Source: Desulfobotulus mexicanus (lineage in GTDB: Bacteria; Desulfobacterota; Desulfobacteria; Desulfobacterales; ASO4-4). From it: DNA of 64,000 nucleotides. Within the stretch, counting starts at the first letter, position 1; each line of letters begins with the position of its first letter. Positions 1 through 64,000 of the stretch are shown here, piece after piece. Where the stretch lies: positions 186,001-250,000 of the forward strand of contig NZ_VDMB01000001.1 in NCBI RefSeq assembly GCF_006175995.1. The letters are read 5' to 3'. The notes under the pieces were generated by a model. That model was not told the origin of the DNA. It did no database searches and saw only the letters and a program-made list of their open reading frames with translations. The position numbers and the translations under genes were made by a program.

Positions 1-529
1 AGGGTTTGGGGATGACAAAGCGATCCCAGCTTTCGGCCTGCCAGCGTTTTTCTGCTATAAGCAGTACGGGCAGGAGCAGGGCTTCGCTTTGCTGGGCAAT
101 GCGGATGGCTCCGGGTTTAACGATGCCTATGGGTCCTGTGGGACCATCCAGTATGTGCCCCCCCAGTCCGGTTCTGCGGATGTGGGCGATCATCTCCGCC
201 ATGGCTTCACTGCCTCCCCGTGTGGAAGATCCCCGTACCGTATGCCAGCCGACCCGCTCTGCCACATTGGCGATGATTCTGCCGTCTTCACTCCGGCTGA
301 TCATCAGCCCCGGTTTAAAACGGTTGAACCACCTGCCATAGCGGGCAATGGCAGGAAAAAACTGCTGGTGCCACTGGCAGATGAGAATTTTTTCACCCTT
401 TTCAAGCCTTGTCATTACCTTATCCAGCCCTCTGGTTCTGTAGCGGTAGGTGGCACTGATGAGGCGGATGATGAATAAAATAACTATGGCGAGTACGGGG
501 TTGCCCAGCTGTTTTCTTATGGCTTTCAT
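1..529 (-). CDS. DUF374 lysophospholipid-acyltransferase-like protein (C-terminus beyond window)
   Basis: The frame is open from an ATG at 529 down to the window edge, so about 176 residues are visible and the C-terminus is missing. It begins MKAIRKQLGNP, followed by a short hydrophobic stretch (VLAIVILFIIRLI) that probably anchors it in the inner membrane. Further on it has a WHQQFF segment, an RSEDG segment, a RGSSTRGG segment and DGPTGP, which are the conserved blocks of the DUF374 branch of the LPLAT acyltransferase superfamily. Members are thought to act on lipid A or phospholipid acylation, but the substrate here cannot be told. It is on the same strand as the Mla operon upstream of it in transcription order, separated from mlaD by a dispersed repeat. 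Confidence 0.8.
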   Translation of the reverse strand, partial: MKAIRKQLGNPVLAIVILFIIRLISATYRYRTRGLDKVMTRLEKGEKILICQWHQQFFPAIARYGRWFNRFKPGLMISRSEDGRIIANVAERVGWHTVRGSSTRGGSEAMAEMIAHIRRTGLGGHILDGPTGPIGIVKPGAIRIAQQSEALLLPVLLIAEKRWQAESWDRFVIPKP

Positions 530-547
530 GAGTATCCTTTTTTCATT

Positions 548-899
548 CGAATTATTCAGCACTATTTTTCTTTGGCAAATTGAATATCTTTAATCTGGTG
601 CATAGACAACCGGACCATTTGTTCGTGACGCAATCTTATTCGGGATCTTCTTGCCCTGTGCGGAAGCGGCAAAAACTCCCCGCCACAGGCAGGATAAGCA
701 TTTTGATTACCATGGCAGGCTTAAGCACGCTGCCTTTGTGGCGGCTCAGACAGTTTGCCGCTTCTTTCGCACAGGCCTGCGAAGCTCTGATCCGAAACGA
801 TTGCAATGTCACTCACAAACAGCCCGATTGTCTTTTGTTAGAGCCAAGGCATTGAAATTAAAATGCAATGTTTCAGCTTGAAATGTGCTGGGCAGTTGC
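548..899 (+). repeat. Dispersed palindromic repeat, copy A (about 350 bp, MITE-like)
   Basis: Left end CGAATTATTCAGCAC matches the family terminal repeat GTAAYTRTTCAGCAC. The right end (GTGCTGGGCAGTTGC, 885-899) is its diverged inverted copy. Inside, GTGCGGAAGCGGC pairs with GCCGCTTCTTTCGCAC, CCGCCACAGGCAG pairs with CTGCCTTTGTGGCGG, and GACAACCGG pairs with CCGATTGTC, so the element folds on itself end to end. No clear target duplication remains at this copy. It separates the DUF374 gene from mlaD. Orientation here is taken as the reference (+). Confidence 0.9.
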
Positions 900-914
900 G
901 TCCTTTTTTAATTT

Positions 915-1925
915 TTATCTGCCGTCCGCTTCCAGGGCCATCCCCGGTGCTTCCTGCGGAATATTGCCCCTGATGAGAACGTTTTTCTGGACGGAAGTTA
1001 CTACCTTGTCCAGCTCCCGGAGGGTTTCACGAACTTCCTGTATGCCGGACCGGGCGTTTGATGTTATGGCGGGCACATCATGTCCTGCTGTGGCAATATC
1101 ATCTATCATGCGGGAAATTTTGTCCAGCTCCCCATGCAGCCCCTCCATGATGGTGTCCATATCTTTGTTCAGGCGTTCTCCCATGACCTTTAGTTGAGCC
1201 AGATTCTCATTGACAAGATCCACGCTTTCAGGGGTTTTGCCCGCAGCTTCTTCCACATGGGCAAGGATGGCACTGACCTCTGCCATGCGGGCATGGATTT
1301 CTTCCATCAGTTCACGGGACTTCAGAATGGAGCCAAGGGTACCTTTTCCTTCCTGTAATTCCATTAAAATAAGATTCACCGTGTCCATGGCGGTGAAGAC
1401 CGGACCCTTGGGGTCACGGAACGCGCTTGTCATTTCCGAAAGATCCTGCACAGCTCCTATGACCATTTTTGCGGTTTTTTCTATCTCAAATTCCGCAATG
1501 AGGTCAGATATGGATTTTCTTTCCTGGGAGAAAATTTCTCCGCCATGGGGAACAAGGGGGGCATCACTGCGGCCTGCCGTGCGTATGGACACATATTCCG
1601 AGCCTATGAGTGTCGGGCTTTCCACGGTGGCCATGGTATCTTCACGGATGCGGGAGCTGTAGGCTTCCAGTATGTCCAGATCCACCCGGACATGCTCACC
1701 CTTGACTGTTACCCTGCGTACCCGGCCCACATCCGTATTGAAGAGTTTTACAGCGGCTCCCCGCTGCAGGTTGTAGCTTTCCGCAAAAATTGTATGGTAG
1801 CTGATGTGCCTTTCAAACCAGCCTTTTCCCCTGCCAAGGATGAAAAGGCTTGATAGCAGCAGCACCATAATGGCCACCACAAAGGTACCCACCACACGTT
1901 CTCTGCGGCTGAATTCCAGATCCAT
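915..1925 (-). CDS. mlaD: MlaD-family (MCE domain) lipid transport protein
   Basis: A 336-residue protein with one N-terminal membrane helix (about residues 12-31) followed by an MCE domain (about 38-115; note YNLQRGAAVKLFNTDVGRV and LIGSEYVSI), then a long, mostly helical C-terminal part (about 150-336). MCE proteins form periplasmic hexameric rings or tubes that shuttle phospholipids between inner and outer membrane. It is longer than E. coli MlaD (about 180 aa); the extra helical tail resembles those of PqiB/YebT- and Mce-type relatives that extend across the periplasm. It is the last gene of an mlaE-mlaF-mlaD operon, 16 bp after the ATPase-like gene. The function is a confident family call; the cargo is inferred. 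Confidence 0.9.
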   Translation of the reverse strand: MDLEFSRRERVVGTFVVAIMVLLLSSLFILGRGKGWFERHISYHTIFAESYNLQRGAAVKLFNTDVGRVRRVTVKGEHVRVDLDILEAYSSRIREDTMATVESPTLIGSEYVSIRTAGRSDAPLVPHGGEIFSQERKSISDLIAEFEIEKTAKMVIGAVQDLSEMTSAFRDPKGPVFTAMDTVNLILMELQEGKGTLGSILKSRELMEEIHARMAEVSAILAHVEEAAGKTPESVDLVNENLAQLKVMGERLNKDMDTIMEGLHGELDKISRMIDDIATAGHDVPAITSNARSGIQEVRETLRELDKVVTSVQKNVLIRGNIPQEAPGMALEADGR

Positions 1926-1941
1926 ATTATTATTCTCCTCT

Positions 1942-2616
1942 TTAGAGCCTTATTTCCCGGAAGCTGCCCTCTTCCAGAAGCCATTTCCGGGTAGTCCAGC
2001 CCCTGCCGGTTTCTGAGTCATCGCTCCAGAATACAAGGGAAGCTCCGCTTTTGCTGAAGTTTTTTAAGGCCTCCAGAAAAAGGGATTTTCTCCGCCTTCC
2101 CACAAAATCCTCGGGTCTTTCCACAAGGATAAGGCGGGGGGATTTGGCAAGGCCCCGTACGGCAATGGCAGCCCGCTGTTCCATGGGGCTTGTGGCTGCA
2201 GGCCGCAGGTGCAGCTTGTCTTCGATGCAGAATTTGCGGCAGAGATCCCGGCACAGGGGCGGCATGTCCGGTTGCATGGTGTTGTTATACCAGGCTTTGC
2301 CGATGAGAATGTTTTCCTGCAGGCTTCGGTTGGTTATGAGGGCAGCATCCGTTGTGATGCAGGCAATCCGCCTTTTTACGGGCAGAAGTGACTGGTAATG
2401 GGAAAAGTCCAGTTCATTCCCGTCCAGCATGAAGAGCCCTTCCGCAGGACGTTCCAGTGTTGCCAGCAGCTTGAGTATCAGCCTTGCATTATCCGAAGAG
2501 TCCGACTGAATCTCGCAGACATCCCCCGGAGCAAGGTCAAAGGAAAAGGGTTCCAGACTGCCCGTGGAAAGGTGTATGTTTTTAAGTTGTATGGAAAAAC
2601 CCTGAACCTCATCCAT
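1942..2616 (-). CDS. Degenerate ABC-transporter ATPase-like protein of the Mla operon (MlaF position)
   Basis: This 224-residue protein occupies the MlaF position between mlaE and mlaD and aligns in layout with an ABC nucleotide-binding domain. However, the Walker A region reads QSDSSDNARLIL with no GxxGxGKS/T. The signature region reads SPMEQRAAIAVRGLAKSPRLIL with no LSGGQ, and the Walker B end reads LILVERPED rather than LLxDEP. ATP binding and hydrolysis are therefore doubtful. The start at 2616 (MDEVQGFSIQLKNI) is chosen because the protein begins there like an ABC domain and overlaps the mlaE end by only 8 bp; a longer reading starts at 2697. The frame is open and uninterrupted, so this is a diverged gene and not an obvious pseudogene. 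Confidence 0.75.
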   Translation of the reverse strand: MDEVQGFSIQLKNIHLSTGSLEPFSFDLAPGDVCEIQSDSSDNARLILKLLATLERPAEGLFMLDGNELDFSHYQSLLPVKRRIACITTDAALITNRSLQENILIGKAWYNNTMQPDMPPLCRDLCRKFCIEDKLHLRPAATSPMEQRAAIAVRGLAKSPRLILVERPEDFVGRRRKSLFLEALKNFSKSGASLVFWSDDSETGRGWTTRKWLLEEGSFREIRL

Positions 2617-3442
2617 AAAAAACCACCGTGATGAAAATATTGGCCACAAGGCAGAAGAAAAAGCTTTCCATGGAAGCTTTGGACGTATTGATGGCAATCC
2701 ATGTGAAGTTACTGTGGCAGGAAAGCCCTCTGTAGATACAGACTAAAGAAATGATGATGCCAAAGGAGAAGGCCTTGATGAAGCTTGCGATGATATCAAT
2801 GCCTGTAATGGCCTGACTGAAACTGATAAGAAACTGGGAAATATTGGCTTCCGTAAAGGTTAAAATCAGTACATAGCTGCCAGCAATGGCCACCAGATTA
2901 AAAACGACAAAAAGGCAGACAATGGCCACTGTGATACCCACAAGGCGTGGAAGACAGATCAGCCGAAGGGGGTCTATGCCTGCCATTTCCAGTGCTTCGA
3001 TTTCTTTGAGTACACTCATGTAGCCCAGTTCAATGGTTACGGCCGTGGCGGATCTCAGGGTTACCACAAGGGCGGTGAGTATGGGGCCAAGTTCCCTTAC
3101 CACGAGGATGACTGCAATGCGTCCTGCTTCCTGCTGGCCGGAAAGAACGGCCAGTTGCAGGATGGTTGGTATGCCCACAATGAGGGCTATGGGTATGATA
3201 ATGGGCAGGGCCTGAACCGCCGTGAAATAGACCTGCTCTACAATGCCTCTGCGTACCATTATACGGCCTTCTTTCTGGCGAAAAAGGCTTAGGTGCAGCA
3301 GCCGCCAGAACAGGGCAAAAATGCGGGTCATGTAGTCCAGCAGTGCAAGGGTTCGGCGTCCTGTTTTTCCCACCATGGAGGTCAGCATGGCGCTTTTCCT
3401 TTTTTTGATGCCGGGTTTCTTGTAAAAGAAGCCAAAAAACAT
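2609..3442 (-). CDS. mlaE: MlaE-family ABC transporter permease
   Basis: A 277-residue integral membrane protein with the MlaE/YrbE permease hallmarks: an amphipathic N-terminal region, then about five membrane segments, including ALPIIIPIALIVGIPTILQL and ILVVRELGPILTALVVTLRS. The VVRELGP motif and the EIEALEMAGIDPLRLICLPR coupling block are typical of the family. It moves phospholipids across the inner membrane for the MCE protein. It is the first gene of the operon; its 3' end overlaps the ATPase-like gene. The longest start is used; an internal ATG (MLTSMVGK, residue 19) is also possible. Confidence 0.92.
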   Translation of the reverse strand: MFFGFFYKKPGIKKRKSAMLTSMVGKTGRRTLALLDYMTRIFALFWRLLHLSLFRQKEGRIMVRRGIVEQVYFTAVQALPIIIPIALIVGIPTILQLAVLSGQQEAGRIAVILVVRELGPILTALVVTLRSATAVTIELGYMSVLKEIEALEMAGIDPLRLICLPRLVGITVAIVCLFVVFNLVAIAGSYVLILTFTEANISQFLISFSQAITGIDIIASFIKAFSFGIIISLVCIYRGLSCHSNFTWIAINTSKASMESFFFCLVANIFITVVFYG

Positions 3443-3497
3443 TATCCCTAGATTTTCTTTTCTACATTAAAGAAATGGATAAGGCAATCTCAGGAAC

Positions 3498-5051
3498 ATG
3501 GCTTGTTACAGGGAAAAAAGGGTGCAGATGATGATGTCTTTTCATGGGAACACTGTCCGGAAGTTTCCGTTTTATTTTATCTGCTCTTTTTTGTGTCTGC
3601 TGCTGCTGCGCCCTTTGTCTGTTGCAGCCATGCCCGAAGAGGTCACCCTTGCCCTGAACCGGGAGCAGCCGGTTCTTGCACTGCATATACTGAGGTCCTG
3701 GTCTGCTGTTTCTGAAAGCTCCGAAGACCGGGCAAAGGCCCTCTGGATGGAGGCCCGTATTCATTCTTTTTATTTTAAAGATTTTAGTGCTGCAGAAGTT
3801 GTGCTGGACAGGGCGCTGGAAAAATATCCTGGAACCCGTATTCAGGGGGATATCCGCTTTGAAAAAGCTGTGCTGGCCATGGAACGGGGGGATAAGGAGA
3901 GGGCTTTTCAGGCCTTTGCGGAATTTGTTTCGCTTTTTCCAGATCATCCCAGAAGGGAGAGTGCAGGTGCTTTCTGGCGTTATCTCAAGGGCGAAGAGCC
4001 TTTACTGATGGGTGGAGACGGAATTCGTGTGGCCCTTTCTGCGGCATCCAACCGTGTGCAGCTTATAGGGAAGGAACTTCGGATAAGGGATATGGTGACG
4101 GGGAACTATCTTTTTTCCGGCGACAAAGTGGTCCTGCAGCTGGGAAATGACGGCAGCCTTCGTCTCAATGGCCGTGTCACAGGTCAGCCCCTGATGGTGG
4201 AAAAGAGCGGAGAGTTCTTCACCCTGGATGGCTGCAGGCAGCGGGGCACTCTCCGGGTCAGTGGCGCAGGCGGACGTTTGCTTCTGGTGAACATGCTGGA
4301 TATGGAAAGTTATCTCAAGGGAGTTGTGCCTGCGGAAATGCCCCCGTTCTGGCCTGCCGAAGCCCTGAAGGCTCAGGCTGTGGCAGCCAGAACCTATGCC
4401 CTCCACCATATGAGAGAAAGGGCCTATGAAGCCTATGATGTGAAGTCCGATGTCCGTTCCCAGGTTTTCTCCACGGAGCGGGAGGATGCAAGAAGCAGTG
4501 CCGCTGTGGAAGCCACAAGGGGAGAAGTGCTGGTATGGGCCGGTCAGGCGGCTTTGACAGCTTTTCATGCGGACAGTGGCGGTTTCACGGAGTCTGCTGA
4601 AATTCTCTGGGGAGGGGAATTGCCCTACCTGAGGGCTGTTTCAGACCCATGGAGTCGCAATACACCCAACGATTTCTGGGAATGTTCTTTTACGGAAAGG
4701 GAGCTGGTTCAGTTTTTGCCTGAACTTCGGAATCTTGGCCGCATTTTGGAAATTCGTTTGGAGGGTAAAACGCCTTCGGGTAGGGTGCATTTTCTTATTT
4801 TCAAAGGCAGTCGGGGGGATCTGCGCATGCCTGCAGGCCGTTTCCGTACCCGCGTGGGTCCCATGACCCTGAAAAGCACAGATTTTACCCTGCGCCATGA
4901 AAGGGGGGCTTTTCACTTTCAGGGGAAGGGTTTTGGTCACGGTGTGGGTATGAGTCAGTGGGGGGCCAGAAGGATGGCGGAGGCGGGCAAAAGTTACAGA
5001 GAGATTCTGGATTTTTATTATCCTCATCTTCATCGGGGGAAGATGGAATAA
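3498..5051 (+). CDS. SpoIID/LytB-domain protein with N-terminal TPR-like region
   Basis: A 517-residue exported protein. A signal peptide (hydrophobic FYFICSFLCLLLLRPLSVA) precedes a helical, TPR-like part (about residues 45-165, with LFPDHPRRESAG) and then a SpoIID domain (about 230-510). Diagnostic blocks are ESYLKGVVPAEM, EALKAQAVAARTYAL, FHADSGGFTESAEILWG and GKGFGHGVGMSQWGA. SpoIID is a lytic transglycosylase acting on denuded glycan strands in spore formers; homologs in Gram-negative bacteria (LytB-like) are presumed cell-wall enzymes. The catalytic Glu of the PAEM block is present. Translation may start at one of the downstream ATGs at 3528 or 3531, which would give a more normal signal peptide. 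Confidence 0.88.
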   Translation: MACYREKRVQMMMSFHGNTVRKFPFYFICSFLCLLLLRPLSVAAMPEEVTLALNREQPVLALHILRSWSAVSESSEDRAKALWMEARIHSFYFKDFSAAEVVLDRALEKYPGTRIQGDIRFEKAVLAMERGDKERAFQAFAEFVSLFPDHPRRESAGAFWRYLKGEEPLLMGGDGIRVALSAASNRVQLIGKELRIRDMVTGNYLFSGDKVVLQLGNDGSLRLNGRVTGQPLMVEKSGEFFTLDGCRQRGTLRVSGAGGRLLLVNMLDMESYLKGVVPAEMPPFWPAEALKAQAVAARTYALHHMRERAYEAYDVKSDVRSQVFSTEREDARSSAAVEATRGEVLVWAGQAALTAFHADSGGFTESAEILWGGELPYLRAVSDPWSRNTPNDFWECSFTERELVQFLPELRNLGRILEIRLEGKTPSGRVHFLIFKGSRGDLRMPAGRFRTRVGPMTLKSTDFTLRHERGAFHFQGKGFGHGVGMSQWGARRMAEAGKSYREILDFYYPHLHRGKME

Positions 5052-5416
5052 CAGCTGCATAAAACAGATGCTTTCGTTGTTTCCAATGCTTTTTCTTTCA
5101 TTTTGACCCGAAATATTATGGTTCACACAGTAGATAACTGGCTGTATTTTATTTCACCTCCCAAGAGAATCTTTATTTTGCAATTTGTATGATTTTTTTG
5201 TGGATCATTTCAGAGTTTTGTTTGTAATAATAGGATTTTATGCAGGGGTTAAAAGGAAAAATAAATGCTTCGGCAAATTGTATGACAGTTGTGGTTTGTA
5301 ATCTCCAGGAACTTGTTCAGGGGAAAAAAGATTTTGATGCTAATAATTGTAACCTTTTACCTGTGCAGGCCTCCTGAAAGGAAATATCCACCAATTTCAT
5401 GTGCCTGGAGGTAGGA
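5052..5416. other. AT-rich intergenic region upstream of the octaheme cytochrome
   Basis: About 365 bp with no credible gene. Only short A/T runs are visible, plus the strong ribosome binding site GGAGGTAGGA just before 5417. It probably carries the promoter of the cytochrome operon; no recognisable operator was identified. Confidence 0.5.
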
Positions 5417-6985
5417 ATGAAAAAAAAGTGTGCCATATGGATACTGACCTTTGTCTGGATGATTACAGTACCGGGCTGGGCTGCCGCCCCTGTGAGTACA
5501 GCGGATCACAGCCGCTTTGAACAGCTGAAAAAGGAATTTGCATCCGGTCCGGAGGTGACACAGGCCTGCCTGAGCTGTCACAATGAGGCGGGAAGCCAGT
5601 TTATGAAAACCATTCACTGGACCTGGATCTGTCCGGAATCCGGGGATGGGAAGCTGGGTAAGGCTGGGCTTTCCATGAACAACTACTGTATCAGTATCCC
5701 TGAAAACGAAACCCGATGCACTTCCTGCCATGCAGGCTACGGCTGGAAGGATGATTCCTTTGATTTTTCAAAGGAAGAGAACATTGACTGTCTGGTTTGC
5801 CATGAACAGACGGGTAGCTATAAAAAATATCCCACGGCAGCAGGGAACCCTGTGGAAAAACCCACCCGCTTTCCGGCCAGCGGTGAGCTGTATGAGCCTC
5901 CGGACTGGAATGCCGTTGCCCAGAGTGTGTCAAGGCCGGGCAGGGAAAACTGCGGAACCTGTCATTTTTACGGTGGAGGTGGTGACGGGGTCAAGCACGG
6001 AGATCTGGATTCCTCTCTTTTTTATCCGCCAAGGGAGCTGGATGTGCACATGTCCGAAGATGGTGGTGGTTTTGCCTGTGTGCGCTGCCATACCACCGTG
6101 GCCCACAGAATCAGCGGCCGCTGTTATCAGACACCAGCCGTGGAAGAGCATAAAAGTCTGATAGAGGATGATCTGGCTTCCCGTATCACCTGCATCGCCT
6201 GCCATGGTAGCAGCCCCCATTTAGAAATCCCCAAGCTCAATGATCATACGGACAAGGTGGCCTGTCAGACCTGCCATATTCCAAGCTATGCCAGGGGCGG
6301 TGTGCCTACAAAAATGCTCTGGGACTGGTCTGAGGCAGGGAAGCTGAAGGATGGAAAACCCTATAAAGTAGCCGGGGATCTTGGGAGACCTGTTTATGAC
6401 AGTCAGAAGGGTGTCTTTGAATGGGCGGAAAATGTTATCCCTGAGTATGCATGGTTCAAGGGCGTGATCCGTAATACTCTGGTCACGGACACCATTGATC
6501 CGGATACTGTTATTGGCGTGAATTATCTGGATACAAAACCAGGTGATCCCAATGCAAGGATCTATCCCTTCAAGGTTCACAGGGGCGTTCAGCCCTATGA
6601 CGCAGAACTGAACACCCTTGTTTTTCCAAAACTTTTCGGCCCCAAGGGCAGCGGAGCCTATTGGTCTGACTTTGACTGGGTGGTATCCATTGAAAAGGGA
6701 ATGGCTTCAAGGGGGCTGCCCTTCAGTGGAGAGGTGGGTTTTGTGGAAAGCACCTTCCGCTATCCCATTACCCATATGGTGATGCCAAAGGATCAGGCCC
6801 TTTCCTGCAGCGAATGCCATGTCCGTGAAGGCAGCCGTCTTGCGGGTATTTCGGGGGTATATATTCCGGGTCGTGACAGCGGCGGCCCCCTGTCGGTGGC
6901 GGGATGGATTCTGACAGCCCTTGCACTGCTGGGTGTGGGGCTTCATGCCTGTCTCCGTATCACAGGTCTTGGAGGGAAAAAATGA
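5417..6985 (+). CDS. Octaheme c-type cytochrome, tetrathionate reductase (OTR) family
   Basis: The 522-residue protein has an N-terminal signal sequence and exactly eight CXXCH haem-binding motifs at about residues 51, 101, 125, 179, 221, 259, 283 and 465 (CLSCH, CTSCH, CLVCH, CGTCH, CVRCH, CIACH, CQTCH, CSECH). A C-terminal membrane helix (WILTALALLGVGLHAC) follows. This matches the octaheme tetrathionate reductase family, periplasmic enzymes able to reduce tetrathionate, nitrite or hydroxylamine in vitro. The membrane tail and the cytochrome b gene overlapping its stop suggest it takes electrons from the quinone pool. The start at 5417 is set by the GGAGG ribosome site and the signal peptide. 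The physiological substrate is not known. Confidence 0.9.
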   Translation: MKKKCAIWILTFVWMITVPGWAAAPVSTADHSRFEQLKKEFASGPEVTQACLSCHNEAGSQFMKTIHWTWICPESGDGKLGKAGLSMNNYCISIPENETRCTSCHAGYGWKDDSFDFSKEENIDCLVCHEQTGSYKKYPTAAGNPVEKPTRFPASGELYEPPDWNAVAQSVSRPGRENCGTCHFYGGGGDGVKHGDLDSSLFYPPRELDVHMSEDGGGFACVRCHTTVAHRISGRCYQTPAVEEHKSLIEDDLASRITCIACHGSSPHLEIPKLNDHTDKVACQTCHIPSYARGGVPTKMLWDWSEAGKLKDGKPYKVAGDLGRPVYDSQKGVFEWAENVIPEYAWFKGVIRNTLVTDTIDPDTVIGVNYLDTKPGDPNARIYPFKVHRGVQPYDAELNTLVFPKLFGPKGSGAYWSDFDWVVSIEKGMASRGLPFSGEVGFVESTFRYPITHMVMPKDQALSCSECHVREGSRLAGISGVYIPGRDSGGPLSVAGWILTALALLGVGLHACLRITGLGGKK

Positions 6986-7572
6986 AAAAAATATACCTTT
7001 ATACACGTTTTGAGCGTTTCTGGCACTGGGCTCAGGCTCTTCTCATCTGCGGGCTTTTATGGACAGGCTTTGCCGTCCACGGCGATCTGCCATGGCCGGA
7101 TTTTTATAATGCTGTCATCTGGCACAACCGCCTGGGCATTGCCTGGCTGATTCTTTTTGCCTTTATTATATTCTGGGAGGCCACCACGGGAGAATGGCGG
7201 CACTATGTTCCCACTACCCGTAAACTTTTTGCTGTGGCCCGCTACTATCTTCTGGGCATTTTCAAAGGAGAAGCCCATCCCGTTGCCAAAACTCCTGAGG
7301 CCAAACACAACCCCCTGCAGCGTCTCACTTATCTTGGTGTTGCCCTGGTTATTGTACCTGTTCAGGTGGTGACAGGGCTTTTGTACTGGACCTATAACGA
7401 CTGGCATCTTTTCGGTTTTTCCATGGACCTTGGCCTTCTGGCCTTTGTGCATGTGGCGGGGGCCTTTCTCTTTCTGATCTTTCTTGTGATCCATGTGTAC
7501 ATGATAACCACAGGGCACACTCCCTTTGCCCATCTCAAGGCCATGATCACAGGCTGGGAAGAGGCACCGTGA
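6982..7572 (+). CDS. Cytochrome b subunit (b561 / DUF4405-like), partner of the octaheme cytochrome
   Basis: A 196-residue protein with four predicted membrane helices and paired histidines typical of di-haem cytochrome b (RFWHWAQALLICGLLWTGF, WHNRLGIAWLILFAF, HVAGAFLFLIFLVIHVYMI). It resembles the membrane cytochromes of thiosulfate reductase and formate dehydrogenase. Its ATG overlaps the stop of the preceding gene (ATGA), so the two are translationally coupled. It most likely oxidises menaquinol and passes electrons to the periplasmic octaheme protein. The ORF is open further upstream, but the ATG at 6982 gives the standard N-terminus. Confidence 0.88.
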   Translation: MKKIYLYTRFERFWHWAQALLICGLLWTGFAVHGDLPWPDFYNAVIWHNRLGIAWLILFAFIIFWEATTGEWRHYVPTTRKLFAVARYYLLGIFKGEAHPVAKTPEAKHNPLQRLTYLGVALVIVPVQVVTGLLYWTYNDWHLFGFSMDLGLLAFVHVAGAFLFLIFLVIHVYMITTGHTPFAHLKAMITGWEEAP

Positions 7573-7704
7573 AGTCTTACTGATGAAAGGACTTCAGGAC
7601 ATGGGCATTGCAGCAAAACAGGCAATGGTATAATACAGATTCCAGTAAAAACCTTAGCCTGGAAGAATGTTTACAGGAAAAAAAGTTCATTACCCGGAAA
7701 TGCC

Positions 7705-8937
7705 ATGCCCTTTACCTTTGAAATACCCCATATTCTTGGCTTACTGCTTTTTACCGCTTTTTTGATCTGTCTTCTGCTTTTGTATTCCGGCCAAAGACTT
7801 AAACAAAAGCTCAGGAATGCGGAATATTCCCTTGCCATCAGTGAGGAAAAACGACTTTTCATCGAAAAGGGGCAGGAGGGTCTTGAGCGTTCCTTAGAAA
7901 ACCTCTGTGCGAAAATATCGGAAGAAAATCAGCGTCATTTTCTGGAAATGGCAGACAGAAATTTCCGCCATCATCTGGAAAGTGCGGGACATGCCATGGA
8001 AACAAGGGAGCTGAATTTCCGCAATCTTCTGGATCCTGTGCGGGAAATGCTTTCGGCCTATGAAAAGGAGGTGCATACCTTTGCAAAGGACAGGGAACGC
8101 ACCCTTGGAGAGCTTAACCGTCAGCTTTCCATGCTGGGAAGTGCGCAGGAAGATCTGAAAAGTGAGACCAGACGGCTTGTTTCTGCACTCCGTCAGCCCC
8201 AGACCCGTGGCCGGTGGGGCGAAAGCACCCTGAGAAGGGTGGTTGAAATCAGTGGTCTTTCTGCCCATTGTGACTTTGCCGAGCAGGTGCATACGGAAAA
8301 CGAAGGGGGTATCTTTCGGCCGGACATGCTCATTGCCCTGCCCGGTGGCAGGCAGGTGGTGATTGATGCTAAAGTCCCCCTTGCCGCCTATCTGGATGCC
8401 ATGGAAGCAGAAAGCGATGAAAAGAGAAAACAGGCCTTGATTGCCCACAGCCGTCAGGTGGCCGAGCATGTGCGCCTGCTTTCAAAAAAAAGCTACTGGC
8501 AGCAGTTTCAGCCATCCCCTGAATTTGTAATTCTCTTCATACCCGGAGAAAATTTTTTTTCCGCCGCACTGAATGAAAAACCCGAACTTCTGGAACAGGC
8601 AGCGACAAAAAATGTACTTTTGGCCACACCGGGAACCCTCATTGCCATGTTGAAAACCATAGCCCTTGTATGGCGGGAGCAGGAGTCCTTTGAAAACAGC
8701 AGGAAAATTGTTTCCATGGGCAAGGAGCTGCACCAGCGGCTTTTACGTTTTACTTCCCACATGAACAAAATGGGGCAGGATCTTGAAAAAAGCCTTGCCA
8801 CCTATAACGGGATGACCGGCTCCTTTGACCGCCGTGTCATGCCCTGCCTTCGTCAGTTTGAAGAGCTGGGCATAGCAGGGGATACCCGTATTCCCGAACC
8901 CGGACATGTGGAAAACACCCTTAAGTTAAAAAACTGA
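7705..8937 (+). CDS. rmuC: DNA recombination protein RmuC
   Basis: A 410-residue protein with an N-terminal membrane anchor (HILGLLLFTAFLICLLLLYS), a coiled-coil region (about residues 35-150), and the RmuC domain (about 165-370). The domain contains GRWGESTLRRVVEISGL, FRPDMLIALPGGRQVVIDAKVPL and FIPGENFFSAAL. The PD-(D/E)xK-like core VIDAKVPL suggests a nuclease fold. RmuC limits inversions at short inverted repeats in E. coli, which is of interest in a genome carrying many long palindromic repeats. It is a monocistronic gene as far as can be seen; a 7-bp inverted repeat (TGAAGTC/GACTTCA, 7572-7597) lies in the gap before it but lacks a T-run. Confidence 0.92.
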   Translation: MPFTFEIPHILGLLLFTAFLICLLLLYSGQRLKQKLRNAEYSLAISEEKRLFIEKGQEGLERSLENLCAKISEENQRHFLEMADRNFRHHLESAGHAMETRELNFRNLLDPVREMLSAYEKEVHTFAKDRERTLGELNRQLSMLGSAQEDLKSETRRLVSALRQPQTRGRWGESTLRRVVEISGLSAHCDFAEQVHTENEGGIFRPDMLIALPGGRQVVIDAKVPLAAYLDAMEAESDEKRKQALIAHSRQVAEHVRLLSKKSYWQQFQPSPEFVILFIPGENFFSAALNEKPELLEQAATKNVLLATPGTLIAMLKTIALVWREQESFENSRKIVSMGKELHQRLLRFTSHMNKMGQDLEKSLATYNGMTGSFDRRVMPCLRQFEELGIAGDTRIPEPGHVENTLKLKN

Positions 8938-9279
8938 AACCTGTTGTTTTTTGCCCGGACGTTTGAGTAGGATTTCTTTACGAAAAAGATGCACCCATGA
9001 GTACCCTGGAAGAGATAGTTTCTTTGGGTTAAGATGTTCAAGGTTATTTTCTACGGCTGGAAGACTCATTTTTTGGGCTAAGAAATTGAAAATACTGTGT
9101 TATGGCGTTTTGTCATATAGTAGCTTGTTGCCTGAATCGAACTGGTTTCGATCAGTGTTGGACTATTAGCCATTTTTTAAAATACTGAATTAAAAGAACT
9201 AAATTTAAGTTGCTCAGAAGTTACAAAGGTATACTTAAAACAGTCACAGGCAACTGGCTTTGCCGAGGGTCTATGACTT
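8938..9279. other. Intergenic region between convergent rmuC and the dprE2-like gene
   Basis: About 340 bp, AT-rich, with no convincing gene, RNA or terminator hairpin found. It separates two convergent transcription units. Confidence 0.4.
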
Positions 9280-10020
9280 TCATAATTTAAACTTTTTATA
9301 AAGAGGTGACGGAATGTTCCGGATCACCAGCATGATCCACCGCCAGAACCATGGGGTAAAAAGGGTATCTTTTTTATTGTCCACAGCACGGATAATATCC
9401 TTTGCCACCTGTTCCGGTGTTACAAGCAGCAACCCCGGCAGGGACAAATCCTTTGTCATGGGTGTGTCCACAAAGCCCGGACGAATAAGAAGCAGATGCA
9501 CTCCGGATTGAAAAAGCCTTGCCCGCAGACCTTCACAAAAGGTTTCCACCAATGCCTTGGCCGAGCCATACACGTAGTTGGAAGGCCTTCCCCTGAGGGC
9601 AGCCACCGAAGAAATTACTGATATACAGCCACTGCCCTGTTTTTCCATCATGGGCGAGATGGCCGTAAGCAGAGCCAGAGTACTGACTCCATTGGTGGCC
9701 AAAGCCTCCATGGTGATCTTAACATCACCCTCGCAGGCCAGCTGATCCGGTAGTGTACCGTAGGCCAGCAAAACCAGATCGACCTGACCAAGCTCAAAGA
9801 AAGCCTTTGCCAGCATCACAGTATGGGCATCCGTATCATTGACATCCATGGTATGGGTATAAAAGCTTGTGGCTCCCCTTGCAGCCAGATCCTCTCCTGT
9901 CTGCTTCAGTTTTTCCCCATCCCTTCCCACCAGAAAAAAACGGGCTTTTTTCTCAGCCCACATCCGGGCTGTGGCAGAAGCAATTGCAGAATAAGCACCA
10001 ATGATCAAAATATTTTTCAT
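9280..10020 (-). CDS. dprE2: Short-chain dehydrogenase, DprE2-like (decaprenylphosphoryl-2-keto-ribose reductase)
   Basis: A 246-residue classical SDR: nucleotide-binding GAYSAIASATA, the NxG-type segment LLAYGTL, catalytic SVISSVAALRG with YVYGSAK (YxxxK), and a C-terminal amphipathic or hydrophobic tail (WFWRWIMLVIRNIP). The start at 10020 (MKNILIIGAYS) overlaps the stop of the DprE1-like gene by ATGA. With the FAD oxidase just upstream it would carry out the second half of the epimerisation of polyprenylphosphoryl-ribose to -arabinose. The pathway call rests mostly on the ubiA-dprE1-dprE2 order; as a lone protein it would be only a generic SDR. Confidence 0.8.
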   Translation of the reverse strand: MKNILIIGAYSAIASATARMWAEKKARFFLVGRDGEKLKQTGEDLAARGATSFYTHTMDVNDTDAHTVMLAKAFFELGQVDLVLLAYGTLPDQLACEGDVKITMEALATNGVSTLALLTAISPMMEKQGSGCISVISSVAALRGRPSNYVYGSAKALVETFCEGLRARLFQSGVHLLLIRPGFVDTPMTKDLSLPGLLLVTPEQVAKDIIRAVDNKKDTLFTPWFWRWIMLVIRNIPSPLYKKFKL

Positions 10021-11333
10021 GAAATCACCCTTTTCCAGAAACGGGAACACAAGCCAGAATCCCTGAGGGCTTCCAACTCTTCCCACTGGGGATAAAAATG
10101 TTTAAAATCCGAAGCAGACATCACAGTATCCTTGGCCGGATACAGCCTACCGCCGGTTTCACGCAGCAGTGCATCCATCTTTTTAAACAGGTCGTCATTA
10201 AGGTCTCTTCTTGGAAAATCCAGAGCAAGGGTAATACCGGGAAGGGGAAAGGACATAAGACCTGGAGATGGAATATTGCCACATCGCTTGAGAACAGCCA
10301 AAAAAGAACCCGTAGCTGAACCAGATATCATGGCCAGCAGTTTACGGATACCATGTTCCGCCTCCTTTTCCGGAATCACACACTGATACTGCTGAAATCC
10401 TTTTTTCCCGTAACATCGGTTCCATTCTGCAATACTGTCCAGCGGATAGAAAAAGGGTGCATAGGACTGGCTTATATATTTTCTGCCCGGCGAAGCCATC
10501 TGGTAATAAAGCCTGTTCATCCAGGGCAGGGTGAGATTGTTCACAGCAGAAAAAGGAAAGGTAAAGGGAATGCCAGGCCTTGCTCCGGTATCCGGCAAAA
10601 GGGGACCTTCTTTAGCATGATTCCCTGCCATGAAAATGCCCCGGCCAAGATTTCTACCCTTTGCAAGGCAGTCTATCCATGAAACCGTATATTCATGAAT
10701 ATGATCAAGTTCTGAAGAAAGGGCAAAAAATTCATCCAGCCCCCCAAACCGTAAGTTTAAAACATTCATATCCCTTGAGGCAATGGCAAGGAGAGAAAAC
10801 TCAACCCATAGAATAATGCCGGTGAGACCAAGCCCTCCGATGGTGGCCCTGAAAAGCGCTGCATTCTCATCCACCGAACATATAAGCTCTGAGCCATCGG
10901 AGCGGAGCAGGCAGAACCTTTTCACATGACAGCCAAAGGTTCCGCCGACATGGTGGTTTTTTCCATGGACGTCATTGGCAAGGGCACCTCCCAGGGTGAC
11001 ATGGCGGGTTCCGGGAGTTACGGGAAGAAACCAGCCGTTGGGGATACTTAAGGCAAGTACCTCTTCAAGGCTCACTCCTGCTTCGGCACGAAGAACTCCC
11101 CTTTCCCAGTCTGCAAAAATAAACCTTTTAAGATGACGAAGATGCAGCACCTGATCACTTAAGGCAAGACAGGAATCACCGTAACTCAAACCATTGCCAA
11201 AGGCCAGTGTGGAGCCGTGATCCCGGACGAGCTTTGCCATGGTATCATTTAAATCCTTTCGCCAGAAAACAGGGTGTGGTGTCTGGCCAAAGGGGGGGAA
11301 AAGACCCCAGGAATATAAAAGCTCTGTTTTCAC
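10017..11333 (-). CDS. dprE1: FAD-binding oxidoreductase, DprE1-like (decaprenylphosphoryl-beta-D-ribose 2-oxidase)
   Basis: A 438-residue protein of the VAO/PCMH flavoprotein class. The FAD-binding part includes FGNGLSYGDSCLA, AEAGVSLEEVL, VTPGTRHVTLGGALANDVHGKNHH and GGLGLTGIILWVEF. The GxxxxDVHGKNHH block and the later YTVSWIDC segment are characteristic of DprE1. It would oxidise the 2'-hydroxyl of polyprenylphosphoryl-ribose. Its start overlaps the stop of the ubiA-like gene (ATGA) and its stop overlaps dprE2, so the three genes are tightly coupled. The length is close to that of the mycobacterial enzyme (about 460). Confidence 0.87.
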   Translation of the reverse strand: MKTELLYSWGLFPPFGQTPHPVFWRKDLNDTMAKLVRDHGSTLAFGNGLSYGDSCLALSDQVLHLRHLKRFIFADWERGVLRAEAGVSLEEVLALSIPNGWFLPVTPGTRHVTLGGALANDVHGKNHHVGGTFGCHVKRFCLLRSDGSELICSVDENAALFRATIGGLGLTGIILWVEFSLLAIASRDMNVLNLRFGGLDEFFALSSELDHIHEYTVSWIDCLAKGRNLGRGIFMAGNHAKEGPLLPDTGARPGIPFTFPFSAVNNLTLPWMNRLYYQMASPGRKYISQSYAPFFYPLDSIAEWNRCYGKKGFQQYQCVIPEKEAEHGIRKLLAMISGSATGSFLAVLKRCGNIPSPGLMSFPLPGITLALDFPRRDLNDDLFKKMDALLRETGGRLYPAKDTVMSASDFKHFYPQWEELEALRDSGLCSRFWKRVIS

Positions 11334-12235
11334 AGGGCCATCCAGAATATGAGTCCGAGCAGGAATCCGATAACAAGACTGACCTTATCTCTGACGGCAA
11401 AAACAACCGGGTCATCATGCATTTCTCCCCTGTGGGACAGAAGCCAGATACGGCTGATCCAGAAAAGAAGCAATACAGAGGCAGACCATATCCATTCAGG
11501 TCTGGAATAAAGCTTCCTTGTGGCCTCATCCTGAATATAGAGGGCCAGCACCATCACACAGAGATAGCCTGCAACCACCCCCATGACAAGGAGAAGCCCC
11601 ATGTCTTTTGTATGATAGCCTCTGCCCGGAGGTTTTCCTCCTCCATTGTTTTCAAGATTCTGATGCAGTTCCGCATACCGTTTTACCAGGGCAAGGCTTA
11701 AGAATATGAACATGGAAAAGGCCAGTATCCAGAAGGTCAGGGGAACATCCACGCTCAAAGCCCCCGCCACAAGCCGCAGGGTATAAAGAAGCGCAAGGGT
11801 AAAAACATCCATAAGCACAAGGCGTTTCAGGCCAAAGGAGTAGGCAAGGGTCAGGCTGTAATAAGCGGCAAGGGTAAAAAGAAAAGCTATTGGCAGAAAC
11901 TGAAAGGAAAGCAGAAAGGAAATAAACAACAGAAGAGGAAAAACAGCAAAACCCATGGAAAGGGGCAGTGCCCCCGAAGCAAAGGGTCGCATGCGCTTGG
12001 AAGGGTGCTGCCTGTCTTCCTCCAGATCCACCATATCGTTGAGAATATAGACGCTGGATGCGCAGAGGCTGAAACAAAAGAATGCCAGTAAAGCCTGAAG
12101 GAAAAGACCCGGTTCCAGCATTTTGTGACTGGCCAGAAGGGGAATAAAAATCAGAAAATTTTTTACCCACTGGTGAAGGCGTAGGGCTTTAGCCCAGACC
12201 CTTAGGGACAAAAAATTGTCTGTTTCTAAAAACAA
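11330..12235 (-). CDS. UbiA-family polyprenyl-phosphate phosphoribosyltransferase (DPPR synthase-like)
   Basis: A 301-residue membrane protein with about eight to nine helices and the UbiA motifs NDMVDLEEDRQHP (first Asp-rich motif with the following K/R-R) and the second segment around DVFTLALLYTLRLVAGA. The N-terminal LRLHQWVKNFLIFIPLL block is typical of the subgroup including mycobacterial Rv3806c, which transfers 5-phosphoribosyl to decaprenyl phosphate. Together with the two genes downstream it completes the route to polyprenyl-phosphoryl-D-arabinofuranose. The start appears to be a TTG at 12235; the first internal ATG (residue 39) would cut into the domain. Confidence 0.85.
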   Translation of the reverse strand: MFLETDNFLSLRVWAKALRLHQWVKNFLIFIPLLASHKMLEPGLFLQALLAFFCFSLCASSVYILNDMVDLEEDRQHPSKRMRPFASGALPLSMGFAVFPLLLFISFLLSFQFLPIAFLFTLAAYYSLTLAYSFGLKRLVLMDVFTLALLYTLRLVAGALSVDVPLTFWILAFSMFIFLSLALVKRYAELHQNLENNGGGKPPGRGYHTKDMGLLLVMGVVAGYLCVMVLALYIQDEATRKLYSRPEWIWSASVLLLFWISRIWLLSHRGEMHDDPVVFAVRDKVSLVIGFLLGLIFWMAL

Positions 12236-12489
12236 AGTTCGTCCCGGTTTCTTCTGAAGGCCGCTTCCATCATCATTGGGTAAAGTTCTTTCAGCGAAGT
12301 CTTAGGTTGCCAGCTCAATGCCTTCTTTGTTCTGGAAGCATCTCGCGCCAAAGTGTACACCTCCGTAGGCCTATAAAATCTCGGGACCAGGCGTACCTGG
12401 ATTTCCCCGGTCTTCAGACCAAAGCCTTCTTCATCCAGCCCTTCGGCCCGCCAGAGAGTCTTGCATCCCGTAACCAGTGCTATTTTCAT
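12226..12489 (-). pseudogene. gmd: Collapsed GDP-mannose 4,6-dehydratase (gmd) relic
   Basis: The reading frame begins MKIALVTG, like the N-terminus of Gmd, then jumps within a few residues to LWRAEGLDEEGFGLKTGE and VPRFYRPTEV, which belong to the last 70 or so residues of Gmd (compare [14 protein letters not shown] in the intact gmd at 32933-34048). About 270 codons of the middle, including the catalytic YxxxK, are missing, so this is an internal deletion product. The R in VRLVPRFY and other changes indicate decay. Its 3' end overlaps the TTG start of the ubiA-like gene, so the relic may now serve as its leader. Confidence 0.75.
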
Positions 12490-12560
12490 CAAACATCTCA
12501 AGAAATTAAATACAGCCTGTCTGGACAGATTAAAAGTTCAATTTTTATTATATGCCTGCT

Positions 12561-13142
12561 TTAGCCTATGAAACGGATCAGAAGAAAACCACTAACCAGA
12601 AGAATCACAAAAAGAATAGCCAGCCTGTCAAAATAACGTTCAATAAAGGCCCGTATACCGGGACCGAATTTCCATATCAGAGCTGCAACAAGAAAAAAGC
12701 GAGCGGCCCTGGAGAAAAGAGAAGCTGTAATAAAAACTGGCAGACTTATGGCAAACATACCTGCGGCAATGGTGAAAACCTTATAAGGTATGGGCGAAAA
12801 TCCGGCAATGGCAACGGCCCAGGCATCGTAATTATTGTAAAGCTCTCCGATACGGGCCACCTGCTCCTCTGCGCCGTAAAAAGCCACAATGGGGGCACCA
12901 ATGCTGCCCATGAAAAACCAGCCGATACCATAGCCAGCAATGCCACCAAGGACAGAACCCGCTGTACAGACCCCTGCATAGAAAAAAGCTCTTGAAGGTC
13001 TGCCCACACAGAGGGCAATGAGAAGAATATCTGGTGGAATGGGAAAAAATGAAGATTCTGCAAAGGCGATGATAAAAAGGGCAAAAACTCCCCAGGGGGA
13101 ATCAGCCCAGCTTAAGACCCAGTTATATAAACGACGCAGCAC
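12561..13142 (-). CDS. DedA/VTT-family membrane protein (YqaA-like)
   Basis: A 193-residue membrane protein with the VTT/SNARE-associated layout: re-entrant segment FFPIPPDILLIALCVG, GSVLGGIAGYGIGWFFMG, and the conserved FSPIPYKVFTIAAGMF followed by SRAARFFLVA. Family members are thought to scramble or flip lipids such as undecaprenyl phosphate. It is the third gene after the cyclo-ligase and pcm on the same strand, but 167 bp separate it from pcm, so it may have its own promoter. Confidence 0.88.
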   Translation of the reverse strand: MLRRLYNWVLSWADSPWGVFALFIIAFAESSFFPIPPDILLIALCVGRPSRAFFYAGVCTAGSVLGGIAGYGIGWFFMGSIGAPIVAFYGAEEQVARIGELYNNYDAWAVAIAGFSPIPYKVFTIAAGMFAISLPVFITASLFSRAARFFLVAALIWKFGPGIRAFIERYFDRLAILFVILLVSGFLLIRFIG

Positions 13143-13199
13143 AAAGCCAACCTTTCAGAAAAAAATATTGCAGAATCATCTTCCTGCTTCCCAAGGTAT

Positions 13200-13299
13200 T
13201 ATCTGGTTGCAACGATCTTTCAGGCGTACAGACCTTAGCCATTGAAATACACACAACCAGATCTTGCGCTTGCCAACGGGCACCCGTAAAGGGTGCCCC
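13200..13299. repeat. Intergenic palindromes, GGGCACCC hairpin and ATCTGGTTG inverted repeat
   Basis: GGGCACCC (13278-13285) and GGGTGCCC (13291-13298) form an 8-bp perfect hairpin with a GTAAA loop, followed by CTACA. A second inverted pair, ATCTGGTTG (13200-13208) and CAACCAGAT (about 13254-13262), flanks the space before it. A related GGGGCAGGC hairpin followed by TAC occurs at 23114-23137. Neither has a T-run, so they look like small dispersed palindromes and not terminators. Confidence 0.6.
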
Positions 13300-13309
13300 T
13301 ACAAAAACA

Positions 13310-13972
13310 TTATTCTTCCCGCCAGCCATTTTCACCAACAAGCTTCACAAAGCGGCAGGAGCATAAAATTTCACTTTCAAAACCCGAAGAGCTGCGGGTG
13401 ATACGGACCAATTGCTGTACATCCGCACTGCCCACGGGCATGACAAGGCGCCCCCCTTCCGCCAGTTGGGAAAGGAGGATCTCTGGTACAGAGGGTCCTC
13501 CAGCCGTTACAAGGATGGCATCAAAGGGGGCCTCGGATTTCCAGCCCGTTGTTCCGTCGGAATAGCGGGTAACGATATTGTGGTATTTCAGGGCATCAAA
13601 AAGCCTGCGGGCCTTCATGTAGAGGGGCTGCAGGCGTTCTATGGTATAGACACGAAAAACCATCTCCGCCAGCACCGCAGCCTGATATCCCGACCCTGTG
13701 CCTATTTCAAGCACCCGGTCTTCGGAAGAGGCGGCAATGGCCTGGGTCATTTCCGCAACAATCTGGGGCTGGGAGATGGTCTGTTGATAGCCTATGGGCA
13801 GGGGATAATCCCCGTAAGCTTGATCCATGAGGGCCTCGCTCACAAAAAGATGGCGGGGAACCCGGCCCATGGCAGCCAGCACCGCAGCATCATGTATGCC
13901 ACGGGCCTGCAGCTGCTCCGCCACCATGGCCTCCCGTCGTCTTCTGAATTTGAGCGTTTCCTGTATCTGCAT
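13310..13972 (-). CDS. pcm: Protein-L-isoaspartate O-methyltransferase
   Basis: A 220-residue enzyme with MVAEQLQARGIHDAAVLAAM, VPRHLFV, DYPLPIGYQQTISQP, and the SAM-binding VLEIGTGSGYQAAVLAEM, followed by VTAGGPSVPEIL. All are diagnostic of PCMT, which methylates isoaspartyl residues to start protein repair. It follows the cyclo-ligase gene by 19 bp and is likely co-transcribed with it. Length is normal for the family. Confidence 0.95.
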   Translation of the reverse strand: MQIQETLKFRRRREAMVAEQLQARGIHDAAVLAAMGRVPRHLFVSEALMDQAYGDYPLPIGYQQTISQPQIVAEMTQAIAASSEDRVLEIGTGSGYQAAVLAEMVFRVYTIERLQPLYMKARRLFDALKYHNIVTRYSDGTTGWKSEAPFDAILVTAGGPSVPEILLSQLAEGGRLVMPVGSADVQQLVRITRSSSGFESEILCSCRFVKLVGENGWREE

Positions 13973-13991
13973 GGTATCCTGAAAAAAATTC

Positions 13992-14582
13992 TTAAATTTT
14001 GTAAATTACCCGCTTATCCGTCACCAGAATGTCCACATACCTGCTTTTTGATTCCATGGGAATCTGGGGTACAATCTGATCCTCCAGGGTAACCCCGACC
14101 TTTCGGGTGGTCACGGGGAGCTTGCCCATGAGCCGGTCAAACTCGCCACCATCGGCTGCAATGCGGGAGCCTTTTTCATCAAAGGCCACTCCGGGAATCA
14201 GGGCAATATCAATATTGTCCATGGGGATTTCCCGGCATTTTTTCGGATCAGGTCCCCTTTCCTCCGGTGTTTTTCCGATAATATGGGTATTGGGATCATC
14301 CACCTTGTAAAAACGAATGGTTTTGCGCTCTTTGTCAAAACGGGGCAGCACCACAACCTTCTTGTGTTCATAGGATCTGGCCATAATGTCGGCTATGTCC
14401 ATTTCCATGGGATTTCTTGGAAGGTAAAGAAGTGCTATTCGGGCTTCCACATAATTGGCGAACTCAAAAAGCCGATCCACCGCCAGCTTGCGCTTTTCCC
14501 TGATTTCTGTCTCACTCAGGGCAGAAAATCTTTTTTCAATCTCGGAGACAATCCTGCGGCGTTTTTCGCGAACATCCTCCAT
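13992..14582 (-). CDS. fthC: 5-formyltetrahydrofolate cyclo-ligase family protein
   Basis: A 196-residue protein: N-terminal helical REKRRRIVSEIEKRFSAL, YVEARIALLYLPRNPMEMDI, VVVLPRF, and the C-terminal IPGVAFDEKG region. The family converts 5-formyl-THF to 5,10-methenyl-THF with ATP. The usual glycine- and tyrosine-rich motif after the PGxAFD block (RLGYGGGYYDR) reads RIAADGGEFDR here, so the phosphate/folate-binding loop is altered. The gene is preceded by a structured RNA region whose closing stem reaches to within a few bases of the ATG. It heads a pcm-containing unit. Confidence 0.85.
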   Translation of the reverse strand: MEDVREKRRRIVSEIEKRFSALSETEIREKRKLAVDRLFEFANYVEARIALLYLPRNPMEMDIADIMARSYEHKKVVVLPRFDKERKTIRFYKVDDPNTHIIGKTPEERGPDPKKCREIPMDNIDIALIPGVAFDEKGSRIAADGGEFDRLMGKLPVTTRKVGVTLEDQIVPQIPMESKSRYVDILVTDKRVIYKI

Positions 14583-14694
14583 GGTGGCTCCATTTATCTT
14601 GCCCCTGCCAGTCGTAACCGCTTAAAGCCCTTAGTGCAGGACTTCAGACTGCTGACTTCAGGGATGGTTGACGCCCTATGGACCCTGTGATAAT
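14583..14694 (-). ncRNA. Structured RNA directly upstream of the cyclo-ligase gene (6S-like or cis-leader)
   Basis: On the minus strand, GGGTCCAT (complement of 14678-14685) can pair with ATGGAGCC (complement of 14586-14593). Inside, GTCAACC pairs with GGTTACGAC, CCCT with AGGG, and GCAG with CTGC, giving one long interrupted hairpin of about 105 nt. The 3' part, AAGCGGTTACGACTGGCAGG, resembles the 3' conserved part of 6S RNA (AAGGGTTACAGCCTGCGGCG in E. coli as I remember it). 6S (ssrS) lies immediately upstream of this same gene in many proteobacteria. It is shorter than the usual 180 nt, so a cis-acting leader of the cyclo-ligase gene is the alternative. Confidence 0.45.
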
Positions 14695-14720
14695 TTTTTT
14701 CAGTTATCCGGAAGAGCTGA

Positions 14721-14760
14721 AAAAATCCAAAAATCCGGAAGCGGCGTTTTCTTCCGGATC
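14721..14760 (-). terminator. Hairpin followed by T-runs (minus-strand terminator or attenuator)
   Basis: ATCCGGAAG (14733-14741) and CTTCCGGAT (14751-14759) form a perfect 9-bp stem. Read on the minus strand it is followed by TTTTTGGATTTTTT. It lies upstream of the structured RNA and the cyclo-ligase gene and has no obvious gene before it to terminate, so it could stop antisense transcription or act in a long leader. Confidence 0.6.
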
Positions 14761-14931
14761 GTTTATTATTCCCGGCCTTATGCCGGAAATCTACTTTTAC
14801 CATGTTCCAGTCTAAACAGATCTGCTATAAAAATCTTTGAAGACATTTGCATTTGTCAGGCAAGGCCCAAGGGAATACCCAAAAGGCTTTTTTCTGAAAC
14901 CATCATAAATCGATTCAATATAAAGGTCACA

Positions 14932-16209
14932 ATGCTGGAAATCAAGTTTCTACGCCAAAATTTGTCTGAAATCCGTGCAGGACTTGCCAAACGGGGGGCC
15001 GAAAGTACCCTGGATTCCTTCAGCGAAACCGAAACCAGACGCCGGGAAATCCTTGCCCGCCTTGAAACTCTGCGTCATGAACGCAATGCGGTCTCCGAAG
15101 AAATTGCCCGCATGAAAAAAAACAAAGAAGATGCCGAAGAAAAGATTCTGGCCATGCGCCAGACATCGGCGGACATCAAAGGGATGGAAAAAAGCCTCGG
15201 AGAACTGGATGAACAGCTCCAGACGATTCTCATGGCCATCCCCAATGTTCCACATGTTTCCGTTCCCGCAGGAAAGGACGACAGCGAAAACCGCCTTGAA
15301 AAAAGCTGGGGAACTCCGAAAAACTTTGAATTCCTTCCCAAGGCCCACTGGGAGCTGGGGGAAAATCTTGGGATTCTCGATTTTGAAAGGGCAGCCCGCA
15401 TCACAGGTGCCCGCTTTGCCCTTTATCTCGGCGCGGGGAGCCGCCTGGAAAGGGCCTTAATCAATTTCATGCTGGACATCCACACCGAAGAACACGGATA
15501 CACGGAAACCATACCCCCTTTTCTGGTCAACCGTAAAGCCATGACCGGTACAGGCCAGCTTCCCAAGTTTGAATCAGACCTCTTTCATCTGGACGGGCCG
15601 GACTACTTTCTCATTCCCACGGCGGAAGTACCCGTCACCAACATGCACAGCGATGAAATTCTTTCCGAAGAGGACCTCCCCCTCTATTATACGGCCTATA
15701 CCCCCTGTTTCCGGTCCGAAGCAGGTTCCTACGGAAAGGACACCAGAGGGTTGATCCGGCTGCACCAGTTCAACAAGGTGGAGCTTGTTAAATTCTCTCT
15801 GCCGGAAAACTCCTGGGAGGAGCTGGAAAGTCTTCTGAAACAGGCGGAAACCATTCTGCAAAGGCTGGAGCTTCCCTACAGGGTCGTCACCCTCTGCGCC
15901 GGAGACCTTGGTTTCTCTTCCGCAAAGACCTATGATATTGAAGTCTGGATGCCCGGACAGGATGCCTACAGGGAAATATCTTCCTGTAGCAACTTTGAGG
16001 ACTATCAGGCCAGAAGGGCCAATATCCGGTTCAAGCGCAAAGGGAAAAAAGGCACGGAGCTTGTCCATACCTTAAACGGTTCCGGTCTTGCAGTGGGCCG
16101 TACCTTTGCCGCCATCCTGGAAAATTATCAGAATCCCGACGGAAGTATCCGCATTCCAGAGGCCCTTCAGCCCTACATGGGGGGGATGAAGATAATTGAG
16201 AAGGTATAA
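14932..16209 (+). CDS. serS: Seryl-tRNA synthetase
   Basis: A 425-residue class II synthetase. An N-terminal coiled-coil arm (about residues 10-105) binds the long variable arm of tRNA-Ser. The catalytic part has motif 2 ([21 protein letters not shown]) and motif 3 ([19 protein letters not shown]), with TAEVPVTN between. The start at ATG 14932 ([14 protein letters not shown]) gives the normal family N-terminus and length; the longer open frame upstream to 14668 is not expected to be translated. Confidence 0.97.
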
Positions 16210-16236
16210 TTGATAATTAATAATTTATGGGCAGAT

Positions 16237-16640
16237 GCAATTTTTCAGCAGGTTTTATCCTGAAATTCCAAGGCTGTAATTGCAGCAGCCCTGTTCCATT
16301 GCAAGGCACCCAGGCTATTTGGAAGTGACGTTGCAATCGTTTCGGATCAGAGCTTTGTCCGGCACTCAAGCCATAAACCCAAAGCCTGCGATGAAAACAA
16401 TGGGCTTTTGCAAGCTTGAGTGCCGGAGTGCTATAAAAGCGGCAAACTGCCTGAACTGCCACAAAGGCAGCGTGTTCAAGCCTGCTATGGCAATCAAAAA
16501 GCTCATCTTGTCTGTGGCGGTGAGTTTTTGCCGCTTCCGCACAGGTCAAGAAGCTCTAAGAATAAGATTGCGTCACGAACAAATAGCCAGGGTGCCTGAC
16601 AGACATATCAGCTAATTCCAAAAACATATTAGGCTACGAC
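16237..16640 (-). repeat. Dispersed palindromic repeat, copy B (inverted), with a nested 68-bp palindrome
   Basis: This copy matches copy E in reverse orientation. Its left end GCAATTTTTCAGCA resembles the terminal repeat GTAACTGTTCAGCA; the right terminal repeat has decayed, so the right border is approximate. It keeps GTGACGTTGCAATCGTTTCGG, GCGGCAAACTG and GCCACAAAGGCAGCGTG blocks, and the outer-stem pair GGCACCCAGG with CCAGGGTGCC. Within it, 16359-16426 carries CCGGCACTCAAGC and its exact inverted copy GCTTGAGTGCCGG, replacing sequence found in the other copies. It lies between serS and thrC. Confidence 0.85.
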
Positions 16641-16669
16641 TTCAACATCATAAAAACCGGAGAAAAACT

Positions 16670-18178
16670 GTGACACCAGAAAAATTCCCCGAACATATAC
16701 GGGATCATATTCTTCCCTCCCCTTCCGGAGAAATGAGTTACCACTGCCTTGGATGCTCCGAAACCTTTGGCATTGAGCAGCTTCTCTATACCTGTCCCGC
16801 CTGCGGTGAGGTTCTTTTACTTCAGGATCTGGAAAAAAACCGCCTGAAAGGCCTTTCCGGAGAAACCTGGCGGGATATTTTAGATTACCGCCGTATGCTC
16901 AAAATACCGGCCCTCAAGGGCATCTATCGTTTCCATGAGTTCATAGGGCCTGTGATCCCTCTGGATGCCATTGTCTATCTGGGAGAAGGACACACCCCCA
17001 TTGTGGAGGCCAACGCCACCCTGCAGGAGGCTGCCGGGATGCGCTTTTTCTACAAAAATGACGGCCAGAACCCCAGTGCCTCCTTCAAAGACAGGGGCAT
17101 GGCCAGCGCTCTTTCATACATCCATTATCTTGTGAAAAGCGGTCGTGTGGAAAATATTCTGGCCGTCTGCGCCTCCACCGGAGACACCAGTGCCGCTGCA
17201 GCCCTTTATGCAAGCTATCTGCAACCTTCGGTAAAGTCTGCAGTACTCCTGCCCCACGGCAAGGTAACACCCCAGCAGCTTTCCCAGCCACTGGGCAGTG
17301 GTGCCTCGGTGTTTGAAATCCCCGGCCTTTTTGATGACTGTATGAAGGTGGTGGAAGCCCTTTCCGAAAAATACAATGTGGCCCTGCTGAACTCCAAGAA
17401 TGCATGGCGTATTCTGGGTCAGGAATCCTACTCCTATGAAGTGGCCCAGGATCTGGAATATGAGATGAAAAACAAGGTTGTGGTGGTACCCATCGGCAAT
17501 GCCGGTAACATCACCGCAGTCATGGCCGGGTTCCTGAAGTTTTTCGAAGCCGGTATCATTACAGATCTTCCAAAAATAGTGGGTGTTCAGTCCGAGCACG
17601 CCAACCCCGTGTACAGTTATTACCTTGAGCCGGATGCAAAAAAACGCCGCTTTGAACCCATGACCGCAAAACCCAGTGTGGCCCAGGCAGCCATGATCGG
17701 AAATCCCGTTTCCATGCCAAGGGTCATTTCTCTTGTCAACCAGTACAATCAGAGGGCTGGAAAACAGATGGTCTTTTTCACCTGCGTCACGGAGCAGGAA
17801 ATCATGGACTGTCAGCTTGTGGCCAACCGCAACGGTCACATTGCCTGTACCCATGGTGGCGAAACCCTGGCAGGTCTTATCCGTGCCAGGAAAGAAGGCC
17901 TTGTGCACAGCGATGAAACTGCCATCATTGATTCCACGGCCCATGCCCTGAAGTTTTCAGGTTTTCAGGAAATGTATTTTGAAGACCGCATGCCAGCAGA
18001 GTATGGTATCACTCCGAAAAAAGAGCTGCAGAACGCTCCGGTATTCATGCGGCCCGAAGGCCTGAAGGAAGTACCAGCGCCGGGAGCACCCCTTTCGGGT
18101 GAGGCCTTCAGGGAATTTGTCCGGCAGACGGCGGATGCCATTGCAGAAAAACTGACCCTTTCCCTGAGGGAGAAGTAA
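16670..18178 (+). CDS. thrC: Threonine synthase
   Basis: A 502-residue PLP enzyme. An N-terminal zinc-ribbon-like motif (CLGC ... CPAC, about residues 26-45) precedes the catalytic domain with the PLP lysine block NPSASFKDRG, the ASTGDTSAAAALYASY phosphate-binding segment, and VVPIGNAGNITAVMAGF. It converts O-phosphohomoserine to threonine. The start is a GTG at 16670. The zinc-ribbon version of this family is longer than the plain archaeal type. It is followed by a HEPN/MNT pair on the same strand. Confidence 0.92.
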   Translation: MTPEKFPEHIRDHILPSPSGEMSYHCLGCSETFGIEQLLYTCPACGEVLLLQDLEKNRLKGLSGETWRDILDYRRMLKIPALKGIYRFHEFIGPVIPLDAIVYLGEGHTPIVEANATLQEAAGMRFFYKNDGQNPSASFKDRGMASALSYIHYLVKSGRVENILAVCASTGDTSAAAALYASYLQPSVKSAVLLPHGKVTPQQLSQPLGSGASVFEIPGLFDDCMKVVEALSEKYNVALLNSKNAWRILGQESYSYEVAQDLEYEMKNKVVVVPIGNAGNITAVMAGFLKFFEAGIITDLPKIVGVQSEHANPVYSYYLEPDAKKRRFEPMTAKPSVAQAAMIGNPVSMPRVISLVNQYNQRAGKQMVFFTCVTEQEIMDCQLVANRNGHIACTHGGETLAGLIRARKEGLVHSDETAIIDSTAHALKFSGFQEMYFEDRMPAEYGITPKKELQNAPVFMRPEGLKEVPAPGAPLSGEAFREFVRQTADAIAEKLTLSLREK

Positions 18179-18250
18179 AGCTTGCCTGTTCACAAAGCAT
18201 CTCGCATACAGCCATTAAACATTAACCCCTGCTGCCTGAAAGGCCAGAAA

Positions 18251-18541
18251 ATGGATACATCCCATCTGCTGAAAAACAAAAGGGAAGAAATTCTGCGCAT
18301 CTCAAGGCAGCATGGTGCAAAAAATATAAGGGTTTTTGGATCTGTGGCCCGTAATCAGGCCGGACCGGACAGCGACATTGATATTCTAGTGGATCTGGAT
18401 CATGGAAGATCTCTGATGGATCTCGGAGGAATGAGCATAAAGCTTGAAGCCTTGCTTGGACGAAAGGTGGATATCGTAACGGAAAAGGGGCTTCACTGGT
18501 ATCTTAAGGAAAAAATTATACGGGAAGCCCAGCCTTTATGA
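18251..18541 (+). CDS. MNT-type nucleotidyltransferase (antitoxin of a HEPN/MNT pair)
   Basis: A 96-residue minimal nucleotidyltransferase with the catalytic pattern GSVARNQAGPDSDIDILVDL (GSx(10)DxD) and downstream KVDIVTEKGL supplying the third acidic residue. In HEPN/MNT (type VII) toxin-antitoxin systems such proteins AMPylate the HEPN toxin. The start at ATG 18251 (MDTSHLLKNK) is preferred over the longer frame from 18182 because the family begins there. Its stop overlaps the next start (ATGA). Confidence 0.9.
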   Translation: MDTSHLLKNKREEILRISRQHGAKNIRVFGSVARNQAGPDSDIDILVDLDHGRSLMDLGGMSIKLEALLGRKVDIVTEKGLHWYLKEKIIREAQPL

Positions 18542-18864
18542 AAGACAACAGACTTTATCTTATTCATATATCAGAAAGCATTGAAAGGATTGAATCTTAT
18601 ACGGAAGGACTCAAATTCAGTGACTTTGCAAAGCAGACCCTTATACAGGATGCAGTCCTGCGGAATCTTCAAACCCTTGCTGAATCTACACAACGCCTTT
18701 CAGATACCTTTAAAACAGATCATCCTCAGATTGAATGGTATAAAATTGCCGGATTAAGGAATATTCTCGTCCATGACTATCTGGGTATTGATATAGAAAC
18801 AGTCTGGTCTGCCATAAAAAACAATATTCCGGAATTAAAAGAAATAATTTTAAAATCTTTATAA
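18538..18864 (+). CDS. HEPN-domain (DUF86) ribonuclease toxin
   Basis: A 108-residue all-helical protein of the DUF86/HepT class. The RNase motif Rx4-6H is present as RNILVHDYLG (about residues 77-86), together with the family N-terminus YLIHISESIERIESYTEG. HepT proteins cleave RNA and are neutralised by AMPylation by the cognate MNT. It forms a two-gene unit with the preceding MNT gene, inserted between thrC and a TPR lipoprotein gene. Confidence 0.9.
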   Translation: MKDNRLYLIHISESIERIESYTEGLKFSDFAKQTLIQDAVLRNLQTLAESTQRLSDTFKTDHPQIEWYKIAGLRNILVHDYLGIDIETVWSAIKNNIPELKEIILKSL

Positions 18865-18904
18865 CAACCCAGATCATCTCACTTAGATAAAATAGGAGGC
18901 ACAG

Positions 18905-19675
18905 ATGCACTGCTTAACAAAAACTGGTGTCAGGCTGTTTTTCATACTTGCGCTGGCCTTCCTTCTTTCTGGGGGATGTGCGGGAAAGAGGGCTGCCAAT
19001 ATCAATGAAGCCAGGGCTGTCCGGGATCTGGGCGAGGCCTACCTGATTCAGGGTTCCTATTCCAGGGCTTTACAGGAATTTCTGAAGGCGGAACAGCTGA
19101 ATCCCAGAGATCCCTACCTCTATAATAATATGGGGCTTACCTACCTTGCCCTGGACCGGCCCGAATCCGCCGTATTAAGCTTTAAAAAAGCCGTAAATAT
19201 CAAGTCAGACTATGCCCCTGCCCAGAATAATCTGGCCACAGCCTACATGGCCACAGGCAATTGGGATGAAGCCATTGAGGTCCTCAAACTCCTGAGTGAG
19301 GATCTGCTTTATGCCACACCCCATTACGCTTTATCCAACCTGGGCTGGGCATATTACAACCTCAGTAATTATGATGCGGCCCTGAGATATTATAACCGTT
19401 CTCTGCGCCATGAACCCAGGCATCCTCCGGCCCTGCGGGGGCAGGCCATGACCTTTTCCGCCATGGGCAGAATGTCTGAAGCCCTGCGATCTGCGGATCG
19501 CCTGACCACTGAACTCCCGCAAAATGATGCGGCGTGGATGCTTAAAGGTGAGATTCTTGAAAAAATGAATCAGAAGGAAGAGGCAAAAAAGGCCTATGAA
19601 GAAGCCCTGCGCACGGCAGGGGAGGATACGGCTATGAAGGATGATGCGGAAAGTGCCCTAAGGCGTTTGAAATAA
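18905..19675 (+). CDS. TPR lipoprotein, PilF/PilW-like
   Basis: A 256-residue protein with a lipoprotein signal (FFILALAFLLSGGC; lipobox LSGGC, about residues 20-24) followed by about six tetratricopeptide repeats (LGEAYLIQGSYSRALQEFLKA, MGLTYLALDRPESAVLSFKK and so on). The layout fits PilF/PilW, the outer-membrane pilotin that helps the type IV pilus secretin assemble. No other pilus gene lies in the window, so the pilus role is inference; a general scaffolding lipoprotein is possible. A good ribosome site (AGGAGG) precedes the ATG. Confidence 0.82.
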   Translation: MHCLTKTGVRLFFILALAFLLSGGCAGKRAANINEARAVRDLGEAYLIQGSYSRALQEFLKAEQLNPRDPYLYNNMGLTYLALDRPESAVLSFKKAVNIKSDYAPAQNNLATAYMATGNWDEAIEVLKLLSEDLLYATPHYALSNLGWAYYNLSNYDAALRYYNRSLRHEPRHPPALRGQAMTFSAMGRMSEALRSADRLTTELPQNDAAWMLKGEILEKMNQKEEAKKAYEEALRTAGEDTAMKDDAESALRRLK

Positions 19676-19685
19676 AATCTGCTTA

Positions 19686-19749
19686 GGCACACAGGCTATT
19701 TGCTCGTGACGAAACGATTTCAACATCACCCACAAACAGCCTGTATGCC
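19686..19749. repeat. Dispersed repeat, copy C: outer-stem remnant (64 bp)
   Basis: GGCACACAGGC (19686-19696) pairs with GCCTGTATGCC (19739-19749) with one mismatch. The sequence between, CTATTTGCTCGTGACG then AAACGATTTCAACATCACCCACAAACA, joins the two ends of the family stem with the roughly 160-bp middle missing. It is thus an internal-deletion derivative that still folds. It lies between the convergent TPR lipoprotein and transketolase genes. Confidence 0.8.
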
Positions 19750-19778
19750 TTATGCAAAGACCTCATGAAAATAAACAA

Positions 19779-19810
19779 ATCCCGGAATCAAACCACTAAG
19801 ATTCCGGGAT
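19779..19810. terminator. Bidirectional rho-independent terminator
   Basis: ATCCCGGAATC (19779-19789) and GATTCCGGGAT (19800-19810) form a perfect 11-bp stem with a 10-nt loop. On the minus strand the stem is followed by TTGTTTATTTTC, so it would end transketolase transcription; it can also serve the TPR gene from the other side. Confidence 0.85.
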
Positions 19811-19817
19811 AACGTCA

Positions 19818-21821
19818 CTACTTTTTCCTCGCCAGAATCACAGCCCGGTTCACCAGGTTTTCCACAAAGAACCCGAAATGACGCAGAACTTCCTTATCAG
19901 GACCGGATGCACCGAAGGTTTCTATGGAAATAATGTCGCCTTCGTCTCCTGCATACTTATGCCAGCCCATGGCAATGCCTGCCTCTATCACCAGACGTTT
20001 TTTAAGGGCTGGGGGCAGAATCCGTTTTTTATATTCATCCGTATCTTTCTCAAACAGCTCCCATGAGGGCATGCTGACAACCCTTGCCTGAATGCCTTTT
20101 TCCAGAAGAATCCTGCGGGCTTCCACAGCCAGATGCACTTCAGAGCCGGAAGCAATGAGGGCAATATCCGGCGTACCATCGGCATCCTCCAGAATATAGG
20201 CACCCCTTTCAGGCCGCCCCCTCTTATTGTCAGTATTAAGAACGGGAAGTCCCTGACGGCTGAGAATCAAAGCCGTGGGGCTGGAATTGCTGCGCATGGC
20301 CACCTTCCATCCCACTGCCGTCTCATTGGCATCCGCAGGCCGGAAAACCGTAAGGTTGGGGATGGCACGCAGGGAGGCCAGATGCTCCACTGGCTGATGG
20401 GTGGGTCCATCTTCGCCCACGGCTATGGAATCGTGGGTGAATACATAGATCAGGGGCAGACGCATGAGGCTGGCCACGCGGATGGCAGGCCGCATGTAAT
20501 CGGCAAAGACAAGGAAGGTGGCACCATAGGGCCGGATACCGTTGTGCAGGAACATACCAGCCATGATGGCACCCATGGCGTGCTCCCTGACTCCAAAACG
20601 AATATTGCGGCCTTCGGGACTTTCAGCCTGAAATTCCGTCTCACCATTCAAAAAGGTTTTATTGGAAGGGGCAAGATCTGCGGAACCGCCCATGAGGGCA
20701 GGTACTTTGGCGGCAATGGCATTGAGCACCTTGCCCGATGCCGCCCTTGTGGCAATTTTCTCGCCAGGGGTAAAGTAGGGGATATCTTTATCCCAGCCGT
20801 CCACCAGAAAACCGCTCATGGCATCCAGCCAGAGGTTAGCCATATCCTTATGCTCTGCCGCATAAAGGCGGAAAAGTTCCAGCCAGGCATCTTCCTTTTC
20901 CTGCATCTTTGCCTGAACACCTGCAAAATGGGCGTAAACCTCTTCGGGAACATGGAAATCGGCATCTTCGGGCCAGCCATAGGCTTTTTTGGTCAGACGG
21001 ACCTCTTCGGCTCCCAAAGGGGCACCATGGGCATCGGCAGAACCTTCCTTGTTGGGGCTGCCAAAGGCAATGCGGGTTTTTAGAACAATGAGGGAAGGTC
21101 TGTCCGTAATGGTTTTTGCCGTTTCCAGCGCTTTTGTGATGGCATCCATATCATTGCCGTCTGTAACGGTGAGGGTGTGCCAGCCCATGGCTTCCATACG
21201 GCCAGCCACATTTTCCGTAAAGGCAATCTCCGTTGATCCTTCAATGGAAATGTCATTGGCATCGTAGATGCAAATCAGCCTGCCCAGCTTCTGATGCCCG
21301 GCAAGGGACATGGCCTCACAGGCAACACCTTCCATGAGATCTCCGTCACCGCACATCACATAGGTAAAATGATTCACCAGATCAAAACCGGGACGGTTGA
21401 AACGGGCAGCCAGATGACGTTCCGCCATGGCCATGCCCACGGCATTGGCAATGCCCTGCCCCAAAGGACCTGTGGTGGTTTCCACACCCGGTGTATGGCC
21501 GAACTCCGGATGTCCCGGTGTTTTTGAACCCATCTGCCGGAAGTTTTTCAGGTCTTCCAGGGATACGCCGTATCCGGAAAGATGCAGCAGACCGTAAAGC
21601 AGCATGGAGCCATGACCACCGGAAAGTACAAAGCGGTCCCTGTCCAGCCATGCTGGATTTTTGGGGTTATGGTTCATCACCCGGGTCCAGAGGGCATAGG
21701 CTGCGGGCGCAAGACCCATAGGAGCTCCGGGATGTCCGGAATTGGCCTTTTCTATGGCATCCATGGCAAGTGTTCGGATGGTGGTAACGCAGAGGGCGTC
21801 CGTGGACGGGGTGGAACTCAT
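19818..21821 (-). CDS. tkt: Transketolase
   Basis: A 667-residue thiamine-diphosphate enzyme. It has the N-terminal [29 protein letters not shown], the ThDP-binding [13 protein letters not shown] ... YDANDIS block, and the pyrimidine-domain segments [16 protein letters not shown] and [19 protein letters not shown]. It interconverts sugar phosphates in the pentose phosphate pathway. The start at 21821 ([21 protein letters not shown]) is set by the AAGGAG site 7 nt upstream. It appears to be a single-gene unit ended by the adjacent strong terminator. Confidence 0.97.
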
Positions 21822-21923
21822 GGGGCATCTCCTTGGAAAAAAAGAAAAAAGCATCCTTGATAAGGGGCAGTCCGGGCCATTGGTTACACCGGATGCGTTA
21901 ATGTTGCAAGAATTTTTCAGGGA

Positions 21924-22793
21924 TTAAAGGGCCCTCAGGTATTCGGGCTTCAGCTTAATCTTTCCTGCCAGGGCATCATTGATCATCTTGAGGGTTTTAT
22001 CCCTGTCCTTAGGCAGATGGGCCCGTATGGGCAGGTAGTTGGATGCGTGATTGGCATGGAAAAGTCCATCGGAAAGATCTGTGCTGGCTATCATCATGCC
22101 CAGCTCCTGAAGCATTTCTTCGGCACCGATCAGCTCAAAACGTCCTTCCTTATGGTCCTTGTTCAAAGGAGCCCCAGGAGTCAGCATCAGGCTTAAGGCA
22201 CCCACGAATTCAGGGTCTATGGCCGTCAGCACCCTGCCCGTTTCCTTTGCATGGATCATGGAGCGCTCCCTTCCGGCAACGCCATTCAGGACGGTAATGG
22301 ACAGCTTGATCCCTGCGGAGCGAATCTTTTTGCCCATTTCTATCATACGGGCACTGTCCGCTCCCTTATTGATGGCTTTCAGGGTCACATCATCTCCAGT
22401 CTCAAGACCAAAATAGGCAATGGTAAGCCCCAGATCCTTAAGCTGTTTCATTTCTTCAACGCTTTTAGAGGCAATACTTTTTGTGTTGGCGTAGGTTCCA
22501 ACCCTTTCCAGCCAGGGCAGCTTTTCCCTGATACGTTCCATAATGGGCACCAGTCTCTTCATGGGCAGGATCATGGCATCACCGTCACAGAGAAAAAGCC
22601 TGCGGATGCGGCGGTACTTACTTGCTGCGTAGTCTATGTCCTTAAAAATCTGTTCATCACTTTTAATGGAAAAACGCTTGGCCTTGTACATCTCACAGAA
22701 GGTGCATTTGTTGTGGGAACAGCCCACGGTCACCTGCAGCAGAATTGAATCCCCTTCGCTGGGGGGACGAAAAATCATACCCTGATAATCCAT
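21924..22793 (-). CDS. Radical SAM protein
   Basis: A 289-residue radical SAM enzyme. The iron-sulfur motif is spaced Cx4Cx2C (CSHNKCTFC) instead of the common Cx3Cx2C. The rest shows the (beta/alpha) barrel features DIDYAASKYRRIRRLFLCDGDAM and LKDLGLTIAYFGLETGDD, and SAM-ribose segments. N-terminal MDYQGMIFRPPSEGDSILLQ is typical of a group of short, COG1032-like proteins of unknown substrate common in anaerobes. It is separated by 103 bp from tkt on the same strand. No function is assigned. Confidence 0.85.
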   Translation of the reverse strand: MDYQGMIFRPPSEGDSILLQVTVGCSHNKCTFCEMYKAKRFSIKSDEQIFKDIDYAASKYRRIRRLFLCDGDAMILPMKRLVPIMERIREKLPWLERVGTYANTKSIASKSVEEMKQLKDLGLTIAYFGLETGDDVTLKAINKGADSARMIEMGKKIRSAGIKLSITVLNGVAGRERSMIHAKETGRVLTAIDPEFVGALSLMLTPGAPLNKDHKEGRFELIGAEEMLQELGMMIASTDLSDGLFHANHASNYLPIRAHLPKDRDKTLKMINDALAGKIKLKPEYLRAL

Positions 22794-23436
22794 ATTTTCT
22801 CACCTTTATTGCATTATTTTCATGAACTTTCAGCCATGCGATCCTTCATTCAAAAAAAATTGCATGGCCCGTTTTTGCGTCTGCCAGCGGACTGGGCTTC
22901 ACAGTGCTTATCAAGCCCGTTAAGGTATAACAATACAGTTTTAAGGGTTCTCCAGGGCCCTTTTGCCCTCACCTCCGCCCCCTCTCCCTCAGGGCTTATC
23001 TTTACCCATAAGTCCGGAATTATGAAATCAGGGGTACTAACATAGAGGAAATTGTGGGCAGCAGGCCTTCCCCCCCCTTGGGTGAGAATATTCTTTATGG
23101 AACTCTCATCCAAGGGGCAGGCACAGGGGCCTGCCCCTACAAAACAGGGGCTGCATAATTCATTCGCAGGTGCAGATTGTGTCTGCCCTACCTGCTCCTT
23201 TATAGCGTTGAGGCCGGTCGTGAGTATTGTCGTTAAGGACTTTAAGGTCATTAAGGTCATTAAGGAACGTGAGGGAAAAAGAGCATTTGAACACCCTCAA
23301 AACTACATTTTTGCAACTCAACAGGCTTGATAAAAATTGTAGGTAAAGCCCAGCCCTCAGAGAGAGGGGAGAAACACAGACCCTAAAAGAGCAAACTGTG
23401 ACAAAAGATACAACACTTTCCGCTGCTTGCAAGGTC
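22794..23436. other. Long intergenic region upstream of htpG
   Basis: More than 600 bp without a credible gene. It includes a perfect hairpin GGGGCAGGC/GCCTGCCCC (23114-23122 and 23129-23137) followed by TAC, similar to the small palindrome at 13278-13298. It also has a short tandem run of the unit TCATTAAGG near 23245-23270. Frames here are short, lack ribosome sites and match nothing I recognise. Confidence 0.5.
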
Positions 23437-23440
23437 TGCC

Positions 23441-23468
23441 CTTGACAAGTGCATTTTTCACCCCATTT
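23441..23468 (+). promoter_or_regulatory. Heat-shock (sigma-32-type) promoter of htpG
   Basis: CTTGACA (23441-23447), a 13-nt spacer, then CCCCATTT (23461-23468). The E. coli sigma-32 consensus is CTTGAAA, 11-16 nt, CCCCATnT, so only one -35 base differs. It lies 69 bp upstream of the htpG start, a chaperone gene expected to be heat-inducible. Confidence 0.85.
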
Positions 23469-23536
23469 TTTGTCGGAAACTGAAACCATGTGCAAGCTTT
23501 GTTTTTCAATGTACCACAGCAAGGAGAAAAAGATCC

Positions 23537-25453
23537 ATGAAGCAGGAAACCCATGCCTTCCAGACCGAAGTTAAGCAGATGCTCAACCTCATCATCCATT
23601 CCTTATATTCCAATAAGGAGATTTTCTTAAGGGAGCTGATCTCCAATGCCTCGGATGCCATAGACAAGCTGAGATTCAAATCCCAGACCGACCCTGAAAT
23701 TCTTGGAAGTGACACAGATTTTTATATCCGCATTACGCCGGATAAAGAGAATAAAACTCTTACCATAGAAGATAACGGCATAGGCATGAGCTTTGAAGAT
23801 GCCGTTGAAAACCTTGGCACCATTGCAAAGAGCGGTACGGCCGGCTTCATGGAAGCCCTGGAGGCCACCCGAAAAGAAGGTACCCTCACCCCGGAGCTGA
23901 TCGGTCAGTTCGGTGTGGGTTTTTATTCTTCCTTCATTGTGGCGGACAAAGTCGTGGTGGAAAGCCGTACCCCCGGTGCGGACAAAGGCGTGCGCTGGGA
24001 ATCCGAAGGCAGCGGTGAGTATTCCGTGGCAGAGCTTGAAAAGGAAGGCAGGGGCACCCGTATCACCCTTTTTCTGAAGGACGGTGAGGAAGGGGATCTC
24101 AATTTCACCGAGGAATGGACCCTCAAGGACATCATCAAGCGCCATTCCGACTTCATTGCCTATCCAATTCTCATGGAGACGGAATCCCATGAGCCTATTC
24201 CCGAGGAAGAGCAGGAAAAGGATGAGGAAGGCAAAGCAAAGAAAACCATGCGCAAGGTGCGCAAGGATGAAACATTAAATTCCATGAAGGCCATCTGGGC
24301 GAGAAAAAAAGATGAGGTAAAAGACGAAGAATACACGGAGTTCTACCGTCATATCTCAAAAAACTGGGATGAACCCGCAGAAAAACTGCACCTGCATCTG
24401 GAAGGAGCCGTGGAATATGACGTTCTCATTTTCATTCCCTCCAAAGCTCCCTTTGACCTCTTCCAGAGGGACAGAAGACATGGCCTGCACCTTTACTGCA
24501 AGCGGGTCTTTGTCATGGACGATTGCAAGGAGCTTCTGCCTGAATACTTAGGCTTTGTTCACGGTGTTGTGGATGCACCGGATCTGGACCTCAACGTCAG
24601 CCGTGAAATTCTCCAGCAGAACAGCCTTGTGCGCAATATACGCAAAAACATTGTAAAGAGGGTCTTTGACCTGCTTTCCAAAATGGAAGATGAAAAATAC
24701 CTCTCCTTCTGGAAAGAATTCGGCCCCATGCTCAAGGCAGGTATTCCCACGGATTTTGAAAACAAGGAAAAAATTGCAGAACTTCTGCGCTATCCCACCA
24801 CAAAATCCGGAGAAAAACTCAAAGGTCTCAAGGAATACGTGGAAAACATGGCCGAAGGACAGGAAGCCATCTACTACCTTTCAGGTGAAAATCTTACGGC
24901 CCTGATAAACAGCCCCCATCTGGAAGCTTTGAAAGCCAAGGATTATGAAGTGCTGCTCATGACGGATCCCGTGGATGAGTGGGTGGTGGACAGCCTGAGG
25001 GAATTTGACGGCAAGCCCCTGAAAAGTGCCGAAAAGGGCGACCTTGAACTGGAAAAACCTTCCGAAGAGGTGGCCGAAAGCTATAAGGGTCTCTTTGAAT
25101 TCATCAAAAAAGAACTGGAAGAGGACGTAAAAGAGGTCAAGGCTTCAGCCCGGCTCAAGGAGTCCGTAGCCTGCCTTTCCGCCGATGCCTTTGCCATGAG
25201 TGCTTTCATGGAAAAGGTCATGCAGGCTTCAGGTCAGGAAATGCCCAAACAAAAAAGGGTACTGGAGCTGAATACGGCCCATCCTGTACTTGAACGGCTT
25301 AAGGAACGCTTTGGCGCAGATCCCGCAGACCCTTCCATGAAAGACTGGGCTGCCATGATCTTTGACCTTGCCGTGGTCAGTGAAGGCGGCCGCATTGAAA
25401 ACCCCTCCCGCTTTTCCAGGCTGGTGGGTGAGCTGATGGCAAAATCACTGTAA
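23537..25453 (+). CDS. htpG: HSP90-family molecular chaperone HtpG
   Basis: A 638-residue protein with the GHKL ATPase domain: [18 protein letters not shown]-type block (here [18 protein letters not shown]), [19 protein letters not shown] and [11 protein letters not shown]. The middle domain carries [12 protein letters not shown] with the catalytic Arg loop. A charged linker ([14 protein letters not shown], about residues 220-235) is present. Length is normal for bacterial Hsp90. The ribosome site AAGGAG precedes the ATG by 9 nt, and a sigma-32-like promoter lies just upstream. Confidence 0.98.
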
Positions 25454-25657
25454 GATACTCCCCGATCCAGTCTGGTTAGAAGGTAAGCTTTATGCGCTTC
25501 TTTTTTAAGTTTGCAGTCGTATTATGCCATTCCTTAAAGGGCTGGATCGGTAATCAGAAAAGTTTAAAACAATAAAATTGTGTAAATGTTTAATGTGAAA
25601 AAGAAGAAGTAACTTTTAAGAAGAAAGGAAAAGGGGAGAACCCTTTTTTTGATTGCT

Positions 25658-26533
25658 ATGATAAAAGGCATTGTTCTTGCCGGAGGCTCTGGTACCCGAT
25701 TGTATCCCATAACAAGGGGTGTATCCAAGCAGCTTCTGCCTATCTATGATAAGCCTATGATCTATTATCCCATCTCTGTTCTTATGCTGGCGGGCATACG
25801 GGATATCCTTGTGATCACAACCCCGGAAGACCAGTCTTCCTACGAGAGGCTTTTGGGAGATGGTTCGGATTTCGGCATCAGCTTGAGTTATGCTGTTCAG
25901 GCCTCCCCGGATGGCCTGGCCCAAGCCTTCATCATTGGTGAAGACTTCATCGGAAAAGACAAGGTATGCCTGGTGCTGGGGGATAACATCTTTTACGGGC
26001 AGGGTTTTACACCCAAACTTAAAGAAGCCGCAGCCAGAGAAATAGGGGCCACAGTGTTTGGATATCAGGTGAGAGATCCTGAACGATTTGGCGTTGTAGC
26101 TTTTGATGAAAACAGGAGAGCCGTTTCCATTGAAGAAAAACCAGCCAGCCCTCAATCCAATTATGCTGTGACTGGTCTTTATTTTTATGATAATGAGGTC
26201 GTTCGGATTGCGAAGGAAGTAAAACCCTCGGATAGGGGAGAGCTCGAGATAACCAGCATAAATAAAGAATACCTGAAGCGTGAAACCCTGCATGTAGAGC
26301 TTCTGGGCAGGGGCTTTGCATGGCTGGATACGGGAACCCATGAAAGCCTTCAGGAAGCAGGTATGTTTGTGCAGACGATAGAAACACGGCAGGGGCTGAA
26401 GGTTGCCTGTCTCGAAGAGATAGCCCTGAATAATGGCTGGCTGAGTAGAGAAGATGTTTGCAAGGCAGGAGAAATGCTGAAAAAGTCTGGTTATGGCCAG
26501 TATCTGCTGAGGCTCTGCAGGGAGAAAACATGA
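25658..26533 (+). CDS. rmlA: Glucose-1-phosphate thymidylyltransferase
   Basis: A 291-residue nucleotidyltransferase beginning [17 protein letters not shown] with the signature GG-x-G-T-RL. It also has [28 protein letters not shown] and [11 protein letters not shown]. It forms dTDP-glucose from glucose-1-phosphate and dTTP. It is the first gene of the surface-polysaccharide locus. A TTG at 25649 lies closer to the GGGGAG ribosome site, so the true start could be nine bases earlier. RmlB, the next enzyme, is not in the window. Confidence 0.95.
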
Positions 26534-26952
26534 CACTTCTTAATTGGATTGATTTTGTTGTACGGGGTGATGAAAGAGGCTCCCTTGTGGCCATTGAGGG
26601 CGGAATGAATATCCCCTTTGAGATAAAAAGGGTGTACTATATTTTCGGAACCGATGAAGGCGTTGCCAGAGGGTTTCATGCCCACAAATCCCTGCAGCAG
26701 GTGGCAGTATGCGTCAGTGGAAAATGCAGGATGGTTCTGGACGATGGAAGAATCCGCGAGGAAGCCTGGCTGGATTCTCCGTCAAAGGGCCTTCTGATTG
26801 GAGATATGATCTGGCGGGAGATGCATGATTTCAGCCCGAACTGTGTATTGATGGTGTTTGCCAGTGAGTATTATGATGAAGGGGATTATATCCGGGATTA
26901 CGATACTTTTTTAAATGGGGTTTGTGATGTACATCATTCATCCTCTTGCTGA
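26530..26952 (+). CDS. fdtA: dTDP-4-oxo-6-deoxyglucose 3,4-ketoisomerase (FdtA/WxcM-like cupin)
   Basis: A 140-residue cupin with the family pattern [45 protein letters not shown] and the later [18 protein letters not shown]. The paired histidines in FHAHK are the active-site bases. It would turn dTDP-4-keto-6-deoxyglucose into the 3-keto isomer for later amination at C3. Its ATG overlaps the rmlA stop. FdtA (galacto product) and QdtA (gluco product) cannot be separated by eye. Confidence 0.9.
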
Positions 26953-27400
26953 TGTAAAAACGGATAAGATAGGCACAGGCACCCGGATATGGCAGTATGC
27001 GGTTGTTTTTGAGGATGCTGTTCTGGGTGAAGACTGTAATATCTGTGCCCATACCCTTATAGAAGGTGATGTCATCATCGGAGACAGGGTGACGGTTAAA
27101 TCTGGTGTGTATTTATGGGATGGTGCACGTATTGAATCTGATGTTTTTATTGGTCCCAATGCTACATTCACCAATGATCCCATGCCAAGATCAAAGGTAT
27201 ATCCTGATCGTTTTTTCGGTATAACAATCAGGAGGGGAGCCAGTATAGGTGCCAATGCAACCTTGCTTCCCGGGGTGACAGTTGGTGAATATGCCATGGT
27301 TGGTGCAGGGACTGTTGTTACAGAAGATGTGGAACCGTATGCTGTTGTTGCGGGTAACCCTGCCAGAGTTTTGAGGTTTTTAAGCGGAAAGTCTTTTTGA
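26927..27400 (+). CDS. Hexapeptide-repeat acyltransferase (FdtC/QdtC-like sugar N-acetyltransferase)
   Basis: A 157-residue left-handed beta-helix protein with repeated [LIV]-G-x4 turns: IGTGTRIWQYAV, GEDCNICAHTLI, IGDRVTVKSGVYLWDG, IGANATLLPGVTVGEYAMVGAG, and the closing NPARVLR. It fits the N-acetyltransferase that finishes dTDP-3-acetamido-3,6-dideoxyhexose. It overlaps the fdtA end by 26 bp. The next pathway gene, the aminotransferase, is separated by an inserted antitoxin gene. Confidence 0.88.
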   Translation: MYIIHPLADVKTDKIGTGTRIWQYAVVFEDAVLGEDCNICAHTLIEGDVIIGDRVTVKSGVYLWDGARIESDVFIGPNATFTNDPMPRSKVYPDRFFGITIRRGASIGANATLLPGVTVGEYAMVGAGTVVTEDVEPYAVVAGNPARVLRFLSGKSF

Positions 27401-27563
27401 TGTATTGAGATCAGAACAGCTTTAAATAAATAGGCGGATCCCATTCATGCCATAAATTTAAGGCCCAGGTAAAAAGTGGTAGAATGGATGTGCCTGAAGC
27501 TTATCGGTATCTGGAATCCAGAAGCATTGAAGTCATTTTTTGTAAGAGACAGGACTTAGAAAG

Positions 27564-27857
27564 ATGAAGGTCAAAGTCATAAGACAGGGCTCTAGTTATG
27601 TTATTCCGATTCTGGAAAATACGGATCTGGAGCTGGATTCTTTTTATGTGGAGATTGACCCCTCCCTTGAAGCCATTTTGTTTCGGGTTGGTCAAAGCGA
27701 TACCATCGCTAAGCTCAGGGAGCTCAATGATATCTTAGGCGGGGATGACTATCTTTCATTCAAGCTGAAACACCTTCCGGAAAACTATAACCATACCAGC
27801 AGCCGCAGTGATGACGACATTCTTGCCGAAGCCCTGATGGAAAAATATGGAAAATAA
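27564..27857 (+). CDS. Putative antitoxin (AbrB/MazE-like) upstream of the PIN-fusion gene
   Basis: A 97-residue protein. The N-terminal [14 protein letters not shown] resembles a swapped-hairpin AbrB strand, although the rest ([20 protein letters not shown]) does not match closely. The C-terminus [15 protein letters not shown] is acidic and helical, like the toxin-binding tail of many antitoxins. It overlaps the next gene by 11 bp, the usual antitoxin-toxin arrangement. It interrupts the sugar-gene order between the acyltransferase and the aminotransferase. The call rests mainly on this position. Confidence 0.6.
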
Positions 27858-29373
27858 ATTTCTCATAGATGTGAACATCGCACTGGATATTCTGCTGGAC
27901 AGGCTGGATACATCTCCAAGAATCTATGAGCTTTTTCAAAAGCTGAAAGCTCTTCCAACTATTTACCTTTCTACCTCACAGTTGCATACCATAGCTTTTA
28001 TTTTTTTTAAGGAAGGCAGAAAAAGCAGACCCCTGCATATCCTTCAGGAGGAATGGCAGCTTTTTTTAAAATTTTTTACCTTGATAAAAACACCTGCCTA
28101 TCTGGATGTGAATGATCCCCTGTTTCAAAGAGACACGGAGGACTACCTTATCGAGGCATCCGCAAAAATTGTCGGGGCAAAAATCATTACCCGTGATACG
28201 GCTTTCCTTCGTGCTTCCGAGTATGCGGTTTCCATAGATGATTTTTTATCCCTTCCGGTTCAGGAAGAAAAGAACATTGCTTTTCTGGATTTGAAAGCCA
28301 TCAACGAAGCCCATGCCTCGGAGCTTGAAAGGGCCTTTGACGGGGTACTGCATAGCGGCTGGTACATTCAGGGGCAGCAGGTGAAAGCCTTTGAATCGGA
28401 ATTTGCTGCATACTGCGGAACGCCTTTCTGTATTGGCGTTGCCAACGGCCTGGATGCCCTGACCCTGACCCTCAGGGCCTGGAAGGAAATGGGCAGGCTC
28501 AAGGAAGGGGATAAAATTCTTGTACCGGCCAATACTTACATTGCCAGTATCCTTGCCATCACGGAAAACCGCCTGATCCCCGTACTGGTGGAGCCGGATC
28601 CTGCAACTTTTAATATCAGTCCTTCAGAAATTCTTAAATTTCTCGATTCAAAAACAAAGGCTATTCTGCCTGTGCATCTTTACGGGCAGATGGCGGATAT
28701 GCCAGCCATTAAGGAAATTGCGGAAAAGAATGATCTGTTAGTGCTGGAAGATGCGGCTCAGGCCCATGGTGCCATCATCGGCGGTAAAAAGGCAGGAAGC
28801 TGGGGGGATGCGGCTGGTTTCAGTTTTTATCCGGGAAAAAACCTTGGGGCTTTAGGCGATGCCGGAGCTGTTACCACCCATGATGAAGAACTGGCCCTCA
28901 CCATCCGTGCCCTTGGCAATTATGGAAGCCATATAAAGTATGAAAACCTTTATCAGGGTGTCAACAGCAGGCTGGATGAAATACAGGCCGCCCTTTTGAG
29001 GGTGAAGCTTTTCCATTTGGATAAGGACATTGAAAAAAGACAGGCTGTGGCAAGGCAGTATATGGAGGGCATAAATCACCCTGAAATTTTACTTCCTGCC
29101 TGGAAGGAGGATGCTTCCCATGTTTTCCATCTTTTCGTACTGCGCTGTCAGAGACGGGATGCTTTGCAGGCATATCTCGCTGAAAAGGGTATTCAGACCC
29201 TGATCCATTATCCTGTAGCTCCACATAAACAGAAAGCTTATGGGGCATGGAAGGGGATTAGATTACCCCTTACGGAGCAGATTCACAGGGAGGTTTTGAG
29301 TCTGCCTATGGGATCGATAATCTGTAAAATTGATGTTTTTGAGGTGATAAAGGTTCTCAATGAATTTAATTAA
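27847..29373 (+). CDS. fdtB: PIN-domain toxin fused in frame to FdtB-type sugar aminotransferase
   Basis: The 508-residue frame has two parts. Residues 1-135 form a PIN-like nuclease domain ([15 protein letters not shown] with Asp8; [26 protein letters not shown] with Asp96/99 and Asp117), although the usual glutamate near residue 45 is not evident. From about residue 144 ([20 protein letters not shown]) it is a full DegT/DnrJ-type PLP aminotransferase with PLP lysine 331 in [14 protein letters not shown]. That part matches FdtB, which makes dTDP-3-amino-3,6-dideoxygalactose. FdtB normally starts where the second part begins. No in-frame ATG or GTG lies at the junction, though AGGAAGA followed by ATT is there. 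The end overlaps wzx by 14 bp. Confidence 0.85.
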
Positions 29374-30604
29374 GACATCTTTTCTTACCTTTATAGCCAC
29401 AGCAGTCAAAATGATTTCCGGCCTTGTGATCAACAAGGCTGTTTCTATTTATATTGGCCCGTCCGGGCTTGCACTGGTGGGACAGTTTCATAATTTTATG
29501 CAATTAACGATGACCCTTGCGCAAGGTGCCATCAATAGCGGTGTGACAAAATATACTGCAGAATATGGTAAGGAAAGCTTAAAGATTCCAATGCTGTTTA
29601 GCACAGCGGCCAGAATAAGTATTGTGTGCTCATTGGTGGTTGGTGTTGCAACCATTGCAGCAGCACCATGGCTTTCTGAGTGGTTTTTAAAATCAGGGGA
29701 TTATGCATATGTTTTTGTGGTTTTTGGTTTTACAGCTGTGCTTTTTGTTCTGAATAATTTTCTTTTATCCATTATTAACGGACTTAAAGAGATAAAAACT
29801 TTTGTAAGTATTAGTATTATACAAAGCCTTTATAGTCTTGTTTTTACATCTGTTCTTATAGTTTTTATGGGCTTGCACGGTGCTTTGCTTGCCCTTGCAA
29901 CCAATCAGTCTGTTGTTTTTTTTGTAGTTTTATACCTCCTTCGGAAACATTCCACTATCCGTCTTTATAATTTTTGTAAGGGTTTCAGTAGGCCGGAAGG
30001 TAAAAAACTCCTGGGTTACGCTGCCATGACCCTGACTTCTGCAGCAACGGTTCCTGTATCCCACCTTATTATACGAAATTTTTTGGGAGAAACCCTTGGA
30101 TGGGATGAGGCTGGTTACTGGCAGGCTATCTGGTATATTTCCACCATGTACCTCATGGTTGTGACAACATCTTTAAGCATCTATTACTTGCCAAGGCTTT
30201 CAGAGATTAAAGAGAAGGCTGAACTTCGCAGAGAAATATTGAATGGCTACGCAATTATTTTCCCTATAGTAACATTGCTGTCAGCAGGAATTTTTATCCT
30301 GAAAGATTTTATTATCTTACTTCTTTTTACTCCGGATTTTTATCCCATGCGGGAACTTTTTCTGGTTCAGCTTGTGGGGGATGTTGTAAAGATTGTCTCT
30401 TGGTTGCTAGCTTATTTAATGTTGGCTAAGGCTATGATCAAGGCTTTTATCTGTACGGAGATTATTTTTGCAGCTTCTTTTGTGGCTTTAACCTTCTATT
30501 TTGTAGGTTTTTATGGACTGGTTGGGGTTACATATGCTTATGCAACTAATTATGCATTGTATTTATTGATAATGATTTGGGTTGTTAAAAGTGAAATTTT
30601 ATGA
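29360..30604 (+). CDS. wzx: O-antigen flippase (Wzx/WzxE-like)
   Basis: A 414-residue polytopic protein with about 10-12 membrane helices and the MATE/PST-type N-terminus ([25 protein letters not shown] with [15 protein letters not shown]). This matches O-antigen translocases that flip lipid-linked repeat units to the periplasm. Codon use is more AT-rich than the housekeeping flanks, as usual for O-antigen genes. Its start lies inside the end of the aminotransferase gene, so the locus is transcribed as one unit. Confidence 0.88.
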
Positions 30605-30637
30605 ATACGGTTGGTACATTTGTAAAGGATTTTGGCA

Positions 30638-31591
30638 ATGAATAATAAGAATCTTGTAAGTGTTGTGATCATTTCATACAACTCTGAAAAATATATTCTG
30701 GATGTTTTAGAAAGTGTAAAATGGCAGACATATAAAAATTTAGAACTTATTATAAGTGATGACGGTTCAACCGACAAAACGGTTTTGCTTGCAGATGGCT
30801 GGTTGAATGAGAACAAAAGCTTATTTAAGATGTGTAAGCTTGTGGCAAATAATAAAAATACAGGTATAACAGCAAATTGTAACAGAGGACTGAAATCTGC
30901 TAATGGTCAATATGTAAAGCTGATAGCTGCTGATGATCTTCTTTTAGAAAATTGCATAGAAGATTTATTGCAATTTTGCTTAAACAATGAGCTGGAATTT
31001 TGTTTTTCGAGGGTTTTACCATTTTCTGAGAATGAAGAAACAGATTATATCAAGACTAAGATAAAAGATGACAGGTTTAATTACGATTATTTTTTTAATA
31101 AAAAAAGAGATGAGCAGTACAAAGCACTACTGAGATTGACAACTCCGTTCAGTATAATTGTTGGTGGATTTTATAGCATAAATCTTTTAAAACGGGTTGG
31201 GTTTTATAATGAAGAGTATGAAATGATGGAAGATTACCCTTTTATTTTAATGCTTTCCAGATTGGGTTATCGATTTGAATTGTTGGATGTTTATACCTGT
31301 AAATACAGAGTGAGAGAACCAGAGTGTTTAATTGATTATAAAACCAGTAAAAGATATAATTTGCATTATATGAATCTTAGATCATTTAGAAAAAAAGTTG
31401 TAATTAAAGAAATGATCGGGCAGCGCATGTATTTTTCAGCTATTTATATGGTTTTTCTTTTATGGTTACTGAGTATTGAATATAAACAGGATTCTAAGTT
31501 TTTAATGTTCATATTTACTGTAGGGAGAAGGCTTAAGCAATTTATAATGGCTAAAGGAGTAGCTGGATTAAGAAGTGAAGAAAAAAAATGA
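30638..31591 (+). CDS. Family 2 glycosyltransferase
   Basis: A 317-residue GT-A fold enzyme: N-terminal VSVVIISYNSEKYILDVLESV, the nucleotide-binding ISDDGSTDKT, and the DxD-region AADDLLLENC. The C-terminal part is variable with hydrophobic patches. It should add one sugar of the polysaccharide repeat; donor and acceptor are unknown. It is very AT-rich. A TTG at 30632 is an alternative start. Confidence 0.88.
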   Translation: MNNKNLVSVVIISYNSEKYILDVLESVKWQTYKNLELIISDDGSTDKTVLLADGWLNENKSLFKMCKLVANNKNTGITANCNRGLKSANGQYVKLIAADDLLLENCIEDLLQFCLNNELEFCFSRVLPFSENEETDYIKTKIKDDRFNYDYFFNKKRDEQYKALLRLTTPFSIIVGGFYSINLLKRVGFYNEEYEMMEDYPFILMLSRLGYRFELLDVYTCKYRVREPECLIDYKTSKRYNLHYMNLRSFRKKVVIKEMIGQRMYFSAIYMVFLLWLLSIEYKQDSKFLMFIFTVGRRLKQFIMAKGVAGLRSEEKK

Positions 31592-32907
31592 TTAGAGCAT
31601 ATAATTTACTTTTTGCTTTGTTTGTTTGCATTAACTTGCATTTGCTTCGTAATCTAAGCATGGTTTTAATGTTTGGGCTGATTGGTTCTTTGTATATTGT
31701 CCTTTTTTTTGGTGTTTTGAATCAAAAAACCTTAATGATAAAAACAAACCATCTTTATTTCTCTTATTTGCTTTTTATACTTTTCAGTTTTTATGTTGTT
31801 TTTATTTCTGCATTTACCCATGAAGCGAGCGATTTTCTCAATGGGTTTTTGCGGTTTTTTTTATTAATGCCGATGGGTATTTTTGGCTATTTGTATATTA
31901 ATAATGAAGAACAAGTTAGAAAAATATTGATTTTTTATGCTGTGTTTATAGCTGTAAGTTGTTCTACAGTCCCCTTGCAGCATTTTATAGGGCCAATCAA
32001 CTGGTTTAGCTCTGTTTTTGAAAGGGCTGGAATGCCAAGGTATAGCAGCCTTATGGGAAGTGTAACCGTTACTGGTATTGCAGGTGGTGCTGGTCTTGTG
32101 GTTTTGTTGCTGCTTTCCAATATTAATAGTAGCATAAGATTCGGATTGGTTTTGTCTATATTGGTAGGTATGATTTTTAGTTTACAAAAGGCGTCTTTAG
32201 TTAATATTCTTTTGGCCTTTTTTATATATTTATGGTTTTCGGGTAAAATATCAAAGTGTGTGCTTGTTCGGTCTTTATTAAAAACCTTATTTATATTAGT
32301 TCTTTTGATGGTTTTTATTATTAGGTCAGAAGTAGCGGAAAAATATTTAATAGGATTTATGGCTTCAAATTTTAGTGAAACAATAACTTCAGATCAAAAA
32401 GAAACCGCTAAAGCTTACTATGATTACACTCTTTTGGAAAGTATGGGGCAAAGACTTGTTTTGCTGCCTAAAAAAGTTTTGCATGCTTATGGCGAGGAAA
32501 TTCTCATTGTTGGAGCCGGTTTTAAGGCAATGGCAGGTACATTAGCCCAGGAAGGTCCTATGAACCATAATGGTTTTTTCGATCTCTGGTTTTCTGGTGG
32601 TATTGTATACCTCTTAATTTTTTTAGTTTTGATTTTTTATTTGATTAAACAAATAAAACGAGCTGTTAGGTTTTCTGTAAGGAGTTCTGATAGCTTAATG
32701 CAGAATAATTTATATTGTTTTTATGGGTTATTAATAATGATCCTCATTAATAACTTTGGAGCAAATACGCTTTTTCAACCCAATACAGGGGTGATTTTTT
32801 GGCTGTTTGTTGGTATTTTAGCAGGCCATTATAATAGAAAATTAAGTTATGGCAGGATGAATTTATTAAAAAAAAGTTGTAATGGCTTGGTTTGTCAGGA
32901 TAAATGA
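31588..32907 (+). CDS. wzy: Putative O-antigen polymerase (Wzy-like)
   Basis: A 439-residue protein made almost entirely of hydrophobic segments (roughly 11-12) with one larger periplasmic loop near residues 255-330. This is the Wzy layout; sequence similarity between Wzy proteins is too low for a motif call. Position between a glycosyltransferase and gmd, the AT-rich composition, and ATGA overlap with the preceding gene support it. No WaaL ligase motif was recognised, but a ligase cannot be excluded. Confidence 0.75.
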
Positions 32908-32932
32908 TTTTACTGCAGGAGTTTTACCTAAT

Positions 32933-34048
32933 ATGAAAAAAGCTCTTATAACCGGAATCACTGGTCAGGACGGTAGTTATCTTGCCGAGTTTCTCCTTGA
33001 AAAAGGCTATGAGGTTCACGGAATCAAACGCCGTGCGTCACTTTTCAATACCCAGCGTATCGATCACATCTATGAAGATCCCCATGTCGAAAACATGCGT
33101 TTTAAGCTCCATTACGGAGATCTTGCGGATTCTTCCAATCTCACCCGCATTATTCAGGAAATTCAGCCAGATGAAGTCTATAACCTTGCGGCTCAGAGCC
33201 ATGTGGCGGTAAGTTTTGAATCCCCTGAATACACGGCAGATGTGGATGCCATGGGTACTTTGAGAATTCTGGAGGCCATCCGCATTCTGGGCCTTGAGAA
33301 GAAAACCCGTTTTTATCAGGCAAGCACCAGCGAGCTTTTTGGTCTTGTGCAGGAAACTCCCCAGAAAGAAACCACACCCTTTTATCCCAGAAGCCCCTAT
33401 GCTGTTGCCAAACTTTACGCATACTGGATTACGGTGAACTACAGGGAGGCCTATGGCATGTATGCCTGCAATGGTATTCTTTTCAACCATGAATCCCCCC
33501 GTAGGGGAGAAACCTTTGTGACCCGTAAAATCACCCGTGGCCTTTCCAATATCGCTCAAGGCCTTGAGTCCTGTCTTTATATGGGCAATCTTGATGCCTT
33601 GCGAGACTGGGGCCATGCCAAAGATTATGTTCGCATGCAGTGGCTGATGCTCCAGCAGGATTTTGCGGAAGACTATGTCATTGCCACAGGAAAGCAGTAC
33701 AGCGTGCGGCAGTTCATTCTCTGGTCTGCTTCAGAGCTGGGGCTTGTCTTACGTTTTGAGGGAGTTGGAGTGGATGAAGTTGCTGTTGTGGACTCTGTGG
33801 AGGGAGATAAAGCTCCATTTATTCAGCCCGGTGATGTGCTTGTGCGCATTGACCCACGCTATTTCAGGCCAACGGAGGTGGAATCCCTCTTGGGAGATCC
33901 ATCCAAAGCAAAGGAAAAGCTGGGTTGGGTTCCTGAAATTACAGTGCAGGAAATGTGTGCTGAAATGGTGAATGAAGACCTGCGTATTGCAAGGCGCCAC
34001 GCTCTTTTAAAGCAAAATGGATATGGAGTCCCCGTTTCCTTTGAGTAG
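32933..34048 (+). CDS. gmd: GDP-mannose 4,6-dehydratase
   Basis: A 371-residue [23 protein letters not shown] (NAD(P)-binding), [17 protein letters not shown], catalytic [10 protein letters not shown] (YxxxK), and [20 protein letters not shown], all near-invariant in Gmd. It makes GDP-4-keto-6-deoxymannose for GDP-L-fucose or GDP-rhamnose. The start at 32933 ([11 protein letters not shown]) is the family start; the upstream open frame runs into wzy. A decayed second gmd lies at 12226-12489. Confidence 0.97.
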
Positions 34049-34115
34049 TTTTTTTTCTTTATGCAGTAAGCTGTATTCTAGGGAAAAAGGGATTTTCATG
34101 GAAGGTGAGGTTTTT

Positions 34116-35099
34116 ATGGAAACAGAAACGCTAGGCCATAATGAAAAAATTTTTGTGGCAGGTCACAAAGGCATGGTGGGAAGCGCCATTGTCCGGCGTT
34201 TGCAGACATTAGGGTATGCTAATATTCTCACCCGAACCCGTCAGGAACTTAATCTTCTGGACCAGAAATCTGTTTCCGATTTCATGTTATCTGAGAAGTT
34301 AGATCAGGTTTATCTCGCTGCGGCCAAGGTTGGTGGCATTTATGCAAATAACGCATATCCTGCTGAATTTATATATGAAAATCTTATGGTTGAGGCCAAC
34401 GTTATACATGCAGCCCATCTGGGTGGTGTTCAGAAACTTCTTTTTCTTGGGAGTAGTTGTATTTATCCAAGGGAAGCGATACAGCCTATGACTGAAGAAG
34501 CTCTTATGACAGGTGTGCTGGAGCCGACAAATGAACCCTATGCTATTGCCAAGATTGCGGGCATCAAACTTTGCGAGAGCTATAACCGTCAATATGGAAG
34601 AGATTATCGTAGTGTAATGCCCACAAATCTATATGGGCCTGGAGATAATTTTAATCCTGAAAACAGTCATGTGATACCTGCTCTCCTGCGCCGTTTCCAT
34701 GAGGCTGTGCTGCAGAATATAGATGAAGTGGTGATCTGGGGCAGTGGTACTCCTATGCGTGAATTTCTGCATGTGGATGATATGGCTGCTGCTTCTGCGT
34801 ATGTGATGCAGCTGGATGAAACCACATACAAGGCTCACACCCTTCCCATGCTTTCTCATATCAATGTGGGTACGGGTGTGGATTGTACCATACGTGAGCT
34901 TGCAGAGACTATTGCAAAGGTTACGGGTTTTCGGGGTCGTCTCACCTTTGACACAACAAAGCCCGATGGAACCCCTCGGAAATTGCTGGATGTTTCCCGT
35001 CTCCGTTCTCTTGGCTGGGAAGCCAGTATTGCTCTGGAAGAAGGCCTTGCTGATGCTTACGGCTGGTTTATAAGTCATCAGGAAAACTTCAGGGAATAG
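34116..35099 (+). CDS. fcl: GDP-L-fucose synthase
   Basis: A 327-residue SDR epimerase/reductase: [50 protein letters not shown], catalytic [20 protein letters not shown] and [12 protein letters not shown]. With gmd it completes GDP-L-fucose. The start at 34116 follows a GGAAGGTGAGG ribosome site; an ATG at 34098 is possible. Confidence 0.96.
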
Positions 35100-35260
35100 G
35101 TTATTATTGATCTGATTTTGTATTGTTGTGCTGTTATGTTTCTGGGCTTTTCTCGGATTCTTGTATTTTAAAGTTATTTGGCTGTGGTAAAGATATTAAT
35201 AATAAATTTGTCTTGTATCCTGTGCTGCTATCTTTATTGCGGTTTTTAATATTTGTTGAA

Positions 35261-36028
35261 ATGAAAAGGAACATCTTGAAGATATCAATTATAACAGTAT
35301 GCTATAATAGTCAGTCTACAATATTGGATACTATAAAATCTGTGTTCTCTCAGACTCATTCCGATGTTGAATATATCATTATTGATGGTGGATCTTCTGA
35401 TGATACTCTCAAAATAATTTCTAATTTCAAAAATCGAATTGCTAAGATTGTTAGTGAACCGGATAACGGTATCTATTCAGCTATGAATAAGGGCTTGGCT
35501 TTGGTAACGGGAGATATTGTTGGTATTTTGAACAGCGATGATTTTTATGCCAATAATCGGATTTTGTCAAAAGTTGCAGAAACTTTCGAAAGGGAACAGG
35601 TAGATTGTGTTTTCGGTGATCTTGTTTATGTTGATGCTGTTCATACTGAACGTATTGTTCGATATTGGAAATCTTCACCGTACAAGCATGGTCTTTTTCA
35701 GAGAGGATGGCATCCACCACATCCTACTTTTTTTGTAAAAAAAGAACTCTATTTAAAATTTGGTAATTTTGATGAGAGCTTTATGATTGCATCAGATATA
35801 GAAATTATGCTGCGTTTTATTGAGCGATATAATGTAAGGCCTTTTTATATTTCTAAAATTTTGGTTAAAATGAGATGTGGAGGAACAAGCAACCAGAGTT
35901 TGTGGAATATTTTTAAAGCGAACATCGAATGCTATAAGGCGTACAGGATTAACGGTGTTCCTCAGCCGTTAACTGCGCTATTTTTAAAGCTTTTATCCAG
36001 GCCTTCTCAATATTTTAAAAGGTTGTAA
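35261..36028 (+). CDS. Family 2 glycosyltransferase (WcaA/colanic-acid type)
   Basis: A 255-residue GT2: LKISIITVCYNSQSTILDTI, YIIIDGGSSDDTL, VSEPDNGIYSAMNKGLALVTGDIVGILNSDDFY. The EPDNGIYDAMNKG-like block is typical of the WcaA/WcaE-like group in capsule and O-antigen clusters. The start at 35261 (MKRNILKISIITV) is preferred over a 46-residue longer reading without a ribosome site. The donor may be GDP-fucose given the genes before it, but this is not shown. Confidence 0.88.
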   Translation: MKRNILKISIITVCYNSQSTILDTIKSVFSQTHSDVEYIIIDGGSSDDTLKIISNFKNRIAKIVSEPDNGIYSAMNKGLALVTGDIVGILNSDDFYANNRILSKVAETFEREQVDCVFGDLVYVDAVHTERIVRYWKSSPYKHGLFQRGWHPPHPTFFVKKELYLKFGNFDESFMIASDIEIMLRFIERYNVRPFYISKILVKMRCGGTSNQSLWNIFKANIECYKAYRINGVPQPLTALFLKLLSRPSQYFKRL

Positions 36029-36374
36029 TGATTAGCACCCTGTCCCGGCCCCCTGTGTCAGTGTAGTTGCCAGAAGGTTATGGATCCTGTCCTGGCGGAT
36101 AGGTTTATTTATCGTGCGGCATAGATCTGGTAGCTGATTCTTTAAGCATCTTATCGGAATATTATATATTCTAGATTAGGTCCGAACTTCTGAGTAGCCT
36201 GGATTTAGTTCTTACAATTCAGGTGCTTAAGGATTGGCTAATTATCTATCTGTGCTCAAAATGATTTTGAATCTGGCAACAAGTCACTCTATTACAGAAC
36301 GTCGTAACATGGCGTGCGTTACTTATTAGAAAGTGTACTTGGAATTGATTTGTAAATAATTTTTAGGTGAAAAA
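36029..36374. other. Intergenic region inside the polysaccharide locus
   Basis: About 345 bp with no open frame of note between a glycosyltransferase and an epimerase gene on the same strand. Its composition is less AT-rich in the first 100 bp than the gene before it. It may be remains of a lost gene; nothing recognisable could be read. GTAAC and GTTAC near 36306-36324 form a weak inverted pair. Confidence 0.4.
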
Positions 36375-37313
36375 ATGAGATTAGCAGTAACAGGTGCAAA
36401 TGGTTTTATTGGGAAATATTTACTGGCTTCACTATCTGGGAAGGGTTACATTCTGACAGCTGTTGTGCGTTCTGCTTATTTAGAGAATTTCCCTGAAAAT
36501 TGTACGGTCAAAAAAATTGATAATTTGGATGAAAAGCAGAATTGGCATGAAATTCTTAAAGATCAGGATATTGTTGTTCACTGTGCTGCCCGCGTGCATG
36601 TGATGCAGGATCGGGCTGCTGATCCCCTTGCGGAGTTTCGGAAAGTGAATGTGGAAGGAACCCTGAATCTCGCACGACAGGCTGCAAAGGCGGGTGTCAG
36701 GCGTTTTATTTTTTTAAGTTCCATAAAGGTAAACGGAGAGGAAACTTCCAGAATTTCTTTTTTTAAACCTGATGATATGTATAATCCCCGTGATGCTTAT
36801 GGCATTTCTAAAATGGAGGCAGAAAAAGGTCTTTGGGAAGTTGCTTCAGATACAGGAATGGAACTGGTTGTTATCAGGCCTGTGCTGGTTTATGGTCCTG
36901 GGGTAAAGGGCAACTTCAACAAAATACTTATATGGTTGGATAAAGGACTGCCTTTGCCCTTGGGCGCAGTAAATAATCTTCGCAGCATGGTTTCTTTGGA
37001 GAATCTTACAGATTTTATTGTGCTTTGTGCGAAGCATGCCTCAGCAGCCAATGAAGTTTTTTTGGTCAGTGACGGAAACGATATTTCCACAACTGACCTT
37101 CTTCGTGCAGTGGGTAAATCCATGGGAAGGCCTTCCCGTTTACTGCCTGTTCCTGATAGCTGGCTTCACTTTGGAGCTGTATTACTGGGTAAAAAAGTAG
37201 TGGCTCAGCGTCTTTTGGGTTCGCTTCGTGTGGATATAAGCAAAAATATTGAACTGCTGGGCTGGAAGCCACCTTTATCTGTGGAAGAAGGTTTGAGGAG
37301 GTGTATTAAGTGA
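36375..37313 (+). CDS. NAD-dependent sugar epimerase/reductase (WbpV-like SDR)
   Basis: A 312-residue extended SDR: MRLAVTGANGFIGKYLLASL, IVVHCAARVHVMQDRAADPL, FIFLSSIKVNGEET, catalytic YGISKMEAEKGL, and VIRPVLVYGPGVKGNF. It resembles WbpV-type proteins that act with WbpM-type dehydratases in UDP-QuiNAc synthesis. The following genes, a PglC-like transferase and a FlaA1-like dehydratase, give the same trio as wbpV-wbpL-wbpM of Pseudomonas. Its stop overlaps the next start. Confidence 0.87.
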   Translation: MRLAVTGANGFIGKYLLASLSGKGYILTAVVRSAYLENFPENCTVKKIDNLDEKQNWHEILKDQDIVVHCAARVHVMQDRAADPLAEFRKVNVEGTLNLARQAAKAGVRRFIFLSSIKVNGEETSRISFFKPDDMYNPRDAYGISKMEAEKGLWEVASDTGMELVVIRPVLVYGPGVKGNFNKILIWLDKGLPLPLGAVNNLRSMVSLENLTDFIVLCAKHASAANEVFLVSDGNDISTTDLLRAVGKSMGRPSRLLPVPDSWLHFGAVLLGKKVVAQRLLGSLRVDISKNIELLGWKPPLSVEEGLRRCIK

Positions 37314-37858
37314 TCCGCTTTTTTGATTTTATATTTTCTCTGGCAGGTCTGGTGTTTGGTTTTCCTGTGCTCCTGCTTCTGGCAGTAATTGGGTATTTTG
37401 ACACGGGCTCACCAATTTTCAGACAGGAAAGGGTAGGACGGCATCAGAAACCCTTTACCCTGATTAAGTTTCGGACCATGAAGCTTGATACGCCTTCCGT
37501 TGCCAGCCATTTAGCCAGCGCTGCTGCCATTACACGTTTTGGACATTTTCTTCGCAGGACGAAGCTGGATGAGTTGCCTCAGTTGTGGAATGTTCTGAAA
37601 GGGGATATGAGTCTTGTTGGACCGCGTCCGGGGCTGTTTAATCAGAAAGATCTGACTTCAGAACGGGCGAAGCGCAGAGTTTTCGAAGCTCTTCCGGGTA
37701 TTACAGGTCTGGCTCAGGTGAATGGAATTGATATGTCTGGCCCAGCCCTACTTGCTGAAACGGATGCTTTGATGCTACGGACATTAAGTATTAAGAGTTA
37801 TTTTTATTATATTTTTATGACATTATCGGGTCATGGGGCTGGAGACAGGGTGTCATGA
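37310..37858 (+). CDS. PglC/WcaJ-type sugar-phosphate transferase (initiating transferase)
   Basis: A 182-residue monotopic phosphoglycosyl transferase: N-terminal re-entrant helix (FFDFIFSLAGLVFGFPVLLLLA), then FRQERVGRHQKPFTLIKFRTM, FLRRTKLDELPQLWNVLKGDMSLVGPRP and PGITGLAQVNG. All are conserved in the PF02397 family. It moves a sugar-phosphate (probably QuiNAc-1-P or another UDP-HexNAc) onto undecaprenyl phosphate to start each repeat unit. The small size, with no extra membrane domain, is PglC-like. Confidence 0.93.
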   Translation: MIRFFDFIFSLAGLVFGFPVLLLLAVIGYFDTGSPIFRQERVGRHQKPFTLIKFRTMKLDTPSVASHLASAAAITRFGHFLRRTKLDELPQLWNVLKGDMSLVGPRPGLFNQKDLTSERAKRRVFEALPGITGLAQVNGIDMSGPALLAETDALMLRTLSIKSYFYYIFMTLSGHGAGDRVS

Positions 37859-37904
37859 GTTGGATATATGATCTTAATAATGTTGGGTTTTGCTGGATTT
37901 ATTT

Positions 37905-39983
37905 ATGTTATCAATAAAAAAAACTGTAGATTTTCTTGTCGGTATTCCCAGATGGCAGAAAAGATTGCTTTGCCTTATTGTAGATTGTTTTTTTGTCATT
38001 TTTGCTCTCTGGCTGGCGTTTGTTTTACGAATGGGGCATAGTGCTGTTCATGTAAAGGATCTTATATGGGTTTTTATTGCGGCACCGCTTCTGTCCATAC
38101 CTGTTTTTATCCGCATGGGCCTCTATCGGGCTATTATTCGTTATATTGGCTCAGATGCTCTGAAAACCATTTTTCATGCCGTTACCCTTTCTTCTCTTTT
38201 GCTTGCCTTGTTTTTTTTCTGGTTCAGGGATTTTACTTTTTTTGTGCCTGAAGGGACTGTGGTTCCACGATCTATAGTTGTTAACTATTGGTTCTTGTGC
38301 GTTTTTTTTATCGGAGGTAGCCGTTTTCTGGCAAGGAATATTGTAAACCGGAATATGCAGGTCCGGGGACTTTTTCTTCCGGTAATAAAAAGAACTAAAA
38401 CACATGCCTCACCAGTAGTGGTATATGGTGCGGGTGCCGCAGGTTTTGAGGTCATGGGAGCTTTGGTGCGCAGCAGGGAATTTCTTCCTGTGGCTTTTAT
38501 TGATGATGATAAGAAACTGCATGGGCGGGTTATGGCGGGTTATCGAGTCTTTTCTCCCGCAAGCCTTTCAGGTTTAATTGAAAGATATGACCTGCGTTAT
38601 GTCCTTCTGGCCATGCCTTCCGTATCAAGGTCCAGAAAACAGCAGATTATTAATATGCTTGAGCCTTTGAATGTGCATGTAAAAACCCTGCCCAGCGTGA
38701 ATGAAGTCGCCGAAGGCAGGGTAGCTGTTCAGGATATTCAGGATGTGGATATTGCTGATTTACTGGGGCGTGATCCTGTTGCAGCCCAAAAGGAGCTTTT
38801 GTCTCATTGCATCACAGGAAAAAATGTGATGATTACCGGTGCCGGAGGATCTATTGGTTCTGAACTCTGCCGTCAGGCTCTGAGGCAAAATCCTGAGTTG
38901 CTTGTACTTTTTGAGCACTCTGAATTTGCCCTTTATAAAATTGAACGGGAACTTCTTCAACTTCGGTCCAGAGAATCCATTGAAACCCTTATTGTTCCGG
39001 TTCTGGCATCTGTCTGCGCATGGGGACGAGTACTCGCAGCACTCAGAGCTTTTGATATTCATACCGTTTATCACGCAGCCGCATACAAGCATGTTCCCCT
39101 GGTTGAACAGAATATGGCTGAAGGGGTCCGAAACAATGTATTTGGTACGCTGGTTGTGGCTCAGGCAGCCATGGTTGCAGGGGTGGAGCACTTTATCCTG
39201 ATTTCAACGGATAAAGCCGTACGCCCTGCCAATGTCATGGGGGCTACCAAGCGGATGGCGGAGATGCTCCTGCAGGCCTTAAGTCAGGTAGCCGTGTTGG
39301 ATCAGCCCCTTTTGATTCCCAGAGAAGAGGCCTTTGGTGTAGAAAACAGAACATGCTTCAGCATGGTGCGCTTTGGTAATGTGTTAGGATCTTCTGGGTC
39401 TGTGATTCCACTTTTTAGAAAACAGATAGAAGCAGGCGGTCCTGTAACCGTTACGCATCCGGATATGACCCGTTATTTTATGACCATTCCTGAGGCTGCA
39501 GAACTGGTGATTCAGTCCGGTGCGATGGCCAGAGGAGGCGATGTTTTTTTGCTGGATATGGGAGAACCTGTTTCTGTTCTGTCACTTGCCCGCAGAATGA
39601 TTCTTCTTTCGGGCAGCAGTATAAAAGACAGTGATAATAGTGATGGGGATATAGAAATCGTGTTTACTGGATTGCGGCCTGGCGAGAAACTGTTTGAAGA
39701 GTTACTTATTGATATAGCAGGTAAGGAAAGTACATCCCATCCCAAAATTTTTCGAGCCCATGAAGCACACCCGGACTGGCATGGATTTTCCCTTTGTCTG
39801 GATCGTATTCATGGGGCTATGAATTATTGTTTCCCCCATGGGGCTCCGGCGTTTTGTGATTGTGATGCCATCCGGCGTATTCTTATGGAAAACGTGGATG
39901 GATATATGCCACAGTGTGATATTTCGGATCTGATTTGGGAAAAAATGTCTAGGAGAAATTGTATTGATAATCAACAGGTTTAA
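37905..39983 (+). CDS. FlaA1/WbpM-type UDP-sugar 4,6-dehydratase (membrane-anchored)
   Basis: A 692-residue protein with four N-terminal membrane helices (about residues 25-130), a CoA-binding-like Rossmann domain (VVYGAGAAGFEVMGALV), and a C-terminal SDR domain. The latter has MITGAGGSIGSELCRQ, YHAAAYKHVPLVEQN, the STDKAVRPANVMGATKRMAE block, and VRFGNVLGSSGSVIPLFRKQI. This architecture is WbpM/CapD, acting on UDP-GlcNAc. A TTG 15 bases earlier (37890) is an alternative start. It likely supplies UDP-4-keto sugar to the epimerase two genes upstream. Confidence 0.93.
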   Translation: MLSIKKTVDFLVGIPRWQKRLLCLIVDCFFVIFALWLAFVLRMGHSAVHVKDLIWVFIAAPLLSIPVFIRMGLYRAIIRYIGSDALKTIFHAVTLSSLLLALFFFWFRDFTFFVPEGTVVPRSIVVNYWFLCVFFIGGSRFLARNIVNRNMQVRGLFLPVIKRTKTHASPVVVYGAGAAGFEVMGALVRSREFLPVAFIDDDKKLHGRVMAGYRVFSPASLSGLIERYDLRYVLLAMPSVSRSRKQQIINMLEPLNVHVKTLPSVNEVAEGRVAVQDIQDVDIADLLGRDPVAAQKELLSHCITGKNVMITGAGGSIGSELCRQALRQNPELLVLFEHSEFALYKIERELLQLRSRESIETLIVPVLASVCAWGRVLAALRAFDIHTVYHAAAYKHVPLVEQNMAEGVRNNVFGTLVVAQAAMVAGVEHFILISTDKAVRPANVMGATKRMAEMLLQALSQVAVLDQPLLIPREEAFGVENRTCFSMVRFGNVLGSSGSVIPLFRKQIEAGGPVTVTHPDMTRYFMTIPEAAELVIQSGAMARGGDVFLLDMGEPVSVLSLARRMILLSGSSIKDSDNSDGDIEIVFTGLRPGEKLFEELLIDIAGKESTSHPKIFRAHEAHPDWHGFSLCLDRIHGAMNYCFPHGAPAFCDCDAIRRILMENVDGYMPQCDISDLIWEKMSRRNCIDNQQV

Positions 39984-40080
39984 TTTGCTTTTGCATTGAG
40001 TTGTAAATTAAAGTTTTTTGTATGTTTTTGAATAGAATGTATTTTCACTATTTTTTTAATGTAAGGGTTCTGTATTATTC

Positions 40081-40869
40081 ATGAATAAACATTCCATAAA
40101 AATCCAAGATGGATATTTCGGAGCGTTGGAAGAAGATGAAATATCCCTTGTGGATATTGCAAAAGTTCTTGTTAAAAGGTGGCCATGGTTCGCAATTGTT
40201 TTTATGGCGGTTTTGGCGACAGGCTTCAGCTTGATTTTTTTGTATAATAACAACTCTCATGAGTATCTTTCAATCTATAGAGTGGCTGAATCTTCACCGG
40301 GAAATCCGCTGATTTCTCTTAAGTCAACGGGGGAAAAAGCAGAGGTTTATTATAAGGGGCTTGTTGTTAATGATTTTTTGGCTCAGAAAAATGTAAAGGC
40401 CCTGTCATTTCCGTTTGATATAGAAGTCGCAGATAATTCAGGTATGATAATTGCTAAATCCAGGTCCTCAGTGAAAGATAATGTAAAAATTGAAAGTATA
40501 CGAACTATTCATAAAATGTTTTTTAGTATGATAGTTAAAGAAGAAGGTTTAGTTCATGGGAAAAAAGTAGAAATTTTAAGCCGAAAGATTGAATCTGCAG
40601 AAAAGGCGCTGGAGCTTTTAAGCGAATCAGCCAATCTTAATGTAGTGGAATTTTCTATACAATATATGGATCAGATTGCGCAGGCAAAAAATGATCTTGC
40701 TACCCTTAATTCTGGAGAGATTCTTCAGCTTGCCCAAGTGCAGCCTGAGGAAAGTAAAAAAGCCCTTATGATAGCAGTTGTTGGAATGCTTGCATTCATG
40801 TCGGGTATTATGGCACCTTTTTTGGCAGAGTTTGGTGCAAGGGTAAGGCATGCCCTGAGAGAAAAATAA
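40081..40869 (+). CDS. Wzz-type chain-length determinant protein
   Basis: A 262-residue protein with the Wzz architecture: a cytoplasmic N-terminal segment EDEISLVDIAKVLVKRWPW, a first membrane helix (FAIVFMAVLATGFSLIFLY, about residues 37-56), a periplasmic part with coiled coil (about 180-220), and a second helix near the C-terminus (ALMIAVVGMLAFMSGIMAPFLA). No kinase domain. It should set O-antigen chain length with Wzy. It closes the polysaccharide locus and is followed by a terminator. Confidence 0.85.
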   Translation: MNKHSIKIQDGYFGALEEDEISLVDIAKVLVKRWPWFAIVFMAVLATGFSLIFLYNNNSHEYLSIYRVAESSPGNPLISLKSTGEKAEVYYKGLVVNDFLAQKNVKALSFPFDIEVADNSGMIIAKSRSSVKDNVKIESIRTIHKMFFSMIVKEEGLVHGKKVEILSRKIESAEKALELLSESANLNVVEFSIQYMDQIAQAKNDLATLNSGEILQLAQVQPEESKKALMIAVVGMLAFMSGIMAPFLAEFGARVRHALREK

Positions 40870-40902
40870 GCGTTGTCAAGTCAGACTGGGCGAAGACCAA
40901 AG

Positions 40903-40926
40903 GCAGGCTAAAGGCCTGCTTTTTCC
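40903..40926 (+). terminator. Rho-independent terminator after the polysaccharide locus
   Basis: GCAGGC (40903-40908) and GCCTGC (40914-40919) form a stem with loop TAAAG, followed by TTTTTCC. Flanking AAAG/CTTT pairs extend the stem. It separates the wzz-like gene from the convergent lysR gene. Confidence 0.8.
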
Positions 40927-40974
40927 ATTTTACCCTAAAAAAGGGGCGTGGAGGAATCGTGGTAATCGGAATTT

Positions 40975-41886
40975 TTAAATTAAGTCCTCCGGCAGTTTGT
41001 ACACTTCCTGCATGTAGCGGATAAAAGCCGTGCACAGGGGAGAAGGTGTTCTGTCCTTGTGCCGGGTGAGGTAGAAGTTTCTGGAAAGGTGCAGGCCTTC
41101 CACGGGAATGCAGCGGATGCGGCCCGAAGCAAGCTCTTCTTCCACGGCTATGGGAGATAGAATGGAAACGCCTAGTCCGCTTTTTATCCCCTGTATCACA
41201 GCCTGGGTGTTTCCCATTTCCGCCACCACAGAGAGGTCTTCTATGGCGATGCCAAGGGTTCTTAAGTGGCTGCTGATGGCCTGACGGGTGCCTGAGCCCT
41301 TTTCCCTGAGAATAAAAGGTGTTTTGGACAGAGTTTCAAGATCAATGCTTTTGCGGTCGGCCAGGGGATTAGAGGCAGGAACCATCAGTCCCATGACATC
41401 TTCCAGTATACAGACCTGTTCCGCCCTGCGGTCTTTGGCAAGGGCACCGATAATTCCCAATTCCAGAGTGCCTTCCAGGGTTTCCGCAAGGATCTGTTCG
41501 CTGTCGCCGATGACAAGGGAAAGGGTGACATCGGGATGGCGTTCGGCAAATCCGCCTACCAGCCTTGGAAGAATATATGCACCCGGAATGGTGCTGCCTC
41601 CCACCACAAAACGTCCTTTGATTGATCCCTGAAATTCCGCCATGGCAGTTTCCGTTTCATCCCGCAGCTGCAGCATGCGGCGGGCATGCTGATACAGAAG
41701 GCGGCCTGCCTTGGTGGGAACGGCTTCTTTACCCAGTCTGTCAATGAGTCGGCATCCGAAATGGCTTTCCAGATCCCGGATATGACTGCTGATGGTGGGC
41801 TGAGAAAGGTGCACGGCCTGACCTGCCCTGGAAAAGCTTTTGCGCTCCACTACCTTGCAGAAAATGTTTAACTGCCATAAATCCAT
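40975..41886 (-). CDS. LysR-family regulator (selenium-metabolism-associated type)
   Basis: A 303-residue LysR regulator. The HTH is at residues 1-60 (MDLWQLNIFCKVVERKSFSRAGQAVHLSQPTISSHIRDLE). The effector domain has GSTIPGAYILPRLVGGFAERHPDVTLSLVIGDSE. The close agreement with the N-terminus and GGSTIPG block of LysR proteins found next to selenium genes in Desulfobacterota suggests that subgroup, but no selenium gene is in view. The start at 41886 is the family start; it follows coaD by 4 bp, so the two are co-transcribed. Confidence 0.88.
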   Translation of the reverse strand: MDLWQLNIFCKVVERKSFSRAGQAVHLSQPTISSHIRDLESHFGCRLIDRLGKEAVPTKAGRLLYQHARRMLQLRDETETAMAEFQGSIKGRFVVGGSTIPGAYILPRLVGGFAERHPDVTLSLVIGDSEQILAETLEGTLELGIIGALAKDRRAEQVCILEDVMGLMVPASNPLADRKSIDLETLSKTPFILREKGSGTRQAISSHLRTLGIAIEDLSVVAEMGNTQAVIQGIKSGLGVSILSPIAVEEELASGRIRCIPVEGLHLSRNFYLTRHKDRTPSPLCTAFIRYMQEVYKLPEDLI

Positions 41887-41890
41887 TGGA

Positions 41891-42388
41891 TTATCCCTTG
41901 CCCAGTTTTTCTTTAAGCCGCTGATGCACCACAGGGCTGACCATGCCGGAGATATCCGCACCGAAGCTGGCCGCTTCCTTGATTACGGAAGAGCTGGTGA
42001 AAATCCAGCGCAGCCCTGTGATGAGAAAGACAGTCTGTACATCCCTGTTCAGGCGGCGGTTCATCATGGCCATCTGAAATTCACTTTCAAAATCTCCCAT
42101 GGCCCGCATGCCCCTGACAATGGCTCCGGCCCCCTTTTGTTCTGCATAATCCACCAGCAGGCCACCAAAGCTGTCCACTTCAATGCGGTCTTTGTATTCT
42201 GAAAGGCTCTCCCGGATAAGTTCCTTGCGCTCTTCCACCGTAAAAAGACCTGTTTTTTTCGGGTTGTGGAGGATGGCGACGATCACTTTGTCAAAAATGC
42301 CCAGTGCCCGTTCTATTATGTCAGTGTGGCCGTTGGTCAAAGGGTCGAAGGAGCCGGGATAAATGGCAATTTTTTCTGTTGGTTCCAT
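41891..42388 (-). CDS. coaD: Pantetheine-phosphate adenylyltransferase
   Basis: A 165-residue enzyme of CoA synthesis with IAIYPGSFDPLTNGHTDIIERA (TxGH-type nucleotidyltransferase motif), FTVEERKELIRES, GLLVDYAEQKGAGAIVRGMRAMGDFESEFQMAMMN and FTSSSVIKEAASFGADI. All active-site blocks are intact. rsmD lies about 190 bp upstream on the same strand; coaD-rsmD neighbours are common in bacteria. Confidence 0.97.
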   Translation of the reverse strand: MEPTEKIAIYPGSFDPLTNGHTDIIERALGIFDKVIVAILHNPKKTGLFTVEERKELIRESLSEYKDRIEVDSFGGLLVDYAEQKGAGAIVRGMRAMGDFESEFQMAMMNRRLNRDVQTVFLITGLRWIFTSSSVIKEAASFGADISGMVSPVVHQRLKEKLGKG

Positions 42389-42580
42389 GGGAGTTCACCT
42401 GGTTTTTTTGTTTTATATCATAGCCTTGATTTCCGACAGTCCAGTTGGAAGATATGGCTATAAGTATGATTGCGGCGGCTGGGTTACATCTGTACACGAT
42501 AGCAGCGCACAGCGACGCCTTGTTGTAGAGCAGCTTGCTAATCTATCCGGAAGTTTCTTTATGTTAAGATATAGAAAAAA

Positions 42581-43153
42581 TCAATGGCTCTCTTCTTTGT
42601 CTGACAGAAAGGAGAGCCTTGCCAGAAGGGTTTTTCCGTAGACACGAAGGTCTTCCCTTATAAACCCTTCCTTTTCCGGGGGCAGGGGATCTTCTGCCGT
42701 GTGCTCACAGATGATACAGGATGCGGATGTCAGAAGTCCGCTTTTTTTCAGGTGTTCAAGGGTAATGGCCGTAAGGCCCCTGCCATAGGGAGGATCCATG
42801 AAAATAAGGTCAAAGGGGGCTTCATTGCGCAGGCACCTGAGGTCTTTTCTGATATTCCACTTAATGATACGGCTTCTGTCTTCAAGGCCTAAGTTTTCAA
42901 TGTTGTAATACAGTACCTTCAGGGCCTGGGGGTGCTGCTCCACAAAGACCGCAGACAGGGCACCACGGCTGAGGGCTTCCATGCCAAGGGCACCGGTTCC
43001 TGCAAAAAGATCCAGTACCCTTGCCCCTTGCACACGGTCTGATCCCAGTATGGAGAAAAGGCTTTCCCGGAGGCGGTCGCTGGTGGGGCGGGTATCGGTG
43101 CCGGAGGGGGCCTTGATGCTGCGCCTTTTGAGACTGCCCGCAATAATCCTCAT
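42581..43153 (-). CDS. rsmD: 16S rRNA (guanine(966)-N(2))-methyltransferase RsmD
   Basis: A 190-residue methyltransferase: MRIIAGSLKRRSIKAP, RPTSDRLRESLFSIL, SAM-binding VLDLFAGTGALGMEALSRGA and catalytic MDPPYGRGL (DPPY). It methylates G966 of 16S rRNA. It overlaps the NtrX-like gene's end by 4 bp, so it is in the same transcript. Confidence 0.95.
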   Translation of the reverse strand: MRIIAGSLKRRSIKAPSGTDTRPTSDRLRESLFSILGSDRVQGARVLDLFAGTGALGMEALSRGALSAVFVEQHPQALKVLYYNIENLGLEDRSRIIKWNIRKDLRCLRNEAPFDLIFMDPPYGRGLTAITLEHLKKSGLLTSASCIICEHTAEDPLPPEKEGFIREDLRVYGKTLLARLSFLSDKEESH

Positions 43154-44490
43154 CCTGCCAGAGCTTCCATGAGTTTTTGAAAGGTTTCCGGGTCCAGACC
43201 GCAGGCCTCTGATGCTTCCGAAATACTGTGGTTGTGTATGGCAAGCTGTCTGCGCAGATACATGACACTGAAAAGATCCATGGCACTCCGGTAATCCCTT
43301 GCTGCCATGGGATCGGGCAGTGCAGGCAGGCCAAAGCCCAGTTCCTCAAGGATTTCTTTCGAAATGTCTGTTTCCTGTACGGAGATGGCGATCCTTTCCA
43401 TGATGTTTTTCAGTTCCCGTACGTTTCCCGGCCAGTCATGGGTGCATAGGAGGGCAAGGGCTTCGGTGCTCAGTGTTTTTACAGGTATCTTTCCCCTGAG
43501 CGATGCTTCTTCAAGAAAAAGGCTTGCCAGTGGAGCGATGTCTTCCTTTCTTTCCCTTAAGGGTGGAACAGTAATGGGAAGCACGGCCAGCCTGTAATAA
43601 AGATCTTCCCGGAAGTTACCCAGACGGATTTCCTGCTCCAGATTTCTGTTGGTGGCGGCTATGATCCGTACATCCACCTGTATCTCCCGACTGCCCCCGG
43701 CCCTGTGAAAGCGCCCATCCTCCAGAAAGCGCAGAAGGTGTCCCTGGGCGGACATGGGAAGATCTGCCACCTGATCCAGAAAAAGACTGCCCTGGTGGGC
43801 CATTTCTATGCTGCCCTTGTGGCGGGCAAGGGTAGTGTCTGTACCGCCCTTTTCCATGCCAAAGAGCTCATGTTCAATATGTTCCGGAGAAAAGGCCGCA
43901 CAGTTCACACAGATGAGGGCTTCCTCGGAACGCTGGCTGAGCTGGTGAAGGCTGCGGGCAACCAGTTCTTTGCCCGTACCGTTTTCTCCCAGAATCAGGG
44001 CCGGCATAAGGCTCCCTGCTGCCTGGAAAACCTGAAGTCGCAGCTGCTGCACAGGTGCAGAATTACCGGTGATGGCGTGGCGGTCCAGATTTTTTTTCTT
44101 GAGGTAGCGGTTTTCTTCCTCCAGTTTCTGGAAATTCAGGGCATTGTGAATGGTGATTAGCACCTTGTCTATGGACAGTGGTTTTTCTATAAAATCAAAG
44201 GCCCCTGTTTTTGTTGCTGTGACAGCGGTATCTATGGTGCCGTGGCCTGTGATCATCACCACGGGCAGGTGGGGTTCTGTTTTTCTGATTTCCTTTAAGG
44301 TGTCAATGCCGTCCATACCAGGCATCCAGATATCCAGCAGCACCAGATCCGGTATATCTTCTTCAATGCGTTTTAAGGCTTCATATCCGTTGGCTGCGGT
44401 TTTTATCTCAAAACCTTCATCCTGCAGAAGGTCGCCCAGGGTTTTCAGGATGCCGGGTTCATCATCCACAATGAGGAGTGTGGGAAACAT
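43150..44490 (-). CDS. NtrX-like response regulator with degenerate sigma-54 AAA+ domain
   Basis: A 446-residue protein: receiver domain (residues 1-120; DDEPGI, phospho-acceptor Asp in LVLLDIWMPGMDG, MITGHG, EKPL) and AAA+ domain with Walker A GENGTGKE. The GAFTGA loop that touches sigma-54 is missing (MEKGGTDTTLARHKGS in its place) and Walker B ends LFLDQ instead of LFLDE. The C-terminal HTH (SISEASEACGLDPETFQKLM) is recognisable but weak. It therefore probably binds DNA as a phospho-regulator without sigma-54 activation, as some NtrX proteins do. The partner kinase is the next gene upstream. Confidence 0.9.
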   Translation of the reverse strand: MFPTLLIVDDEPGILKTLGDLLQDEGFEIKTAANGYEALKRIEEDIPDLVLLDIWMPGMDGIDTLKEIRKTEPHLPVVMITGHGTIDTAVTATKTGAFDFIEKPLSIDKVLITIHNALNFQKLEEENRYLKKKNLDRHAITGNSAPVQQLRLQVFQAAGSLMPALILGENGTGKELVARSLHQLSQRSEEALICVNCAAFSPEHIEHELFGMEKGGTDTTLARHKGSIEMAHQGSLFLDQVADLPMSAQGHLLRFLEDGRFHRAGGSREIQVDVRIIAATNRNLEQEIRLGNFREDLYYRLAVLPITVPPLRERKEDIAPLASLFLEEASLRGKIPVKTLSTEALALLCTHDWPGNVRELKNIMERIAISVQETDISKEILEELGFGLPALPDPMAARDYRSAMDLFSVMYLRRQLAIHNHSISEASEACGLDPETFQKLMEALAG

Positions 44491-44558
44491 GGATTTTCTC
44501 CTTATAAGTCATAGCTCCTGTCTGCCTTGCTGGCCGGAGGGTGGCAGGCAGAGGGTGC

Positions 44559-46781
44559 TTACTTTTCCTCGCAGAGGGGGTAGTCGATACGGAAACATGC
44601 ACCCGAAGGGCTGTTATCAAGAACCTCAATGGTAGCCTTGTGCTCTATGACAATGGAGTTGACAATGGCCAGTCCCAGGCCGGTGCCGCTGCTTTTGGTG
44701 GAATAGTAGGGTTCAAAAAGCCGTCCCTTTTCCTCCGGTGAGATTCCCGGTCCATTGTCCCGGATTTCAAGGCGCAGGATGTTTTTACCCGATGGTTTGA
44801 AAAGGGCAACCTGAATTTCACCTTTTTCTTCCAGGGCACCTGCGGCATTGCCCAGAAGGTTGAGGAGGAGCTGATGGGTCTGTTGGGCATCCATGGGGAT
44901 ACGGGGAAGTTTTTTTTCTGCGTGAAAGGAAAAGTGAATGCCGGGGTGGGCTTCACGGAAGGCAGCCACAGTGTCCGAAACAAGGGGCTTAAGATCTCCG
45001 GGCCTGAGCCTTGCTGCCGGGAAACGGGCATACTCTGCAAATTCATTTACAAGATTGCGGATGACATCCACATGATCCATGATGGTGCGGGTACATTCGT
45101 TAAAAATCGGATCTTTCAGCATGTTTTTGTATTTGCGGCGCAGGCGCTGGGCAGAAAGGGAAAGGGGGGTGAGGGGGTTTTTTACCTCATGGGCAATGCG
45201 CCTTGCAACCTCCCGCCATGCGGCCATGCGCTGGGCCTTTTCCAGTTCTGTTACGTCATCAAAGACCATGACCGTTCCCATGCGTCTGCCTGTATCATCC
45301 ATGAGTGCAGAAAAGTGCATGTGAAAATTCCTTGGCTGGCCGCCTACGGTAAGGGAGATGGGTATTTCCAGGTCGCTGTGGCTGTCCTGTATTTTTTTTG
45401 AGTAGATATCGGCCAGCTTGTGGTAGGATTCGGGAATTGCTTTTCTGTAGGGGCGTTTGAGCAGGCTTTCTGCGGAAAGGCCCAGCATTTTTTCCGCTGA
45501 AGGATTGATGGTGGTGACAATGCCCGATGAATTGAAGGAGATCACCCCGGCAGAAACATTTTTTAAGATGGTTTCAATGTAGCGCCTGCGTTCTTCAATT
45601 TCTGTATTCTGCTGGCGCAGCATTCGTGCGGAAAGGGCCAGCTGCTCCTGTCCCATCTGCAGATCCCTGGTCATGCGGTTGAAGGCATTCACAAGGGTTC
45701 CTATTTCATCATCGCCTGCGGGGGCAATCTGAAACTGTAAATCTCCCTCGCCGATGCGACGGGTGGCATCGGCCAGCTCCATAAGGGGTGTGGTAATGGT
45801 GCGGGCCAGATAGAAGGCAAACCATATGGCGCAGAAAAGCACCAGCAGAGCCACGATGGTGAGGGCCAGATAATATACCTGTTGTACCGGCTGCCGGAGC
45901 AGTTTCACCTGCTGATATTCACTGCTGCCCTGGGAAATGGCTTCAAGATTACGGATAAGGGCTGCGGGAATGCGGCTGCCCATTACCAGATAGCCTTCAA
46001 CGGCCTCGCTTTCTGCCCCGTAGGGAATGGCGGCAATGGTGCGGATGAGTTCACCGGAAAGAAAGGTTTCGGTGATATTTTTTGTGGGTGTATCGTTCAG
46101 ACTCAGTTTGAATATTTCTTCGGGAGAAAGGGGAGTGAGGCTGGCATCCATATTGTCTGATTTGCCGGAAAAAAGTATTTTCCCTTTTGGATCATGGATG
46201 TCCAGCGTATCCACGGGAAGGTCTGCCAGCCAGCCTGCGGCATGGGCCTGAAGGCGTTTTGACGCAGAAGTATGCATCAGTTTTTTTCTGTGAATTTCAT
46301 CGGAGGTTTTTATTATAAAAAACTTATTGTTTTCATTTGCTTGTGTGTAGATGTGTCTTCCCACCGAAATGGAGTTGTCCAGGGCCTGTTCAACGGGTAT
46401 GTTGAACCAGAAGGCTATGCTGGTGGAAATGAAGTTGATGGAAAAGATGAAAAGTACCGTGGTGGGCAGCAGGGTAAGTGTAACAAAGGCAATTAGCAGC
46501 CGGGTACGCAGCTTTGCACCGGGCTGTCCATGTTTTCTGTCATAGTAGAGTTTGACCAGATTTCGGAAAACCAGAAAGATGAGAAGCAGCAGAAGAAGAA
46601 GATTGATGTTGATGATGGCAAACATCAGCAGGGTGTGGGACAGGGGAAAGTCTGCGCCGAAATTCAGAAAGCGGGTTTCTGCAAAGGTAAGGAGTGCCAC
46701 CAGGGGCAGAAGAGATACAATAATAATAAGTTCCCGTTTACGGCGTTTTCTCTCCTCGCTGGGGGTGTGGTTATGGGGCAT
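44559..46781 (-). CDS. NtrY-like sensor histidine kinase
   Basis: A 740-residue kinase: three membrane helices in the first 130 residues, a periplasmic sensor region (about 140-300), another helix (YYLALTIVALLVLFCAIWFAFYLA), HAMP (TTPLMELADATRRIGEGDL), PAS (about 400-500), HisKA with the phospho-His in RRIAHEVKNPLTPLSLSA, and HATPase_c (NLLGNAAGAL, DNGPGISPEEKGRLFEPYYSTKSSGTGLGLAIV). The long two-plus-one helix N-terminus is the NtrY layout. It is followed by the NtrX-like regulator and preceded by DUF4390, the order seen in related anaerobes. Confidence 0.93.
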   Translation of the reverse strand: MPHNHTPSEERKRRKRELIIIVSLLPLVALLTFAETRFLNFGADFPLSHTLLMFAIININLLLLLLLIFLVFRNLVKLYYDRKHGQPGAKLRTRLLIAFVTLTLLPTTVLFIFSINFISTSIAFWFNIPVEQALDNSISVGRHIYTQANENNKFFIIKTSDEIHRKKLMHTSASKRLQAHAAGWLADLPVDTLDIHDPKGKILFSGKSDNMDASLTPLSPEEIFKLSLNDTPTKNITETFLSGELIRTIAAIPYGAESEAVEGYLVMGSRIPAALIRNLEAISQGSSEYQQVKLLRQPVQQVYYLALTIVALLVLFCAIWFAFYLARTITTPLMELADATRRIGEGDLQFQIAPAGDDEIGTLVNAFNRMTRDLQMGQEQLALSARMLRQQNTEIEERRRYIETILKNVSAGVISFNSSGIVTTINPSAEKMLGLSAESLLKRPYRKAIPESYHKLADIYSKKIQDSHSDLEIPISLTVGGQPRNFHMHFSALMDDTGRRMGTVMVFDDVTELEKAQRMAAWREVARRIAHEVKNPLTPLSLSAQRLRRKYKNMLKDPIFNECTRTIMDHVDVIRNLVNEFAEYARFPAARLRPGDLKPLVSDTVAAFREAHPGIHFSFHAEKKLPRIPMDAQQTHQLLLNLLGNAAGALEEKGEIQVALFKPSGKNILRLEIRDNGPGISPEEKGRLFEPYYSTKSSGTGLGLAIVNSIVIEHKATIEVLDNSPSGACFRIDYPLCEEK

Positions 46782-46796
46782 GGGGCCTCCGGGAAG

Positions 46797-47453
46797 TTAG
46801 AAGATAAAATCAATGCTGTACCAGTCTGTTTCAAAGTCCCAGAATGAAAGAAAAAAAAGGATGTGATGCAGATAAAGGGGCAGGGTAAATTCGCTGAGTT
46901 TGGCTTTGGCCCGCAGCCTGTATTGCTGTTTTCTTTCCAGTTCATCGACCTGGGCAATGACAAGGTTGGACAGTGAGCCCATCTTTCGTTTGGCTTCTTC
47001 AAAATCTCTTGTTTCATGGGGGGCGAAGCCTTCCCAGGAGCGGGTAACGGTATAACTTTCCCGTATGGCATTGTAGCGGATGGTATGGGTGACCGTGATA
47101 TTGGCAATTTCAGCAAAACGCCAGAAACGGCGGGGGCTTTCCAGAACAAGGAAAAAAGAGAAGGTCACAGGAACACCGCTTTGCACGGCGGCTTCTATTT
47201 TGGGTGTGAAGGCTCCTTCCGTGCGCAGGTGAATTTCAATGGACAAATCGTTCTGGGCCAGAATAAGGCTTGTTATGGATGCTTCCCCTGCATCCGCCGT
47301 CTGGATGAATATAAGGGGCTGGAGCAGGAGAAATAAAAGCAGAGCCTTAAGGCAATGCAGGGCATGGTGCCTTGTTTTTTTTTGAATCTGAGTTTGTAGA
47401 AAAGGTGAAAAACCCATAGCCCTGCGCCCCTGTGTTTCGGTATTGACCAGCAT
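46797..47453 (-). CDS. DUF4390 protein
   Basis: A 218-residue exported protein. A hydrophobic N-terminal segment (ALLLFLLLQPLIFIQTADA) acts as signal or anchor, then comes a beta-rich domain (ITSLILAQNDLSIEIHLRTEGAF, ESPRRFWRFAEIANITVTHTIRYNAI, YTVTRSW) and a C-terminal hydrophobic end (LYLHHILFFLSFWDFETDW). It sits just before the NtrY-like gene with a 15-bp gap. Its function is unknown; position suggests a part in signal input to NtrY. Confidence 0.85.
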   Translation of the reverse strand: MLVNTETQGRRAMGFSPFLQTQIQKKTRHHALHCLKALLLFLLLQPLIFIQTADAGEASITSLILAQNDLSIEIHLRTEGAFTPKIEAAVQSGVPVTFSFFLVLESPRRFWRFAEIANITVTHTIRYNAIRESYTVTRSWEGFAPHETRDFEEAKRKMGSLSNLVIAQVDELERKQQYRLRAKAKLSEFTLPLYLHHILFFLSFWDFETDWYSIDFIF

Positions 47454-47459
47454 CTTTTT

Positions 47460-48182
47460 TTAGTCCTGATGACGGGGAGCCACCAGGGACCGCAGCCAGC
47501 CGAAGACCGTATTTCCCCGCAAAAGATCCCTGTCCAGGAGGTCAAACTGTCGGCCTACTTCCTTTGGGTCCGAAAGCCAGTCTCCCCGGGTTACGATTTT
47601 CCTTTCAGGGTCCAGCTGCCGTACAACCATTGCAGGGTTGCCAGCGGCAATGCAGTTTTCTGGAATATCCTTGACCACCACACTGCCGGCACCGATGATA
47701 CTGTTATTGCCTATGGTCACACCCTTGCCGATGATGGCACTGTCCCCCAGCCAGACATTGTCGCCTATGATCACTGGTTTTGTGATGCCGATGGGCATGG
47801 ATCTGTCATAGAGGTCGTGCCAGTCAGAATCAGTGATGTAAACTCCGTTGGCCATCATGGTGTTGGAGCCGATGATTATTTTTTCTGCAGCACTGATGCG
47901 GGTGCCGGGACAGATGAGGCAGTAGTCACCGATCTCAATGCCATGGATGTCTTTTTTGTCGCTCCAGACACAGAGTCTTACCCTGGAATCAGGGCTGGCT
48001 ATGATGGTGGTGAAACTGCCGACCCGGACAGGGCCTCCGAAAACTTCCATATACCAGGGTTTGATGGCATGGATGCCATGGCCTAAGCTTTCAAATTCCG
48101 GTTTCAGAAATTTTTTTAAGTAAAACTTCTGAAACCGGTTATATGCTTTTTTTATGAAGTAGGGGCGATGATCTTTACGCAA
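47460..48182 (-). CDS. Hexapeptide acyltransferase (maltose/galactoside acetyltransferase-like)
   Basis: A 240-residue left-handed beta-helix acetyltransferase: hexapeptide turns from IEIGDYCLICPGTRISAAEKIIIGSN to VIIGDNVWLGDSAIIGKGVTIGNNSIIGAGSVVVKDIPEN. It has the closing AAGNPAMVVR and a C-terminal tail of about 45 residues. The N-terminal basic helical segment (KKAYNRFQKFYLKKFLKP) may bind membrane. The substrate is unknown, likely a sugar or lipid-linked glycan. The gene starts 16 bp after the toroid-protein gene. Confidence 0.87.
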   Translation of the reverse strand: MRKDHRPYFIKKAYNRFQKFYLKKFLKPEFESLGHGIHAIKPWYMEVFGGPVRVGSFTTIIASPDSRVRLCVWSDKKDIHGIEIGDYCLICPGTRISAAEKIIIGSNTMMANGVYITDSDWHDLYDRSMPIGITKPVIIGDNVWLGDSAIIGKGVTIGNNSIIGAGSVVVKDIPENCIAAGNPAMVVRQLDPERKIVTRGDWLSDPKEVGRQFDLLDRDLLRGNTVFGWLRSLVAPRHQD

Positions 48183-48198
48183 AGGAAAACCTCTTTAT

Positions 48199-49254
48199 TT
48201 AAAAAGCGTCCGTAATGACGCCATAGGGATTGTCTGCCCAGAAAGCATGGTCAAAAAGGCCCGCTGCCGGAGTAATACCGTAAAGGGCATCTGCAGCCAT
48301 GAGTACCACCGCATTGGTCCAGGTCAGCCTGTCTTCGGGCCAGATGACCATGTCCGGGAAGGTGAAGCCGCACCAGAAAGAGCCGTCTTCGTATCTGCGA
48401 TCCAGAATCCAGTTGAAAACAATGCGGGCCTGTCCGGTATTGCCCATGGCGGCCAGGGCCAGAACCAGCTCCGAGGTTTCTGCCATGGTTACCCAGGGGT
48501 TGTCTGAAACACAGCGCACACCCATGTCTTCCACAATAAATTTTTTCCAGTATTTATCAATGCGCTTCTGGGCTTCCGGCCCGGAAAGGGCACCGCAGAG
48601 AACGGGGTAGAACCAGTCCATGGAGTAGCGGGACTTGGATACGTTGAAGACATGGCGGCGGTGGCGGATGGCATGGCCCAGCTTTGTAAGGGCTTTCTGC
48701 CATGCTTCTGAGGGCTTTTCAAGGATGAATGCAATGGCGCAGGCACATTTGAGACTCATGAAGATGGAGCTTGAGCCCGTGAGAAGGCACATGGGATCAA
48801 GTTTGCCTTCCGGGCTTCTGGCCCACCAGATTTCTCCGTCCGGAGACTGCATATCCAGAATGAAAGCCATGGCCTTTTCCAGCACGGGCCAGTATTCTTC
48901 CAGAAAAGCCCTGTCCTTTGTGATCAGCCAGTCGTGGAAAAGGCCTGTGGCAATGTAGGCAGTCATGTTGGTGTCCTGGGTGCGGTCATCGGGAAGACCG
49001 TTTTTATAGGAGGCGTACCAGGCACCGTTTTCCAGCTGCTGATCCTTAAGCCATGCAAAGCCTTTGCGTGCTGCAGCATGGTGGCCTGCAATGGAGAGCC
49101 CCATGATGGATTCCACCATGTCCCAGGGATCTGTTTTGTCTCCCCCGCACCAGGGGATTTCTCCGGACTCCCTCTGGGTGGCAAGGATGCTGGCACCGAC
49201 AATGTCCGTATCCAGGGGTAGGGGAAGGTTTTGTTTTGAGGTTTTGACTTCCAT
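48199..49254 (-). CDS. Alpha/alpha-toroid protein (prenyltransferase-like / six-hairpin fold)
   Basis: A 351-residue protein with repeated helical hairpins holding QRESGEIPWCGGDKTDPWDMVESIMGLSIAG, GFAWLKDQQLENGAWYASY, FILDMQSPDGEIWWARSP and VFNWILDRRYEDGSFWCGFTFPD. Such Q-x-(D/E)-G-x-W repeats are typical of terpene cyclase / prenyltransferase and glycosidase toroids. It may act on a sugar or prenyl chain; the neighbouring acyltransferase suggests a glycan. No secretion signal is seen with the start at 49254 (MEVKTSKQN), chosen over a poorly supported 33-residue extension. Confidence 0.75.
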   Translation of the reverse strand: MEVKTSKQNLPLPLDTDIVGASILATQRESGEIPWCGGDKTDPWDMVESIMGLSIAGHHAAARKGFAWLKDQQLENGAWYASYKNGLPDDRTQDTNMTAYIATGLFHDWLITKDRAFLEEYWPVLEKAMAFILDMQSPDGEIWWARSPEGKLDPMCLLTGSSSIFMSLKCACAIAFILEKPSEAWQKALTKLGHAIRHRRHVFNVSKSRYSMDWFYPVLCGALSGPEAQKRIDKYWKKFIVEDMGVRCVSDNPWVTMAETSELVLALAAMGNTGQARIVFNWILDRRYEDGSFWCGFTFPDMVIWPEDRLTWTNAVVLMAADALYGITPAAGLFDHAFWADNPYGVITDAF

Positions 49255-49493
49255 TTTCTTCCTTTTTGCAATCCGGGTAACCCGGCTGTATAAGGGTTGA
49301 ACAAAACTGTTTTTTATGTTTGACGGTCTGTTTAGTTTGTATAGAAAATACAATCCCGACAGATATCAAAAAAATCCTTTGGCTGCAATATATTAAGGAT
49401 GTACCCACCATCCTTTGGCCGTTGACTTTTGATGCTTTCTGTCTTAATCAATAAATCTTGATGTATTAATCTTTAGCAATTCAGGAGAAAACC

Positions 49494-50348
49494 TTGGAAA
49501 CTTATACGACCCCAACAGGCATGCAGGCACAGTCGTTGAACTGGAAAAGGCAGGGCCTTCGTATCGGCCTTGTACCCACCATGGGTTTTCTGCATGAGGG
49601 GCATCTGTCCCTGATGGACATTGCCGCTGCCCATGCCGACCTTGTGGTGGTGAGTATCTTTGTAAATCCCACCCAGTTCGGTCCGACGGAAGATCTGGAG
49701 GCCTATCCCAGAAATCTTGAGAGGGATCTGGCCCTTTGCAGGGAGCGGGGCGTGGCCGCTGTATTTACACCGGAGCCTTCCGATGTTTATGGACAGGAAT
49801 ACCAGAGTTATGTGAGTCTTGAAAAACTTCCCAATCATCTTTGTGGCCTGTCCCGGCCTGTTCATTTCCGAGGGGTTGCAACGGTGGTGAGCAAGCTTTT
49901 CAATATTGTTCTTCCGGATATTGCGGTTTTCGGGGAAAAGGATTTTCAGCAGCTGGCTGTAATCCGTAGGCTGACAGAGGATCTGAATTTTCCCGTACGC
50001 ATCATGGGTGGGCCCATTGTCCGTGAGTCCGACGGGCTGGCCATGAGTTCAAGAAATGCCTACCTTTCTTCCGAAGAACGGGCGTCGGCCCTCTGTCTTT
50101 CCGAGGCTTTGAAGAATACGGCGGCTGAGGTGGAAAAAGGAGAAAGGGATGTAGCCGTGCTGAAGGCATCAGCGGAAAAGACCATTTTTTCCCGGCCCCA
50201 TACGGAAATAGATTATATTGCCTTCTGTGATCCCCAAACCCTTGAGGCCGTTGACCTCATTGACGGACCCACCCTCATGGCCCTTGCCGTGAAGGTGGGC
50301 AGTACCCGGCTGATTGATAATCAGGTCTTACGGGTGGGGCTTGCATAA
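49494..50348 (+). CDS. panC: Pantoate--beta-alanine ligase (pantothenate synthetase)
   Basis: A 284-residue enzyme: GLVPTMGFLHEGHLSLMDIA (HxGH motif), VSIFVNPTQFGPTEDLEAYPR, FRGVATVVSKLFNIVLPDIAVFGEKDFQQ and ESDGLAMSSRNAYLS. All are active-site blocks of PanC. It makes pantothenate, upstream of CoaD in the CoA route (coaD is at 41.9 kb). The start is a TTG at 49494 after an AGGAG site; there is no earlier ATG. Confidence 0.96.
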   Translation: METYTTPTGMQAQSLNWKRQGLRIGLVPTMGFLHEGHLSLMDIAAAHADLVVVSIFVNPTQFGPTEDLEAYPRNLERDLALCRERGVAAVFTPEPSDVYGQEYQSYVSLEKLPNHLCGLSRPVHFRGVATVVSKLFNIVLPDIAVFGEKDFQQLAVIRRLTEDLNFPVRIMGGPIVRESDGLAMSSRNAYLSSEERASALCLSEALKNTAAEVEKGERDVAVLKASAEKTIFSRPHTEIDYIAFCDPQTLEAVDLIDGPTLMALAVKVGSTRLIDNQVLRVGLA

Positions 50349-50356
50349 GGTGCACA

Positions 50357-50544
50357 GGCACAAAGGCTATTTGTTTGTGACGCAATCTTATTCGGGAGCT
50401 TCTTGCCCTGTGCTGAAGCGGTAAAAACTTATCGGCACAGACAGGCTTAACTTATGGATTGCCATAGCCGCTTCAGGTACGCTGCCTTATGTGCCGACTT
50501 TAGACAGTCTGCGGCTTCTTTCGCATACAAATAGCCCGTGTGCC
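50357..50544. repeat. Dispersed palindromic repeat, partial and diverged copy C'
   Basis: GGCACAAAGGCTATTTG (from 50357) and ATAGCCCGTGTGCC (to 50544) form the outer stem. Inside, GTGACGCAATCTTATTCGGG, GCGGTAAAAACT, GGCACAGACAGGCTTAA and GCGGCTTCTTTCGCA match the family, but the right-arm block (AGGCCTGCGAAGCTCTGATCC of copies A and D) is missing. It starts 8 bp after the panC stop and is followed by full copy D. Confidence 0.8.
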
Positions 50545-50617
50545 TTATGCCAATATCACCTGCAAATTACCAAATCCAGGTATCAAATGACTGAAATTGT
50601 AATTTTGTAAATCCATG

Positions 50618-50984
50618 GGATAAAAGTAACTGTTCAGCACAATTTTTCTTTAGCAAATCGAATACCTTTAATCAGGTGAATAGACAACCGGACTATTTGT
50701 TCGTGACGCAATCTTATTCGGGAGCTTCTTGTTCTGTGCGGAAGCGGCAAAAACTCCCCGCCACAGGCAGGATAAGTTTTTTGATTACCATGGCAGGCTT
50801 AAGCACGCTGCCTTTGTGGCGGCTCAGACAGTTTGCCGCTTCTTTCGCACAGGCCTGCGAAGCTCTGATCCGAAACGATTACAATGTCACTCACAAACAG
50901 CCCGACTGTCTTTTGCTAGAATCAAAACCTTGAAATTAAACACAATCTTTCAGGTTAAAATGCACTGAATAATTACGGGTAAAA
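50618..50984 (+). repeat. Dispersed palindromic repeat, copy D, with target duplication
   Basis: The element (50626-50976, 351 bp) starts GTAACTGTTCAGCACA and ends TGCACTGAATAATTAC, inverted terminal repeats. It is flanked by GGATAAAA (50618-50625) and GGGTAAAA (50977-50984), a 7-of-8 direct duplication. The internal hairpin blocks are as in copy A. It lies between panC and metK. Confidence 0.92.
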
Positions 50985-51064
50985 AGTACTGAAAACTTTG
51001 AAGGCTGCGTAAAAATTTGTTTTTTTCATCCGGTCCTTAGGGCCGTATATAAAGGAGTTGGACT

Positions 51065-52231
51065 ATGAGTAAGGAACGTATGCTGTTTACATCGGAGTCC
51101 GTGACCGAAGGTCATCCTGACAAGGTGGCTGATGCCATCTCCGATGCCATTCTTGATGCCATTATGGCCCAGGACACCCGCTGCCGTGTGGCCTGTGAAA
51201 CCCTTGTCACAACGGGAATGGCCATCATTGCCGGGGAAATTACCACATCCTGCTATGTGGATATGCCCCAGATCGTTCGCAATACCATCCGGGAGATCGG
51301 CTACAATTCCTCGGATATGGGCTTTGACTGGCAGACCTGTGCCGTCATGACCAGTATTGATCAGCAGTCTCCGGACATTGCCCAGGGCGTGGACCGGGAA
51401 AGTGAAGACGAGCAGGGTGCCGGGGATCAGGGCCTTATGTTCGGTTTTGCCTGCAATGATACACCTGAGCTGATGCCTGCTCCCATCATGATGGCCCATC
51501 AGCTGACCCGCAGGCTGGCTGCCGTACGCAAGGAAAGCACCATAGATTTTCTTCGTCCTGATGGTAAAGCCCAGGTTACTGTGGAGTATGAGGGATGCAG
51601 GCCTTTGCGTGTGGATGCGGTGGTGCTTTCCACCCAGCATGCGCCTGATGTGCCCTATGCGGTACTGAAGGAAGCGGTGATGGAAGAGGTGATCCGTTCC
51701 GTGATTCCGGCCCATATGCTGGATGAAAAAACCAAGTATTATATTAATCCCACGGGTAAGTTTGTGATTGGTGGACCCATGGGAGACTGCGGTCTTACGG
51801 GCCGGAAGATCATTGTGGATACCTATGGTGGACAGGGAAGCCATGGGGGAGGGTGCTTTTCCGGCAAGGATCCTTCCAAGGTGGATCGAAGTGCTTCCTA
51901 CATGGGGCGTTATATAGCTAAAAATATTGTGGCTGCGGGTCTTGCGGATAAGTGCGAGATTCAGGTGGCCTATGCCATCGGTGTGGCGGATCCGGTTTCC
52001 GTTCTGGTGAACTCCTACGGAACGGGCAAGGTGTCTGATATGCGTCTGGCAGAGATTGTACGCGCCGTATTTAATCTGCGTCCTGCTGCCATTGTGCGTC
52101 AGCTGAATCTGCTTCAGCCCATTTACCGCCAGACCTCAGCCTATGGTCACTTTGGCCGGAATGAGCGGCCCGGCTTCACCTGGGAGGAAATCGATAAGGT
52201 GGAAGCCCTGAAGGCGGTAGCCGGTATCTGA
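51065..52231 (+). CDS. metK: S-adenosylmethionine synthetase
   Basis: A 388-residue enzyme: [40 protein letters not shown]-type block (here [16 protein letters not shown]), [21 protein letters not shown] and [34 protein letters not shown]. All match MetK. It forms SAM from methionine and ATP. AGGAG precedes the ATG. The 90 bp between repeat D and the gene hold the promoter; no SAM riboswitch was recognised. Confidence 0.98.
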
Positions 52232-52538
52232 TCGTTAAGGCTAGTTCCTGGAATGGAGAAACCTTTTGACTCCTCCTTCCTCTGGGAAAGGCCCGGGGTG
52301 AGGGTTTTGTTTTCGGGTATATTTAATCTCGGAAGTAGCCTAAGGACGTTTGTTATCGAAGAATGAAAAAGGGGTGGCCTTCTGGCTGCCCTTTTTTGTA
52401 TGATTTTTGTTTGGTCTCACAAAAGCTGCATTTTCCCCTAATCTTTTCTGAACAATCCTCCCCTATCTTTCTTCTCGATGATGTTCTGACACCCATTCCG
52501 GGGTTTTAGTTACAACAAATGAATAAGGAGAAGATAAG
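52232..52538. other. Intergenic region between metK and pstS
   Basis: About 305 bp holding the metK-side terminator (52366-52397) and then the presumed phosphate-regulated promoter of pstS. No clear Pho-box direct repeat could be read by eye. An AAGGAGAAG ribosome site precedes the pstS ATG. Confidence 0.5.
52366..52397 (+). terminator. Rho-independent terminator downstream of metK
   Basis: AAAAAGGGGTGGCC pairs imperfectly with GGCTGCCCTTTTTT around a TTCT loop. The 3' arm ends in the six-T run. Confidence 0.85.
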
Positions 52539-53354
52539 ATGCTGAGAAAAGCCGGTCTTTTTTTTACTGCCCTTGCCTTCCTTTGCTTGGGAAGTGGTGC
52601 AGCCTTTGCTGAAAGGCTTTCCATTAACGGTTCCACTACCGTATTGCCCGCAGCCCAGAAGCTTGCCGAAGCCTTTATGAAGGTCCGCCCCGATGTGACG
52701 GTTTCCGTTGCAGGCGGTGGTTCCGGTAATGGTATCAAAGCTATTGTTGATGGTACCACCCACGTTGGCAATTCCTCGCGTTTTATCAGAAACAGTGAAG
52801 TCAGGATGGCAGTGGAAAAGGATACCTATCCGGTTCCCTTCCGCATTGGTCTTGATTGTATCGTGCCCGTGGTTCACCCGGACAATCCCGTTAAAGATCT
52901 TTCTCTGGATCAGCTGAGGGATATGTACACGGGTAAAATCCGCAACTGGAAAGAAGTTGGTGGCAGGGATATGCGCGTGGTGGTTATTTCCAGGGACTCT
53001 TCATCAGGAACCTTTGAATCCTGGGGAGATCTTGTGATGAACAAGCAGCGCGTGGTGCCCAGTGCCCTGACGGTTCCTTCCAATGGAGGGCTGGTTCAGG
53101 CCGTTACCACAACACCCGGTGCCATTGGTTACATTGCTCTGGGTTATGTGAACAAGGATGTGAAGATGGTTTCTGTGGATGGGGTTATGGGCAGTGAGGA
53201 AAATACCATCAGCGGTCGCTATCCCATTTCAAGACCACTTTTCATGTTCACCAGGGGCTGGCCTGAAGGTGTGACGCTGGATTTCATTAATTTTGTTTTT
53301 TCCAAAAAGGGACAGGAAGAGGTTAAGGCTTCCGGCAGCATACCCGTTTACTGA
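52539..53354 (+). CDS. pstS: Phosphate ABC transporter substrate-binding protein
   Basis: A 271-residue periplasmic protein with a signal peptide (GLFFTALAFLCLGSGAAFA). It has the phosphate-binding blocks INGSTTVLPAAQKLAEAFM, VAGGGSGNGIKAIVDGTTHVGNSSR, DQLRDMYTGKIRNWKEVGG, SRDSSSGTFESWGDLV and GAIGYIALGYV. It is the short PstS type common in anaerobes and Gram-positives. First gene of the pst-pho operon. Confidence 0.96.
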   Translation: MLRKAGLFFTALAFLCLGSGAAFAERLSINGSTTVLPAAQKLAEAFMKVRPDVTVSVAGGGSGNGIKAIVDGTTHVGNSSRFIRNSEVRMAVEKDTYPVPFRIGLDCIVPVVHPDNPVKDLSLDQLRDMYTGKIRNWKEVGGRDMRVVVISRDSSSGTFESWGDLVMNKQRVVPSALTVPSNGGLVQAVTTTPGAIGYIALGYVNKDVKMVSVDGVMGSEENTISGRYPISRPLFMFTRGWPEGVTLDFINFVFSKKGQEEVKASGSIPVY

Positions 53355-53384
53355 TCCTTGCAGGGAATAAAAATAATGAAGGAT

Positions 53385-53428
53385 GCGGTGTGTGGAGGAT
53401 CTTTTCAGGCGCACACCGCTTTTTTTAC
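53385..53428 (+). terminator. Hairpin with T-run between pstS and pstC
   Basis: GCGGTGTG (53385-53392) and CACACCGC (53412-53419) form a perfect 8-bp stem followed by seven or eight Ts. It would partly stop transcripts after pstS, which fits the need for more binding protein than membrane subunits. Confidence 0.8.
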
Positions 53429-53449
53429 ATTCATCATAAGGAACTTGGC

Positions 53450-54343
53450 ATGGCAGTTTTACGCAATAGGACGGAAAAAGCGATTCACTGGCTTTTTTTG
53501 GGTATTGCCACGGTTTCCATCGGTATTCTTGTTTTGATTATGTTTTTTCTGTTCCATGAGGGCCTGCCCATTTTTAAGACCGTCACGGTGCAGGAGTTTG
53601 TTCTTGGCCATTACTGGTACCCGACCGATGATCCTTCGGATTTCGGTATACTTCCCCTCATTGTGGCCTCCCTCTTTGTTACTCTGCTTTCCGCTATGAT
53701 TTCAATCCCCCTGGGGGTTATGACTGCTGTGTATCTTTCTGAAATTGCATCCAGAAAGGTTGCTGAAATTGTCAAGCCCGTTGTAGAGCTGCTGGCTGCT
53801 CTTCCCAGTGTGGTAATTGGTTTTTTCGGAATGGTGCTGGTGGGGCCTTTTCTTCAGAAAACTTTTGGTATTCCCATAGGTCTGAATCTTTTCAATGCCT
53901 CTTTGATGCTGGCCTTTATGTCTGTTCCCACCATTTGCTCCATCGCCGAAGATGCCCTGTATTCCGTTCCTGATTCCTTAAGGGAAGCATCTCTGGCCCT
54001 TGGGGCCACAGAGCTGGAGACCATTGTCAAGGTGATTGTTCCGGCAGGTCTTTCGGGTATCAGCACTGCCATTATTCTGGGCATGAGCCGGGCCATAGGT
54101 GAAACCATGGTGGTTCTCATGGTGGCTGGCGGGGCAGCCATGCTGCCGGGTTCCATCTTTGATCCGGTGCGGCCCATGCCGGCAAGTATTGCGTCAGAAA
54201 TGGCCGAGGCTCCCTTCAGGGGAGAACATTATCACGCCCTTTTTGCCATTGGCATAGTGCTTTTTCTCTTTACCATGGCCTTTAACCTTGTGGCGGACCA
54301 GATTGCACAGCGTTACAGGCAGAGCGGGGAGGCTTCATTATGA
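53450..54343 (+). CDS. pstC: Phosphate ABC transporter permease PstC
   Basis: A 297-residue membrane protein with six helices. The BPD-permease EAA block is SLREASLALGATELETIVKVIVPAGLSGI; ISIPLGVMTAVYLSEIA and VELLAALPSVVIGFFGMV are typical of PstC. The start at 53450 (MAVLRNRTEK) is chosen over a longer frame that would overlap the terminator hairpin. It overlaps pstA by ATGA. Confidence 0.95.
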   Translation: MAVLRNRTEKAIHWLFLGIATVSIGILVLIMFFLFHEGLPIFKTVTVQEFVLGHYWYPTDDPSDFGILPLIVASLFVTLLSAMISIPLGVMTAVYLSEIASRKVAEIVKPVVELLAALPSVVIGFFGMVLVGPFLQKTFGIPIGLNLFNASLMLAFMSVPTICSIAEDALYSVPDSLREASLALGATELETIVKVIVPAGLSGISTAIILGMSRAIGETMVVLMVAGGAAMLPGSIFDPVRPMPASIASEMAEAPFRGEHYHALFAIGIVLFLFTMAFNLVADQIAQRYRQSGEASL

Positions 54344-55266
54344 AAGATTTGTCTGAAGAGTCCCTTTCTGATGAAAACGGCGGGATAAAAGGGATCTTTG
54401 AGAAGGGTGCAGGCCTTGGTGGACGGCGCAGAATGCAGGCACTGTGGTTTGGTTTCTTCCGGGGCGCAGCCCTCATCAATGGCTTTGCCCTTGGTCTCAT
54501 TCTTTTTTTCATGTTTTCCCGGGGATGGCAGGCCATTTCATGGGAGTTTCTCACCCAGCCTCCCAGGGACTCCATGACAGCGGGGGGCATTTTTCCCTGC
54601 ATAATAGGTACCCTTGGTCTTGCTCTGGGGGCCATTGCCGTGGCACTGCCCATCGGCGTGGCCTCAGCCATCTATCTCAATGAATATGCCAGCTCAGGGA
54701 AAATCATGCGGATCATTCGCCTGGGCATCAGTAACCTTGCAGGTGTTCCTTCTGTGGTTTTCGGGCTTTTCGGCCTGGCTTTCTTCTGTATCATCCTTGG
54801 TATGGGAGTAAGCCTTGCTGCGGGGGCGCTTACCCTTGGTGCCATGACATTGCCGGTGATCATTGGTGCCACGGAAGAAGCCCTGAAATCCGTTCCGGAT
54901 ACCTACAGGGAAGCTTCTCTGGGGCTGGGAGCCACCCGGTGGCAGACCATCTGGCGGGTGGTCCTGCCTTCTGCCCTGCCGGGAATTCTCACAGGAGCAA
55001 TTCTTGGGATCAGCCGGGCTGCCGGGGAAACGGCTCCCATTATGTTCACCGCAGCGGTTTTCTTTACTCCGAAGATTCCTTCTTCCATCATGGATGAGGT
55101 CATGGCTCTGCCCTATCATATTTATGTTCTGGCAACGGCTGGCACCAGTATAGAGCAGACCAGACCCCTGCAGTATGGAACGGCCCTTGTGCTCATTGCC
55201 CTTGTATTGGGCATGAATCTGGTGGCGATTATTTACCGTTCAAAGCTGCGTAAGAAAATGCGTTAA
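54340..55266 (+). CDS. pstA: Phosphate ABC transporter permease PstA
   Basis: A 308-residue membrane protein: a charged N-terminus, then six helices. Includes AIAVALPIGVASAIYLNEYA, ISNLAGVPSVVFGLFGLAFF and the EAA block TYREASLGLGATRWQTIWRVVLPSALPGIL, which mark PstA. It pairs with PstC to form the inner-membrane channel. The start overlaps pstC's stop (ATGA). Confidence 0.95.
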   Translation: MKDLSEESLSDENGGIKGIFEKGAGLGGRRRMQALWFGFFRGAALINGFALGLILFFMFSRGWQAISWEFLTQPPRDSMTAGGIFPCIIGTLGLALGAIAVALPIGVASAIYLNEYASSGKIMRIIRLGISNLAGVPSVVFGLFGLAFFCIILGMGVSLAAGALTLGAMTLPVIIGATEEALKSVPDTYREASLGLGATRWQTIWRVVLPSALPGILTGAILGISRAAGETAPIMFTAAVFFTPKIPSSIMDEVMALPYHIYVLATAGTSIEQTRPLQYGTALVLIALVLGMNLVAIIYRSKLRKKMR

Positions 55267-55316
55267 GAATGAAGGAAAAAGTTTTTTTACAGGTATGGTG
55301 AGATAAAGGGTGAGCC

Positions 55317-56078
55317 ATGGAAAAAAAATGGAAAATGCAGGCAAAGGGGCTGAATTTTTATTACGGTAATTTTCAGGCACTTTACGATATTGATCTTGGC
55401 TTTCGGGAGAGGGATGTAACGGCACTGATAGGTCCTTCGGGTTGTGGTAAAAGTACCTTTTTGCGCTGTCTGAACCGGATGAATGATCTGATTCCCATCA
55501 GTCGGGTAAAGGGAGAAGTTCTTCTGGATGACAATAATATTTATGCTCCTTCCGTGGACGTGGTTCGCCTCCGAAGGAAAATTGGCATGGTATTCCAGAA
55601 GCCTAATCCTTTTCCAAAGACGATTTTTGAGAATGTGGCCTACGGACTTCGGGTGAACGGCGTGCGGGATAAAAATATCATTGCAGGGCAGGTGGAAAAA
55701 AGCCTGCGGCAGGCGGCACTCTGGGAAGAAGTGAAGGACAGGCTGCATGAATCCGCTCTGGGCATGAGTGGTGGTCAGCAGCAGCGTCTTTGCATTGCAA
55801 GGGCCCTTGCCGTGGAACCGGAGGTGCTGCTCATGGATGAACCTGCCTCTGCCCTTGATCCTCTGGCCACCCAGAAGATTGAGGAGCTGATCCATGAGCT
55901 AAAGCGCTTTTATTCCATCATCATCGTCACCCATAATATGCAGCAGGCGGCCCGGGTGTCCGATACAACGGCTTTTTTTTATATGGGTCGTATTATAGAA
56001 GTGGATGAGACCGATACTATTTTCACAAATCCCAAAAACAAACAGACAGAAGAATACATAACGGGCCGTTTCGGCTGA
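55317..56078 (+). CDS. pstB: Phosphate ABC transporter ATPase PstB
   Basis: A 253-residue ABC ATPase with an intact Walker A (GPSGCGKST), Q-loop [23 protein letters not shown], signature [15 protein letters not shown], Walker [13 protein letters not shown] and switch His in [11 protein letters not shown]. The [12 protein letters not shown] and [14 protein letters not shown] segments are diagnostic of PstB. It energises phosphate uptake and contacts PhoU. Confidence 0.98.
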
Positions 56079-56094
56079 TATTGGAGGGGGAAAT

Positions 56095-56754
56095 ATGGGA
56101 TTATTTCTGCATCATGAACTGGAACGTCTGAAAAAAAATCTTCTGTCTCTGGGAACCCTGGTGGAAGACCGGGTGCATACGGCCTGTGCTTCCATTGCGG
56201 CCATGGATTCTGAGATGGCAAGGTTTGTCGTGGAGGCGGATCATGAAATTGATGATATGGAAGTTGAGGTAGAAGAGGAGTGTCTTAAGATCATAGCTTT
56301 GTATCAGCCAGTTGCCGTGGATCTGCGCTTTCTTGTCTGCGTGATTAAAATAAATAATGATCTGGAGCGTATCGGAGATCTGGCCGTCAATATAGGCAGA
56401 AGGGTTATGACCATGGCAGCCAGAAGAGCCATGCCCTTTTATGATTATTCAGAAATGTCTGCCAAGGTTGGGCTGATGCTTAAAAAAAGTCTGGACGCCT
56501 TTGTCAATATGGATGCCTCCCTTGCCAATTCCGTTCGTGCCATGGATGATGAGGTGGACGCCATGAATACGGCGGTTTATGGCCGGGTGAAGGAGCGGAT
56601 TCGGGAAAATCCTGATGATGTTGCCTATCTCATCAATATGTTTCTGATTTCACGTCATCTGGAGCGCATGGCGGACCATGCCACAAACATTGCCGAAGAG
56701 GTGATTTATGTGATTGAAGGGCAGATTGTCCGCCACAGCCAGATTAAGGTATGA
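56095..56754 (+). CDS. phoU: Phosphate signalling protein PhoU
   Basis: A 219-residue all-helical protein of two three-helix bundles, each with the metal-binding E/DxxxD pattern. Markers are EADHEIDDMEVEVEEECLKIIALYQPVAVDLRFLVCVIKINNDLERIGDLAVNI and FLISRHLERMADHATNIAEEVIYVIEG. It links PstB activity to PhoR and represses the Pho response when phosphate is plentiful. It lies 16 bp after pstB. Confidence 0.96.
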   Translation: MGLFLHHELERLKKNLLSLGTLVEDRVHTACASIAAMDSEMARFVVEADHEIDDMEVEVEEECLKIIALYQPVAVDLRFLVCVIKINNDLERIGDLAVNIGRRVMTMAARRAMPFYDYSEMSAKVGLMLKKSLDAFVNMDASLANSVRAMDDEVDAMNTAVYGRVKERIRENPDDVAYLINMFLISRHLERMADHATNIAEEVIYVIEGQIVRHSQIKV

Positions 56755-56764
56755 AAGGGTTGAA

Positions 56765-57463
56765 ATGGCAAAGGAAGATATTCTTGTGGTGGATGATGAG
56801 GAGGATATCCTTGAGCTCATCCGTTATCACCTGAGCCGTGAGGGTTATGGCGTGCTGCTGGCGGGTAGCGGCGAGGAAGCCCTGCGGCTGGTGCGGGATC
56901 ATTCTCCGGATCTGATGGTGCTGGATCTTATGCTTCCCGGTGTGGATGGCCTTGAAGTGACCCGCCGCATACGCAGGCAGCCTGGAGATTCCAGTCTTCC
57001 CATTGTCATGCTCACGGCCAAGGGAGAAGAGGCCGATGTGGTGACGGGCCTTGAGCTGGGAGCAGATGATTATGTGACCAAGCCCTTCAGCCCCAGGATT
57101 CTTCTGGCGAGAATCCGTTCGGTTCTGAGGCGCAGAAAGCTGCTGGGGGTGGAAAAGCCCGATGAAGGGGAAAAAGCTCTGGATGCAGGGGGCCTTCTCA
57201 TCCATCCGGGTCGCCATGAGGTGCTGGCCGAGGGTGAGTCTTTGTCTCTGACCTGGTCTGAGTTTCAGATTCTCCATTTTCTTGCCCGCCGTCCGGGCTG
57301 GGTGTTTACAAGGACACAGATTGTGGATGCCATCCATGGTGATGATTATCCTGTGACGGATCGCAGCGTGGATGTGCAGATTGTAGGTCTGCGTAAAAAA
57401 CTGGGGGTCCATGGAAAACGAATAGAAACGGTACGGGGTGTTGGCTATCGTTTCAGGAAGTAA
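56765..57463 (+). CDS. phoB: Phosphate regulon response regulator PhoB
   Basis: A 232-residue OmpR-type regulator: receiver (VVDDEEDILELIRYHL, phospho-acceptor in LMVLDLMLPGVDG, MLTAKGEEADVVTGLELGADDYVTKPFSPRILLARI) and winged helix (WSEFQILHFLARRPGWVFTRTQIVDAI, DRSVDVQIVGLRKKLG). The start at 56765 (MAKEDILVVDD) is preferred over the frame overlapping phoU. Confidence 0.95.
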   Translation: MAKEDILVVDDEEDILELIRYHLSREGYGVLLAGSGEEALRLVRDHSPDLMVLDLMLPGVDGLEVTRRIRRQPGDSSLPIVMLTAKGEEADVVTGLELGADDYVTKPFSPRILLARIRSVLRRRKLLGVEKPDEGEKALDAGGLLIHPGRHEVLAEGESLSLTWSEFQILHFLARRPGWVFTRTQIVDAIHGDDYPVTDRSVDVQIVGLRKKLGVHGKRIETVRGVGYRFRK

Positions 57464-57466
57464 GAC

Positions 57467-59239
57467 ATGATAAAAAAAAGATCGCTTTTATGGCAGCTCT
57501 ACCCATCTTATTTTCTGATCATTCTTGTGGGACTTGTGGCGGTCAGTCTTTATGCAGCAGGCACCATGAAACAGTTTTTCATGGAAAATACCCAAAAAGA
57601 GCTTGTTTCAAGGACTCTGATCCTTAAGCCAAAGATTATTTCCCTTATAAAAGTGGGTGATTTTTTGGAAGTTCAGCGCATATGCAAAGAAACAGGATCA
57701 GCCTCAGATACCCGTTTCACCGTGGTTCTTCCTTCGGGAGTTGTGGTGGGAGACACGGATGAAAATCCCATGGAAATGGAGAATCACAGGGACAGGGTGG
57801 AGATTGCCAGAGCTGCTTCAGGTCTTACGGGCGTGGTTTCAAGGTATTCTGAAACGGTGAGTCAGCCCATGATGTATGTGGCCATTCCCCTGGAGAGTTC
57901 AGGGCACCTGCTGGCTGTTTTAAGGGCTGCTGTGCCGCTTACAGCCATTGATGAGGCTATTCTTGTCCTGCAGAAACGGATTTTTCTCTGTGGTTTTCTG
58001 GTTCTTATCTTTGCAGCCGGATTTTCATGGTTTCTGTCCAGAAAAATTTCAGCACCTTTGATTATTTTGCGTGAGGGTGCCCATCGTTTTGCTTCCGGGG
58101 ATCTTTCCCACAGGCTTTTTGTTCCCGATATTCAGGAGATGGCTGCCCTTTCGGAAGCTATGAACCGGATGGCAGAAGATCTGGATCAGCGTATCCGTAT
58201 GGTGGTCCGCCAGCGTAACGAGCTGGAAGCCGTCCTTTCCAGTATGGTGGAAGGGGTGATTGCCCTGGATACTGAAGGATCGCTTTTACGTATGAATCAG
58301 GCCGCAGCCCGGATGTTTGATGTGGATGCTGCGCTTTATCAGGGCAGAAACGTCCATGAAATTGTAAGGAATCTGGAGGCTCTTCGTTTTGTGGATAAAG
58401 CCCTTGCTGCAGAGAGTGCCGTTGAAGCGGACATGGATCTTTATCAGTACGGTAAAAAGCTTGTCCATGCCCACAGTTCTCCTTTGAAGGATGCGGATGA
58501 TCAGCGCATGGGAACCCTTTTTGTCATTCAGGATGTTACCCAGCTGCGGAGGCTGGAGCATATGAGAAAGGATTTTGTGGCCAATGTTTCCCATGAGCTG
58601 AAAACACCCCTTACGGCCATCAAGGGTTTTGTGGAAACCTTAAGGGAGGATGGCGGCACCGATCCCGAAGAAGCAAAGCGCTTCATGCATATTATAGACA
58701 GAAATGTGAACCGTCTGATTCTTCTTGTGGATGATCTTCTTAAATTATCTGCCATTGAGCAGGAAGCGGAAAATGAGGACCTCCTGCTGGAAGAAAAAAA
58801 TCTTAAAGAAGTTCTATTGGCAGCTGTTCAGCTCTGTATGCCAAGGATGGAGGAAAAGGGTATTGAGGTGGTGGTGGACTGTCCCGAAAGACTTAAGGTA
58901 AAAATGGATTCCCATCTTATGGAACATGCATTCGTAAATCTTCTGGATAATGCCCTGAAATATTCTTCCGATCATTCAAGGGTGGATATTCATGCCGGAC
59001 AGGAGGATGATTTTATATCCATTGCCTTTGCAGACAGTGGTCCGGGTATTCCGGAAGAGCATCTGCCCCGGCTTTTTGAACGTTTTTACCGTGTTGACAA
59101 GGCCAGAACCCGTAAGCTTGGTGGTACCGGTCTGGGGCTTGCCATTGTAAAGCATGTTATGAATGCCCACGGTGGAAGGGTGGAGGTGCGCAGCCGCCCT
59201 GGGGAGGGAAGTGTTTTTACGCTTTTTCTGCCCATGTAG
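57467..59239 (+). CDS. phoR: Phosphate regulon sensor histidine kinase PhoR
   Basis: A 590-residue kinase: N-terminal helix (residues 10-30), periplasmic PhoR-like sensor (about 35-160), second helix (IFLCGFLVLIFAAGFSWFLS), HAMP, PAS (about 245-350), HisKA with phospho-His in FVANVSHELKTPLTAIKGFVETL, and HATPase_c (NLLDNALKYS, DSGPGIPEEHLPRLFERFYRVDKARTR, GTGLGLAIVKHVM). The FVANVSHELKTPLT block is typical of PhoR/ResE. It begins 4 bp after phoB, ending the operon. Confidence 0.94.
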   Translation: MIKKRSLLWQLYPSYFLIILVGLVAVSLYAAGTMKQFFMENTQKELVSRTLILKPKIISLIKVGDFLEVQRICKETGSASDTRFTVVLPSGVVVGDTDENPMEMENHRDRVEIARAASGLTGVVSRYSETVSQPMMYVAIPLESSGHLLAVLRAAVPLTAIDEAILVLQKRIFLCGFLVLIFAAGFSWFLSRKISAPLIILREGAHRFASGDLSHRLFVPDIQEMAALSEAMNRMAEDLDQRIRMVVRQRNELEAVLSSMVEGVIALDTEGSLLRMNQAAARMFDVDAALYQGRNVHEIVRNLEALRFVDKALAAESAVEADMDLYQYGKKLVHAHSSPLKDADDQRMGTLFVIQDVTQLRRLEHMRKDFVANVSHELKTPLTAIKGFVETLREDGGTDPEEAKRFMHIIDRNVNRLILLVDDLLKLSAIEQEAENEDLLLEEKNLKEVLLAAVQLCMPRMEEKGIEVVVDCPERLKVKMDSHLMEHAFVNLLDNALKYSSDHSRVDIHAGQEDDFISIAFADSGPGIPEEHLPRLFERFYRVDKARTRKLGGTGLGLAIVKHVMNAHGGRVEVRSRPGEGSVFTLFLPM

Positions 59240-59346
59240 AAACTTGTATTCTCCGCTGATTGGGATATGATAGAGTATGTATTCATGCCCTGGGGAGGGC
59301 GGAGAAGACAGACAGTTTCTGACTCAAACAGGCGGGGCCGTGTCCC

Positions 59347-59955
59347 ATGGATCTTGAAGAACTGAAGGCAAAATTCCAGAGTAAAGCCGTAGCGGATTTA
59401 AAAGATATCAATCTGGTTTTGAGGGCTGCACCTTTTCTGGTGCGTGAGGTGATACGTTTGGAAGAGGCCCTTGCGGAATCAGACAGGAGGGTTCAGCATC
59501 TGGCGGGTATGCTGAGGCGGAGCCCGCCTAGCCACAGAACCGGCAAGAAAGATCTGGCTGCATGGAAAATATGGTTGGATGAGAGAAAAAACAGATTGTA
59601 TATTCAGATTTTCGGTAAGGTGGAAAAAAACTCCGGCAAGCTCATTTCCAATGCCATTTTATCGGTTATGGAGAATCTTCGTCCGGGTTTTACAGTAGTT
59701 GTGGATCTTCGGAAAATGATTTCTGATCTGGACTCAAGGGCCCGTTTTTATTTCCGTAAGACAGCCTATGCCTTTATCCAGATGCAGGCGGATCCCATTG
59801 TACGGGTGATGGAAGATGGCCAGTCCATGAGATTTCTTTTTGAGGATATGGCAAAATGTCCCGGTGTTGGGGCGGCAGGAGATGTGCACAGGGTAAAAAC
59901 CCTTGAGGAGGCGGACAGGCTGCTGGATAATCTGGGCCGTCATCTGCGCTCTTAG
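59347..59955 (+). CDS. Conserved-looking hypothetical protein
   Basis: A 202-residue protein I do not recognise. The first 60 residues are helical with a charged coiled coil (LVREVIRLEEALAESDRRVQHLAGML). The rest alternates strands and helices (KIWLDERKNRLYIQIFGKVEKN, PGFTVVVDLRKMI, ARFYFRKTAYAFIQMQADPIVRVMEDGQSMRFLFEDM) in an order reminiscent of a STAS or SpoIIAA-like fold, but that is a guess. It lies 107 bp after phoR on the same strand and 43 bp before bioB. Confidence 0.7.
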   Translation: MDLEELKAKFQSKAVADLKDINLVLRAAPFLVREVIRLEEALAESDRRVQHLAGMLRRSPPSHRTGKKDLAAWKIWLDERKNRLYIQIFGKVEKNSGKLISNAILSVMENLRPGFTVVVDLRKMISDLDSRARFYFRKTAYAFIQMQADPIVRVMEDGQSMRFLFEDMAKCPGVGAAGDVHRVKTLEEADRLLDNLGRHLRS

Positions 59956-59998
59956 TGGAGATTTTAGAAGTAAGGGCAGTATTTAATTATGCAGGAGT

Positions 59999-60979
59999 AT
60001 GGTTTTGGATCCTCTGAAGGAAGCGGAAAGGGTTCTTTCCGGTAAAAGTATAACTAAGGATTTTTTTTTGTGGGTGCTTGGTGCGGACATTGCTGATATG
60101 GCAGAAATTCTTGCGGGTACGGATCGTATCCGCAGATTTTTTTTTAAAAGGGGAGTGCGGCTTTGTGCCATTTGCAACGGTAAATCCGGCAGATGTTCCG
60201 AAGATTGTTCCTTCTGCTCCCAGTCGGTTCATGCCCGCAGTGATATAGAGATATATCCCCTCCGGACAGAAGAAAAACTGCGGGAAGAGGCTGCCATGGC
60301 CTCGCTTTTTCCGCTGGACCGCTACAGCATTGTGACCAGCGGCAGGGGAATGGAAGGATCTGAGCTGGACACCATTATCCGGGCCTATGAATCCTTTCCC
60401 CGAGAAAGTATATCCTATTGTGCTTCCCTGGGTATTCTGCCGGAAGCTGCACTGAAGCGTCTTAAAAACGCAGGTGTGACCCGTTATCACCACAATCTTG
60501 AAACCGCTGCTTCCCTTTTTCCGTCCATATGCAGCACCCACAGCTATGAAGATCGTATGGAAACCCTGGCAGCGGCAAAAAGGGCAGGCCTTGAAATCTG
60601 CTGCGGTGGTATTTTCGGTCTGGGGGAAAGGGATGAACAGATCTTAGAGTTTGCAGAAACCCTGAAAAACCTTGGGGTTGATGCCATCCCCATGAATTTT
60701 CTGGTGCCCATTGCGGGAACGGGAACAGAGAGTTATCCTTTACTCAGCCCCCTGCGCTGCCTGAAGATACTGGCCGCTTTCCGTTTTTTTATGCCGGAGA
60801 CACCATTGATTGTCTGCGGGGGCAGGCAGCAGAGCTTTGCTTCCCTGGAAGCCCTTATTTTTTCTGCCGGAGCTACGGGTCTTATGACGGGAAATTACCT
60901 CACCACACCTGGAAAGGCTGTGGAAAGGGATCTGGCCATGCTGGGGGATGGGGGCTGGGAGCTTGTGCAGGGCCTGTAA
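59999..60979 (+). CDS. bioB: Biotin synthase
   Basis: A 326-residue radical SAM enzyme: cluster motif CSEDCSFCSQS (Cx3Cx2C), YSIVTSGRGM, ASLGILPEAALKRLKNAGVTRYHHNLETA, CCGGIFGLGERDEQILEFAETLKNLGVDAIPMNFL and ICGGRQ-like VCGGRQQSF. All blocks including the [2Fe-2S] cysteines and Arg are in place. It inserts sulfur into dethiobiotin. No other biotin genes are in the window. Confidence 0.95.
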   Translation: MVLDPLKEAERVLSGKSITKDFFLWVLGADIADMAEILAGTDRIRRFFFKRGVRLCAICNGKSGRCSEDCSFCSQSVHARSDIEIYPLRTEEKLREEAAMASLFPLDRYSIVTSGRGMEGSELDTIIRAYESFPRESISYCASLGILPEAALKRLKNAGVTRYHHNLETAASLFPSICSTHSYEDRMETLAAAKRAGLEICCGGIFGLGERDEQILEFAETLKNLGVDAIPMNFLVPIAGTGTESYPLLSPLRCLKILAAFRFFMPETPLIVCGGRQQSFASLEALIFSAGATGLMTGNYLTTPGKAVERDLAMLGDGGWELVQGL

Positions 60980-61042
60980 AAACTGGTATGTTTTGGCTGA
61001 CTTGTCCGAGAACCAGATACAGACATTCAAAGGAGGTGGAAA

Positions 61043-61252
61043 ATGAGCATTGAACGTGTGGTCATGGCCTTTGCCGGAACAATGATTCTGCTTTCCCTGA
61101 TTCTTTCATGGCTGCATTCCGGATGGTGGCTGCTTTTTACCGTTTTTGTGGGAGCCAATCTGCTGCAGGCGGCCTTTACGGGTTTCTGTCCCCTTGCCAT
61201 TGTTCTGGGTAAACTGGGCATGAAGCCGGGAACGGCCTTTGAAAAAAGGTAA
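61043..61252 (+). CDS. DUF2892 inner-membrane protein (YgaP-membrane-domain-like)
   Basis: A 69-residue protein with two membrane helices (VVMAFAGTMILLSLILSWL and WWLLFTVFVGANLLQAAFTGFC) and the family ending GFCPLAIVLGKLGMKPG. An AGGAGG site precedes the ATG. The stop codon TAA (61250-61252) lies inside the GTAA start of repeat copy E, so element insertion may have replaced the original 3' end. Function unknown; the family is often near rhodanese genes. Confidence 0.88.
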   Translation: MSIERVVMAFAGTMILLSLILSWLHSGWWLLFTVFVGANLLQAAFTGFCPLAIVLGKLGMKPGTAFEKR

Positions 61253-61597
61253 CTGTTCAGCACAATTTTCCAAGTATCACAGCTGCCAGATAGATGCACA
61301 GGCACCCAAGCTTATTTGCCCGTGACGCAATCTTATTCGGGAACTTCTTGCCCTGTGCGGAAGCGGCAAAAACTCGCCGCCACAGGCAGGATGGTTTTTT
61401 TTATTACCATAGCAGGCTTATGCACGCTGCCTTTGTGGCGGCTCAGACAGTTTGCCGCTTCTTTCGCACAGGTCTGCAAAGTTCTGATCCGAAACGATTG
61501 CAACGTCACTTGCAAATAGCCAGGGTGCCTTGCAACAGTACGAAGCTGCTGCAATTACAGCCTTGGAATTTTATAATAAATGGTGCTGAACAGTTTT
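61249..61597 (+). repeat. Dispersed palindromic repeat, copy E
   Basis: Starts GTAACTGTTCAGCACA and ends GGTGCTGAACAGTTTT, inverted terminal repeats (349 bp). The outer stem pairs GGCACCC with GGGTGCC, unlike the GACAACC/GATTGTC pair of copy A, while the inner blocks (GTGCGGAAGCGGC with GCCGCTTCTTTCGCAC) are the same. No clear target duplication remains. It starts within the last codons of the DUF2892 gene and ends about 13 bp before the cobA-hemD stop. Confidence 0.9.
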
Positions 61598-61609
61598 TTC
61601 CATGAAAGC

Positions 61610-63130
61610 TTAATCTGCTGTGCCACAAATAGCCTGTACAAGGCCGGGTATGGTGTACTCAAGGGCTTCCGTATCCACATGGAAACCAAGCTCCCTTGCC
61701 GTATCCGAAGTGATGGGACCGATGGACGCTACCTTGAGTTTCTGTATAAGGTTTCCAAAGTGTTCATCTGGTATCAGGCTTCTGAAATTTTTTACTGTTG
61801 ACGAGCTGGTAAAGGTGACCATATCCGCTCCTTCTTTTTCAAGGAGAGCGATGAGTTCTTCCGCCTGATCCTTAACAGGAAGGGTTACATAGGCTGTGAC
61901 CTCATCCATATGAGCACCCATTTCCCTCAGGCTGTCCGGCAGTACACTCCGGGCTTCGGCCGCTCTGGGCAGCAGAACCCTGACTCCGGACATTTTTTCC
62001 TTTCTGAAGGCATCCACCACGGATTCAGCGCGATAGTTTTCCGGAAGAATGTCACACCTGATGCCATAATCCAGAAGTCTTTCCGCAGTTACAGGTCCGA
62101 TGCAGGCGGTTTTTACCCGGTGCAGAGCCCGCACGTCCAAGCCTCTGTCAAAGAGTCTTTTGAAAAAATATTTTACTCCGTTTACGCTGGTAAAAACCAG
62201 CCAGTCATACTCTCCCAGCCTGTCAATGGCAGCATCCATGTCCGACATATCCTCAGGCGGCACCACCCGTATGGTGGGCATCTCAATGCAATGTGCCCCC
62301 AGCTGTGTGAGTTGAGCAATAAGATCGCTGGCCTGCTCTCTGGCACGGGTCACCAGAATACGTCTGCCAAGAAGGGGGCGTTCCTTTTCAAACCATGCAA
62401 GGGTGCTGCGCAGTTCCACCACTTCACCCACCACGATGATGGCCGGTGCCTTCAGGCCCACCCTGCGGACTTCCTCTTCAATGGTGGCAAGGGTGCCGGT
62501 TACGGTCTGCTGCTGGCTGGTGCTTCCCCAGCGGATGAGGGCCACGGGGGTTTCCGGGTTTCTGCCGTATTTCAGAAGCTGTTTTGTGATGAGGGGGAGG
62601 TTTTTCACACCCATATAGAAGACCAGGGTGCCGATGCCCCGGCTCAGTGCCTCCCAGTCAATGCGGGAGTCTTCCTTGGTGGGGTCTTCATGGCCCGTGA
62701 CAAAGGCGAGGGTTGCTGTCATTTTTCTGTGGGTCAGGGGGATACCCGCATAGGCTGAGGCTGCAATGCCCGCTGTGACTCCGGGTACTATTTCAAAGGG
62801 AATACCTTCTGCTTTGAGAACTTCTGCTTCTTCTCCCCCCCTTCCGAAGATAAAGGGATCGCCCCCCTTGAGCCGGACCACGGTACGGCCCGTGCGGGCT
62901 TTGTCCACAATGAGCTGGTTTATACCTTCCTGGGAAAGGGTGTGGTCACCGCCTTTTTTGCCCACATAAATGCATTCCGCATCCGGAGCAGCCAGGGCCA
63001 GAAGGGCCGGAGCGGCCAGATAATCATAGATGATCACTCCGGCACGGGCCATGCAGTCCCTGCCTTTGAGGGTAAAAAGGCCGGGATCTCCGGGACCTGC
63101 GCCAACTAGATAAACTTTTCCGGGTTCCAT
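61610..63130 (-). CDS. cobA-hemD: Fused uroporphyrinogen-III C-methyltransferase / uroporphyrinogen-III synthase
   Basis: A 506-residue fusion. Residues 1-245 form SUMT (KVYLVGAGPGDPGLFTLKG, VRLKGGDPFIFGRGGEEAEVL, VPGVTAGIAASAYAGIPLTHR, FYMGVKNL); residues 255-505 form HemD (ILVTRAREQASDLIAQL, WLVFTSVNGVKYFFKRL, IGPVTAERL, VTFTSSSTVKNF). It makes uroporphyrinogen III and methylates it to precorrin-2 for siroheme, cobalamin and alternative haem. The fused form is common in anaerobes of this lineage, where siroheme feeds sulfite reductase. Confidence 0.96.
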   Translation of the reverse strand: MEPGKVYLVGAGPGDPGLFTLKGRDCMARAGVIIYDYLAAPALLALAAPDAECIYVGKKGGDHTLSQEGINQLIVDKARTGRTVVRLKGGDPFIFGRGGEEAEVLKAEGIPFEIVPGVTAGIAASAYAGIPLTHRKMTATLAFVTGHEDPTKEDSRIDWEALSRGIGTLVFYMGVKNLPLITKQLLKYGRNPETPVALIRWGSTSQQQTVTGTLATIEEEVRRVGLKAPAIIVVGEVVELRSTLAWFEKERPLLGRRILVTRAREQASDLIAQLTQLGAHCIEMPTIRVVPPEDMSDMDAAIDRLGEYDWLVFTSVNGVKYFFKRLFDRGLDVRALHRVKTACIGPVTAERLLDYGIRCDILPENYRAESVVDAFRKEKMSGVRVLLPRAAEARSVLPDSLREMGAHMDEVTAYVTLPVKDQAEELIALLEKEGADMVTFTSSSTVKNFRSLIPDEHFGNLIQKLKVASIGPITSDTARELGFHVDTEALEYTIPGLVQAICGTAD

Positions 63131-63169
63131 GGGTATTCCTTGTATGATATCTGGGTACTCAATTTTGAT

Positions 63170-63538
63170 TTTTGATTGTAATTATTCAGCAAATTTTATC
63201 ATGAAAAATTATTTTTTTAATTTCAGAATCTTGGTTCCAATCAAAGACAATCGGGCTGTTTGTGAGTGACATTGCAATCGTTTCGGATCAGAGCTTTGAA
63301 GGCCTGTGCGAAAGAAGCGGCAAACTGTTTGAGCCGCCACAAAGGCAGCGTGCTTAAGCCTGCCATGGTAATCAAAAAGCTTATCCTGCCAGTGGCGGGG
63401 AGTTTTTGCCGCTTCCGCACAGGGCAAGAAGCTCCCGAATAAGATTGCGTCATGAACAAATGGCTCGGTTGTCTATGCACCTGATTGAAAGTTATCGATT
63501 TGTCAAAGGAAAATTGTGCTGAACAATTACTTTTGATT
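63170..63538 (-). repeat. Dispersed palindromic repeat, copy F (inverted), with perfect 8-bp target duplication
   Basis: The element (63178-63530, 353 bp) starts GTAATTATTCAGC and ends GCTGAACAATTAC. It is flanked on both sides by TTTTGATT (63170-63177 and 63531-63538), an exact 8-bp duplication. Orientation is opposite to copies A, D and E. The outer stem pairs GACAATCGG with CGGTTGTC. It lies between the FmdB-like and cobA-hemD genes. Confidence 0.95.
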
Positions 63539-63559
63539 TACATTGCGACAGCCTGCGTC

Positions 63560-63802
63560 TCAAACCCCGCATCCGGCACAGCTTGAGGCAGAGCATCCAC
63601 CACAGCCGGAAGCACCTGCGCTGCTTGTGACAGTAGTTTCTCCACCGGCACCTGTACCTTTGCTTATAAAACCGCAGGCGGACATGAGCCGCTGTACCTT
63701 TTCCCCGTTACAGAAGGGACAGCCTGGAACCTCATCCCGTTTCAGGACTAAAGATTCAAAGTTTTTTTCACAGGATTTGCAGTGATATTCATAGATGGGC
63801 AT
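63560..63802 (-). CDS. FmdB-type zinc-ribbon protein
   Basis: An 80-residue protein beginning MPIYEYHCKSCEKNFESL with a second CxxC in GCPFCNGEKVQRLMS, the zinc ribbon of the FmdB family (putative regulators, named for formamidase/formylmethanofuran clusters). The C-terminal end is glycine- and cysteine-rich (ASGCGGCSASSCAGCGV), as often seen in this family. Function unknown. Confidence 0.9.
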   Translation of the reverse strand: MPIYEYHCKSCEKNFESLVLKRDEVPGCPFCNGEKVQRLMSACGFISKGTGAGGETTVTSSAGASGCGGCSASSCAGCGV

Positions 63803-63907
63803 AGGGCCTCCATATTATATAAAAGAATAAAAGTAAATTTCAACGCACTCTCAGTTTGATAGAAGCAATCTTCGTCAAGCAGATGAATTGCTTCTCTGCC
63901 TTATGAT

Positions 63908-64000
63908 TCATTCGCAGTCCAGCCCCTCCTCTTCTTCCCGGCTCAGTTTCTGTCCGTTTTTTCTTGCCTTTAAGAAAAGACTGCGGGCTTCTTCATTTTT
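63908..64000 (-). CDS. C-terminal end of an unidentified gene (continues beyond window)
   Basis: An open frame enters from the right edge and stops with TGA at 63908-63910. The 30 visible residues are charged (ending KLSREEEEGLDCE). Too short to identify; it would be transcribed toward the FmdB gene. Confidence 0.45.
   Translation of the reverse strand, partial: KNEEARSLFLKARKNGQKLSREEEEGLDCE

Follow-up and report, generated by a model that had tools for sequence, protein, structure and literature searches.

Toxin-antitoxin modules are usually free-standing gene pairs, and the benefit they bring on a chromosome is disputed. In type II modules of the VapBC kind, the toxin is a free PIN-fold protein of ~135 amino acids. 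On the enzyme side, the known structures of sugar aminotransferases of the WlaRG/QdtB/FdtB type begin at the aminotransferase domain. A survey of type II toxin-antitoxin systems lists PIN toxins with several antitoxin families and, in its passages on PIN neighbourhoods, names a pfam00155 aminotransferase as a PIN neighbour that is "part of a larger conserved gene association" (Makarova et al., 2009; PMC2701414). What those passages describe are neighbouring genes rather than fusions, and the aminotransferase is not of the DegT family. Literature searches returned no description of a PIN-DegT fusion, and an earlier mention in a classification of the PIN superfamily (10.1093/nar/gkx494) is possible. 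Here, such a fusion is described from Desulfobotulus mexicanus, in a 64,000-nucleotide stretch of DNA that is, as a whole, termed the window.

Positions 27847-29373 of the window form one unbroken frame that starts with ATG and encodes 508 amino acids, a PIN (VapC-fold) domain fused to a complete aminotransferase of the WlaRG/QdtB/FdtB type (Table 1). The aminotransferase is recognised by Pfam, with PF01041 spanning residues 158-504 (profile positions 5-359 of 360). Residues 1-148, scanned alone, score under the Pfam thresholds for PIN models (PF01850, E 0.01; PF13470, E 0.039) and the PIN assignment therefore draws on relatives and on a structure model. Of 29 fused relatives, all match PF01041, and 16 have a PF13470 (PIN_3) hit at E≤0.01, the strongest at 1.5e-13. 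The AlphaFold2 model of residues 1-138 (pLDDT 92.8, pTM 0.86) has PIN/VapC proteins as its top Foldseek rows in the PDB, and comparison with VapC chains gives 7by2_B at Z 12.9 (rmsd 2.5, 114 aligned), with 1y82_D and 7by3_B tied. For the second domain, the nearest solved structures are WlaRG (5u23_B, 55% identity, TM(target) 0.97) and QdtB (47% identity), both determined as complexes. Residue K331, which we take to be the PLP-binding lysine within an SFYPxKNLG stretch, is nearly invariant in 29 fused proteins and is aligned in 7n63. The window protein thus shares with the WlaRG/QdtB/FdtB enzymes a full-length domain and the company of rmlA, fdtA and acetyltransferase genes, and differs from them by an added 138-residue PIN domain and a 7-residue junction. 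An earlier sequence-only reading of this DNA had both domains in a single frame, which holds, and had the enzyme begin at about residue 144, which gives way to residue 146 (base 28282). Its FdtB label stands as far as a sugar aminotransferase of the DegT type; sequence does not separate FdtB from QdtB or WlaRG, and the product may be dTDP-Fuc3N (FdtB) or dTDP-Qui3N (QdtB/WlaRG).

Table 1. Features of the fusion locus, in window positions.
Feature	Position	Strand	Basis
rmlA-type nucleotidyltransferase, first gene of the aminosugar block	25649..26533	+	PF00483, 4.1e-78
fdtA-type sugar isomerase	26530..26952	+	PF05523 FdtA, 6e-50
Hexapeptide acetyltransferase	26915..27400	+	PF00132, 4.8e-24
Type B antitoxin gene, broken remnant	27391..27537	+	DNA similarity of 84.6-87.2% to L009 and L010
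Type A antitoxin-like gene, 97 aa, 11-base overlap with PIN start	27564..27857	+	Family tracks PIN
PIN (VapC-fold) domain, residues 1-138, D8, D99 and D117 present	27847..28260	+	PIN_3 relatives, model, VapC matches
Junction, residues 139-145	28261..28281	+	DNA similarity to the PIN-swapped congener G002 resumes at 28282
DegT/DnrJ/EryC1/StrS sugar 3-aminotransferase (WlaRG/QdtB/FdtB type), residues 146-508 and stop	28282..29373	+	PF01041, 3.4e-99; 5u23_B, 55% identity
Polysaccharide flippase, overlaps end of fusion gene	29360..30604	+	PF01943, 6.6e-12

With rmlA, fdtA and acetyltransferase genes upstream and a flippase, a GDP-mannose dehydratase and an epimerase gene downstream, the locus is a surface-polysaccharide locus, in which the pathway neighbours rmlA, fdtA/qdtA and acetyltransferase all stand beside the aminotransferase. 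The fdtA-type frame is open from 26458, and its start was set at the ATG at 26530 by comparison with relatives; the type B remnant corresponds to a profile match that contains a stop (G000:C1:213454-213567). Across the fdtB clade, the gene order is fdtA and acetyltransferase, antitoxin-like gene, fusion. In several members of a second large clade, genes for a Gfo/Idh dehydrogenase and a hexapeptide acetyltransferase precede the fusion, an order familiar from pathways of the wlbA-wlbB-wlbC type. The genome that holds the window (G000) encodes seven relatives of the aminotransferase at E≤1e-10; because the top three are PIN fusions (identity drops to 31-37% for the remaining four), the aminosugar, if produced in this genome, is probably made by a fused protein.

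The search for PIN plus DegT/DnrJ architectures that the sequence-only reading had called for returned 30 fusions in 24 genomes in all, of which G000 contributes three and the others are spread across Desulfobacterota and Pseudomonadota; PIN profile searches of 395, 398 and 389 genomes were among its sources. Two more fusions came from an antitoxin search after counting and lie outside all counts (G454, G417), and a truncated one (G197, L018) is outside the 30. It should be noted that counts over 28 rows exclude L045 and L049, whose 5' ends are cut by the contig, and that L017, which contains unknown residues, is absent from the 29-row alignment (A7) and from the 59-row PIN tree. The aminotransferase tree excludes G468_a and G058_C55, which are short, and L110, L113 and L121. 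In the respective assemblies, G468_a has a broken aminotransferase frame and G149 a broken antitoxin, and both are described only; the G058_C55 aminotransferase frame ends early. The stand-alone PIN comparison set consists of 32 of 44 loci tried, three of which (L064, L066, L070) are distant. In G000 itself, further fused copies lie on contig 35 (PIN 93% identical to that of the window) and contig 2, and both congeners searched, D. alkaliphilus (88% identical) and G002, carry the fusion. A scan of genome contigs found fusions at seven of seven loci, including records from Thiohalocapsa marina, Methylococcaceae, Geobacteraceae and Mariprofundaceae. Two genes joined by an assembly or sequencing error, a rival for which no support was found, would have to be joined identically in independent assemblies, named genomes included, and this explanation is ruled out for practical purposes. 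The missed stop or frameshift between the domains for which the sequence-only reading had proposed a check is likewise contradicted, since the second copy in G000, D. alkaliphilus and members of other families and phyla share the joined frame.

The PIN-aminotransferase architecture is rare, and unfused close relatives are the rule. Among the 76 matches listed in a class-wide PIN search, 14 lie in frames of 511-555 amino acids, one in a frame of 309 and the rest in frames of at most 179; translation of all 14 long frames revealed an aminotransferase in each. Approached from the enzyme side, 198 genomes gave 99 aminotransferase matches at E≤1e-70, three of which are PIN fusions (two of these in G000) and 96 of which are unfused to PIN, as judged by frame length and, for long frames, by translation. 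Nine of the 99 lie in frames of at least 500 amino acids: three PIN fusions, one fusion to a hexapeptide acetyltransferase, and five without a recognised upstream domain. Chance long frames were considered as a source of such architectures and set aside, as three of these nine proved on translation to be PIN fusions and one the hexapeptide fusion. The latter (L140, G218:C5), in which the acetyltransferase is joined in frame to a DegT aminotransferase, resembles the window protein in adding an N-terminal domain to a DegT enzyme in a sugar context; its added domain comes from the same biosynthetic pathway, which the PIN domain does not.

In a quick aminotransferase tree of 60 rows, the 28 fused rows need at least five changes, or at least three when only well-supported branches are counted. 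Nearly all fused PINs separate from stand-alone PINs in the PIN tree, and those with a KTP motif form one group (98/95) that sits on three aminotransferase clades (G297/G265, G325 and the Desulfobotulus group), an incongruence that would be expected if the halves are exchanged. The third fusion in G000 (L091 4245-5792, G000:C2) belongs to another aminotransferase clade, has an unrelated-looking PIN and is conserved in the congener G002 (L092, G002:C28). A tandem array on G468:C27 (~52100-57400; L105/L165) holds, in this order, an antitoxin with a stand-alone PIN, two antitoxins each with a PIN-aminotransferase fusion, and an orphan antitoxin; the PINs of its two fusions differ, their aminotransferases are very similar, and the first is frame-broken in the assembly. 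The sequence-only reading had supposed a local event, a toxin-antitoxin pair inserted before fdtB with loss of the toxin stop and the fdtB start, and this does not fit a fusion that occurs three times in G000, in both congeners, on several aminotransferase clades and in distant phyla. As for mobile origins, two PIN domains matched none of 72,556 plasmid records, and eight of 50,697 phage records matched the aminotransferase part only (residue 134 or later). The window proteins had no PADLOC match. In another fusion (L094 1593-3140, G149), the PIN part weakly matches PADLOC PDC-M11A (E 0.00042), a candidate defence protein of similar length.

Comparison within Desulfobotulus indicates where the exchange would occur. 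DNA similarity between the window and G002 covers 25661-26912 and 28282-30604, with two short antitoxin pieces in between, and is lacking over 27770-28281, which comprises the antitoxin tail and the PIN. The boundary at 28282 coincides with the start of the aminotransferase domain, at the opening base of codon 146; across the swap the aminotransferase parts are 88-90% identical and the PIN parts 31-34%. The acetyltransferase differs in all three Desulfobotulus species: D. alkaliphilus has one of the GNAT type, and the hexapeptide gene of G002 shows no DNA similarity to that of the window. The contig 35 copy (L008, G000:C35) lies at a deletion that took away the acetyltransferase and the 3' portion of fdtA, and its antitoxin and fusion are intact except for D117N. 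The best reading would be that sugar aminotransferases have acquired a VapBC-like cassette as their N-terminal module, and that this cassette is exchanged as such. A separate FdtB start at the junction, raised earlier as an option from an AGGAAGA followed by ATT, is not conserved: the same positions read AGAAAGA and GTT in D. alkaliphilus. Rare use of a separate start is possible, and in G002 an in-frame ATG encodes the second residue of the aminotransferase part.

For the antitoxin that the sequence-only reading had placed just upstream, the presence of an antitoxin-like gene is supported. Among the 28 loci for which upstream sequence exists, an antitoxin-like open reading frame overlaps or abuts the fusion start in 22, is broken in one (G149) and is missing from five (G297, G325, G265, the contig-22 copy of Thiohalocapsa, and G531). 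These 22 frames encode ~80-130 amino acids, and their ends fall from 6 bases upstream to 20 bases downstream of the PIN start. The window member matches no Pfam or NCBIfam family, its relatives give only weak sub-threshold matches (RelN, E 0.0084; AF2212-like, E 0.044), and a profile search of the PDB with the family returned no match. A tail motif, [LMA]x[EK]K[YFH], chosen after inspection, occurs in 14 of the 22 fusion-linked frames versus 10 of 579 control frames; of the 32 antitoxins that accompany stand-alone PINs, 22 carry it. Antitoxin and PIN distances are correlated over the 22 loci (r 0.88; 0.73 for 17 dereplicated loci; 0.64 as a partial correlation on the aminotransferase, permutation p 1e-4), and antitoxin and aminotransferase distances, given PIN, at 0.15, with aminotransferase distances taken from the first 70 residues only. 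By this measure, antitoxin divergence tracks the PIN domain and hardly the aminotransferase. An antitoxin-anchored search of 345 genomes gave 10 matches in five genomes. Eight lie directly upstream of fusions, including the two new loci (G454, G417), and the remaining two, both in one G468 array, are upstream of a stand-alone PIN and orphan, respectively. In the three Desulfobotulus genomes, antitoxin matches occur at fusions, except for a short stop-containing fragment on G001:C64 (E 0.0015). Three congeneric loci each contain an antitoxin that has no PIN of its own, and each time it is decayed: type B is broken in the window and shortened to 74 amino acids in D. alkaliphilus, versus 99 for the intact gene in G002, and type A has a diverged tail in G002, with dN/dS of 0.30-0.34 versus 0.11-0.18 for other type A comparisons (NG86). 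Given the likeness of the tails, the co-divergence with PIN, the results of the anchored search, the placement of matches at fusions and the decay of PIN-less copies, "antitoxin" is the best name for the small upstream gene.

Both halves of the fusion are under similar purifying selection. In pairs among three close copies, NG86 estimates of dN/dS are 0.152, 0.154 and 0.198 for the PIN and 0.142, 0.130 and 0.146 for the aminotransferase, and the PIN part of these copies contains no frameshifts or stops. As its dN/dS is near that of the enzyme, the PIN is kept, which disfavours the "inert tail" that had been among the options proposed earlier. A neutral accident, in which a toxin-antitoxin pair inserted in the window locus and left the PIN as such a tail, would accord with the decay of acid residues in some copies; set against it are this selection and the recurrence of the fusion on several aminotransferase clades and in distant genomes, and it is very improbable.

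The active sites are less uniform. The acid trio of the window PIN (D8, D99, D117) is intact; a complete trio (D8, D99 and D117, or N117 with D120) is present in 18 of 28 fusions versus 30 of 32 stand-alone PINs (p 0.008). Many VapCs carry a fourth acid, a glutamate in the third helix. This residue is absent from the window PIN, as it is from most stand-alone PIN_3 rows. Losses include D117N in the contig 35 paralogue, D99A in D. alkaliphilus and D99G in G002, and in all three the antitoxin and purifying selection are kept, which suggests that something besides nuclease activity is maintained there. An antitoxin stands beside 18 of 18 intact trios versus 5 of 10 decayed ones (Fisher p 0.0026; p 0.013 with G149 counted as antitoxin-less), and absence of the antitoxin represents only three changes on the PIN tree, too few for a tree-aware test. 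All five antitoxin-less loci thus have decayed acid residues, a pattern that would follow if a PIN with nuclease activity depended on its antitoxin. At two loci with decayed sites and no antitoxin (L015, L019), the gene directly upstream is, by eye, ClpP/SDH-type serine protease-like.

Set beside VapBC, the locus has the same PIN fold, with VapC as its best structural match, the same acid trio, a small antitoxin-like gene directly upstream and overlapping, and an antitoxin tail common to fusion-linked and stand-alone PIN antitoxins. It differs in that the toxin is the N-terminal domain of a sugar enzyme rather than a free protein, that the N-terminal part of the fusion antitoxin reaches no described family, and that acid residues are lost in 10 of 28 fusions. 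Judged from sequence, it is laid out as a VapBC-like pair in which the toxin has turned into an N-terminal aminotransferase module, and in principle it could act as an addiction module; membership in VapBC fails on the separate toxin.

Retention of the locus by addiction is, at close to even odds (about 0.48), the likeliest original role of the antitoxin-PIN-aminotransferase module. A VapC-like PIN toxin domain would form a permanent N-terminal part of a nucleotide-sugar aminotransferase, within one operon in which the preceding, overlapping gene would encode the cognate antitoxin. The C-terminal tail of that antitoxin, common to antitoxins of stand-alone PINs, would bind the PIN and keep it inactive, and the aminotransferase would be active within the same chain. 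If the block were lost or split, the antitoxin would decay first and the fused RNase would harm the cell, and surface-sugar genes would thereby be retained as one unit. Where acid residues have decayed, the module may remain as an antitoxin-binding or structural part, with the antitoxin also gone in some lineages. The fused frame, its recurrence, the adjacent antitoxin-like gene, the co-divergence with PIN, the replacement of the pair and purifying selection on both halves are what the sequences establish at their own level. An original toxin role is favoured since the trio is intact in most fusions and the antitoxin is lost only beside decayed sites, and the window copy, with D8, D99, D117 and an intact antitoxin, is predicted to be antitoxin-restrained and potentially toxic. 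Against addiction stand the ten fusions in which the trio is incomplete and the contig 35 copy, in which the loss of the acetyltransferase and of the 3' portion of fdtA indicates that the block is not always whole.

The main rival, which we consider less likely, is regulatory: the antitoxin-like protein would repress its own operon and be titrated by the fused PIN in the style of conditional cooperativity, so that the amount of aminotransferase sets expression and nuclease activity is unneeded. In its favour is the set of five loci that keep the antitoxin beside decayed acid residues (the copy on contig 35, D. alkaliphilus, G002 C17, Methylococcaceae and G739); with purifying selection on PIN and antitoxin, they speak for regulation or binding in those copies at any rate, and the overlap of the antitoxin and fusion genes is in keeping with it. 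A full trio in 18 fusions would be needless for binding alone, though, and for a family without a PDB profile match, DNA binding is only putative. It is improbable that the PIN serves as an oligomerisation or stability module of the aminotransferase, with the upstream frame as a chaperone-like partner or a relic. The full-length fusion is modelled confidently as a single unit (pLDDT 93.1, pTM 0.89) and five antitoxin-less, acid-decayed fusions still keep the frame, but nearly all of the 99 homologues at E≤1e-70 manage without a PIN, different PIN sequences are exchanged on one aminotransferase, and the antitoxin co-diverges with the PIN.

An extension of the addiction reading, itself unlikely on present evidence, is that antitoxin-PIN cassettes recombine before sugar aminotransferases in surface-glycan loci and serve as an allele lock, so that they punish partial import of foreign alleles or loss of the block. 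With the toxin covalently held in the enzyme and matched only by its own upstream antitoxin, recombination would part toxin from antitoxin. If this were true, the stretch from acetyltransferase through antitoxin to PIN, which varies where the fdtA and fdtB parts on either side are conserved, would be inherited as a unit, cell-surface type would be tied to toxin-antitoxin identity, and a class of toxin-armed biosynthetic enzymes would be recognised.

The locus presents a toxin domain that is inseparable from a metabolic enzyme of surface-sugar synthesis, and an antitoxin-toxin pair that appears to be exchanged on an enzyme that remains in place. Automatic annotation going no further than the strong DegT hit would miss the PIN domain, which in the window scores below the Pfam thresholds. 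The fusions offer a concrete system on which chromosomal addiction, or the control of a biosynthetic operon by an antitoxin, could be tested, and in which natural pairs of intact and decayed active sites provide built-in controls. In these organisms, surface-sugar genes may be coupled to a built-in toxin.

What the first reader, a model, noticed from the sequence alone, without database searches (positions are those of the whole stretch)
61249..61597. Outer stem of the repeat keeps base pairing with different sequences between copies (covariation)
Copies A, D and F carry GACAAYC...GATTGTC-type outer stems. Copies B and E carry GGCACCC...GGGTGCC, and copies C and C' carry GGCACAMAGGC...GCCYGTRTGCC. 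Both arms changed together, while inner arms (GTGCGGAAGCGGC/GCCGCTTCTTTCGCAC) are near-identical. Paired change across a stem more than 100 bp long means the fold itself matters (as RNA or extruded DNA), or that arms are copied from each other during replication. The deletion copies keep exactly the two outer arms.
Basis: seen in the sequence. Interest (0 to 1): 0.75.

Follow-up and report, generated by a model that had tools for sequence, protein, structure and literature searches.

The report
Mobile hairpin repeat with co-changing arms
The repeat is a small jumping DNA element, present in well over 75 copies in this sulphate-reducing bacterium (genus Desulfobotulus), whose two hairpin arms sometimes change together to stay paired; this suggests that the folded single strand, probably an RNA, matters for its spread, although most arm changes are not matched.

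Summary
Copy E (61249-61597) and its relatives fold into one very long hairpin, and the outer-stem variants are real. The repeat is a miniature inverted-repeat transposable element (MITE): terminal repeats GTAAYTGTTCAGCAC/GTGCTGAAYARTTAC, exact 8-bp target duplications and an empty site in a sister species. It has 75 core copies here, 134 in D. alkaliphilus and 12 in a third congener, and none in other genera searched. IS66-family (ISBst12-type) insertion sequences of the same order have matching ends and 8-bp duplications; this genome has no IS66 transposase.

Paired change exceeds chance. For private alleles, true partners changed together 8 times (7 restoring Watson-Crick) against 0.6 for rotated partners. 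A tree-based count gives 17-18 against 2-4 in the outer stem. But only about 6% of stem changes are paired, the window's variants mostly reflect old subfamilies, and an R-scape-style test finds no significant pair.

Mismatches that spread through the family are A.C rather than G.T on the + strand (16:1), while rare ones are balanced (16:20). That is what selection for the fold of the complementary strand would leave. Template-switch copying between arms is not excluded. A protein-coding core is rejected. No transcript was tested.

The parts
61249..61597 (+). Copy E: full-length MITE of the no-module form (349 bp)
   Evidence: 349-bp match family genome-wide; TIRs at both ends
61249..61263 (+). 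Left terminal inverted repeat GTAACTGTTCAGCAC; its TAA is also the stop codon of the upstream 69-aa gene (61043-61252)
61583..61597 (+). Right terminal inverted repeat GTGCTGAACAGTTTT (last two bases degenerate; no intact target duplication at this copy)
61300..61332 (+). Outer stem P2, 5' arm (AGGCACCC...GCAATC)
61496..61530 (+). Outer stem P2, 3' arm (GATTGCAACG...GGGTGCCT) with conserved 3-nt bulge and 2x2 internal loop
61333..61495 (+). Conserved inner hairpin (P3/P4 and apex)
   Evidence: near-invariant over the aligned copies
61454..61472 (+). Core motif GCCGCTTCTTTCGCACAGG, perfect in 70 of 75 genomic copies
61343..61343 (+). 5' member of a compensated pair private to copy E (A here, G in the family; partner T at 61482, C in the family)
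   Evidence: pair 84/223, copy L067
61482..61482 (+). 3' member of the compensated pair private to copy E
549..899 (+). Copy A, GACAACC subfamily
16237..16600 (-). Copy B, GGCACCC subfamily, carries the extra hairpin module; right end degenerate (end approximate)
16359..16426 (.). Hairpin module CCGGCACTCAAG...CTTGAGTGCCGG inside copy B
19686..19749 (+). Copy C', 64-bp deletion derivative: outer arms only
50356..50544 (+). Copy C, short copy without TIRs
50626..50976 (+). Copy D, GACAACC subfamily, TIRs and near-perfect 8-bp duplication (GGATAAAA/GGGTAAAA)
63178..63530 (-). Copy F, GACAACC subfamily, 8-bp duplication AATCAAAA

Best explanation
The repeat is a non-autonomous transposon (MITE) of the IS66 family, ISBst12 type, that spread through Desulfobotulus. 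Shown: matching terminal repeats, 8-bp target duplications, an empty site, genus restriction, and no transposase in this genome. Its body is a long imperfect hairpin with a near-invariant core. That would explain why some changes are compensated on the other arm, why wobble-type mismatches that become common are A.C on the + strand (G.U on the complement), and why single copies left in place decay mostly by one-sided changes. What the folded strand does (for example interact with the transposase, or protect the element's transcript) is not known.
For: Mobility: 131 copies with both TIRs; 49 exact 8-bp duplications and 79 with at most one mismatch, against 2 in shuffles; 9-bp matches in only 2; empty site in D. 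alkaliphilus with an 8-bp overlap. IS66/ISBst12 assignment: PF03050 elements L381, L382, L383, L385 of the same order have ends close to GTAACTATTCAG (up to two differences) and perfect 8-bp duplications; ISDge4, ISBst12 group, has ends GTGACTACTCAGCA and GTAACTGCTCAGCA and an 8-bp repeat (PMC12898284). Coordinated change: P2 18 co-changes against 3.7 (branch shuffle) and 1.9 (rotated partners, max 6), 16 of 18 Watson-Crick to Watson-Crick; replicated on 173 copies (17 vs 2.1); tree-free private alleles 8 vs 0.6, max 2 of 71 rotations, 7 of 8 Watson-Crick. Strand preference: rare mismatch states A.C:G.T 16:20, common 16:1, Fisher p 6.5e-4, same direction within each subfamily group (p 0.026 and 0.041); complement strand folds better in 173 of 173 copies, -121.0 vs -107.0 kcal/mol; RNAalifold -54.5 vs -16.0. 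Conserved 2x2 internal loop almost never turned into pairs (3/173 and 3/173), which argues against general arm copying.
Against: Only about 6% of stem changes are paired. No pair passes an R-scape-style null. No compensated pair among 43 stem differences between 10 orthologous copies (about 3 expected, so weak). Five of the seven private compensated pairs are transversion types, and some sit in copies with degraded ends, which fits template switching at least as well as stepwise selection. The A.C excess comes partly from changes shared within one subfamily and can be spread by recombination among copies; by distinct pairs it is 35 vs 23 on terminal branches. No orientation bias towards neighbouring genes and no transcript data. 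The terminal stem P1 shows no excess of co-change.
Confidence: 0.52

Rival explanations
1. Same MITE, but the paired changes come from DNA template switching (quasipalindrome correction): during replication one arm is copied from the other, so a mutation in one arm appears as its complement in the other, without selection on the fold.
For: Template switching is known to homogenise inverted-repeat arms, invert spacers and create compensatory double substitutions (PMC8604942; PMC8794818). Private doubles include transversion pairs such as GC to TA and AT to CG and occur in decayed copies. One orthologous copy pair (L116/L195) has its interior inverted in place between unmoved TIRs, as spacer inversion predicts.
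Against: Natural mismatches in the same stem (C.T at 61/252 and 62/251) became pairs in only 3 of 173 copies each, whereas about 6% of new private stem mutations are compensated; copying should erase both. It predicts no preference for A.C over G.T among mismatches that spread. No doubles among orthologous copies in place.
Confidence: 0.27
2. Subfamily history and recombination only: arms differ between old subfamilies, copies exchange segments, and the apparent co-changes are errors of the tree.
For: The window's three types are subfamilies. R-scape-style test gives nothing significant. Blocks shared between subfamilies switch between orthologues. Pair 55/258 flips repeatedly on internal branches.
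Against: Private alleles, which cannot come from another sampled subfamily, still co-change at true partners 8 times against 0.6, and nearly all doubles restore pairing.
Confidence: 0.12
3. Host-level RNA element: copies act in the messages of neighbouring genes as hairpins that change mRNA stability, as reported for ERIC and NEMIS, and are kept for that.
For: Copies sit close to neighbouring genes in intergenic DNA (median 10-50 bp except in divergent pairs) and more often between co-directional or convergent genes than divergent ones. Such roles are reported for other MITEs (PMC2229807).
Against: No orientation bias (45 vs 42), although the strand preference of spread mismatches is independent of context. 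Few orthologous filled sites were found between species among the copies compared.
Confidence: 0.07
4. The conserved core is a protein-coding gene (a frame of about 65 codons spans it) and the arms follow coding constraint.
For: Frame VTQSYSG...NVTCK is open in most copies of the commonest length.
Against: 57 of 173 copies have another core length, which shifts the frame; no clear third-position excess (305/220/332); unique synonymous changes 45 vs 49 expected; no Pfam match above cut-off; no homologue outside the genus except a chance hit with stops.
Confidence: 0.02

Closest known systems
IS66-family elements, ISBst12 type (compare ISDge4, Deinococcus geothermalis, PMC12898284), here as a MITE
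   Same: Ends GTAACTGCTCAGCA vs GTAAYTGTTCAGCAC, 8-bp duplication; IS elements of the same order with PF03050 transposase have ends close to GTAACTATTCAG and 8-bp duplications
   Different: No transposase; body is a long hairpin with no IS66 gene remnant seen; no autonomous partner with identical ends found
QMITE1 / sRNA CbsR13, Coxiella burnetii (PMC5896051)
   Same: 300-400 bp MITE, about 50 copies, transcript predicted as a very long palindrome (dG -128.5 kcal/mol)
   Different: QMITE1 has 2-3 nt direct repeats and RNA-seq evidence; here 8-bp duplications and no expression data; sequences not compared
Chunjie, Geobacter uraniireducens (as described in PMC10969869)
   Same: MITE with TIRs, DRs, many intergenic and partial copies
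   Different: 178-235 bp; not compared at sequence level here
ERIC and NEMIS/Correia elements (PMC2229807)
   Same: Intergenic palindromic MITEs whose RNA can fold
   Different: Smaller; cis effect on mRNA shown or proposed; orientation matters for ERIC, while no orientation bias is seen here

Membership tests
MITE | Terminal inverted repeats | tested here: met
   131 of 192 copies with both 15-bp TIRs at up to 3 mismatches
MITE | Target site duplication of fixed length | tested here: met
   49 exact 8-bp, 79 with at most 1 mismatch, shuffled mean 2; empty site
MITE | Short, no transposase gene, many copies | tested here: met
   about 107-551 bp; 75/134/12 core copies in three genomes; no coding signal
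MITE | Autonomous partner with the same ends | tested here: inconclusive
   No TIR-bounded element over 600 bp with a duplication of at most 1 mismatch in the 1.67 Mb fetched; not a whole-genome search
IS66 family, ISBst12 type | Ends starting GTAA with the TIR motif of the group | tested here: met
   vs 20
IS66 family, ISBst12 type | 8-bp target duplication | tested here: met
IS66 family, ISBst12 type | PF03050 transposase in the element or genome | tested here: not met
   None in G000 or G002; D. alkaliphilus has one IS with different TIRs. The repeat is therefore filed as a MITE mobilised by such a transposase, not as an IS66 element
Structured RNA family (Rfam) | Match to a curated covariance model | tested here: not met
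   No match at gathering threshold in the window, none up to E 1 in the element
Structured non-coding RNA (kind) | Significant pairwise covariation above phylogeny | tested here: inconclusive
   R-scape-style null negative; event-based and tree-free tests positive
Structured non-coding RNA (kind) | Expressed transcript | not testable with these tools
   No expression data held

The most novel reading that the evidence does not exclude
The body of this MITE is a mobile structured-RNA gene read from the complement strand, with interchangeable hairpin modules, and its fold is selected because the RNA helps the element to spread (for instance by acting with an IS66-type transposase supplied in trans).
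Probability: 0.3. Interest if true: 0.75.

Novelty: new variant of a known kind. Interest (0 to 1): 0.47.

Why it matters
Bacterial MITEs are usually treated as passive DNA with foldable transcripts. Here over two hundred copies in sister species give a natural test of whether a MITE's fold is under selection, and on which strand. The contrast between rare mismatches (balanced) and spread ones (one-strand wobble) can be applied to any palindromic MITE family. If confirmed, it would mean that some MITEs carry an RNA needed for their own spread. If instead template switching is responsible, the family is a useful natural record of that mutation process, and a warning that compensatory changes alone do not prove an RNA.

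Tried and rejected
Apparent in-place inversions of the core: of the six or so sites first seen, only L116/L195 is a clear inversion of the same copy; L065/L225, L088/L209, L113/L190 and L094/L325 are different copies at or near the same site, and L078/L173 could not be placed. Terminator targeting: weak (9 of 42 T-rich sites with a strong upstream hairpin vs 2 shuffled), not pursued. Strand mutation bias as the cause of the A.C excess: unpaired columns show no comparable per-site bias and rare mismatches are balanced. Relatives in 389 genomes of the class: only short hits of 24-54 bp at E 3e-4 to 9e-4 outside the genus, taken as chance. Viral contigs: no exact match to two core motifs. Protein-coding core rejected. 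Literature: no paper on this repeat was found among the papers held.

Full report
What is there. The finding lies between a convergent pair of genes: a 69-aa gene (61043-61252, +) and a 506-aa gene (61610-63130, -) that reads as a tetrapyrrole-pathway methyltransferase/synthase fusion (my reading of the translation, not a database result). Between them is a 349-bp repeat that folds almost end to end into one hairpin, z about -10 on shuffles as RNA or DNA. No Rfam family matches it.

It is a transposon. The genome (3.83 Mb, 69 contigs) holds 75 places with the core motif at up to three mismatches, 70 of them perfect, and about 100 terminal-repeat matches per strand. The ends are GTAAYTGTTCAGCAC and GTGCTGAAYARTTAC. 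In 131 copies with both ends, 49 have an exact 8-bp direct repeat outside them and 79 have at most one mismatch, against 2 when right flanks are shuffled; 9-bp repeats are rare, so the length is eight. One site filled here (L076) is empty in the sister species, with the flanks meeting over exactly 8 bp. The sister genome is Desulfobotulus alkaliphilus; it has 134 core copies and a third congener 12. Among 58 relatives and 389 genomes of the class only the genus has the element.

Which family. IS66 elements start with GTAA and make 8-bp duplications (general knowledge). ISDge4 of the ISBst12 group has ends GTGACTACTCAGCA and GTAACTGCTCAGCA and an 8-bp repeat (PMC12898284). In the order to which the window belongs, four PF03050 elements have ends close to GTAACTATTCAG with perfect 8-bp duplications (L381, L382, L383, L385). 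The genome itself has no PF03050 transposase, and the one IS of this kind in D. alkaliphilus has other ends. The repeat is therefore a MITE of that type, mobilised by a transposase that is now absent from this assembly or supplied from elsewhere. No autonomous partner was found in the 1.67 Mb that I fetched.

Modules. TIR-bounded copies come in discrete sizes, about 350, 410 and 470 bp plus short ones of 107-190 bp. The larger forms carry one or two copies of a hairpin module (CCGGCACTCAAG...CTTGAGTGCCGG) at two fixed places; the short forms lack the core.

Do the arms co-vary? I aligned 128 and then 173 core copies from three species. An R-scape-style null that re-places substitutions on the tree gives no significant pair anywhere, stem or not. 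That null spreads changes over conserved columns and is, I think, conservative here, so I used two further tests. Counting changes on the tree, stem P2 has 18 branches on which both partners change, against 3.7 when branches are shuffled and 1.9 (max 6) for rotated partners; [quoted passage not shown] P3 and P4 show smaller excesses and the terminal stem P1 none. With 173 copies the figures are 17 vs 2.1, 5 vs 0.5 and 4 vs 0.6, the last with a rotated maximum of 4. Without a tree, and using only alleles found in at most three copies, true partners changed together 8 times (7 Watson-Crick) against 0.6 for rotated partners, max 2 of 71 rotations. So the excess is real. It is also a minority: about 320 one-sided changes against about 20 paired ones.

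Selection or copying? Three lines of evidence bear on this. First, mismatches: on the + strand of the core, stem states A.C and G.T are about equally frequent when rare (16 vs 20) but not when common (16 vs 1; Fisher p 6.5e-4), and the same direction is seen within both subfamily groups. A.C on one strand is G.U on the other, so what spreads is what the complement strand would tolerate as RNA. The complement strand folds better in all 173 copies. In a palindrome both arms share sequence context, so a plain mutation bias should not create this, and unpaired columns show none. The caution is that some of the common states belong to one subfamily and may travel by recombination. Second, the conserved 2x2 internal loop is not erased, as arm copying would do (3 of 173 at each position). 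Third, against selection: in 10 orthologous copies with flanks roughly 83-95% identical there are 43 stem differences and no Watson-Crick double, and the private doubles include transversion pairs in degraded copies. Template switching is documented to make such changes and to invert spacers (PMC8794818; PMC8604942), and one orthologous pair (L116/L195) has its interior inverted in place. I rate selection on a one-strand fold in spreading lineages as the likeliest single cause, with copying as a serious rival or contributor.

What was excluded. The core is not a gene: 57 of 173 copies have a different core length that shifts the frame, there is no clear third-position excess, and synonymous changes are as expected by chance, with no homologue. 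There is no orientation bias towards neighbouring genes, so a host mRNA role in one orientation is unlikely as the main cause.

Known or new. MITEs whose transcripts form very long hairpins are known, notably QMITE1/CbsR13 of Coxiella (PMC5896051), and Chunjie of Geobacter uraniireducens is another MITE with many partial copies (PMC10969869). New here are the family itself, its IS66/ISBst12 assignment, the modular hairpins, and the evidence for paired and strand-biased change. Expression and mobility were not testable.

Noticed in passing
window 16359-16426; L139 301-779; pattern CTTGAGTGCCGGA in G000/G001/G002: A hairpin module of about 70 bp is inserted at two fixed places of the element, 0, 1 or 2 per copy; 65, 239 and 28 arm matches in the three genomes.
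   Followed up: partly
L116 vs L195: Same insertion site in two species, but the whole interior of the element is inverted between TIRs that stayed in place, as expected of template-switch spacer inversion or recombination between arms.
   Followed up: partly
copies in ++ vs -- gene context: Private mismatches may depend on the direction of neighbouring genes: A.C 7 and G.T 16 when the + strand is co-transcribed, 7 and 3 when the minus strand is; perhaps transcription-associated C to T change. Small numbers.
   Followed up: no
window 61249-61252: The left terminal repeat supplies the TAA stop codon of the upstream 69-aa gene.
   Followed up: no
L063, L069, L090, L110, just outside the right TIR: Several copies share a right flank resembling CAACCCACGCCRTGTTAC, apparently a second repeat adjoining the element.
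   Followed up: no
G001:C66 (L360 212-2117): An IS of 1906 bp with 25-bp inverted repeats GTAACTTCTCAATAAGTGTAGGCAT and a 537-codon PF03050 frame in D. alkaliphilus, no target duplication seen.
   Followed up: partly
L065/L225, L088/L209, L113/L190, L094/L325: Different copies of the element sit at or near the same intergenic site in two species, suggesting insertion hot spots.
   Followed up: no
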